From Gammaproteobacteria bacterium (GTDB lineage Bacteria; Pseudomonadota; Gammaproteobacteria; Steroidobacterales; Steroidobacteraceae), in NCBI GenBank assembly GCA_030038875.1, contig JASHQW010000405.1, positions 1 to 40,453 on the forward strand: a DNA stretch of 40,453 nucleotides, written 5' to 3'. This document shows, piece after piece, positions 1 to 40,453 of this stretch. The translations under genes were made by a program, and so were the position numbers. The notes under the pieces were generated by a model, which saw only the letters and a list, made by a program, of their open reading frames with translations, made no database searches and had not been told where the DNA came from. Position 1 is the stretch's first letter; the number at the start of each line of letters is the position of its first letter.

Positions 1-3000
1 GCCCGATGCTTGCGGGCGCGGGCAACACGGTGACCTACACCCAGGGTGGGGCGGCGGTCGTGGCGTCGCCTGTGATTACGGTCTCTCAGGTCGACAGTCT
101 CACGCTGGCTTCGGCGAGTGTTTCGATCAGCTCCGGGTTCTTTGCCGGCGACACGCTCGCTGCCAGCACGGGCAGCACGGCTATCACGGCGAGCTACAAC
201 GCGGGCACCGGGGTGCTCACCCTCACGGGCACCGATACGCTCGCCAACTATCAGACGGTGCTCGAGTCGGTGACCTTCAGCTCGACGAGTGTGAACCCGA
301 CCAACTACGGCCCGGATATTAGCCGCACGCTCTCCTGGCAGGTGAATGACGGCACGCTCAACTCCAACACCGTGACGAGCACGGTGAGCGTGGTGGGCGT
401 GGATCAGGGTCCGGTGCTCAGCGGGGCAACCAACACGGTGACCTACACGCAGGGCGGTGCGGCGGTGGTTGCTGCCTCGCCGCCGATGGCGGTCTCTGAC
501 GTCGATCGCCTGGATCTTGCCTCGGCGACTGTCTCGATCAGCGGCGGGTTCTTCACCGGCGATGTGCTCAGCGCGGTGACGACGGGCACCGTGATTACGG
601 CGAGCTACAACGCGGGCACCGGGGTGCTCACCCTCACGGGCACCGATACGCTCGCCAACTATCAGACGGTGCTCGACTCGGTGACCTTCAGCTCGACGAG
701 TGTGAATCCGACCAACTACGGAATAGACCCGAGCCGCACGTTGAGCTGGCAGGCGAATGACGGCACGGTGGCGTCCAACACCGTGACGAGCACCGTGAAT
801 GTGATCGGTGTGAATCACGCTCCGGTGCTCGCCGGTGCTGGCAACACGGTGACCTACACGCAGGGCGGGACGAAAGTCGTTGCCTCACCGGCGATTACGA
901 TCACCGACATCGAGAGTGCTGACCTGGTCTCGGGGGCCGTTGCGATCAGCTCCGGGTTCTTCGCCGGCGATACGCTCGCTGCCACGACGACGGGCACGGG
1001 CATCACCGCGAGCTACGATGCGTCGACTGGAGTGCTGAGCCTCTCCGGCACTGCGACGCTGGCCAATTACCAGAAGGTACTGGACTCGGTGACCTTCAGC
1101 TCGACGAGTAAGAACCCGACCAGCTACGGCGAAGATTTGAGCCGCACGCTCATGTGGATGGTTAGCGATGCGACGCTGCACTCGAACACCGTGACCAGCA
1201 CGGTAGACGTGGTCGGGGTGGCGCAGGCGCCGGTGCTCGCGGGCGCGAGCAACACGGTGACCTACACGCAGGGTCACGCGGCGGTCATTGCCTCGCCGGG
1301 GATTACGGTCAGCGACGTCGACCGGCTGACGCTCGCCTCGGCGAGTGTGACGATCAGCGCCGGGTTCTTCGCCGGCGATGTACTCAGCGCGGTGACGACG
1401 GGCACCGCCATTACGGCGAGCTACAACGCGGGCACCGGCGTGCTCACCCTCACCGGCACGGATACGCTCGCCAACTATCAGACGGTGCTCGAGTCGGTGA
1501 CCTTCAGCTCGACGAGTGTGAATCCGACCGACTACGGCGCGGACCTGAGCCGCACGCTCTCCTGGCAGGTCAATGACGGCGCGGTCAGCTCCAACACTGC
1601 GACGAGCAAGGTGAAGGTGGTGGGCGTCGATCAAGGCCCGACGCTCACGGACGCGGGCAATACGGTGACCTTCACGCAGGGCGGCGCGGCGGTGGTGGCT
1701 TCGCCTGCGATCAGCGTCTCCGACCCCGACCGGCTTGACCTCACATCAGCGCGGGTTGCGATCAGCTCAGGGTTCTTCAAGGGCGATGAGCTCGCCGCGA
1801 CGACGACGGGTACGGCGATCACCGCGAGCTACAACGCGACCACGGGAGTGCTGACCCTCACCGGCACCGACACGCTGGCGAACTACCAGGCGGTGCTCGA
1901 CTCGGTGACCTTCAGCTCGACGAGTGTGAATCCGACCGACTTCGGCCCCGACACGAGCCGCACCTTAAGCTGGCGGGCGAGCGACGGCACGGTCACATCC
2001 GCGACCGTGACGAGCACTGTAGACGTAGTGGGCGTGGATCAGGGACCGACGCTTGCGGGTGCGGGCAACACGGTGAGCTACACGCAGGGCGGCGCGGCAG
2101 TGGTGGCGTCGCCTGCGATCACGGTCGCGGACGTCGATCGCCTGGATCTGGTCTCGGCGACCGTTACGATCAGCTCCGGCTTCTTCGCCGGCGACACATT
2201 GAGCTGGAGCGCGGTAGCCGGCATCACGGCGAGCTACAACGCAGCTACCGGAGTGCTGAGCTTCACCGGCAGCGCGACGCTCGCGCACTACCAGACGGAG
2301 CTCAGGTCGGTGAAATTCAGCTCGACGAGCGGGAACCCGACCGATTACGGCAGCGATACGAGCCGCACCTTGAGCTGGCAGGTGAATGATGGGACGGTGA
2401 GCTCCAACACCGTCACCAGCACTGTCACCGTGGTGGGTGTGGCGCAGACGCCGGTGCTCTCGGGTGCCGGTAACACGGTCACCTACACGCAGGGTAGCGC
2501 AGCGGTCGCGGCGTCGCCTGCCGTGACGGTCACCGATGTCGACCGCCTGGATCTCGCCTCGGCGACGGTGACGATCAGCAAGGGCCTGTTCGCGGGGGAT
2601 CTACTCGCCGCGACGACAGTCACGGGCGTCAGCGCGAGCTACAACGCGACCACCGGAGTGCTCACGCTCACGGGCAGCGCCACGCTGGCGCAATACCAGG
2701 CGATGCTCGACTCGGTGACCTTCAGCTCGACGAGCGGGAATCCGACCGACTACGGCGCCGACTTGAGCCGCACGCTGAGCTGGGTGATCAATGACGGCAC
2801 GGTCAGCTCCAAGGCTGTCACCAGCACTGTGACGGTGGTCGGTGTGGACCAGCCCGCAGTGCTCGCCGGTGCGGGCAACACGGTCACCTACACGCAGGGC
2901 GGCGCAGCCGTCGTGGCGTCGCCCGCCATTACGGTCTCCGATGTCGATAATCTCGATCTTGCCTCCGCGAAGGTGACGATCAGCAGCGGCTTCCTCGCCG

Positions 3001-4073
3001 GCGACACGTTGAGCTCGACCGCGGTCACCGGCATCACCGCGAGCTACAACGCTTCGACCGGGGTGCTTACCTTGACCGGCAGCAGCACGGTGGCGCATTA
3101 CCAGACGGCGCTCGAGTCGGTGAAATTCAGCTCGACGAGCTCGAATCCGACCAACTCCGGTGCCGACACCAGCCGCACACTGAGCTGGCAGGTCAGTGAC
3201 AGCTCGGCGCTCGCCTCGAACACCGTGACCAGCACGGTCACCGTGGTCGCGGACCCGCCGGCCAGCGCCACGGTGAGCATGGCGACGTCGAGCAAGGCGA
3301 TGGCACGTATCGCGACGCCAGAGATCGCCGCACCAAGTGTTGCCAAGTCGACCGCCGACACGGTAAGCCTGAGCGCCCCAAGTGTTGCCAGATCGAGCCT
3401 CGAGGAGACGGCGAAGGTCATACCGAGTGTCGCAGGCGCTGCAAAGTCGGGGTCCGCGCCCGAAGTCCGGCCGTCGAGCCCGCCGGCATCCGCCAATGCC
3501 ACGCTCAGCCTGGGCAGCCTCAAGGCGACGGCGGGCGAAACCGTCACCGTGCCGGTCAGGATCGACAGCGCGCGCGGCCTGCAATCGATGCAACTGCTGA
3601 TCCGCTACGATGAGCGTGCGCTCACACCGCTCGCCGTACAGCGCAGTGCACTGACCGCTGACTTTCACTACACGGTGGCGATTGTTCAGCCCGGCCTGCT
3701 GCGCATCGATGCCATGCGCAAGAGGCCGTTGCGATTGGGCGAGGGCGAGCTCTTTGGGTTGAGATTTGCGCTCGCCCCCACCGCGGCGGGCACCTTCCCG
3801 ATCGACTTCGTGAGTGCGCGCCTGAACGCCACGCGGCTCGCGGTGCGCAATCCCAACGATGGGGCCATCATCGTCCAGGCAAAGGAGCCGCAGCCGACGG
3901 CGCCGCAGGCGGGGCGCAAGCCGGCCATCTCCCTGATGCAACCGGCGCGTAGCTTTGAGCTGAGCAACGGGAAAGCGCATGCCTGGCTCGAGGATTTCCT
4001 AAAGCCAAGCGACGACAAGAACGGCACAGCGAACTCCTGGAGCGTGGTGGTCAAACCCCGGACGTTGCATTGA
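1..4073 (+). CDS. Giant repetitive surface/adhesin-like protein, 5'-truncated by the window edge; tandem cadherin/VCBS-like repeats and C-terminal cohesin-like domain
   Basis: Frame is open from the window start (the Met at 6 is internal to a repeat). Repeats carry 'NTVTYTQGGAAVVASPAITV..LTGTDTLANYQTVLDSVTFSSTS..RTLSWQVNDGTVSSNTVTSTV'. C-terminal 'ATLSLGSLKATAGETVTVPVRIDSARGLQSMQLLIRYDERALTPLAV' resembles the cohesin fold. Confidence 0.85.
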   Translation, partial: PMLAGAGNTVTYTQGGAAVVASPVITVSQVDSLTLASASVSISSGFFAGDTLAASTGSTAITASYNAGTGVLTLTGTDTLANYQTVLESVTFSSTSVNPTNYGPDISRTLSWQVNDGTLNSNTVTSTVSVVGVDQGPVLSGATNTVTYTQGGAAVVAASPPMAVSDVDRLDLASATVSISGGFFTGDVLSAVTTGTVITASYNAGTGVLTLTGTDTLANYQTVLDSVTFSSTSVNPTNYGIDPSRTLSWQANDGTVASNTVTSTVNVIGVNHAPVLAGAGNTVTYTQGGTKVVASPAITITDIESADLVSGAVAISSGFFAGDTLAATTTGTGITASYDASTGVLSLSGTATLANYQKVLDSVTFSSTSKNPTSYGEDLSRTLMWMVSDATLHSNTVTSTVDVVGVAQAPVLAGASNTVTYTQGHAAVIASPGITVSDVDRLTLASASVTISAGFFAGDVLSAVTTGTAITASYNAGTGVLTLTGTDTLANYQTVLESVTFSSTSVNPTDYGADLSRTLSWQVNDGAVSSNTATSKVKVVGVDQGPTLTDAGNTVTFTQGGAAVVASPAISVSDPDRLDLTSARVAISSGFFKGDELAATTTGTAITASYNATTGVLTLTGTDTLANYQAVLDSVTFSSTSVNPTDFGPDTSRTLSWRASDGTVTSATVTSTVDVVGVDQGPTLAGAGNTVSYTQGGAAVVASPAITVADVDRLDLVSATVTISSGFFAGDTLSWSAVAGITASYNAATGVLSFTGSATLAHYQTELRSVKFSSTSGNPTDYGSDTSRTLSWQVNDGTVSSNTVTSTVTVVGVAQTPVLSGAGNTVTYTQGSAAVAASPAVTVTDVDRLDLASATVTISKGLFAGDLLAATTVTGVSASYNATTGVLTLTGSATLAQYQAMLDSVTFSSTSGNPTDYGADLSRTLSWVINDGTVSSKAVTSTVTVVGVDQPAVLAGAGNTVTYTQGGAAVVASPAITVSDVDNLDLASAKVTISSGFLAGDTLSSTAVTGITASYNASTGVLTLTGSSTVAHYQTALESVKFSSTSSNPTNSGADTSRTLSWQVSDSSALASNTVTSTVTVVADPPASATVSMATSSKAMARIATPEIAAPSVAKSTADTVSLSAPSVARSSLEETAKVIPSVAGAAKSGSAPEVRPSSPPASANATLSLGSLKATAGETVTVPVRIDSARGLQSMQLLIRYDERALTPLAVQRSALTADFHYTVAIVQPGLLRIDAMRKRPLRLGEGELFGLRFALAPTAAGTFPIDFVSARLNATRLAVRNPNDGAIIVQAKEPQPTAPQAGRKPAISLMQPARSFELSNGKAHAWLEDFLKPSDDKNGTANSWSVVVKPRTLH
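18..3252 (+). repeat. Eight tandem ~405-411 bp coding repeats
   Basis: 'aacacggtgacctacac'-type starts recur near 25, 430, 843, 1253, 1662, 2067, 2471 and 2877; the core 'tcggtgaccttcagctcgacgag' recurs at the same phase. Confidence 0.9.
3487..3885 (+). other. Cohesin-like domain in the giant protein
   Basis: 'SANATLSLGSLKATAGETVTVPVRIDSARGLQSMQLLIRYDERALTPLAVQRS..RIDAMRKRPLRLGEGELFGLRFALAPTAAGTFPIDF' fits the cohesin beta-sandwich pattern. Confidence 0.65.
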
Positions 4074-4150
4074 CAAAAGAATGGCAAATGGCATCAGGCG
4101 CTGCGCATAACAAGGCGAAAATTGCTGCGCAACCCTAAGCGGAAACGACC

Positions 4151-6055
4151 ATGACAACAGTACCCGGCGGTGGCCGCCCTGCTGTGGTCGGCGCGGTCGT
4201 TTCCGAGCCTCGACTCGGGTCCTCGTTCTCGTCCTCGACGCAGGCTGGCGCCACGACGGATTTCTGGTCGCTGCTGGTCAATGCGCGAACTTCCGATCAA
4301 CTGTGTCAGGCCTGGCTCGGCATCCTGTGCCAATGGATTCCGGGAACACAGGCCGGCTTGTTGCTGCTGCACGAAGAAGGAGACCGCTATGCTGCGGCGG
4401 CCGTGTGGCCGGACCAGAAGCGGGACATGTCGCACATGTCCGGCGTAGCGCAGGAGGCGCTGCTCGAGCGGCGTGGGGTCGTGCGCGACGAGTCGAGCGG
4501 CATGGCGCAGTGCGCCTACCCGCTGCTCGGTGCCGACAAGGCGTACGGCGTGGTGGTGCTGCACGTGGTGGCCCGTGGCGAAACCGCCGTGCGCGATGCG
4601 CTGAGGTTGCTGCACTGGGGCGCCGGTTGGCTCGTCGGCCTGTTCGACAAGCGCCAGTTGTTGGATTGCGAGCGGCGCTTGAATCGTTCCGCGCTGTTGC
4701 AGGACATTCTTCTGGGTGCGCTCGCCGAGCGGCACGAGGACGAAGCGGCTCGTTGGATCGTCAACCGTCTTGCCGAGGCGCTACCGTGCCGCCATGTCAT
4801 GCTGGCGCGCGCCGGCGGCGCTGCGGACGCGTCGGTGGAGCTGCTTAGCGTTTCCGGCAGCGCGGGATTCGAGGCTCGAGCCAATCTGCTCGCGGCCGCG
4901 CGCGAGGCGCTGCGGGAGGCAACGGTGACCGGCGAGATGCAGTGCTATCCGCCCGTGTCCGATGGCTCCAGCCAGAGCCTGCTCATCGACGCCCTGGCGG
5001 ACTACTGCCGCGAGGCGCAGGCCGGTGGTGCCCTGGCGTTGCCGCTCGTGTCCCAGGGCCGCAAGCTGGGCGCGCTGCTGGTCGAATCGGAAAAGCCGTT
5101 CGATGTCGACACGCGCGGCTTCCTGCAGACGCTTTCCCTGGCGCTTGCGCCTTGCATCGATGTGCAGAGCACCGCCGGCCGCGGACTGCTCGAGCATGCA
5201 CGTTCGAGCACCCGCGACGCGCTGCGCACGCTGGCCGGACCGCGGCATCCGGGGCTGAAATTGATCGCGGGGGTCACGCTGCTTGCCCTGGTCGGGGCCG
5301 CGCTCATTCAGACCGACTTCCGCGTACGTGCGCCCGCCACCGTTGAAGGACAGCTGCAACGCGTGGCCGTCGCGCCCTTCGATGGCTATATCGCCGTGGC
5401 CGCCGTCCGAGCCGGCGACACGGTGCATGCCGGTGACGTGCTTGCGCGTATGGATGACCGAGATCTCAAGCTCGCAGAAGCCAAGGCCGCCGCCGACGAG
5501 GAGTTGGCCGATCGCAAGCTGCGAGAGGCCATGGGTAGAGGTGACGCGGTGGCCGTGCGCATCGCTCAGGCCGATGCCGAGCAGAGTCACGCCGAACTCG
5601 CGCTCGTGCGAGAAAAGCTCTCGCGAGCCGCAATCACGGCACCTTTCGAAGGTCGGGTCGTCAAGGGTGATTTGTCCCAGCAACTGGGGGCGCCCGTGGA
5701 GCAGGGCAAGGTGTTGTTCGAGATCGCGCCGATGAATGCGTGGCGCGTCGTGCTCAAGGTGGACGAGCGCGATATCGTGCATCTGCGCGACGGGCAGCGC
5801 GGTGAGCTGGTGCTGGCGGGTCTTGCGGGCGAGCACTTCGGGATCCGCGTCAGCAAGATCTTCCCCGTGGCGCAGGCCGAAGAGGGCCGCAACACGTTTC
5901 GCGTCGAAGCACAATTGCTGGGCGGCGGGTCGGCCATCCAACCCGGCATGGAGGGCGTGGGCAAGGTGCAGGCGGGCGAGCATAGCCTGCTGTGGATCGG
6001 CTTCCATCGACTGTTCTACTGGGCCCGCTACACCGCATGGACAATCGGCCTGTGA
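4151..6055 (+). CDS. GAF-GAF-TM-HlyD-type periplasmic adaptor
   Basis: Two N-terminal GAF-like segments, one hydrophobic helix 'LIAGVTLLALVGAALI', then lipoyl/HlyD hairpin 'VRAPATVEGQLQRVAVAPFDGYIAVAAVRAGDTVHAGDVLARMDD..ITAPFEGRVVKGDLSQQLGAPVEQGKVLFEIAP'. Confidence 0.85.
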   Translation: MTTVPGGGRPAVVGAVVSEPRLGSSFSSSTQAGATTDFWSLLVNARTSDQLCQAWLGILCQWIPGTQAGLLLLHEEGDRYAAAAVWPDQKRDMSHMSGVAQEALLERRGVVRDESSGMAQCAYPLLGADKAYGVVVLHVVARGETAVRDALRLLHWGAGWLVGLFDKRQLLDCERRLNRSALLQDILLGALAERHEDEAARWIVNRLAEALPCRHVMLARAGGAADASVELLSVSGSAGFEARANLLAAAREALREATVTGEMQCYPPVSDGSSQSLLIDALADYCREAQAGGALALPLVSQGRKLGALLVESEKPFDVDTRGFLQTLSLALAPCIDVQSTAGRGLLEHARSSTRDALRTLAGPRHPGLKLIAGVTLLALVGAALIQTDFRVRAPATVEGQLQRVAVAPFDGYIAVAAVRAGDTVHAGDVLARMDDRDLKLAEAKAAADEELADRKLREAMGRGDAVAVRIAQADAEQSHAELALVREKLSRAAITAPFEGRVVKGDLSQQLGAPVEQGKVLFEIAPMNAWRVVLKVDERDIVHLRDGQRGELVLAGLAGEHFGIRVSKIFPVAQAEEGRNTFRVEAQLLGGGSAIQPGMEGVGKVQAGEHSLLWIGFHRLFYWARYTAWTIGL

Positions 6056-8223
6056 CGCAGGGTGAACAGGGTGGGCTGCACACGCAGCTCGTCAACAGCC
6101 ACTGGTATCGGGTGGCCGGGGTCGTGCCCAGACTTCGCCAGCAGCTGCGTATACACGCGCAACGCTACCGGGGACGGCTCTGGTACGTCGTCGAAGACCG
6201 GTTGAACGGCCGCTATCACCGCTTCGACCGCCAGGCTTGGCGCATCATCCAGCTGCTCGACGGCACCCTCACCTTGGAACAGCTATGGCACCGCCTGGTC
6301 ACCGAGGTCGGCGCGGTCGCGCCCAGCCAGGAAGACATCCTCGTGCTTTTGGGGCAGCTGCACAGCCTGGATCTGCTCGCCTCGGAATCCTTGCCCGACC
6401 TGGCCGAGGCCGCACGGCGTGGGCGCAGCCAGTCGCGGCAGCGGCGCTGGCAGCGCTATATGAACCCGCTTGCGCTGCGCTTCCGTCTATTCGATCCGGA
6501 TCGGTTCCTGGTGCGCGCGGTGCGTGTACTTCGCCCCGTGCTCAATCGCCGCGGCGCGGTGCTGTGGCTTGCCTGGGTCGTGCCCGCGTTGGTTCTTGCC
6601 GTGTCCCACTGGCAGGAGCTCACCAGCAACTTCGGCGAGCGGCTGCTGGCGCTCGACAACCTGGCGCTGCTGTGGCTGATCTTTCCACTGGTGAAGGCGC
6701 TGCACGAGATCGGCCATGGCGTGGCCTGCCGGCTGCGGGGCGGCGAAGTGCACGACATGGGCGTGATGCTCCTCGTCTTCCTGCCCGTACCCTACGTGGA
6801 TGCTTCCAGCTCTTGGGCGTTTCCCCGCAAACGCGACCGCGTGCTGGTCGGGGCTGCGGGCATGATCGTGGAGCTGTTCCTCGCGGCGACCGCGTTTTAT
6901 CTGTGGCTGTGGCTCGAGCCCGGGACGGCAAAGGCGATTGCCTATGACGTCGCAGTCCTCGCGAGCGTGACGACCGTACTCTTCAACGGCAACCCACTGC
7001 TGCGCTACGACGGCTACTACATCGCGAGCGATGCGCTCGAGATTCCAAACCTCTCGCAGCGCGCCACGCGCTACTGGGGCTATCTCGCCGAGCGCTGGCT
7101 GCTGCGCCGCGAGGAGATGCACTCTCCCGTCATGGCGCGCGGCGAGGACCTGTGGTTTTCGCTCTATGCGCCCCTGTCGTTCGCGTACCGCATGTTCGTG
7201 CTGTTATCGATCGCCCTGTTCATCTCACTTAAGTACTCCGCGGTCGGCGCTCTCATCGCCGCGTGGGGCATCCTCGCGGGACTGGGTGTACCGCTGTACC
7301 GCGGTCTGGGCTGGCTGCGGCGCATGTTATTCGACCCCCGCACCGGCGCGCGAGGTCGGCGCGGCGCTCTTGCCTCGCTTGGCGCGCTCGGGGTGGTGCT
7401 GTTCGCTCTGCCGCTGCCGCACCACACCCAGGTTGATGGCGTGCTCTGGCTGCCGGACAGCGGGGTGCTGCGCGCCGGGCAGGCAGGCTTCGTCGGACAG
7501 GTGACAGCGCACGCCGGAGACTCGGTACTACCCGGGGCCGGGGTTCTGAGTCTGCGCGACTCGACATTGACCGCGCACGTGGTTGAGCAGGCGGCCAAGG
7601 TGGAGGCCGCACAGGTGCGCTACGATGCAGCGCGGCTCGCGGACCCTTCAAAGGGCCAGCAGCTCGCAAGCGACCTGGAGCGCGAGCAGGCGGAACTGCA
7701 CGCGCTCGAGGAGCGCGCCAGCCGACTTGAAGTGCACGCCGATGCGCCGGGCCGACTGTGGTTGCAGGACAGCGACAACCTGCCTGGTCAATTCGTCAAG
7801 CAGGGTCAGATCTTAGGCTACGTGATTCCGGCCGCCGCGCCGCGCGTGCGTGTGATCATCGATCAGCCCGATGAGGATTTCATTCGCAGCCACACTCGCA
7901 GCATCGTGGTCAAGGTGCCGTTCGCACCCGGACCGAGCTGGGCGGCTCGGGTGGTTCGGGCCGTCCCGGCGGCGCTGAACGAGCTGCCGAGCGCCGCGCT
8001 GGGCCGCGAAGGCGGTGGCGCCGTCGCGACGGATCCGCGCGACCGGACCGGACGCAAAGCGCTGATGACCCACTTCGAGTACGAACTCGCCTTGCCGGAT
8101 CAGTTCCCGTACCGGTTCATCGGCAGCCGCGCGAGCGTCCGCTTCGAGCATCCACCCGAACCGCTCATCTATCGGATGTGGCGGGGCGTGCGGCGCCTGT
8201 TCCTCGCATTCTTCCACTCGTAG
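6037..8223 (+). CDS. PqqD-like / M50 zinc metalloprotease / lipoyl-HlyD fusion, multi-pass membrane protein
   Basis: N-terminal 'LNGRYHRFDRQAWRIIQLLDGTLTLEQLW' (PqqD-like), HExxH in 'ALHEIGHGVACRLRGG', 'NGNPLLRYDGYYIASD', C-terminal lipoyl-like 'ADAPGRLWLQDSDNLPGQFVKQGQILGYVI'. ATG at 6037 overlaps the upstream stop. Confidence 0.85.
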   Translation: MDNRPVTQGEQGGLHTQLVNSHWYRVAGVVPRLRQQLRIHAQRYRGRLWYVVEDRLNGRYHRFDRQAWRIIQLLDGTLTLEQLWHRLVTEVGAVAPSQEDILVLLGQLHSLDLLASESLPDLAEAARRGRSQSRQRRWQRYMNPLALRFRLFDPDRFLVRAVRVLRPVLNRRGAVLWLAWVVPALVLAVSHWQELTSNFGERLLALDNLALLWLIFPLVKALHEIGHGVACRLRGGEVHDMGVMLLVFLPVPYVDASSSWAFPRKRDRVLVGAAGMIVELFLAATAFYLWLWLEPGTAKAIAYDVAVLASVTTVLFNGNPLLRYDGYYIASDALEIPNLSQRATRYWGYLAERWLLRREEMHSPVMARGEDLWFSLYAPLSFAYRMFVLLSIALFISLKYSAVGALIAAWGILAGLGVPLYRGLGWLRRMLFDPRTGARGRRGALASLGALGVVLFALPLPHHTQVDGVLWLPDSGVLRAGQAGFVGQVTAHAGDSVLPGAGVLSLRDSTLTAHVVEQAAKVEAAQVRYDAARLADPSKGQQLASDLEREQAELHALEERASRLEVHADAPGRLWLQDSDNLPGQFVKQGQILGYVIPAAAPRVRVIIDQPDEDFIRSHTRSIVVKVPFAPGPSWAARVVRAVPAALNELPSAALGREGGGAVATDPRDRTGRKALMTHFEYELALPDQFPYRFIGSRASVRFEHPPEPLIYRMWRGVRRLFLAFFHS

Positions 8224-8228
8224 ACGGC

Positions 8229-10265
8229 ATGAACACCGCTGCTTGGTACTACGACTGGCCACCTGCCCACCTGCCTCTTGCCGCACGGGTCTTTCCGGAG
8301 CGTGCCGAGCAAGCAGACACCGCATTCGACCGCTGGACTGCGGGGATGCTGTCGTCGTTGCAGGCGCCGGACATTTTGCGCCAGCGCGGACGTGACGCGG
8401 TGGTGCGTGCCGTCCTCCGGCAGGCGCAAGGGCTCATGGAATGGGACGAGGCGCGGCTCCGCGCCACAGCGCGCGAGGCGGCCCTACCCGCATTCCTCCG
8501 GTGCGATCGCGACTCCGGCGCCCGCGCGCTCGCGATTGTGCGCGAGGTGGCGCGCCGCAAGGTGGGCTTGTTGGCACATCCGCCGCAGGTTTCAGCTGCC
8601 TGGAAGCTGCTGTGCGGCAGGCTGGTGGAGCTCGACACGGGCGAGGGAAAAACACTGTCGGCCGCTCTGGCCGGCTGCCTGGCGGCGCTCGCGGGCGTTC
8701 CCACGCATGTGATCACGGTGAACGACTACCTTGCGCAGCGCGACGCGCAGACGATGGGGCCGCTGTTTGCGTTTTTCGGTCTCAGCGTGGGCGTGATCCA
8801 TAGCCAGATCGCGCATGGCCGGCGCGCGGCGGAATACTCACGCAGTCTGACCTACTGCACCAACAAGGACCTGGTCTTCGACTACCTGCGGGATCGGGTG
8901 AATGCGCGCGGCGCGCACAGCCTTGCGCAGCTGTCGGTGCGGCAGCTGCATGGTCAGGTGCGCGGCGGCGAGCCGTTGCGGCTGCGGGGATTGCATTTCG
9001 GGATCGTCGACGAGGCTGACAGCATCCTGATCGACGAGGGGCGCACTCCCTTGATCCTGTCCGCCGCCCGCGACAAGGGCCGCGACATCGCCGCGTACCG
9101 GTCGTTGCTCGAGGTGGCGGGCCAGCTTGAAGCGGATGTGGACTTCCGGCTGATCGGCGCGTTGCAAATCCCCGAGCTGACCGAGGCCGGCCGCGAGCGC
9201 CTCGACGAGCTCGGGCGGCAGATGGCTGTGAACGACCAATCGCAGAGTGATCCGGCGCTGGCCTTCTGGCAGGTTTCCTGGGTGCGCGATCACTACATCG
9301 TCCAGGCGCTGCGGGCGCTGCATGTCCTGCAGCGCGACCACCACTACGTCGTCCAGGAGGGCAAGGTGGTCATCGTCGATGAGTTCACCGGGCGGCTGCT
9401 TCCGGATCGCAGCTGGGAGCAGGGCCTGCACCAGTTGATCGAGGTGAAGGAAGGCTGCACGGTCACCGGCGTCAACCGCACGCTGGCGCGACTCACTTAT
9501 CAATCGTTCTTCGCGCGCTATCTGCGCCTATCGGGTATGAGCGGAACCTTGAGGGAGGTGGCGCGGGAGACCGCCGCGGTGTATCGGGTACGCACCGAGC
9601 GCGTCGAGCCCAATAAGCCCATGCGAAGAACCGAGTGGCCGACGTTGCTGACGGCGAGTCGGGAGGCGAAGCACCAGGCGGTGGTTGAGGAGGTGGCGCG
9701 CTGCCTGGCGCGCGGCCAGCCCGTCCTGGTGGGCACGCGCTCCGTGGAGGCCTCGCAATCCGTGAGCGACGCATTGCGGAGCGCGGGCATTGCCCACCGC
9801 GTCCTCAATGCGCTGCAGAACGCCGACGAGGCGGAATTGATCGCCCGTGCCGGCACGCCGCGTGCGGTAACGGTCGCCACGAACATGGCCGGGCGTGGCA
9901 CCGATATCCCGCTCGACCCCGTTGTGATTGAACGCGGCGGGCTGCACGTCGTGTTGACCGAATGGCACGAGTCCGCGCGCATCGATCGGCAGCTATTCGG
10001 CCGCTGCGCGCGGCAGGGCGATCCGGGCTCGTGCCGGGCGATCGTCGCTCTCGATGACGAGATCATTCAGCGACACAGCCCGGGAGTGGCTGCTTGGGTC
10101 GCGCGTCGCTGGGCCGATCGGGTTCCGCCGCAGTGGGTGGTGCGGCTGCTGCGCCATCGTGTGCAGGCAGTGGCCGAACGGGTCAATGCCGCACAGCGCC
10201 GTGCTACGATGCGGCAGGATCGGCTGATGCAAGCACAGCTCGCCTTTTCGGGAACCGCGGAATGA
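8229..10265 (+). CDS. Short SecA-like translocase ATPase (about 678 aa)
   Basis: SecA motifs: Walker A 'LDTGEGKTLSAALAG', 'VNDYLAQRDA', DEAD-type 'IVDEADSILIDEGRTPLILS', 'VIVDEFTGRLLPDRSWEQGLHQLIEVKEG', 'ATNMAGRGTDI', 'DRQLFGRCARQGDPGS'. No C-terminal Cys-rich zinc motif. Confidence 0.9.
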   Translation: MNTAAWYYDWPPAHLPLAARVFPERAEQADTAFDRWTAGMLSSLQAPDILRQRGRDAVVRAVLRQAQGLMEWDEARLRATAREAALPAFLRCDRDSGARALAIVREVARRKVGLLAHPPQVSAAWKLLCGRLVELDTGEGKTLSAALAGCLAALAGVPTHVITVNDYLAQRDAQTMGPLFAFFGLSVGVIHSQIAHGRRAAEYSRSLTYCTNKDLVFDYLRDRVNARGAHSLAQLSVRQLHGQVRGGEPLRLRGLHFGIVDEADSILIDEGRTPLILSAARDKGRDIAAYRSLLEVAGQLEADVDFRLIGALQIPELTEAGRERLDELGRQMAVNDQSQSDPALAFWQVSWVRDHYIVQALRALHVLQRDHHYVVQEGKVVIVDEFTGRLLPDRSWEQGLHQLIEVKEGCTVTGVNRTLARLTYQSFFARYLRLSGMSGTLREVARETAAVYRVRTERVEPNKPMRRTEWPTLLTASREAKHQAVVEEVARCLARGQPVLVGTRSVEASQSVSDALRSAGIAHRVLNALQNADEAELIARAGTPRAVTVATNMAGRGTDIPLDPVVIERGGLHVVLTEWHESARIDRQLFGRCARQGDPGSCRAIVALDDEIIQRHSPGVAAWVARRWADRVPPQWVVRLLRHRVQAVAERVNAAQRRATMRQDRLMQAQLAFSGTAE

Positions 10266-11146
10266 GAAAGTCGCGGATTAACAGACCTCGCGATGCCGGC
10301 TACGGGATGCGCCTTGCGGCGTGTGTGCCCCTGGTGTTGTGCGGCTATCCGGCGCACGGCGCGGACAAGCCTGCCGGTCCGGGCGGCGCTGCCACGCGCG
10401 TCGGCCCGTTCGACTGCCTCATCGAGCCCTATCGCACGGTTGAAGTGCGCAGCCCGGTCACAGGCGTGATCGACAAGCTGTTTGTCTCTCGCGGCAGCAT
10501 GGTGAAACAGGGCGCGCCGCTGGTGAAACTCGATTCCACGGTCGAGAGCGCGGCGGCGGATCTGGCTCTTTTCAAGTCGCAGATGAATGGCCCGCTGGAA
10601 TCCGCCGAAAGCCGCGTCCAGCACGCCGAGAGCAAGTCGCGACGCAAAACCGACCTCGCGGCCAGCAACTTCGCGTCCCTCCAGGACAGCGAGGACGCAG
10701 AGGGCGATGCGGCCGTGGCGCGCGCTGACGTACTATCCGCCCGCGAGAACAAACAAATGGCGAGGCTCGAGTACACCTACGCATCGGCGCAGCTGGGTCT
10801 GCGATTGATTCGCAGTCCTATCAACGGCGTGGTCGTCGATCAAGCCATGGATGTCGGCGACCTCGCGCAACCTGGCGAGAGCAGCGCGTTCATCATCAAG
10901 CTTGCGCAAATCGATATGCTGCGAGTAAAGGCGATCATTCCGCTTGCCCTATACCCCAAAGTCAAACTCGGCCAGCGGGCCGACGTGATTCCGGAAAAGC
11001 CGATGGAAGGACACTACGCAGCGACTCTCACCGTGGTCGATAAGGTGATCGATGCGGCAAGCGGCACCTTCCAGATCCGCATGGACTTGCCCAACCCGAA
11101 TGGCGCGTTGCCCGCAGGGCTCAAATGCATGGTAAACCTGTGGTGA
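10262..11146 (+). CDS. HlyD/RND-type periplasmic adaptor
   Basis: ATGA overlap with the SecA-like stop; signal-like N-terminus; 'VEVRSPVTGVIDKLFVSRGSMVKQGAPLVKLDSTVESAAADLALFKSQM' and 'LIRSPINGVVVDQAMDVGDLAQPG'. Confidence 0.85.
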   Translation: MRKSRINRPRDAGYGMRLAACVPLVLCGYPAHGADKPAGPGGAATRVGPFDCLIEPYRTVEVRSPVTGVIDKLFVSRGSMVKQGAPLVKLDSTVESAAADLALFKSQMNGPLESAESRVQHAESKSRRKTDLAASNFASLQDSEDAEGDAAVARADVLSARENKQMARLEYTYASAQLGLRLIRSPINGVVVDQAMDVGDLAQPGESSAFIIKLAQIDMLRVKAIIPLALYPKVKLGQRADVIPEKPMEGHYAATLTVVDKVIDAASGTFQIRMDLPNPNGALPAGLKCMVNLW

Positions 11147-11192
11147 TCCCCAGTTTTTAGATTCGTCCACCCGAAAAATGAGGAAGTCACAC

Positions 11193-11513
11193 ATGAGCAA
11201 AGAGGCACCCAAGACCGATAACATCCCGGCCGCGGGCGCGACCCCGCCCCGGGCGGCGACAACGGCGCCCCAACAGGCGAAACTCAACACAACGAACCTG
11301 AAAACGAGCTATTGCAATGTGTGCACGACCAACACCACGCGCGAGGAGGTGGTGCTCAATTTCGGCGTCAATCAGAATTGGGAGCGCCCGGAAAGCCCCG
11401 AGGTCAGCCTGGAACACCGCGTCATCCTCAGTCCGTTCCTGGCCAAGCGCCTGTCCCAGTTGCTGAAGAAGGTGGTCGAGGATTACGAAACGCGCCACGG
11501 CGCGCTAGGCTAA
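11193..11513 (+). CDS. DUF3467 family protein
   Basis: 'YCNVCTTNTTREEVVLNFGVNQNWE..VSLEHRVILSPFLAKRLSQLLKKVVEDYETRHG' matches the DUF3467 pattern; AGGAAG upstream of ATG at 11193. Confidence 0.75.
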   Translation: MSKEAPKTDNIPAAGATPPRAATTAPQQAKLNTTNLKTSYCNVCTTNTTREEVVLNFGVNQNWERPESPEVSLEHRVILSPFLAKRLSQLLKKVVEDYETRHGALG

Positions 11514-11607
11514 ACAGGGATGGTCGGCCGTCGGCTCGACCCGAGTTTTGCTCTCGATCATGAGGGCCTTCATGCGCCTGCGTTTTGCAACAGCCTGCTG
11601 GTATTGG

Positions 11608-11628
11608 TGTCTCGCAAATAGCTATACG
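11608..11628 (+). repeat. Left terminal inverted repeat of the IS
   Basis: tgtctcgcaaatagctatacg; matches the reverse complement of 12741-12761 at 20/21 positions. Confidence 0.85.
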
Positions 11629-12710
11629 GATAACTGCGGCATACCGGCAAACGATCGTGCCCGCTGGATTCTCGCGAGGATGTCCTCGGCCTTGGCGCGC
11701 CAGCGGTAGGGCTTGGGATCAAGGTTGCACTCGGCAAGATAGCTTTCGATGGCGCGGGTCAGTTCGCGAGTGCTGTCGAAGCTGCCGCTGCGCAGGGACT
11801 CCTCGCTGAGATCGCGGAAGGAGCGCTCAACGAGATTCAGCCAGGAGCTCGAGGTGGGCGCGAAGCGCGTGTGGAAGCGAGGATGCTTGGCGATCCACGC
11901 TCTGACCTTGGGGTGCTTGTGCGTGCTGTAGCCGTCGGCGATCAGATGCAGCGTCAGATCGGCGGGGCTCTCGCGGTCAATGCGACGCAGGAACGCCAGC
12001 CACTCCACCTCGGTGGGCCGCGCGGCAATGCGGCTGCTGATCTTGCCATCCAGATAGCTGAGAGCGGCAAACAGCGTAAGGGTACCGTGGCGCAGGTAGT
12101 CATGGGCGCGGGTGCGCACGTGACCGATCCCCAACGGCTGACCGGGCTGCGTGCGCTCGGGTGCCTGACACTGCGATTTCGCCTCGCAGCACAGCACCAG
12201 AGCTCGATCGGGCGGGTGCAGGTACAGCCCAATCACGTCCCAGAATTTGGCGACCAACTGTCGATCGCGCGAGAGCTGCAAGGTGCGCAGCACGTGGGGC
12301 TTGATCCCGTTGGCGCTCCACAGACGCTGCACAGTCGCCGGCGAGAGCTGGGCGTGACGCGCCATGCTGCGCACGCTCCAGCGGCTGTGCCCCGCCGGCG
12401 GCGGCTGTGCCGCCTCGGTCAGCACTCGGGCGGCTCGCTCGAGCGAGATCGAAGGTCTACGGCCACGCCCCTTGGCATCCGCCAGCCCGGCTACACCCTG
12501 ACAGCGGAAGCGCCGCTCCCACAGCGCCACCACCGGCCGATTGACCCCGATCGCTGTAGCCACTGCTTCCTGGCTCTCTCCGCCCGCGCGCCCCAGCACG
12601 ATCTGCGCCCGGCGCACTTCGCGCTCGCTCGCACTCGGCGCATGCACCAGTCGCTCCAGTTCGCGACGCTGCAACTCACTCAGCTGCAACTTAGAGACCG
12701 CCCTGCCCAT
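11622..12710 (-). CDS. IS630 family transposase
   Basis: N-terminal HTH region, 'AKSQCQAPERTQPGQP', 'HLIADGYSTHKHPKVRAWIAKHPRFHTRFAPTSSSWLNLVERSFRDLSEESLR'; stop codon lies inside the left TIR. Confidence 0.9.
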   Translation of the reverse strand: MGRAVSKLQLSELQRRELERLVHAPSASEREVRRAQIVLGRAGGESQEAVATAIGVNRPVVALWERRFRCQGVAGLADAKGRGRRPSISLERAARVLTEAAQPPPAGHSRWSVRSMARHAQLSPATVQRLWSANGIKPHVLRTLQLSRDRQLVAKFWDVIGLYLHPPDRALVLCCEAKSQCQAPERTQPGQPLGIGHVRTRAHDYLRHGTLTLFAALSYLDGKISSRIAARPTEVEWLAFLRRIDRESPADLTLHLIADGYSTHKHPKVRAWIAKHPRFHTRFAPTSSSWLNLVERSFRDLSEESLRSGSFDSTRELTRAIESYLAECNLDPKPYRWRAKAEDILARIQRARSFAGMPQLSV

Positions 12711-12740
12711 GCTCGCAGCATACCGCCGGGCCTCGTATTA

Positions 12741-12761
12741 CGTATAGCTATTTCCGAGACA
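12741..12761 (-). repeat. Right terminal inverted repeat of the IS
   Basis: cgtatagctatttccgagaca; reverse complement tgtctcggaaatagctatacg. Confidence 0.85.
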
Positions 12762-12781
12762 TCCGTAAGGGAGGAGACCAC

Positions 12782-14086
12782 ATGGCGAATAGCAAATGCA
12801 TCGCAGGATGGGTGACCTTGGCGCTGTGCGGTTTCGTGCGGGCCGACGATCTGGCGACGATCTATCGGGCAGCGCTCGTCAACAACGCCCAATACCGGGC
12901 GGCGGAGGCGCAGTACGCCTCCGTTCGGCAGCGGGTCCCGGAAAGCGTTGCGGCCATGCTGCCCTCGGTGTCCGTAACGGCCAACACACTATGGAACGAC
13001 AATAACAGCAACACGTTCGATCACCAGCTTTACAACAGCAACGCGTACACCGTGATGTTGACCCAGCCGCTGTGGCGATCGCAGAACGCGATCGCCGTGC
13101 ACGAGGCCCGTATGCTGGTCGATCAGGCCAACGCGCAACTCAATCAAGCGCGGCAGGAATTGATCATTCACACCGCGCAAGGCTACTTCGACGTGCTCTT
13201 CGCGCAGGATGCCTTGAACACGTTCAGGGAACAGCGGGCGGCGGACCTGCAGCAGTTGGAGCAAGCCAGCCGCAGTTTTGATATCGGCGCCGCGTCGATC
13301 ACCGACGTTCGGGATGCCAAGGCTCACTACGACCTCCTGACGGCCCAGGAGATCAGCGCCAGAAACGATGTGGCGTCGAAAACTCAGGCTTTGCGTCAGA
13401 TCATCAACCAGGAGCCCGGTCCGTTGGCGCCCTTGCGTGCCGGAGTCGTGCTGACCAGCCCGGTGCCGGACGCCCTAGGACCCTGGGAGACGGCGGCGCA
13501 AGCCAATAGTGCCAGCGTCTTGGCGGCCGAGGCGGCCGTGGAAGCAGCCCAGGCGGAAGTGCGCAAGTCGCGCGCCGCGTCGCTGCCGACCCTCGATCTG
13601 GTCGCAACGACCGGCTTCTCAACCTCGGCGTCCGACATCACGGTCGGCACCAGGCTGCACGCGGACACTATCGGCGTGCAGTTTTCGATGCCGATTTACT
13701 CGGGAGGCGGCACCTTGGCAAAGGTGCGCGAGAATGTGGCGCTGCTCGATAAGGCGAGCTCCGACCTCGACGATGCGCGCAGCACCAGCGTACTAACCGC
13801 GCAACAGGCGTACCTCGCCGCGACTTCCGGACTGGCGCAGGTGAGGGCGCTCGAGGAGGCGGTCAAATCGGCGCAAATCGCGCTCGAGTCCAACAAGCGC
13901 GGCGTGGCAGTGGGCACTCGAATCAACATCGACGTGCTGAACGCCCAGCAGCAGCTGGCGGTCGTCGAGCGTGATCTTGCCAAGGCGCGTTACGAAACGC
14001 TGATGTCTCTGCTGCGCCTGAAGGCCGCGGCGGGATCCTTGGGTGCGGCGGACATCGATGAAGTCAATGCGCTGCTCGCAAAATAG
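12782..14086 (+). CDS. TolC-like outer membrane efflux protein
   Basis: Signal peptide then 'DDLATIYRAALVNNAQYRAAEAQYASVRQRVPESVAAMLPSVSVTAN', 'GYFDVLFAQDALNTFREQRAADLQQLEQASRSFDIGAASITDVRDAKAHYDL'; strong AAGGGAGGAG RBS. Confidence 0.9.
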   Translation: MANSKCIAGWVTLALCGFVRADDLATIYRAALVNNAQYRAAEAQYASVRQRVPESVAAMLPSVSVTANTLWNDNNSNTFDHQLYNSNAYTVMLTQPLWRSQNAIAVHEARMLVDQANAQLNQARQELIIHTAQGYFDVLFAQDALNTFREQRAADLQQLEQASRSFDIGAASITDVRDAKAHYDLLTAQEISARNDVASKTQALRQIINQEPGPLAPLRAGVVLTSPVPDALGPWETAAQANSASVLAAEAAVEAAQAEVRKSRAASLPTLDLVATTGFSTSASDITVGTRLHADTIGVQFSMPIYSGGGTLAKVRENVALLDKASSDLDDARSTSVLTAQQAYLAATSGLAQVRALEEAVKSAQIALESNKRGVAVGTRINIDVLNAQQQLAVVERDLAKARYETLMSLLRLKAAAGSLGAADIDEVNALLAK

Positions 14087-14107
14087 GTGGGGTAGATTGC
14101 GACCGCT

Positions 14108-16015
14108 ATGACCACTGATATCGCGCAGGCCGAAGCGGTATTTCAGCAGGCATTCGCTCTGCATAAGCAATTGCGACTCGATGAAGCTCGGCACCTCTAC
14201 ACGCAAACGCTGCAATTGCAGCCGCAGCACTTCCTTGCGTGGCACCTGTTGGGCGTAGTGGCTCTGCAGACTAATCAATCCGAGCGTGCGCTGGAGTTGC
14301 TGGGCAAGGCAATCTCGATAAATCCGCAAATCGCCGCATTCCACGAAAGCTATGGAACGGCACTGGCACAACTCAATCGCGACGAGGCGGCTATTGCCAG
14401 CTATGACCGGGCCATTGCGCTGCAAGCGGATTTAGTGGACGCCTACTACAACCGCGGCAACGCGCTCGGTCGCGTGAAGCGGCACGAGGCGGCTCTTGCA
14501 AGCTATGACAAGGCTATTGAGTTCCGACCCGAGCACGCGGACGCCTACAATAACCGCGGTCTCATCCTTGCCACGCTCAAGCGATATGAGGCGGCGCTCG
14601 ACAGTTACAACCACGCCATTGCGCTCAACCCCGACCTAGCCGTTGCTCACTCCAACCGCGGCATTGTGCTGAAGGAACTCAAGCAATTGAGTGCGGCGCT
14701 GGCCAGTTACGATCGGGCCATCCTGCTGAAAGCCGATTTTGCCGAGGCCTACTCCAACCGCGGCATCGTGCTGAAGGATCTGCAGCAATTGGATGCGGCG
14801 TTGGCGAGTTGCAACCAGGCCATCGAGCTGAAAGCCGACTTTGCCGAGGCCTATTCCAACCGCGGTCTGGTGCTCAAGGATCTTGAACAATTGGATGCGG
14901 CGCTGGCGAGCTACGATCGCGCCATTGCGCTCAAAGCCGATTTTGCCGAAGCCTACTCCAACCGCGGCCTGGTGCTGCAGGATCTGCATCTATTGGATGC
15001 GGCGCTGACATCCTTCAATCAAGCGGTCGCGATCAAACCGGATTTTGCTGTGGCGTATTTCAACAGAGCGATGGCCTCATTGTTGGCGGGAGATTTTGAC
15101 AATGGATGGCGTGACTTCGAATGGCGCTGGAAAGCCATCATGGAGAGAAAGTGTGTGGTCCAACCGTGTTGGCTTGGCAAAGAATCTCTGCGCGGTAAAA
15201 CGATCCTGCTCTACAGCGAACAAGGCATGGGGGATACGCTGCAGTTCTGCCGCTACGCCAAGGCGGTTGCGGACTTGGGTGCGAGGGTGATTCTGGAGGT
15301 GCAGAAACCGCTGCAGAGTTTGCTGACGAGCTTGGAGGGCGCGGCGCAAGTGCTGGCCTCTGGGGACGCGCTTCCTGAGTTTGACTATTGCTGCCCGCTG
15401 CTCAGCTTGCCGTTGGCGTTTAAGACGACGTTGTCGACTATTCCGGTGCCGATCCCCTACCTCAAGAGTGATCGGCAAAAGGCCCGCTATTGGCGTAAAA
15501 AGCTGGGCAAGAAACGGCGCCTTCGGGTCGGGCTGGTGTGGTCGGGAGGATTCAGGCCCGATCAACCGGAACTCTGGCCCGTCAATCGACGCAGAAACAT
15601 TCCATTGGCGAAGCTCGCGTCGTTGAAGCATCCCGATATCGAATTTTACAGCCTGCAAAAAGGTCAGCCGGGCGAGTCGGAGCTCACGGATCTGATAGCG
15701 AAAAATTGGGACGGCCCTCTTTTGGCCGACTTTACCAGCCTGCTGCATGATTTTTCCGATACGGCGGCTCTCATCGAACAGCTGGATCTGGTCATTTCCG
15801 TCGACACCTCGACGGCGCACCTGGCGGGCGCGCTCGGTAAACCCGTGTGGATCCTGAATCGCTTCGACAGCTGCTGGCGCTGGTTATTGCAGCGAACCGA
15901 CAGCCCGTGGTATCCGACGGTGAGACTCTACCGGCAAGCGAGTGCCGGGGATTGGGACGGTGTGGTTCGCAGGGTCAGGGCGGACCTGCGGCGCGCCGCG
16001 CGCCGTGCTCGCTGA
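14108..16015 (+). CDS. TPR-repeat protein with C-terminal glycosyltransferase (GT9/OGT-like) domain
   Basis: Multiple 34-aa TPRs ('AEAYSNRGLVLKDLEQLDAALASYDRAIALKADF') then 'LRGKTILLYSEQGMGDTLQFCRYAKAVADLGARVILEVQKPL..DTAALIEQLDLVISVDTSTAHLAGALGKPVWIL'. Confidence 0.85.
   Translation: MTTDIAQAEAVFQQAFALHKQLRLDEARHLYTQTLQLQPQHFLAWHLLGVVALQTNQSERALELLGKAISINPQIAAFHESYGTALAQLNRDEAAIASYDRAIALQADLVDAYYNRGNALGRVKRHEAALASYDKAIEFRPEHADAYNNRGLILATLKRYEAALDSYNHAIALNPDLAVAHSNRGIVLKELKQLSAALASYDRAILLKADFAEAYSNRGIVLKDLQQLDAALASCNQAIELKADFAEAYSNRGLVLKDLEQLDAALASYDRAIALKADFAEAYSNRGLVLQDLHLLDAALTSFNQAVAIKPDFAVAYFNRAMASLLAGDFDNGWRDFEWRWKAIMERKCVVQPCWLGKESLRGKTILLYSEQGMGDTLQFCRYAKAVADLGARVILEVQKPLQSLLTSLEGAAQVLASGDALPEFDYCCPLLSLPLAFKTTLSTIPVPIPYLKSDRQKARYWRKKLGKKRRLRVGLVWSGGFRPDQPELWPVNRRRNIPLAKLASLKHPDIEFYSLQKGQPGESELTDLIAKNWDGPLLADFTSLLHDFSDTAALIEQLDLVISVDTSTAHLAGALGKPVWILNRFDSCWRWLLQRTDSPWYPTVRLYRQASAGDWDGVVRRVRADLRRAARRAR
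14438..15049 (+). repeat. Six consecutive 102-bp TPR-coding units
   Basis: Six back-to-back 34-aa units beginning DAYYNRG / DAYNNRG / VAHSNRG / EAYSNRG x3; the last three are very similar. Confidence 0.8.
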
Positions 16016-16117
16016 AAGCGTAGGGCGCTAATCGAAACTTCAAATCTCGGCGCTCCGACCAAACTTCAAATTCTCGATGGCAGAGCGGCTGAGCGCAGGG
16101 CGCCAGAGGACCGTTGC

Positions 16118-16525
16118 CTATTGTTCGGCGGCCACACCCGCGTCGGGCTGCGTCAGCTGCTGCCGATAATAGGCGGTGAGCGCCGGCTGCTTGATGTGGG
16201 CTACGGCCTTCTGCACCGCGTCGTCAACGCAAGCCTGATACTGAGGCAGGGTGTAGTAGAAAATGTTGAATGCGCGCGAGCCGCACAGTTGGTCGGCTGC
16301 TGCGTTCAATCGACGGTAAAGCCTCGCGATGTCCCCGGGCCGTTGCAGATCGAGATCGCGGAAGCTTACCTTGATCGATTGCGATGCTTCGCGGTCCGGG
16401 GAGTTCACCGTGACCGGCTGCGAGGCGCGTTGCCCCTCGGATGCGGGGTCCGCATCAGCTGCGCAAGCCACCCAGAGCGTCGCTACGGCGACGATGCCCA
16501 GACCTGCTTTCGTCTTGAGCAACAT
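16118..16525 (-). CDS. UrcA family protein (secreted)
   Basis: Signal peptide 'MLLKTKAGLGIVAVATLWVACAADA'; 'SIKVSFRDLDLQRPGDIARLYRRLNAAADQLCGS..YQACVDDAVQKAVAHI'; GGGAGGT RBS upstream of 16525. Confidence 0.8.
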   Translation of the reverse strand: MLLKTKAGLGIVAVATLWVACAADADPASEGQRASQPVTVNSPDREASQSIKVSFRDLDLQRPGDIARLYRRLNAAADQLCGSRAFNIFYYTLPQYQACVDDAVQKAVAHIKQPALTAYYRQQLTQPDAGVAAEQ

Positions 16526-16943
16526 GCTGACCTCCCGCGCCCGCAAGCTCATTTTTTAATGAGCTGCTAACGTTGGGGATGCTAGCATAGAGCGAGGCGG
16601 TTGCTCTAATCCACATAATCCGCCTGTTCCCAAGACTGAGTTTTAGCTGTCCGGGCGCGGACTTCGAGGAATCCCGGAGCTGACGTCGCTTCAGGCAGCG
16701 ACCTGAGTATTCCTCTACGCGGACGACCGCTCACACGCGGCAGCCGGCTGACTCGCGCGAGAAAATAAAGAGAACCGCGCATCTTCCACGCATCCTCACC
16801 GAGCTCGGCAGCGGTCATTGGCGCCGCAGCGCGGCATGCCGCGGGCGCGCGGCCCGGGCCGCTCGGCGCGGCTTGTGAACGCGGCGTGAGTAATTCCACG
16901 CGAGCGCTTTTTTTAATGCCGATCCGGTCACGGGATCGCCCGC

Positions 16944-19451
16944 TTGCTTCGTACGCTAACCACTCAATTCAACGTGGAGAGCGCAGTAGTGGCGAGGACG
17001 TGCCGTAGTGTCGTAGTGAGGGGCCCACACCTCACCTTTCCGTGGATCCGCTTTCTGGTGACGGCGCTGTTGACCGCCAGCCCCATCCTCACGAGAGCAG
17101 ATAGCGAGCAAACTCCGAGCTCGCCTGGGGCTAATGCCGCCGAGCAAGAGGTCCCGACCATGGGAGAAGTCGTCGTGACCGCCACGAAGCGCGCTACCAC
17201 GGTGCAGGACACTCCTGAAAGCATCGCGGCGGTCAGCGCTCAGGATTTGCAGGCCCGCGGGGTCCCCTCACTGGCCACTCTCGCCCAGGGCACACCCGGG
17301 GTATCGCTCAAGAGTGAAGGGCCAAGCCAGACGGAGATCGAGATGCGCGGCATGACCTCGAGTGGCGGCAACTCCGCGACGGTCGGCTTCTATCTCGATG
17401 ACATTCCTCTGACTGGACCTGCCAGTGCCCAGAATGGCCATGTCGTGATCGATCCCGACCTCTATGACCTGAATCGCATCGAGATCCTGCGCGGCCCTCA
17501 AGGCACACTGTTCGGATCTGGCTCGATGGGCGGCACGGTCAGACTCATAACCAATCAGCCGAACCTGTCGCAGTATCAAGCGAGCGCACAGAGCGTTTTG
17601 TCGGGCACCGACGGTGGTGGGTTCAATCACAATGACAATTTGATGATCAACCTTCCGCTGATCAGCGATAGCCTGGCGTTACGGATCGTGGGAACTGAAA
17701 ACTATACGAGCGGTTGGATCGACCGCATCGTGGCTTCCCCTTTTCCCTTGGTCGGCGGAAACCCGGAAGGCACCGTACGCGGCGATGTACAGGACGCCCC
17801 CATCGAGAAGCAATATCCGGGCTCAAATGCCTATCAGACCTACGGGACGCGCGTCAGCCTGCTGTGGAAGCCGACGGACAGCCTGTCGATCACGCCGGCC
17901 TTCTTCCACGAGACCAGCACGCAGAACGGCATAAGTGCCTTTGACAGCGTTCCTGGCACCGAGGCGCACTACCAGCCCTTCGACATCGCCGAGCCGTTGA
18001 CCGATTCGCTTACGGCTTACAGCCTCAATGTGAACTACAGCTTCTCACGGTTCGACTTGACCTCGAGTACCGCGCGCTGGACCCGAAACTCCACTCAGGT
18101 GGAGGAGGCGAGCGAGGCGTTCAATAATCCGCTGGAAGGAATTACCTACAACTCCAACTACGGTCTTCCGAACCCTGGATATTACGGACCGAGCGGTTCG
18201 GGCCCGGAGTCTGGCATCGAGATTGACCCTTCCCATCAGTTCAGCGAGGAGCTGCGGCTCACTTCGAAGGGCAGCGAGAAACTCACCTGGGTCACCGGGC
18301 TCTATTACAGCCGCTTCTACTCCCTGTGGACCTTCAACGGTACGACCCCCAACTACTCGGCATATATGGATCTCGGCACGCTCCAGCCAGCCACCACACC
18401 CCACTGGTTTGATGCCTATTCGCCGACCACCCTCTCGCAGTACGCGGCCTTCGGCGATGCAACCTATGCCCTGACGGATGCGATCAAGGTTGATGTCGGT
18501 GCCCGGGTGAATCACTACAACTACGAGTTCTCTTCCTGCATCAGCGGCTGGGGCTCGGCCTTGGGAGCGGCCACTCCGTCCTGTTCCGGTCTCATCCCGC
18601 TGTCGGCCAACAGCTTCAACCCGAAATTCAATCTGTCCTACACCTTCAGCCCCGATCTCATGGCGTATGGAACCGTGGCGAACGGCTTTCGCCCCGGCGG
18701 CGGCAACGCTGTCTATCCGACGACCCCTGGCACCATCTGGGGAGCGGCTTACCAGCAGATGAATTATCCAAGCGGCGGTAAATGGCCCTCCACTTACGAG
18801 CCGGACTCTGTATGGAGCTACGAGATTGGGGAGAAGGCCAGGCTCCTCGATCACCACCTGATCGTGAACGCCAGTCTCTACTATGAGGACTGGCGCCACG
18901 TCCAACTCGAGGCGTACCCCAACGACTGGGCCCTGAACCTCAACGGCAACTATGTGTCGATCTACGGAGGCGATCTCGACATGCTCGCGGTTCTGGGCGC
19001 GGGATTTGAATTCGAGCTCGCGGCCGGCTACCTTCATGAATGGCTGAACGGCGGACTGCACTGGGATATCCCCCCGGTTCACACGCTGCCGGAGGTCGCT
19101 CCGGAGAGTGGCACCGCCGCTCTCAACTATTCCCTCGCGCTTAACGGCTCTTACGCCTTGACGGCTCGATTGGAGACTACGTACACGGGTAAGCGCTACT
19201 CGCTGTCCTTCCCAAACCCCTACGAGGCGAGCGGCGCATACGTGCCCATGGCCGCGTATGACCTGACCAATGTCCGGGTAGGTCTCAGGTTTCAAGACGC
19301 CTGGACGGCCACCTTGTTTGTGAACAACGTGTTCAACAAGCATGCTCAGCTGGAGAGCATGTTCACGGAAAACGAGCCCCAGCCTGACTTCACTCGCATC
19401 GAGACCAACCAGCCGCTCACGGCGGGCGCCGATCTCACCTACCGATTCTGA
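16944..19451 (+). CDS. TonB-dependent receptor
   Basis: Plug 'EVVVTATKRATTVQDTPESIAAVSAQDLQARGV..RGPQGTLFGSGSMGGTVRLITNQP'; C-terminal beta signal ending 'LTYRF'. Start uncertain (TTG at 16944; GTG at 17016 is an alternative). Confidence 0.9.
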   Translation: MLRTLTTQFNVESAVVARTCRSVVVRGPHLTFPWIRFLVTALLTASPILTRADSEQTPSSPGANAAEQEVPTMGEVVVTATKRATTVQDTPESIAAVSAQDLQARGVPSLATLAQGTPGVSLKSEGPSQTEIEMRGMTSSGGNSATVGFYLDDIPLTGPASAQNGHVVIDPDLYDLNRIEILRGPQGTLFGSGSMGGTVRLITNQPNLSQYQASAQSVLSGTDGGGFNHNDNLMINLPLISDSLALRIVGTENYTSGWIDRIVASPFPLVGGNPEGTVRGDVQDAPIEKQYPGSNAYQTYGTRVSLLWKPTDSLSITPAFFHETSTQNGISAFDSVPGTEAHYQPFDIAEPLTDSLTAYSLNVNYSFSRFDLTSSTARWTRNSTQVEEASEAFNNPLEGITYNSNYGLPNPGYYGPSGSGPESGIEIDPSHQFSEELRLTSKGSEKLTWVTGLYYSRFYSLWTFNGTTPNYSAYMDLGTLQPATTPHWFDAYSPTTLSQYAAFGDATYALTDAIKVDVGARVNHYNYEFSSCISGWGSALGAATPSCSGLIPLSANSFNPKFNLSYTFSPDLMAYGTVANGFRPGGGNAVYPTTPGTIWGAAYQQMNYPSGGKWPSTYEPDSVWSYEIGEKARLLDHHLIVNASLYYEDWRHVQLEAYPNDWALNLNGNYVSIYGGDLDMLAVLGAGFEFELAAGYLHEWLNGGLHWDIPPVHTLPEVAPESGTAALNYSLALNGSYALTARLETTYTGKRYSLSFPNPYEASGAYVPMAAYDLTNVRVGLRFQDAWTATLFVNNVFNKHAQLESMFTENEPQPDFTRIETNQPLTAGADLTYRF

Positions 19452-19649
19452 GGCGCGAGCGCATCGCTGAGGGACAGAGCGCCCCGTATTGATGCAGGCG
19501 TAGCAGCGATGCACCGCTACGGTGCGACTCTCACGTGCTTGCGCCGCAAGCCACTGACAGAGCTCGCCTGCCTTCTGGAACGAAAATTGCTCGGATTCCT
19601 GCCCGGAACACCAGGGCGAACTTGGCGGAGGCGTTCGGGGACCTCACGT

Positions 19650-20345
19650 ATGACACTTGCGATGCACCGCCTACTCGTTGTGGAGGACGATCCCGGAATC
19701 CGCAAGGTTTTGAGGCTGCTATTCGACGGCGAAGGCTTTCGGGTGATCCCGGCAGAGACCTGCGCGCTCGGGATTCGACAGGCACAATCGCATCGCCCGG
19801 ACGTTTGTATCGTCGACCTGGGTCTGCCGGACCGGGATGGGCTGGCATTTGTCCGCGAGCTGCGCACCTGGTCGGCTGCGCCGGTTCTGATACTGACGGC
19901 GTGCGGGGAAGAGGGGCAGCGCCTGAGTGCCTTCGAGGCGGGCGCGGACGACTATATCGCCAAGCCCTTCAGCTGCCCTGAGCTCCTTGCGCGCACGCGC
20001 GCGATCCTCCGGAGGGTGACCCTTCGCGACCCTGGCGCGCGCACACTCAAGCTCGGCGCCACCAGCATCGATCTCGGACGGCGCGTGGCCCGCGGTCGGA
20101 GCGGCGAAGAGAAGCGCCTGACGCCCCTCGAACACCGCATTCTCGAATGCCTGCTGCGCTACGCCGGCGACGTCGTCCCACACAGAGACATACTTCGCGA
20201 AGTGTGGGGACCGCACCACAGCGACATGCGCGCACTGCGTGTCTATATCACCAGCCTGCGGCGCAAGCTCGAGATAGATCCCGTGCAACCTCGTCACATT
20301 CTGACCGAGCCGGGTATCGGCTACCGCCTCGTGGCGGAGCAGTGA
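19650..20345 (+). CDS. OmpR/KdpE-type response regulator
   Basis: 'HRLLVVEDDPGIRKVLRLLF..CIVDLGLPDRDGLAFVREL..LILTACGEE..GADDYIAKPF' receiver and winged-helix 'LTPLEHRILECLLRYAGDVVPHRDILREVWG..LRVYITSLRRKLE'. Confidence 0.9.
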   Translation: MTLAMHRLLVVEDDPGIRKVLRLLFDGEGFRVIPAETCALGIRQAQSHRPDVCIVDLGLPDRDGLAFVRELRTWSAAPVLILTACGEEGQRLSAFEAGADDYIAKPFSCPELLARTRAILRRVTLRDPGARTLKLGATSIDLGRRVARGRSGEEKRLTPLEHRILECLLRYAGDVVPHRDILREVWGPHHSDMRALRVYITSLRRKLEIDPVQPRHILTEPGIGYRLVAEQ

Positions 20346-20401
20346 ATGCGGGCCCCGCCTTGCGCGGTCGAGCGCGCTCGCATCTGACCGGAGCGGCACG
20401 G

Positions 20402-22531
20402 CTATTCGTAGCGCAGCGCCGCGATAGGGTTGAGCCCGGAAGCTTTGCGTGCCGGGTAGTAGCCGAAGAAGATCCCGACCGCGGCGGAGAAGAGAAATCC
20501 GCCCCCAATGGCCGCGAGTGACAGCAAGGTCGGCCAGTGCGCAAGCGCTGAGATCAGCAACGATACGGTGACGCCGCCGAGGATTCCGGCGATACCGCCC
20601 GTAGCGCTCAGGAAGATCGCCTCGGTCAGGAACTGCAGCAGCACGTGCAGCCGCCGTGCGCCGATGGCCATGCGCAGTCCGATCTCGCGTGTCCGCTCCG
20701 TCACCGAGACCAGCAGGATATTCATGATGCCGATGCCTCCGACCAGCAGCGAGATCGACGCCACCACGGCCAGCAGCAGCGCCATGATCCTGGAGGAGCT
20801 TTCCGCCGTCTGCGCGACTTCGCTCAGATTCCGGATGGCGAAATCGGCAGTATCGCCCGGGCGGATGCGGTGGCGGCGCATCAGCGTGTCGTTAACCTGT
20901 TGCAGTGCCACGGGAACCTGATCCTGGCTGACCGCCTGTACGAAGATATTGTTGACGTAGCCGGTGATGCGCGCAGGAATGTTGTACGGGTTCGGCGGCG
21001 GTGGAAAGGCCGCCGCCGTCGTCGTGACGGTCACCGTGGCGCTCGAGATGGTGGTGGTTGCGATCGCCTGCGCCTGGCTGGGGGCGGCTACGCCCAGCAC
21101 CTTCTGCTGCGCGGTCGCGAAGGGGATGATCACTACATCGTCCTGGTCTTGACCGTAGGTGCTTTGACCTTTGGCCTCCAGGAGGCCGACGACATGCAGG
21201 CTTTGTCCTTTCACCAGGATGGTGGCGCCGACCGGGTTCTCGTACGCGCCGAAGAGCTGGCGGTAAACCGTCTGACCGAGCAGCGCCACCATCGTGGCGT
21301 TGCTCTCATCGGCCGCTTCCAGAGGCCTGCCGGAGGCAATGTGCCAGTTCGTAACCCGCAGATAACTGGGCGTCGCACCCTGAATGCTGGTCGTCCAGTT
21401 TTGACTGCCGTACTGTACTTGGCTGAGCTGGCGGATCAGATAGCCGACGTCTGCGACGGCGGGATCCTCGCGGCGCAGCGCCTGGGCGTCGGCGGTGGTC
21501 AGCGTCGAAGCGCTGCCGAAACCGGCGCGCACGCCTCCCGCCGTGGTCGCGCCGGGCAGCACCACAAGCAGGTTGGTGCCGAGGCTTTCGATCTGCTTCC
21601 TGACCGCTTCGTTCGCGCCCTGACCGACGGCGACCATGGCGATGAGCGCGGCCACGCCGATAAAAACGCCCAGCATCGTCAGGGCCGAGCGCAGCTTGTT
21701 GCGCGCGATCGCCTGCGCGGCGCTGCTGAGGATCATGCCGGCAAAGCCGAGCGACGGCGCGGCGGTTGCCGCCGCAGGCGCGAGCGGTCCGGCCTCACTG
21801 ATCTCCGTGGGGCGTTCCGGCGCAGCGCGCCCCGACTTCAACTCGTCACTGATGATCTTTCCGTCCCTCATGGTAAGGACACGATCAGCGTAATCGGCTA
21901 TGTCGCGCTCATGCGTCACGACGACGACCGTTACAGCCTGCTCGCTATTGAGCGTACGCAGCGCACGCATGATCTCGTGGGAAGTGCGCGTGTCGAGATT
22001 TCCGGTAGGCTCATCTGCCAGGAGCAGATTGGGCTTGTTGATCAGGGCGCGCGCGATGGCGACCCGCTGCTGCTGGCCTCCCGAAAGCTGGCTCGGGCTG
22101 CTGTCGTCGCGCCCGCTCAGGCCGAGCTCGGTAAGCGCCGCGCGAGCGCGGGCCAGGCGCTCGCTGCGGCGCGCCGGGCCCGAAGCGGCGTAGAACAACG
22201 GCAGCGCGACGTTTTCGATTGCGCTGGTTCGTGCCAGCAGGTTGAAGCTCTGGAATACAAAACCGATGCGCTCGCTGCGCATGCGCGCCAGAGCCGGTTC
22301 GCTCAAGCGCGTGACGTCGAGGCCTTCGAACAGGTACTCGCCGGCAGTGGGCTGATCGAGGCAGCCACAGACATTCATCAGCGTGGATTTTCCCGAGCCG
22401 GATGAGCCCATGATGGCCACGAACTCCCCCTGCGCGATCGCCAGGCTCACGTCATCGAGTGCGCGCACTTCCGTATCGCCCAGGCGATAGAAGCGGCTCA
22501 CGTTCCTCAACTCGATCAGCGGTGAGCTCAT
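20402..22531 (-). CDS. macB: MacB-type ABC transporter (ATPase-permease fusion)
   Basis: '[12 protein letters not shown]', '[32 protein letters not shown]', FtsX-like C-terminus '[30 protein letters not shown]'. Confidence 0.9.
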
Positions 22532-22556
22532 GACGCTCCCTCGCGCAGTGCTCGCC

Positions 22557-23813
22557 CTAGAAGCCGAAATGGAACGTTCCGGGACGCGAGTGGCTGCTGC
22601 TGCGCTGTTCCCCGATGATGACCTGATCGTCTGCGCTCAACGCGCCCGTCACGATCTCGGTGTAGCTGTCATCGTCCAGCCCGGTACCGACGGTAAGGGC
22701 GGTGGGCCTGCCTTCCCGGAGGACCCACAGCCGCGCTTGTCGGGCACCGCCCGCTCCGGCGGACACACCGGCTCCGGCGGCCGAAGCGGCCGGCTTCGCA
22801 GTGCTCGCCCCGCCGGGGATGAAACGCAGCGCCTGATCGGGTACGCGCAGCACGCCGATGCGCCGAGCGGTCACGATCGCGACCGTCGCCGTCATGCCGG
22901 GCTTCAACAGGAACCTGGAGTTGTCGACGTCGACGACGACATCGTAAGTCACGACGTTCTGTACGGTCTGTGGCGCCTGGCGTACCTGCATCACCTTTCC
23001 CTGGAACGATCGGTCGGTGAAGGCCTCCACCGTGAATTGGGCCTCGTCGCCTTCCTTGATTGCGCCAATGTCGTTTTCGCTCACGTTGGTGTCGACTTGC
23101 ATCTTCGTCAGATCGGTGGCGATCAGGAATAAGGTGGGGGTCTGAAAGCTCGCGGCCACCGTTTGCCCGATCGTGATGTTGCGTGCCACGACCGTGCCGT
23201 CGACCGGCGAGATGATATTGGTGTAGTCAAGATTGACCTGCGCGGTCTCGACCGCCGCGCGATCGAGCTGCACGGCGCCTTCGAGCTGGTGAACCAGCGC
23301 TGCCTCATCATCATAGGTCTGGACGGCGATCGAATCCTGCTTCTCGAGTGCCGCATAGCGCGCGAGGTCGATGCGCGCTCCGGCCAGCTGCGCACTGTCA
23401 CGCGCTAGCTGCCCCTTCGCCTGGTCGAGCGCCGCCTGATAGGGACGCGGATCGATCTTGGCGCACAGCTGGCCTTTCTTGACCCGCGTGTTGTAGTCGC
23501 AGTACATGTCGCTGATCACGCCGGAGACGTAGGAGCCAATGATGATGGTCAGCACTGGATTCACCGTGCCGGTCGCCGCAACGGTGCGCGCTACGATGCC
23601 GCGAGTTACCGGTGCCGTCAGGTACCGAACCGGGGCGGCTTCGTGCTGGAACCACCAGGTGCCCGCCACCCCCAGCAGGACTGCCGCGGCGAGAACGCTG
23701 ACCGCGACCTTGCGGCTGGTGCGGATCGCCGTAACTCCCGCATGAATACTGGCGTAAAGACCTCGCTTTGCGGACGGGCCTTCAGTGCCTAGCAGGTTGA
23801 CTGGCTGCAACAA
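22557..23813 (-). CDS. macA: MacA-like periplasmic adaptor
   Basis: 'YLTAPVTRGIVARTVAATGTVNPVLTIIIGSYVSGVISDMYCDYNTRVKKGQLCAKIDPRPYQAALDQAKGQL..ISPVDGTVVARNITIGQTVAASFQTPTLFLIATDLTKMQVDTNVSENDIG'. Start uncertain; no in-frame ATG, TTG near 23813 plausible. Confidence 0.85.
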   Translation of the reverse strand: MLQPVNLLGTEGPSAKRGLYASIHAGVTAIRTSRKVAVSVLAAAVLLGVAGTWWFQHEAAPVRYLTAPVTRGIVARTVAATGTVNPVLTIIIGSYVSGVISDMYCDYNTRVKKGQLCAKIDPRPYQAALDQAKGQLARDSAQLAGARIDLARYAALEKQDSIAVQTYDDEAALVHQLEGAVQLDRAAVETAQVNLDYTNIISPVDGTVVARNITIGQTVAASFQTPTLFLIATDLTKMQVDTNVSENDIGAIKEGDEAQFTVEAFTDRSFQGKVMQVRQAPQTVQNVVTYDVVVDVDNSRFLLKPGMTATVAIVTARRIGVLRVPDQALRFIPGGASTAKPAASAAGAGVSAGAGGARQARLWVLREGRPTALTVGTGLDDDSYTEIVTGALSADDQVIIGEQRSSSHSRPGTFHFGF

Positions 23814-23965
23814 GGATGCCTCGCACCCACGGTTCCTCCGATGAGTCCAGCATGCATAGCGGCTGCCGCAAATACGCGTATGTGCTGATACGACTGCGCC
23901 AATTGCGCGTTTCCCGCGGTGCGGCTTCTCTGCATCATGTGACCTCGGACAGGCGTGCACGGAGG

Positions 23966-25528
23966 ATGTCGCGAGCAGTGATTGAACCTCCGGGCAAGTG
24001 GGACGCAGAGGCCGATGTAGTGATCGTCGGCTACGGCGGTGCAGGCGCCGTGACGGCGATCGCGGCTGCCGACGCGGGGGCGAACGTTGTCGTGCTGGAG
24101 AAGAACCCAGCCGGCCGGCATTTCTGCAACACCAACGTCTCGGGCGGAATCTTCATCAGCCCCACGGAAACCGAGGGGGCGTTCAGGTACCTGAAGGCCT
24201 GCATGGGCGACACGGTCGGGGACGAGATGTGCCGTCTCTGGGCGCAGGAAACCTCGCTGAACAAGGACTATGTTGCCGACCTCGCACGCAGCGTCGGCGA
24301 ACCCCCGCAAATCATCCGTTGCGCAGGCGCAGAGTTCCCGGGCCTACCCGGAGCCGCGGCGATCAGCTCCTGGGCACTTGCGGCGGGGACGGGTGGCAAG
24401 CTCTTCTCAGTTCTCGACCAGTGCGTCAGAGCGCGCGCCAGTATTCGGCTCGAATACGGTGCGTCGGGCCGCCGCCTGGTGCAGAGCGCCGACGGAGAGG
24501 TCCTGGGGGTGCGCGCGCTCCGTAACGGCGCTGTTATCAGCATCCGAGCCCGTCGAGCCACGATTCTCGCGACCGGAGGCTATGAGTACCACGAGCAGCT
24601 CAAGGCGAACTTCCTGCACGGAGGCCCGCGGTATTTTTACGGTCCGGAAGGCAACACGGGCGATGGGCTGCTCATGGCCATGGCCGCCGGCGCTGATCTT
24701 TGGCACATGAACGCGGCCTCGCAGCATTACGGCATGGCTTACAAGAATTTCCCCGTGGGCTTCAATCTGGCGAATTTCCGACCATTCCCGCGCTCGAGTT
24801 ATCTGGTCGTCGACCAGCACGGGCGGCGCTTCTTCGATGAAACCCGTAACGGCCACTCCGCCTACTCACACTTCGTATTCTTCGACCCCGAGAGCGGAGC
24901 GTGCCCGCGGATTCCCGCCTACCTCATCTTTGATGAATCCTTGCGGCTGATGGGCAGGCCACTCTCGGCCAGCAAAGGTCTCAACGGCGGACTGATCGGT
25001 GCGGCCGCGGCCAAGCACGGCTATTTCTGGAGCGACGATCAAAGCCGGGAGATCGAACGCGGCTGGATCATGAAAGCGGACACGATCGCGCAGCTGGCAC
25101 AGGCGATCCGCAGCCGGCAGGGTCCCAACGACGTAGTGATCTATCCGAACAACATCAGGATGGCTGCGGAGGCTCTGGTCGGCTCGATCGCCACATTCAA
25201 TGAGTACGCGAGGCAGGGCAATGATCCGGAGTTTGGCCGGCAGGCCGCGCTGCTCGAGCCGCTGGCGACTCCGCCGTTCTATGCGACTGAGGTCTGGCCG
25301 GTGGGGCCGAATACGCAGGGAGGCCCGCGGTTTGACACGCGCGGCAGAGTGCTCGATGCCTATGGAGAGCCGATTCCACGGCTCTACAAGTGTGGTGAAC
25401 TGGGCTCGATCTATGGCCGGTGCTATACGGGCGGCGGCAACCTCGCGGAGCTGCTGGCCTTCGGCCGCATCGCGGGGCGAAGTGCGGCGGGCGAGCCCAG
25501 CGGCGCCGCCTCGCGGGTGGGCCGCTAG
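23966..25528 (+). CDS. FAD-dependent oxidoreductase (fumarate reductase / 3-ketosteroid dehydrogenase-like)
   Basis: 'ADVVIVGYGGAGAVTAIAAADAGANVVVLEKNPAG..FCNTNVSGGIF', 'ATILATGGYEYHEQLKANF', C-terminal 'GRCYTGGGNLAELLAFGRIAGRSA'. GGAGG precedes 23966. Confidence 0.85.
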   Translation: MSRAVIEPPGKWDAEADVVIVGYGGAGAVTAIAAADAGANVVVLEKNPAGRHFCNTNVSGGIFISPTETEGAFRYLKACMGDTVGDEMCRLWAQETSLNKDYVADLARSVGEPPQIIRCAGAEFPGLPGAAAISSWALAAGTGGKLFSVLDQCVRARASIRLEYGASGRRLVQSADGEVLGVRALRNGAVISIRARRATILATGGYEYHEQLKANFLHGGPRYFYGPEGNTGDGLLMAMAAGADLWHMNAASQHYGMAYKNFPVGFNLANFRPFPRSSYLVVDQHGRRFFDETRNGHSAYSHFVFFDPESGACPRIPAYLIFDESLRLMGRPLSASKGLNGGLIGAAAAKHGYFWSDDQSREIERGWIMKADTIAQLAQAIRSRQGPNDVVIYPNNIRMAAEALVGSIATFNEYARQGNDPEFGRQAALLEPLATPPFYATEVWPVGPNTQGGPRFDTRGRVLDAYGEPIPRLYKCGELGSIYGRCYTGGGNLAELLAFGRIAGRSAAGEPSGAASRVGR

Positions 25529-26076
25529 CGCATGCGAGAAGGGAGCCTGATCGTCTTTCCCGAGACCATGAACAAGCCGCTGCCGAGATGATGAATCGTT
25601 CGCGGCGGCCTCTTCGTCGGGGTGGTCCATGCCTTGACCACCTCGAGAATGAAAAGGTCGTATTTGCTGACGAGTCGTGTGTCAACGACCTTGCACTCCA
25701 AACTGGCGTGACATTCGGCGATGAGCGGCGGCTGGACGCGGGAAGCAGGCAGCGCAGTGAGCCCAAAGCGCGCAAACTTGTCCACCGTTCGGCCGGAACA
25801 GTTACCGCAGCCCACCACCTGCGCCGCGAGACGCACCGAGGGGACGTTGATGACGCACTCCCCGGACGCTCGCAGGAAGGTGAACGAAAAGCTCCGGTCG
25901 CTTACCACGCACCCAACGATCGGCGGCTCGAAGTCGATCATGGTATGCCACGACTGAGTCATCACGTTTGCGCGCCCGCGGTATGCCGTGGTGAGCAATA
26001 CGACCGGCCCCGGCTCGAGCAGCGCATACACGTGCGATGGAGCCAGGCTGCGCTTTCCGGGAGGACGATTCACCAC
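25525..26076 (-). CDS. Flavin reductase family (FMN-binding split barrel) protein
   Basis: 'PGPVVLLTTAYRGRANVMTQSWHTMIDFEPPIVGCVVSDRSFSFTFLRASGECVINVPSVRLAAQVVGCGNCSGRTVDKF'. Start ambiguous (GTG near 26073-26076, or up to 26121). Confidence 0.8.
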   Translation of the reverse strand: MVNRPPGKRSLAPSHVYALLEPGPVVLLTTAYRGRANVMTQSWHTMIDFEPPIVGCVVSDRSFSFTFLRASGECVINVPSVRLAAQVVGCGNCSGRTVDKFARFGLTALPASRVQPPLIAECHASLECKVVDTRLVSKYDLFILEVVKAWTTPTKRPPRTIHHLGSGLFMVSGKTIRLPSRMR

Positions 26077-27611
26077 CGGAGGTCCGCCAGCAGACCCGCA
26101 TAGACCTCGATTCCGTCCCACAGATTGCCGATTCGCAGGTTTTCATTCTGCGCATGCTGGTTGTCGTCGTAGTTGGCGATGCTGACGCCCACCATCGGAA
26201 CACGGAGTTGATTCACGATGTCGGCCATGCCGGAGCTCGCTCCCACGATCGGCAACTCAATCGGCTGATAGCCCACCGTGCGGCTGATCGAGGCAACCAC
26301 CGCCTTGCAGGCCGGCAGGTCGAGAGCCGTCTTGGTGGCGATCGAGCCGCCTTCGTCCCAGATCATCTTGACGACCCTGGGGTGAGAGAGGCGGGTCTGC
26401 ATGTCCGGTTCTTCGCGCACGATGAACCAGCCCTGCTGAGTCAGATAAGTCTCGAGCAGTTCCCGCGTATGCCCGGGGGTTTCCCCCGGCGCCAGTCGAA
26501 TGTCGATGGATGCGTCAGCGTGAGTTGCGATGGCGTTGGCAGCGGACGGTCCCTCGTCCCCAACATGGATGGCACGCACGTTCAGGGTGGGCTCGAGATA
26601 GCCGTTGGCGAGCCGCGTGGGGCCAATGGTGCGCGCCAGTCCGAGCGCGCGTCTCAAGTCGTCCTCGACCGGCGGCATGGCGGCCAGGGCGGCCTGGTCC
26701 TCCGGGCTGACCGGCGCAACGTCGTCGTAAAAGTGCGGGATCAGTATGTGGCCATCTTCATCGCGCAGGCTTGCGATGAGGTGGGCGATCATCACCGCAG
26801 GACTTGGCACCCAGCTGCCGTAGTGGCCGTCGTGCAGGGGCTTCGTCGGTCCGTAGACGGCGAGAGTGAAGCTCGTGATGCCGCGATTGCCGAAGTTGAC
26901 CATCTGCCTGCCGCTCTGATGCATCGGCCCGTCACCCATGATCAGAAGGTCCCCCTTCAGCAAGTCGAGGTTGCGGGCGACCAGGGTGGCAAAGTGCGGT
27001 GAGCCCTGTTCCTCCTCGCCTTCATAGAGGAGCTTGATGTTTACCGTCGGTTTGACGTGCGCCGCCTGCAGCGCGTCAAGCGCCGAGAGCATGGCCTGAA
27101 TGGTTGCTTTGTCGTCTCCCGCCGATCGGGCGAACAGCCTCCAGTTCGGATCGAGCGGACCCGTAGCGGCGTGCCAATCGATCGGCCGGGCTTCGGGAAG
27201 AGCGGTGCGCATCGACGGCTGGAACGGGCCGCTGACCCAGCCTTTCTGGCCGATCGGCTGGCCGTCGTAGTGGGCATAGAAAATAACCGTCCGCCTGGCT
27301 CCCGGGATCTTCCACTCGCCGAACACCGAGGCCGGAGTACCGGGCGTGGCTCTCAGAAGCTGGGTCTCGAAACCGCGCGCCTTGAGCTCGTCCTCGATGT
27401 AGGCCGCGTTCCTGTCCACGTCCCCAAGGGTGGTTGCCACATTCGGCAAAGAAAGCAGCGTCACGAACTGGGTGACGATCGCCCGCTCGTGAGCCTCGCG
27501 CCAGGCGCGCACACTGTCCTGAAGGACGGCGGCATCAGCGGCCGAAACCGCAAGAGCGAGCGACAACATCGCGGCGGCGCAGGAGACCGAGGATTTGAGG
27601 GGTCCGGGCAT
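26070..27611 (-). CDS. M20-family metallopeptidase, secreted
   Basis: Signal peptide; 'TVIFYAHYDGQPIGQKGW', 'RSAGDDKATIQAMLSALDAL', 'LYEGEEEQGSPHF', 'LIMGDGPMHQSGRQMVNFGNRGI'. Confidence 0.85.
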   Translation of the reverse strand: MPGPLKSSVSCAAAMLSLALAVSAADAAVLQDSVRAWREAHERAIVTQFVTLLSLPNVATTLGDVDRNAAYIEDELKARGFETQLLRATPGTPASVFGEWKIPGARRTVIFYAHYDGQPIGQKGWVSGPFQPSMRTALPEARPIDWHAATGPLDPNWRLFARSAGDDKATIQAMLSALDALQAAHVKPTVNIKLLYEGEEEQGSPHFATLVARNLDLLKGDLLIMGDGPMHQSGRQMVNFGNRGITSFTLAVYGPTKPLHDGHYGSWVPSPAVMIAHLIASLRDEDGHILIPHFYDDVAPVSPEDQAALAAMPPVEDDLRRALGLARTIGPTRLANGYLEPTLNVRAIHVGDEGPSAANAIATHADASIDIRLAPGETPGHTRELLETYLTQQGWFIVREEPDMQTRLSHPRVVKMIWDEGGSIATKTALDLPACKAVVASISRTVGYQPIELPIVGASSGMADIVNQLRVPMVGVSIANYDDNQHAQNENLRIGNLWDGIEVYAGLLADLRW

Positions 27612-27632
27612 GGTCGCGGTTCCTCCAGATCA

Positions 27633-28190
27633 CTAGAAGACGAAGCTCACCGTGAGAAGGTCCTGGCCGCGGTTGGGGAATTTAAGCCACGCATTCGACC
27701 AGTGACGAATGCCGAGCTCGAGCGCGGTGCTCCTGCCCGCGGGGAAGCGCACGGCCGCGAGCCAGGCGAAATTCCAGCGCGTCGCCTCGAGGTAATCAAT
27801 CTCGGTCCGGTAGTTGGCGCCGAATCCGAGATAGAGCCTCCCCCAGGGGCGATGCAGCACCTGCCAGCGCCGCATCGCCGTGAATCCCCAGTACGGGTTG
27901 GCGGCGTCTCCGGACGCCGGTGGATTGTTTACGTCGTGGGCACGCTGTGCGGTCGCGAAACGGAAGGCGCCGAGCTCCCAGCGGCTGTCGTCGAGCTCGA
28001 GCGTGAGAGGCAAGACCCACCCATCGGTCCAACCGAAAGAGTGATAGGTGCGATAGGTCGTGCCCACACCGATCAGCAGGTCGCAATCCGCGCATAGCGG
28101 GAGACCCTCGCCATGGCACGGCGCACCGGCGTACAGGGCGAGGGTGGCTCGGATCAGAATCGCCGCGGAGGTCCGATACGCCATCCTCAT
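27633..28190 (-). CDS. PagL-like lipid A 3-O-deacylase / acyloxyacyl hydrolase
   Basis: Signal peptide, small beta-barrel-like protein ending 'ALELGIRHWSNAWLKFPNRGQDLLTVSFVF', matching the PagL HxSN..PN.G signature. Confidence 0.7.
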   Translation of the reverse strand: MRMAYRTSAAILIRATLALYAGAPCHGEGLPLCADCDLLIGVGTTYRTYHSFGWTDGWVLPLTLELDDSRWELGAFRFATAQRAHDVNNPPASGDAANPYWGFTAMRRWQVLHRPWGRLYLGFGANYRTEIDYLEATRWNFAWLAAVRFPAGRSTALELGIRHWSNAWLKFPNRGQDLLTVSFVF

Positions 28191-28316
28191 GCATCGCGCG
28201 CCGTCTCACGCTGCTGCGCATGCGTTCGTGTCGTCCGACTGTCGGCCGCTCCCATGGGATTTAAAGTAACACCACCCACGCGGCCGGAATAGCAAGCTGC
28301 GGATGCTACGGACTTG

Positions 28317-30065
28317 TCACAGGGAGACAGAGCCCTCGCGGAAGCCCGTGCGATTCAGCCAGGCGTTTATGAGCACCGGCCGGCCGGTTTTTGCGGCGGC
28401 TCGAGCGCGCTCGAGGGCAGCTGGAACCTCGGCGGCCGTCTTCAGCAGGATGCCCTCCGCACCGAAGCCGATGGCGACCTCGTGATAAGCGCTGTGTGCC
28501 AGGACGGTGCCGACATCGTCGTTGAGAAGCTTCACTTGTTCGCGCGCAATTTGCGTCCAGCCAGCATCGTTGCCGACGACCGCGATGACGGGGATGCCAT
28601 GGCGCACGAATGTGTCGAATTCGGCAAGGCCGTACCCGCAGGCGCCGTCGCCGAAGAGAATCCAGACTTCGGCTTCGGGCCGGCAGAGCGCCGCCGCGAG
28701 CGCGAAGCCGGCGCCGACGCCGAGAGTGCCAAAGGGCCCCGGGTCGAGCCAGCTGCGCGGTCCGCGCGGCCGCAGGATGTAAGAGGCGGTCGCAACGAAG
28801 TCGCCGCCGTCGGCGACAAAGATGGCGTTGTCGCCCGCGGCGCGCTCAATCGCTCGCAGCAGCGCGATCGGATTGACGAACTCGCCCTCGATGGCGGCCT
28901 CCTGCTCGATGCTCGCGTCCCTGGCCGCATCGCGAGCGTGGAGCGCGTCGATCCAGTCTTTCCAGTGCGAGACTCTCGCGGCGCTCCTGTCAGCGAGCTC
29001 CTCAAGGAACAGGCCCGGATCTCCGATGGCTGCGACATCGGGTGTCCGATTCAGGCGGGCATCTCTCGCGCTGCGGTTGACGGCGATCACCGTGCTCGCG
29101 CGGCCCAGTTGCCGCCCGTAGTCGAGCCGGAAATCGCACGGAGTCCCGACGAGCATCACGCAGTCGGCTTCGGCGAGCGCCTGACGCCGGTGATGGTGAA
29201 GCTGCAGCGGGTGATCGCGGCCGAGAAGCCCGCGCGCCATGCCCGAGAGGTACACGGGGATTCCCAGGCGGGTGACCGAGGCGGCGACGCGGGCCGGGTC
29301 GCCGCCGGCGGCCAGCGCCTGACTGCCGATGACGGCGAGCGGCCGGGATGCCTGCGCCACGCGGTCAACCGCTTTGGCGACGCTCGAGCGGTGCACCCTG
29401 GGTACGCTGATCGGCTTGGGGCGCGGCGCTGAAGCTGTCTCGCTTCCAGCGAACAATCTCGCGAGATGCCGGTTGATGTAGAGCTGCTGGAGTCGGCTCG
29501 TCAGGGATCGGCCTTTCCCCGCTGCATCGCGATACCACCCACTCACGAGCGCTTTTGGATAAAGCAGGTCGACGGGGCATTCGAGGAAAGCCGGCCCCTG
29601 CACGCCGTCGCAGGTTGCGGTCAGAGCGTCATCGGTGGCACGGCCGAGGTCGCGCACGCGGTGCACCCGACGGAAGAACTTGACGTGCGGCGCGACCACC
29701 GGATGCTGGTCGATATCCTGCAGCGCGCCACGGCCGCGCAGCAGCGTCGGCACCGCGCCGCCCAGTACGAGAGTCGGGGATTGCGCGAGCTGGGCGTTCT
29801 TCAGGGCGGTCACGGAATTGGTGACGCCTGGTCCGGCGGTCACGGCGGCTACCCCCGCCGTGCCCGTCAGCCGAGCGGCTCCGTCGGCCGCGAACACCGC
29901 GGTGGCCTCCCCGCGGACGTCGATCACGCGGATCGCATGCGCCTTGGCGCTGGTGAGGAGCGGCGAGATATGCCCGCCGCAAAGCGTAAAGAGGAGGGAG
30001 ACGCCACGCGACCGCAGCACCCTGACAACGCGATCGCCCCCGTGTTCTTCATCCTGCTTGGCCAT
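28317..30065 (-). CDS. Thiamine diphosphate-dependent enzyme (acetolactate synthase / 2-hydroxyacyl-CoA lyase-like)
   Basis: 'VLRSRGVSLLFTLCGGHISPLLTSAKAHAIRVIDVRGEATAVFAADGAARLTG..GPGVTN', C-terminal ThDP motif 'GDGACGYGLAEFDTFVRHGIPVIAVVGNDAGW'. Confidence 0.85.
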   Translation of the reverse strand: MAKQDEEHGGDRVVRVLRSRGVSLLFTLCGGHISPLLTSAKAHAIRVIDVRGEATAVFAADGAARLTGTAGVAAVTAGPGVTNSVTALKNAQLAQSPTLVLGGAVPTLLRGRGALQDIDQHPVVAPHVKFFRRVHRVRDLGRATDDALTATCDGVQGPAFLECPVDLLYPKALVSGWYRDAAGKGRSLTSRLQQLYINRHLARLFAGSETASAPRPKPISVPRVHRSSVAKAVDRVAQASRPLAVIGSQALAAGGDPARVAASVTRLGIPVYLSGMARGLLGRDHPLQLHHHRRQALAEADCVMLVGTPCDFRLDYGRQLGRASTVIAVNRSARDARLNRTPDVAAIGDPGLFLEELADRSAARVSHWKDWIDALHARDAARDASIEQEAAIEGEFVNPIALLRAIERAAGDNAIFVADGGDFVATASYILRPRGPRSWLDPGPFGTLGVGAGFALAAALCRPEAEVWILFGDGACGYGLAEFDTFVRHGIPVIAVVGNDAGWTQIAREQVKLLNDDVGTVLAHSAYHEVAIGFGAEGILLKTAAEVPAALERARAAAKTGRPVLINAWLNRTGFREGSVSL

Positions 30066-30151
30066 TGCCACTTCGTTTGCGGCGATCGCTCGTTTGGACC
30101 ATTCTCTCACAGCCCGGCAGTGCAGGCGGCCAGCAAGCACGGAGTCGTAGC

Positions 30152-30472
30152 GTGACTTCCCGATCGAGAGCCCGCTCGGCGTCCGCGAGAAAGAGATCGC
30201 CGCGCCGCTGGTCGGCGCAGGTCCTCGAGACCAGCAATGCGCTGGAGCTCGAGGAGGGAATCTTCAAACAGCGCTCGGCGCGCAGCATTGCCGCCTCGCT
30301 CGCGCGCGCGGCGCTCGCGAGCCGGCGGCGCAAGGCGGGGCCGTTTCAATCGGCGATGTCGATGCTCAACTACTACATCAATCGTGCCGGCCGCACGCTG
30401 AGTCTCAAGCGCCGGCGGACGCTCGAACGGGCCAAAGTCGAATTGCGCCGGCAGTTCGAGCGGCCGGGATGA
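30152..30472 (+). CDS. DUF3175 domain protein
   Basis: 'RRWSAQVLETSNALELEEGIFKQRSARSIAASLARAALASRRRKAGPFQSAMSMLNYYINRAGRTLSLKRRRTLERAKVELRRQF'; GTG start with GGAG upstream. Confidence 0.75.
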   Translation: MTSRSRARSASARKRSPRRWSAQVLETSNALELEEGIFKQRSARSIAASLARAALASRRRKAGPFQSAMSMLNYYINRAGRTLSLKRRRTLERAKVELRRQFERPG

Positions 30473-30511
30473 GTGCAGGATTCCCGTGACGCTGGCGCAG
30501 GCGCCGCGGCG

Positions 30512-30655
30512 TCACTCCGGGGGTGGAAAGCGCTCCTGCCAACGCCCAAGAAGGAATCGCACAGCGTAGTAGAGGCCCGCCAGGAGCGCGCTCAGGAAAA
30601 ACGCAGTCAGCGCCGCTCGGGTAACCCAGTAGAAGAAAATGGCGGTCGGGGGCAT
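30512..30655 (-). CDS. Small single-TM protein (47 aa), absent from the supplied ORF track
   Basis: Reverse strand reads MPPTAIFFYWVTRAALTAFFLSALLAGLYYAVRFLLGRWQERFPPPE*; hydrophobic segment followed by a basic tail. RBS is weak. Confidence 0.5.
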   Translation of the reverse strand: MPPTAIFFYWVTRAALTAFFLSALLAGLYYAVRFLLGRWQERFPPPE

Positions 30656-30751
30656 CCGGGCTCTCAGGAAGCAGCCTTGCTGGCCAGTAGTTTACCGCAA
30701 TGAGTATCAGTCCGGATTCCCGGACGCCGCGGTCCGCGGTATGGGACTGCC

Positions 30752-31324
30752 ATGGCCGAAAGCAAGGCAGCACCCGTGGCGTCCCGGACAGTGGGCCTGC
30801 CGGTCCGCGAGCTGACGCTGCTACCCATTCAGCCGGTCGCCGGTGAGGCCGTAGAGCAGATCGCCGCGCAGCTGCGGGCCCGGGGGCTCGAAGTGCACGT
30901 CAAGCCCTCGATCCTCCGCCCGGCAGGCTCTTACGACGCGCGGCGCCGGCAGCTCCGGGCTGACCTGCTGCTCAGGCGCGTGGCCGAGGCCAGCGAGCGG
31001 CCAGTGGTCGGCCTCACGGATGCAGACTGCTATGCGCCTCCGCTGAACTTCGTCTTTGGCGTGGCTAACCTGCGTGGCGATAGCGCAGTGGTATCGCTGG
31101 CGCGGCTGCGCACGCGTGCCAACGAGAGCACCTTCATGGCGCGCGCAATGAAGGAGATCTTCCATGAAGCGGGGCATGGCGCGGGCTTCCAGCACTGCAG
31201 CAATGCCCGGTGCGTGATGCACTTCAGCAACTCGCTCGCCGACGCGGACGCCAAGGGAGAGCAGCTGTGTTCCGCCTGCCTGCGGCGGCTGCGGGCGGGG
31301 CCCGACCCGGCTCCTCACCCCTGA
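30752..31324 (+). CDS. Archaemetzincin-type zinc metalloprotease
   Basis: HExxHxxGxxHC-x4-C-x-M signature: 'FHEAGHGAGFQHCSNARCVMHFSNSLADADAKGEQLCSACLRRL'. Confidence 0.8.
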   Translation: MAESKAAPVASRTVGLPVRELTLLPIQPVAGEAVEQIAAQLRARGLEVHVKPSILRPAGSYDARRRQLRADLLLRRVAEASERPVVGLTDADCYAPPLNFVFGVANLRGDSAVVSLARLRTRANESTFMARAMKEIFHEAGHGAGFQHCSNARCVMHFSNSLADADAKGEQLCSACLRRLRAGPDPAPHP

Positions 31325-31827
31325 CCCAGCCAGACGCCGATTGCCAGGCCGATCAGCTGACTGAGAGCGATCACGGCAAGGGCGACTGCGCAATGCTTGG
31401 CGATCTCCGAGGCTGCGCTCACCTGGCGAAGCCTGGCGATCAGGAAGCTCAATCCGGCGAGCAAGGTGAGGCCCCAGGCGATCGATACGTAGGCAACTTG
31501 AGGACTCGGCACGAGGAGTACCAGCGCGACGAAACTCGAGGCGAGGAGGAGCCGGGTGACGAAGTTCGCGACGGTGGTGAGGAATGCCTCGCGTGTCGGA
31601 GGTCTTTCCGATTCCTGGTAGATATGCAACCCGAGGGAGTCGGTCAGGTTGTCGGCGAGCGCCAGGATCAGCAGGCTTCCGGCGATGGCGGCTTTCCCCA
31701 CCGTCGCGCTGCGCAGGCCCACGATCAGCCCGGTGCTGGTAACGATCGCCGCCGGTCCTCCGAAGCTGATCCGTTGCAATCTGGACCCCGTCAGCCTGTC
31801 GCGTCGCGGCGCCATGGTGCCTCCCAT
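31315..31827 (-). CDS. VIT1/CCC1-like small membrane protein
   Basis: 'GGPAAIVTSTGLIVGLRSATVGKAAIAGSLLILALADNLTDSLGLHIYQESE' plus further hydrophobic helices; 2-bp gap to the upstream MBL gene. Confidence 0.55.
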   Translation of the reverse strand: MGGTMAPRRDRLTGSRLQRISFGGPAAIVTSTGLIVGLRSATVGKAAIAGSLLILALADNLTDSLGLHIYQESERPPTREAFLTTVANFVTRLLLASSFVALVLLVPSPQVAYVSIAWGLTLLAGLSFLIARLRQVSAASEIAKHCAVALAVIALSQLIGLAIGVWLGQG

Positions 31828-31829
31828 AC

Positions 31830-32843
31830 CTATGCGGAGTCGAAGCCTGCGGCGAACTCCGCGCGCAACTCTCCCTCGCGTCCGAGGTAGCGGGGCGAGA
31901 AGTGAAACGGCACCGCATTCCTCACGCCCGCCGCCCGCGCGATCTCCCCGGCGGCGCGCGCGGTCAGGTGAGCCTTGCGCTCGGCGTGCTCGCGGTCCTC
32001 CTCGAGGAACACCGCCTCGATGAAGAGCAGATCAGCGCCGCGCAGGAAGTGCGCGAGGGCTTCCCGATTGCGGGGGTTGTCGGCCACGTCGGTCACGTAA
32101 CAGACCTTCTGTCCCGGGAGGAATTCGAGCACCTGGGTCTTCAGTTCACCGAGACTGATCATCTTGTCGCGCGCACCGTTGCGCGTGCGCCAGTGAACTC
32201 TGATCTGCGTATCGTCCGGCGCGCGGGCCCGCACCTGCTCCTTGAGATGGGTGAGCCACGGCCCGGTCGGGAGTCCGAGCTCAGCGAGCCGATTTTTCCA
32301 GACGTTGATGTGAGTCTCTTCCTCGAAGCCGAATGCCAGCGAGGGGATCGCATGATGCTCGAGCGCTATCGTGCGCACCCGGAACGACGCGCAATCGAGC
32401 AGCAGCCCGTCCGGGGCCGCCTGCCCCGGCAGGCTCTCGCGCTCGAAACGCGCGCGGCTGCGGAACCGGGCGCGCTGCATGTGGCTGCCGGCGTCGAGCT
32501 CGTGCGCGGTGATGACGAAGTCGGTCGCATAGTTCTCGACGAGATTCCAGGTGTAAGCCGCGAGCTTGTGCTCGAGCTGCTCGATAAACCTCCTGGGGCC
32601 GTACAGGGCGACGCCCGTGTCCCGGCCGAGGCAGACGCGCAGCAGGTGGTCGAAGCCGGCGAAGTGATCCATGTGGGTGTGTGAGACGAAAACGTCGCTC
32701 ACCCGCAATAGCTTGCGGGTCGGCAGGCAGGTGACATCTCCAATGTCAAAGAGGATTGCCCGGCGCTCGAACTTGAGGTCGACCAGCACCCCCGGCTCGC
32801 CGAACGGCCGGTTGACGAGTACGGCGTCAAAGATGGGGCGCAT
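31830..32843 (-). CDS. RNase Z-like metallo-beta-lactamase-fold hydrolase
   Basis: 'ILFDIGDVTCLPTRKLLRVSDVFVSHTHMDHFAGFDHLLRV', 'CYVTDVADNPRNREALAHFLRGADLLFIEAVFLEEDREHAERKAHLTARAAGEIARAAGV', 'FHFSPRY'. Confidence 0.85.
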   Translation of the reverse strand: MRPIFDAVLVNRPFGEPGVLVDLKFERRAILFDIGDVTCLPTRKLLRVSDVFVSHTHMDHFAGFDHLLRVCLGRDTGVALYGPRRFIEQLEHKLAAYTWNLVENYATDFVITAHELDAGSHMQRARFRSRARFERESLPGQAAPDGLLLDCASFRVRTIALEHHAIPSLAFGFEEETHINVWKNRLAELGLPTGPWLTHLKEQVRARAPDDTQIRVHWRTRNGARDKMISLGELKTQVLEFLPGQKVCYVTDVADNPRNREALAHFLRGADLLFIEAVFLEEDREHAERKAHLTARAAGEIARAAGVRNAVPFHFSPRYLGREGELRAEFAAGFDSA

Positions 32844-32860
32844 CGATGCACGCCGTCTCA

Positions 32861-34303
32861 CTATCCCTTGACACAGATCAGCGGCTCCAGCCGCGCCACC
32901 TTGCGCGCGAGACCTGCGGCGTCGGCAGCATCGACGACTGCGGTTACATCCTTGTACGCTCCGGGCGCCTCCTCGGCGACGCCGCGCTGCGAGGGGCTGC
33001 GGATGAGGATCCCGCGCGCGGCCAGCTCATCGATCACCTGGCGGCCGCGCCAGGTGCGCGAGGCCTGATGGCGGCTCATGGCGCGGCCCGCGCCGTGGCA
33101 CGCAGAGCTGAACGCCCGGGACTCGGATTCCGTGGTGCCTGCGAGGACATAGGATCCGGTACCCATCGAGCCGCCGATCAACACCGGTTGGCCCGCGGCG
33201 CGGAGCGCCTCCGGAAGATCGGGGTGACCGGGTCCGAACGCCCGGGTCGCCCCTTTGCGGTGCACGTAGAGTCTGCGGGACTCGCCGTTGGTGCGGTGCT
33301 CCTCGACCTTACAGGTGTTGTGCGAGACGTCGTACAAGACGGAGAGCGTCGCCTGCGGCAGCAGCTCCGCGAAGACCTGACGCACGAGGTGGGTCAGGAT
33401 CTGCCGGTTCGCGAGCGCGCAGTTGATGGCGGCACGCATCGCTCCGAGGTAGGTCCGGCCGACGTCCGAATTGATCGGCGCACAGGCGAGCTCGCGGTCG
33501 GGCAGGCGGATGCCGCATTGCTTCGCCGACGTCGCCATGCGCTTGAGAAAATCGGTGCCGATCTGGTGTCCGAGCCCGCGCGATCCGCAATGGATCATGA
33601 CTACGATGTCGCCGATCCCGAGCCCGAAGGCAGCGGCCAGCGATGAGTCGAAGACGGCCGTGAGCTCCTGCACCTCCAGATAGTGGTTACCGCTCCCGAG
33701 CGTGCCCATTTCATCGCGCTGTCGCTCCTTGGCACGCTGCGGGACCATTTCCGGCTCAGCGCCAGCCATCTGACCGCGCTCCTCGATCCGCTCGAGGTCC
33801 GCGGCGAGTCCGAAGCCGCTCTCAACCGCCCAGCGCGCCCCGCCGGCGAGCATCGCCTCCATCTCCGCAGGGCCGAGGTGAATCGCTCCGGTGCTGCCGA
33901 CGCCCGCCGGGATACGGTAATAGAGGGCCTCTGCCAGGTCCTTCTGCGCCGCGGCAACGTCGGCGCGCGTCAAGCCCGTGTGGAGACAGCGGACGCCGCA
34001 GGAGATGTCGAAGCCGACGCCGCCGGCGGAAATCACGCCGCCTTGATCGGGATCGAATGCGGCGACGCCGCCGATGGGAAAGCCATATCCCCAGTGCGCA
34101 TCCGGCATGGCATAGGAGGCCTTCACGATGCCGGGAAGCCTGGCGACGTTCACCGCCTGCTCGTACACCTTCTGGTCCATCTCGCCCATCAGCGCCTCGG
34201 TTGCGAAGATCACGGCCGGCACCTGCATGTCATCGCGCGGGCGGATTTCCCACTCGTGCGCGGATCGCTGCCTGAAGAGACTCAGGTCCATGGCCTCAGA
34301 CAT
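32861..34303 (-). CDS. rtcB: RtcB-family RNA ligase
   Basis: '[19 protein letters not shown]', '[18 protein letters not shown]', '[13 protein letters not shown]', '[17 protein letters not shown]', '[13 protein letters not shown]', '[16 protein letters not shown]', '[13 protein letters not shown]'. Confidence 0.92.
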
Positions 34304-34712
34304 CCACCACCGTTTGTGCCACCCACTCGCCGTTCTCCTCCGCGACGCGCAGCGCGGTATAGGTTGCTCCTTTAATCTCCACCGCGGGGTGGTGACGCGC
34401 CGGATCGACGCGCTCGCCCCACGCCCGAGCGTGCAAGCGTCGCCCATCCAGCCGCACGGAGAAACGGCTGAAGAGCATCTTACGGGTGGACATCTCGAAG
34501 ATCAGGCTGTTCAGCCAATCCGCGAGCAGCAGCTCGTCGTCGGGGGCCTGACACTCCACCTCGATCGGCTGTCGCGGATCGATCGTCTGCAAGTCCGCCA
34601 CGACGGCGGTCAGAGCGAGTGCCGCCTGCTCGAAGGCCTGCGCCCTGGTGGCACCGACGCCGCGCACGCCCATGTCGGCCTCATGTGGAAAATGCTCCCA
34701 ATGCGCGCTCAT
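34296..34712 (-). CDS. Archease (RtcB cofactor)
   Basis: '[82 protein letters not shown]'; overlaps the rtcB start by 8 bp. Confidence 0.9.
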
Positions 34713-34732
34713 GGACAGCCCGAGGCGGGGCG

Positions 34733-37585
34733 CTAGGTGAGATCCGGCTCACCGCAACGGGCCCGAATCTGCTCGCGAGCCAGGTCCCGCAGGCGAACCG
34801 CCGCGGTGAAGCGCTCGTCGGCAGCCGATGGGGCGAGCGGCGCCCCGACCACCGCGCTGACCGGCATGCGCCTCAGCAGCCACTGGCCGTCGCGCAGCAG
34901 CGAGCGCGTCCCTCGCAGCGTTACAGGGATGACCGGGACGCCTGATGCCACGGCGACCCGGAAAGCGCCGAGATGAAAGGGCTTAAGTCCCGTCTCGCGC
35001 GTGAAGGTGCCCTCGGGGAACATGACGAGCGAGTTTCCCTTGGCGAGCTCCTGCTCGAGCCGGCCTACCTCGGCAACGCTCTGCGCCGGCTCGGAGCGCT
35101 CGATGAACACCGTGCCGATATTGCGTAACCAGGTGGCAAGCAGCGGGACGCGCTGCAGCTCGGCCTTGGCGATGAAGCGGTGCGCTTCGGGCAGGACGGC
35201 CGCGATGACGACGCTGTCGACGTAGCTGCAGTGGTTGGCGACGATGATGTGAGGTGCCGAGAGGTCAACGTCCGCTTCCCAGATCACGGAGAAGGGGATT
35301 CGCAGAGCGCGGATGAGCCAGCCGGCCGCACGGTGACTCAACCGCCAGAGGCGTCGCGGATCGCGCAGCAGGAGGCTCGGCAGCCCGATGGCAACAAAGA
35401 GGACGACGACGGCGAGCCCGGCATACAGCCCGTAAGCGACGCGGGCGGCCGAACGCGCCACGCGCTGCAGCTCGGGCCGCACACCCTGGAGCGTGAGGCG
35501 CAACAGCTGCAGGGCGGGGCTGGCGTGCGCACGGCCGAGGGAGCCCTCCTCATAGGCGGCGCGAGTCGCGGCGCGGCGGAGCTTGCCGCTCGATGTCTTG
35601 AGAACGGTGTGGGGAGGCGCGAGCAGGATCTCTTCCGGAGGCTCACCCAGATTATCGACGACGCGCTGATTGATGCGCGCGGTGAGCTGTGCCCGTGTCG
35701 TGGGATCCGTGTAGCGTGTTTCGGCGAGGACGATGAGTTTTTCGCTCGCCGTGGCCGGCTCTCTGCTGCCAAAGGTCACGACGCAACCCCTGCGCACGCC
35801 TTCCAGTTCGCCGACCGCCCGCTCCACTTCGTCCGGATAGATATGCTGGCCGCGCCGAATGATGATGTCCTTGACGCGGCCGGTGACGTAGAGCTCGCCC
35901 GCCGCCAGGTAGCCGCGGTCGCCGGTGTCGAGCCACTCCCTGCGGCGCAGCCGGTCCGTCGCGCCGGGGTTGCGGTAATAGCCCGAAGTTGCCGAGGGGC
36001 CGCGGAATTCCACCGTGCCTTCCATGCGCTCAGGCACTTCTGCTCCGCCCTCATCCACCACGCGCAGCCCGTAGCCGGGAAGCGGCCGGCCGCAGGAGAC
36101 GAAATGCAGTGCCTGCGGATGATCCGCGGCGACCGGCAACGCCCGGCCGGTCCGCATCATTCCCTGACGATCGACGCAGTCGCTGATCGGCCCGCGACCG
36201 AGCGGCGGGAACGTGAGTCCCACCGCGGCTTCGGCCAGACCGTATACCGGCGTCATGGCAGCCGGCCGAAAGCCGCAGGGGGCGAGGCGGCGGTTGAATC
36301 GCTCCAGGGTGTCTGCCGATACCGGCTCGGCGCCATTGAACGCGATCCGCCACGAGGACAGGTCGAGCCCTTGCAGCTCCTCTTCGCTCAAGCGGCGGGC
36401 GCACAGCTCATAGCCGAAGTTCGGAGAGGCCGAGAGCGTTGCCCGATAGTCGTGAATCGCCCGCAGCCAGCGCGCCGGCCGCGTCAGGAACGTCGTGGGT
36501 GGCATGACGACGAACAGACATCCGTAATAGAGGCAGCCGAGCCATGCGCCGATCAGGCCCATGTCGTGGTAGAGCGGCAGCCAGCTCACGAAGACATCGG
36601 AGTCGCAAGCCCGTACGGCCTTGCCCATGGCGCGGATGTTCGCCAGCAGATTCGCGTGCGTCAGGACGACGCCTTTCGGGGCACCCGTGCTGCCGGAGGT
36701 GTACTGCAGCATGGCGATCGAGTCCGCCGCCGGCACGGTCGGGGCTGTGCCCAGGGGCTCGCCCTCGAGGAGCTCGGCGACCGACAGCAGCTTGCGTAAC
36801 GTGGGCACGCGCGCCTGCAACAGCCGGCCGGCGGCGCGCGCCTCGCGAAACGTGATGAGCACATCGGCCGCGGCATTCGCGAGAATGCCGGCGTGACGCT
36901 GAATGTGCTCCTCGAGCTGCGAGGGGCGGGTCGGTGGATAGATAGGAACGGGGATGGCGCCGGCGAGCAGCACGCCGAGGAAGCAGTAGAGGTACGCGCT
37001 ACCCGTCGGCAGCATCAGCGCGACGGTCGCACCGCCCGGCACGCCGGCGCGCGTCAGTGCGCCGGCGACCAGCCGCGCCCCATCCTGGAGCTGGGCGTAG
37101 GTGAGCGTTTCCGGCGCTCCCTCGCCGAGCACGACCGCATGGGTCGCGGCCGGGCTCGCCTGCACGCGTGATTCCAACACCTGCAGCAGCGTCGTGGCAT
37201 CGCTCGGCTCGCTCAGGCGCGGGCGCGGTGCGAGCGCCGTCACGTCGGCGGGCACGAGCCTGCGCGCACGGCCTTCGCCGAAGGCTCGCGCGGAGGTCAC
37301 CTCGCGCAGCAGGTCGGCCACGGTCTCGGCCGATGCCAGTGTGTCCTCGGGCAGATGTACACCGAGCTCCTGCTCGATCCGCAGCAGCAGCTCGACGCGC
37401 GCCAGGCTGTCGAAGCCGAGATCGCGGTCCAGCGCGCTCTGCAACGTCACGCTCTGCAGGTCCGGCTCGGCGCGGTGCAGCTCCGTGTAGAGCGAGCGCA
37501 CGACGCCGAGGAGCTCTTCGGCCTGAGTCGCTTCGGCGACGCCGGCGGGGTAGGGGACACGGGGACTTGGCGTGGCCACAGGCAT
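34733..37585 (-). CDS. ACP - acyl-AMP ligase - PlsC acyltransferase fusion
   Basis: ACP motif '[24 protein letters not shown]', AMP-binding '[26 protein letters not shown]', '[30 protein letters not shown]', PlsC '[64 protein letters not shown]'. Confidence 0.9.
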
Positions 37586-37599
37586 CCTCACGACCGCAG

Positions 37600-38721
37600 T
37601 CAGCTCGCGGCGGTGCCCTTGAGGTCGAACAAGGCGCGGTACTGGCGCGGCTGGGAGCGCAGATACTGCTCGGGCGCGCGCACGTGTCCGCCGAGATGGG
37701 CCGCCGCATGCCACGGCCAGCGGGGGTCGTAGAGCATGCCGCGTGCCAGCGCGACAAAATCCGCATCTCCCGTGCTGATGATGGCTTCGGCCTGCTCATA
37801 GTCGGTGATGAGGCCGACGGCCACCACGGGCATCCTGGTCGCCTGCTTGACCGCGCGGGCGAGCGGCACCTGGTAGCTCGGCCCGAGAGGAACGTCCTGG
37901 CGTGGATCGAGCCCGCCGCTCGAGACATGGATGACGGCGCAGCCATGCGCCTCGAGCGCCCTGGCGAAGGCGATCGTTTGCTCGATGTCCCAGCCGCCCT
38001 TCACCCAATCGGTGCCCGAGACCCGCATCGCGACCGGCTTGTGCGCCGGGAGGGCCTGACGGACCGCATCGAACACCTCGAGCGGGAAGCGCATGCGGTT
38101 CCCGAGGCTGCCGCCATATTCATCGTCGCGGCGGTTGGAGAGCGGCGAGAGGAACTGATGAAGCAGGTAGCCATGCGCGCCGTGGAGCTGTATCGCCTCG
38201 ATCCCGAGCCGCGCCGCGCGCACGGCGGCCGCGGCAAAGGCATCCCGGATACGCGTGAGGCCCTCGCGGTCGAGGGCTTGTGGGGCGCTCTGTCCGGGCG
38301 CGAACGGCAACGCTGAAGGCGCGACCGTCTGCCAGCCGCCGGCGGCGGTCGCGGGGATCTGCGCGCCTCCCTTCCAGGGCACCTCCGTCGAGGCCTTGCG
38401 GCCTGCGTGCGCGAGCTGAATCGCAATCGGCATCTCCGAATGCCTGCGGATGCTCTCGAGCACGCGCGCCATGGCGGTCTCGGTCGCCTCGTCCCACAGC
38501 CCGACGTCGGCGTAGGTGATGCGGCCAACGGGCTCGACCGCCGTCGCCTCGATGGTGAGCAGCGCAGCGCCGGAGAGGGCGAGGTGGCCGAGATGAATCA
38601 CGTGCCAGTCAGTCATGCAGCCGTCGACCGCCGAGTACTGGCACATCGGCGCGATGACGATGCGGTTCGCGAGCGTCAGCTTGCCGGCGCGGAACGGCTC
38701 GAACAGTTTTGGCCCGCTCAT
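37600..38721 (-). CDS. NADH:flavin oxidoreductase (Old Yellow Enzyme, YqjM-like)
   Basis: 'KLFEPFRAGKLTLANRIVIAPMCQYSAVDGCMTDWHVIHLGHLA', 'QLAHAGRKAS', 'AIQLHGAHGYLLHQFLSPLSNRRDDEYGGSLGNRMRFPLE'. Confidence 0.92.
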   Translation of the reverse strand: MSGPKLFEPFRAGKLTLANRIVIAPMCQYSAVDGCMTDWHVIHLGHLALSGAALLTIEATAVEPVGRITYADVGLWDEATETAMARVLESIRRHSEMPIAIQLAHAGRKASTEVPWKGGAQIPATAAGGWQTVAPSALPFAPGQSAPQALDREGLTRIRDAFAAAAVRAARLGIEAIQLHGAHGYLLHQFLSPLSNRRDDEYGGSLGNRMRFPLEVFDAVRQALPAHKPVAMRVSGTDWVKGGWDIEQTIAFARALEAHGCAVIHVSSGGLDPRQDVPLGPSYQVPLARAVKQATRMPVVAVGLITDYEQAEAIISTGDADFVALARGMLYDPRWPWHAAAHLGGHVRAPEQYLRSQPRQYRALFDLKGTAAS

Positions 38722-38736
38722 GGTTGTCTCATCTTT

Positions 38737-40008
38737 TCACAGCATCGTGGCGAGGTGGCTGTTGACCTTGACGCTCTGAGACTTGGACCCGTGCAATCCT
38801 CGCGGCTGCGCCTGGGCGACGAATTTGAGAGGCAGCTTCGGCCCGAAGACCAGACAGTGGCTCGAGCCGCCGAACTGGAAGTAGCCGAGTTGCTCGCCCT
38901 TGTGCACGTGCTCTCCCTCCCGCAGAGGCTCACCGGACTCCCGCTCGAGCACGCACGATGAGCACTCGGCCATGCCGATCGTGACCAGACACATGAGTCC
39001 TATTCTCCGGTCGTCGGCTTCGATGAAGATGAGAGCCCGCGTGCCCACATGCGCGATGTAACCTTGGGAGTTATTGGGGCCCTCGGGATCAAAGTGCTCC
39101 GAAACGGCCTCCGAGTAGTAGGTACCGGGAATCTTCTGCAGCTTGCGGACCGTGCCGGACACCGGGCTGTGCCAGCGATGATAGTCCCTGGCGCTGAGGA
39201 AGGCCTGGTACACCGTGCCCCCGTCGAAGCGGTCGACGAAGTTCCCGGCCAGCATTTCCTCGAGTGAATAGGGCTGTTCCTTGATCCAGAATTCCGCGCG
39301 CCGCTTGGCGCGTCTCTTGATGGCGAAGGGCGTCGATTCGCAGGCGCTGACGATGATGCGCGAGTCCTCCGGCGCTGCCACCGGGCGCTGGCCAGGCTTG
39401 AAGGCGCGGATGAAGAAGTCGTTCCAGCTCTTGAATCCGAGATAGGGCGCGCTCGCATCGCTCTGGAACTCATCGAGCCTGAGTCTCTTCCAGGCGTGCG
39501 GGCTCAGCCACCCCCTCGGGGAGTCATTGAGGACGTAGCGGGATTTCTCACTGCTCAGGAACTCGCTCCAGGCCGCAAGGTATTTGCGCAACGTGGCATT
39601 CACTCTCTCATCTGCGAAGGCCGCGAGCCCCGTCGGCGTAATCATCGGGTAGTCGAGGATCGCGTTGATCGGGAACCCGACCATGTAGGTGCGGTTGTAT
39701 TCCGGCGCCCGGCTCAAGAGGTGGTTCAGGACCTCGAGCATTTCGCGGTAGTTCCTGAGCCTGATATCGCCCCACACGGACCTCATCCGCCTGCGGGGCT
39801 GCTCCTCGAACATGCGGGTGAAGTACATGCGCATCACCGCATCGCCTTCGATCAGCTCCTGGAATTCCTTCACAACCGGATGAAGCTCCGCGCGGCGCTT
39901 TCGAACCGCGGCGCGGGTCGTGCGCAGCCAGTGCGCCAGGTGGCGGCCCTCGTGGGGCAGCCAGCCGCCGAGGCGGCTCATGCGGCGGGAGACAGTCTTT
40001 GAACTCAT
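38737..40008 (-). CDS. Phosphatidylserine decarboxylase family protein with PsiD-like N-terminal extension
   Basis: 'FKSWNDFFIRAFKPGQRPVAAPED', 'DYHRWHSPVSGTV', 'GYFQFGGSSHCLVFGP' (GGSS cleavage-type motif), plus an N-terminal 'HPVVKEFQELIEGDAVMRMYFTRMFEE' region. Confidence 0.85.
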   Translation of the reverse strand: MSSKTVSRRMSRLGGWLPHEGRHLAHWLRTTRAAVRKRRAELHPVVKEFQELIEGDAVMRMYFTRMFEEQPRRRMRSVWGDIRLRNYREMLEVLNHLLSRAPEYNRTYMVGFPINAILDYPMITPTGLAAFADERVNATLRKYLAAWSEFLSSEKSRYVLNDSPRGWLSPHAWKRLRLDEFQSDASAPYLGFKSWNDFFIRAFKPGQRPVAAPEDSRIIVSACESTPFAIKRRAKRRAEFWIKEQPYSLEEMLAGNFVDRFDGGTVYQAFLSARDYHRWHSPVSGTVRKLQKIPGTYYSEAVSEHFDPEGPNNSQGYIAHVGTRALIFIEADDRRIGLMCLVTIGMAECSSCVLERESGEPLREGEHVHKGEQLGYFQFGGSSHCLVFGPKLPLKFVAQAQPRGLHGSKSQSVKVNSHLATML

Positions 40009-40069
40009 CCGTGGCGTCTCTGCGCCCCATATTAAGGAGGCTCCCCCGGCGCCGCTTGCTACAAGCACC

Positions 40070-40273
40070 CTACGCAGAGCCCTGCGGCGTCTCCGCGATC
40101 ACGTCCTCGAGCGAGTCGCTGTCCGATACATCTTTCGTGCCCTGAAGAGGCGCCGTGTCCTCCCGCCTGCGAAGCCTGGGCGCATTCCTCAGGTAGTCGT
40201 CACTCCCCAGGGACTCGAATGGGTTGAATTCCACAGGGCGGTCGATGCGAGGTCTCCATGCGCGAACTTTCAT
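40070..40273 (-). CDS. Small hypothetical protein (67 aa)
   Basis: Strong AGGAGG nine nt before ATG at 40273; MKVRAWRPRIDRPVEFNPFESLGSDDYLRNAPRLRRREDTAP...; 61 bp upstream of the PSD-like gene on the same strand. Confidence 0.6.
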   Translation of the reverse strand: MKVRAWRPRIDRPVEFNPFESLGSDDYLRNAPRLRRREDTAPLQGTKDVSDSDSLEDVIAETPQGSA

Positions 40274-40453
40274 GATCGTCACCCTCCTGATGGCCTAGGG
40301 TATGTTGCCCACGCGCCCCCGGCTCGAACAATGCGCAGCAATACGGACCCCCGGCCAGCCGCGCGCCAGCCGGCATCCCTTGGTCGGGGAAAACCCTTAT
40401 CGACGCGACTGCCTGGGTTGGGTATTTAGCTCGGCATTCATGGAGCAGGGGCT

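Follow-up and report, generated by a model that had tools for sequence, protein, structure and literature searches.

Several described systems bear on the SecA-like motor analysed here. In housekeeping SecA, the two-helix finger enters SecY and acts together with the PPXD clamp (PMC6599042), and residues 1–609 of the E. coli protein are enough for ATPase activity, with 1–831 as the minimum for translocation in liposomes alone (PMC5456053). The laboratory truncation of E. coli SecA, SecA-N68 (PDB 5k9t), which comprises NBD1, PPXD and NBD2 without the C-terminal helical domains, is a constitutive ATPase that binds signal peptides and binds SecYEG tightly, without translocating (PMC5603524). Gram-positive SecA2 proteins, which work with SecY2/Asp and are tied to large surface proteins, likewise have no C-terminal tail, and in some of them the wing is reduced; the SecA2 of C. 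difficile has lost the tail and kept the finger (PMC7503281). Among exporters, type 1 systems for giant RTX/Bap-like adhesins combine an ABC ATPase with HlyD-type adaptors and TolC and read a C-terminal signal. Finally, the M50 proteases of daptide and epipeptide maturation (NF041824 and NF058609) join an N-terminal PqqD-like domain to an HExxH intramembrane protease acting on small peptides.

The DNA analysed, hereafter the window, is a gammaproteobacterial stretch of 40,453 nucleotides that makes up the entire contig C138. It carries an operon in which a short SecA, encoded by a genuine coding sequence of 678 codons, stands among genes for HlyD, M50 and giant repeat proteins (Table 1). We think it probable that this SecA is the ATPase of an exporter dedicated to moving giant surface proteins across the cell envelope, an inference made from sequence alone and without experiment. 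Genes of the system are annotated inconsistently, as SecA, translocase, DEAD/DEAH box helicase, prepilin peptidase or hypothetical protein, and it is therefore easily missed.

Table 1. Coordinates of the operon, its neighbours and the motifs of the short SecA within the window.
Feature	Position	Strand	Remarks
Giant repeat protein, C-terminal 1355 aa, putative exported client	6..4073	+	Runs off contig start
GAF-GAF-TM-HlyD, membrane-fusion protein with cytosolic GAF domains	4151..6055	+	PF01590 and HlyD_3 PF13437 above cut-off
PqqD (RRE-like)-M50 intramembrane protease-HlyD fusion	6037..8223	+	Pfam
Short SecA, 678 aa	8229..10265	+	NBD1, PPXD, NBD2, start of scaffold helix
Walker A, TGEGKT	8637..8654	+	Residues 137-142
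Walker B/DEAD, DEAD-like	9009..9020	+	Residues 261-264
Motif VI, GRCARQGDPG	9999..10028	+	Residues 591-600
Scaffold helix (residues 635-673) and terminal motif LAFSGxxE, protein end	10131..10262	+	
Second HlyD/MacA-type adaptor, signal-peptide-like N-terminus	10262..11146	+	
IS630-family transposase, not part of the system	11622..12710	-	NF033545, 230.7 bits vs cut-off 100
TolC-family outer-membrane channel	12782..14086	+	TIGR01844, 288.5 bits vs cut-off 225

Pfam searches of the short SecA returned SecA_DEAD (PF07517, 262 bits), SecA_PP_bind (PF01043, 85 bits) and P-loop_SecA (PF21090, 169 bits). Its AlphaFold model (pLDDT 89.9, pTM 0.90) matched SecA proteins in the PDB, including SecA-N68 with E=1.4e-43, the best fold matches being to housekeeping SecA (PDB 1tf5 and 3jv2). 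With a SecA-type DEAD motor, PPXD and NBD2 established in this way, the protein is a member of the SecA superfamily. Walker A, the DEAD-like motif and motif VI are all present, as the initial annotation had claimed. Across 65 aligned relatives (652–680 residues as trimmed, with one row poorly aligned at 19% identity), ATPase residues are kept in at least 63: the Walker A lysine K141, D261, E262 and R592 in 64 each, and D264 and R595 in all 65.

The same annotation had described the C-terminal region as shortened and the scaffold as largely missing, and both claims held, the second with a refinement. A profile of the 65 relatives aligned over positions 43–657 of 666 with residues 13–608 of B. 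subtilis SecA (3jv2) and ended there, so that the wing, the two-helix finger and the C-terminal linker/zinc tail are absent; Pfam searches of the short SecA likewise found no wing or scaffold family. A complete scaffold and wing in the alignment would have refuted the claim, and were not seen: the protein has neither wing nor tail, nor the part of the scaffold that bears the finger. The model ends in a single long helix (residues 635–673), predicted to be the first part of the scaffold, which is thus retained. The sequence VALDDEIIQRHSP, after which the protein had been said to end soon, lies about 60 residues before the end. In every short SecA, the wing, the finger and the rest of the scaffold are missing according to both alignment and profile, and the 65 relatives share a near-identical end point, usually “..LAFSGxxE”. 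A truncation or frameshift artefact was rejected on the grounds of this end point and of the motor residues conserved across the roughly 65 relatives.

The protein had also been judged unlikely to be the housekeeping SecA, a view that would have failed had it been the only secA in the genome. It is not, as a second, full-length gene is present (G000:C320:7058-8785, a frame of 995 aa truncated at the contig edge), and the claim is supported. Full-length SecA was likewise found in 24 of the 24 other short-SecA genomes checked, which carry one to four short copies each, in support of an accessory role for the short SecA. Scores were high but fell well short of the curated NCBIfam cut-offs both for housekeeping SecA (501.6 vs 814 and 497.5 vs 800 bits, TIGR00963 and NF009538) and for every SecA2 model compared (TIGR03714, TIGR04397, TIGR04221 and NF012136; 441 vs 1085, 391.6 vs 930, 380.5 vs 725 and 349.6 vs 1100). 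In a tree built by a quick method from 40 short SecAs, 28 full-length SecAs, two Lactobacillus SecA2s and two Gram-positive sequences, with mycobacterial and Listeria SecA2 left out, the short SecAs were split from all the other sequences by a branch whose SH-aLRT support was 100, and the Lactobacillus SecA2s grouped with full-length SecA. The short SecA is therefore neither the housekeeping protein, given the second secA and the sub-threshold scores, nor a known SecA2, given the missed SecA2 cut-offs and its position outside the Lactobacillus sequences. It represents a subfamily distinct from full-length SecA as well as from Lactobacillus SecA2.

Compared with housekeeping SecA (1tf5, 3jv2), the short SecA shares NBD1, PPXD, NBD2, Walker A/B and motif VI, with about 42–45% core identity, but has no wing, finger or tail and only the beginning of the scaffold; it carries an N-terminal YPER-type and a C-terminal LAFSGxxE motif and falls in a separate clade. 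Like Gram-positive SecA2, it is a second, accessory SecA beside a full-length one and is linked to large surface proteins, but SecA2 retains scaffold and finger, and the partners of the short SecA are HlyD and M50 proteins instead of SecY2/Asp. SecA-N68 has the same domain content; it is, however, engineered, whereas the short SecA is a conserved natural protein whose end falls inside the scaffold helix. Decay or truncation of a housekeeping secA copy that has no dedicated role would account for the missing C-terminal third and for the IS630 element in the same cluster, which sits between the HlyD and TolC genes. This explanation is all but excluded and is refuted by conservation: end point, terminal motif and ATPase residues are common to the 65 relatives, these form one deep clade with support of 100, and the short SecA stop codon overlaps the start codon of the next gene, the second adaptor, as ATGA.

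The operon itself is conserved as a giant protein, GAF-HlyD, PqqD-M50-HlyD, the short SecA, HlyD and often TolC. In nearly all of 22 other gammaproteobacterial loci, the short SecA comes after GAF-HlyD and PqqD-M50-HlyD and before the second HlyD; GAF-HlyD orthologues hold the same position in nearly all related loci, and the second-HlyD orthologue adjoins the short SecA in most. A search with M50-HlyD across 84,980 species recovered at least 578 relatives, and a short SecA is present in 76 of the 80 best loci; of the four loci without one, two lie at contig ends. In the M50-HlyD protein, the PqqD domain scored 24.5 bits (cut-off 23.4) and the M50 domain 23.4 bits, just below its cut-off of 27.2, with HExxH (H223, E224, H227) and D325 invariant among relatives. 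The PqqD matches are weak, with E<=0.01 reached by 36 of 53 members; the region, residues 38–110, is modelled as three strands plus helices. A PDB fold search with the model gave only adaptor-domain matches in the top 50, which is neutral on the PqqD/M50 assignment. The N-terminal PqqD-like domain and HExxH protease recall the daptide and epipeptide enzymes, but the protein scored 162.8 bits against the daptide cut-off of 300 (NF041824), has a C-terminal HlyD domain and is linked to giants and not to small peptides.

The short-SecA operon is spread over dozens of unrelated bacteria, with hosts among the Alpha-, Beta- and Gammaproteobacteria and the Desulfobacterota, plus one Rokubacteria MAG. 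The Methylosinus plasmid pMSC49a offers a compact complete version, with a 26.5-kb giant followed by DUF3467, HlyD, PqqD-M50, the short SecA (annotated “prepilin peptidase”), HlyD and TolC, a gene order that the window shares, TolC included. No short-type SecA match came from 36 sampled genomes of the same genus, and the nearest relatives, at 62–69% identity, include Aquabacterium sequences; on these grounds, the window copy was probably acquired by horizontal transfer, and the plasmid copies are consistent with this. A single SecA was reported in a 2008 survey of Rhizobium leguminosarum 3841 (PMC2275737), which fits a sporadic distribution.

The window giant comprises eight tandem repeats of about 135 residues and a C-terminal cohesin domain (PF00963, 35.8 bits), and its N-terminus lies off the contig. 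The repeats, 68–82% alike to the query repeat, matched no convincing Pfam family and are likely an undescribed Ig/cadherin-like type. When they were sought on other contigs, all eight matches fell within the window and the N-terminus was not recovered. Elsewhere, giants encoded by complete single ORFs reach 10,327 aa (genome G150), 14,112 aa (G270), 8,630 aa (G149) and 7,273 aa (G425); each starts with “..LEPR/EAR..LLSAD”, and three of the four end at the operon. The longest, at G270:C84 41341-83677 (L239-L241), is an uninterrupted 14,112-codon ORF with a LEPRLLLSAD N-terminus that ends just upstream of the operon. Annotated plasmid coding sequences near operons measure 31.6, 38.2, 24.4 and 26.5 kb, and on alphaproteobacterial plasmids those of 26–38 kb lie directly upstream, two having been checked for the LEPR motif. 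Where the N-terminus can be read, the giants usually carry a basic stretch and a LEPR-XLL-like motif (LEPRLLLSAD), often followed by DUF4347; client C-termini are diverse.

The co-occurrence of these N-terminal features with the short SecA was assessed within one class sample. DUF4347 was found in 19 of 21 genomes with a short SecA and 32 of the 348 remaining ones (p ~3e-16), and an exact nucleotide pattern encoding EPR-[hydrophobic]-L-x-[S/T]-A-D in 13 of 22 and 6 of 348, respectively (Fisher p ~4e-14); the pattern read backwards, as a control in the same sample, matched four genomes. The genomes G150 and G270 have the motif without DUF4347. In 24 other named genomes, the pattern occurred in 13 and its reversal in none. 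Sixteen of 17 motif sites share contig and strand with a short SecA, and 14 of the 17 lie 18–47 kb upstream of it, the length of a giant gene, with two 1.7 kb downstream. These tests were not corrected for relatedness, and the 24-genome set was chosen for having the system. In the window genome, which is 87% complete and in which the giant's N-terminus was not assembled, neither DUF4347 nor the exact pattern was found. The initial annotation had allowed for a specialised client; giants with an N-terminal LEPR-XLL motif, whose genes lie immediately upstream in many relatives, and the co-occurrence of that motif with the short SecA strongly suggest one, and point to the giant itself, although its role as client is inferred.

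Domains, conservation, linkage and an intact motor core with its PPXD clamp are thus shown. In the mechanism that we propose on this basis, the giant would lack an ordinary signal peptide and be recognised by its N-terminal LEPR motif, which the PqqD domain, a relative of the RiPP recognition elements to which leader peptides bind, may bind at the membrane. The M50 domain may then cleave the motif, which is plausible because HExxH and D325 are invariant. The short SecA would dock on an inner-membrane complex of PqqD-M50-HlyD and GAF-HlyD, the former being its most likely partner, and thread the chain in clamp cycles powered by ATP. In this role it would stand in for the ABC ATPase of a type 1 system, and SecYEG might be bypassed. 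The passage to the outside would be built from the HlyD proteins and TolC, and the window TolC is, judging by its sequence, probably the outer-membrane exit. With three HlyD-domain proteins and TolC, the window meets the membrane-fusion and channel criterion of type 1 secretion, and the system's putative client, a giant repeat/cadherin/RTX-type protein, is also alike. It differs in that the operon has a SecA-type ATPase and no ABC ATPase gene, in that two HlyD proteins are fused to GAF or PqqD-M50, and in that the candidate signal is N-terminal and not C-terminal. The nearest ABC gene belongs to a MacB/MacA-type efflux pair outside the operon, at 20402-23960 on the - strand.

The main rival to the exporter model is a SecA2-like accessory motor working on ordinary SecYEG, either alone or mixed with full-length SecA that supplies the finger; the short SecA would push the giant across the inner membrane, with HlyD, TolC and M50 acting later. 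In its favour, the similarly truncated SecA-N68 combines high-affinity SecYEG binding with ATPase activity (PMC5603524), full-length SecA accompanies the short one in all 24 genomes checked, and operon versions without short SecA would be expected if housekeeping SecA suffices. Against it, the SecY-contacting parts, namely the finger, the wing and the rest of the scaffold, are missing in every member (PMC6599042, PMC7503281), and the proteins encoded alongside are membrane proteins of the HlyD and M50 types; we regard it as unlikely. Still less probable is that the short SecA acts as an unfoldase, a chaperone or a regulator, either maintaining the giant in soluble form or delivering its leader to the PqqD-M50 maturation enzyme, with another energy source moving the chain. 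The missing translocation finger, the PqqD and M50 domains known from peptide maturation (including the sub-threshold daptide match) and the existence of M50-HlyD/LEPR systems without short SecA would fit this view. However, the protein retains the PPXD clamp and the full set of motor motifs, and neither the window operon nor the loci inspected one gene at a time showed another motor. SecA-family proteins are, moreover, known as translocation motors.

The dedicated exporter thus remains the preferred reading, with the window giant's unseen N-terminus, the weak PqqD matches and the SecA-less variants counting against it. Since SecA-N68 cannot translocate and binds SecYEG (PMC5603524), a SecA without the finger may need help or act with SecYEG. 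A bolder version, in which a finger-less SecA core replaces the ABC transporter in a separate, SecYEG-independent Gram-negative pathway and drives LEPR-XLL giants through the PqqD-M50-HlyD/GAF-HlyD complex and TolC, is one that we lean slightly against. If the exporter model is true, some of the largest bacterial proteins would gain a motor, a candidate recognition signal and a conduit, and LEPR-XLL, until now a named motif with no known route, would acquire one. It would also place a SecA within an HlyD/TolC machine and have it work without the two-helix finger, with implications for the still unsettled role of that finger. A search of the open-access literature, with preprints and most subscription journals outside its scope, turned up neither an account of SecA together with HlyD and M50 nor any report of how proteins with LEPR-XLL or DUF4347 are exported; within that literature, the export operon is apparently undescribed.

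The variants without short SecA comprise at least six genomes (G107, G140, G223, G228, G242 and G362), which have a strong M50-HlyD relative, in most cases a LEPR giant, and only full-length SecA; in G129 and G331, a short SecA and M50-HlyD are both present but unlinked. Given such sets, not every version depends on the short SecA. The apparent core, as far as sequence allows this to be inferred, is the HlyD/M50 set, with the short SecA as the motor of one large branch; in the lineages without it, the set perhaps works with housekeeping SecA. SecA-less GAF-HlyD, M50-HlyD and HlyD sets were seen at L298-L303 and L313-L314 in those six genomes and at L161 and L181, mostly with a LEPR-type giant. 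Two flavours of the motif were distinguished: “LLLSAD” occurs mostly with the short SecA, and “IMFDGAA” mostly where it is absent and the M50-HlyD protein is more distant. The LEPRxMFDGAA flavour was seen on DUF4347 giants at L085, L086, L091, L092, L094, L098, L100, L107 and L110, and these giants possibly belong to a sister export system.

In alphaproteobacterial operons (L318, L319 and L345), a small DUF3467 gene lies between the giant and the HlyD genes, and its product could be a chaperone of the giant. Ramlibacter paludis (L177 and L207; G433) has four short SecAs, one full-length SecA and three exact LEPR sites nearby, and R. cellulosilyticus (L171; G432) has four, one and two, respectively, so that both genomes may, from their sequences, be inferred to encode several parallel systems per cell. 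Distant M50-HlyD relatives (H52-H70; 25% of the query at about 37% identity) occur on many E. coli and Citrobacter plasmids, where they are annotated as HlyD adaptors.
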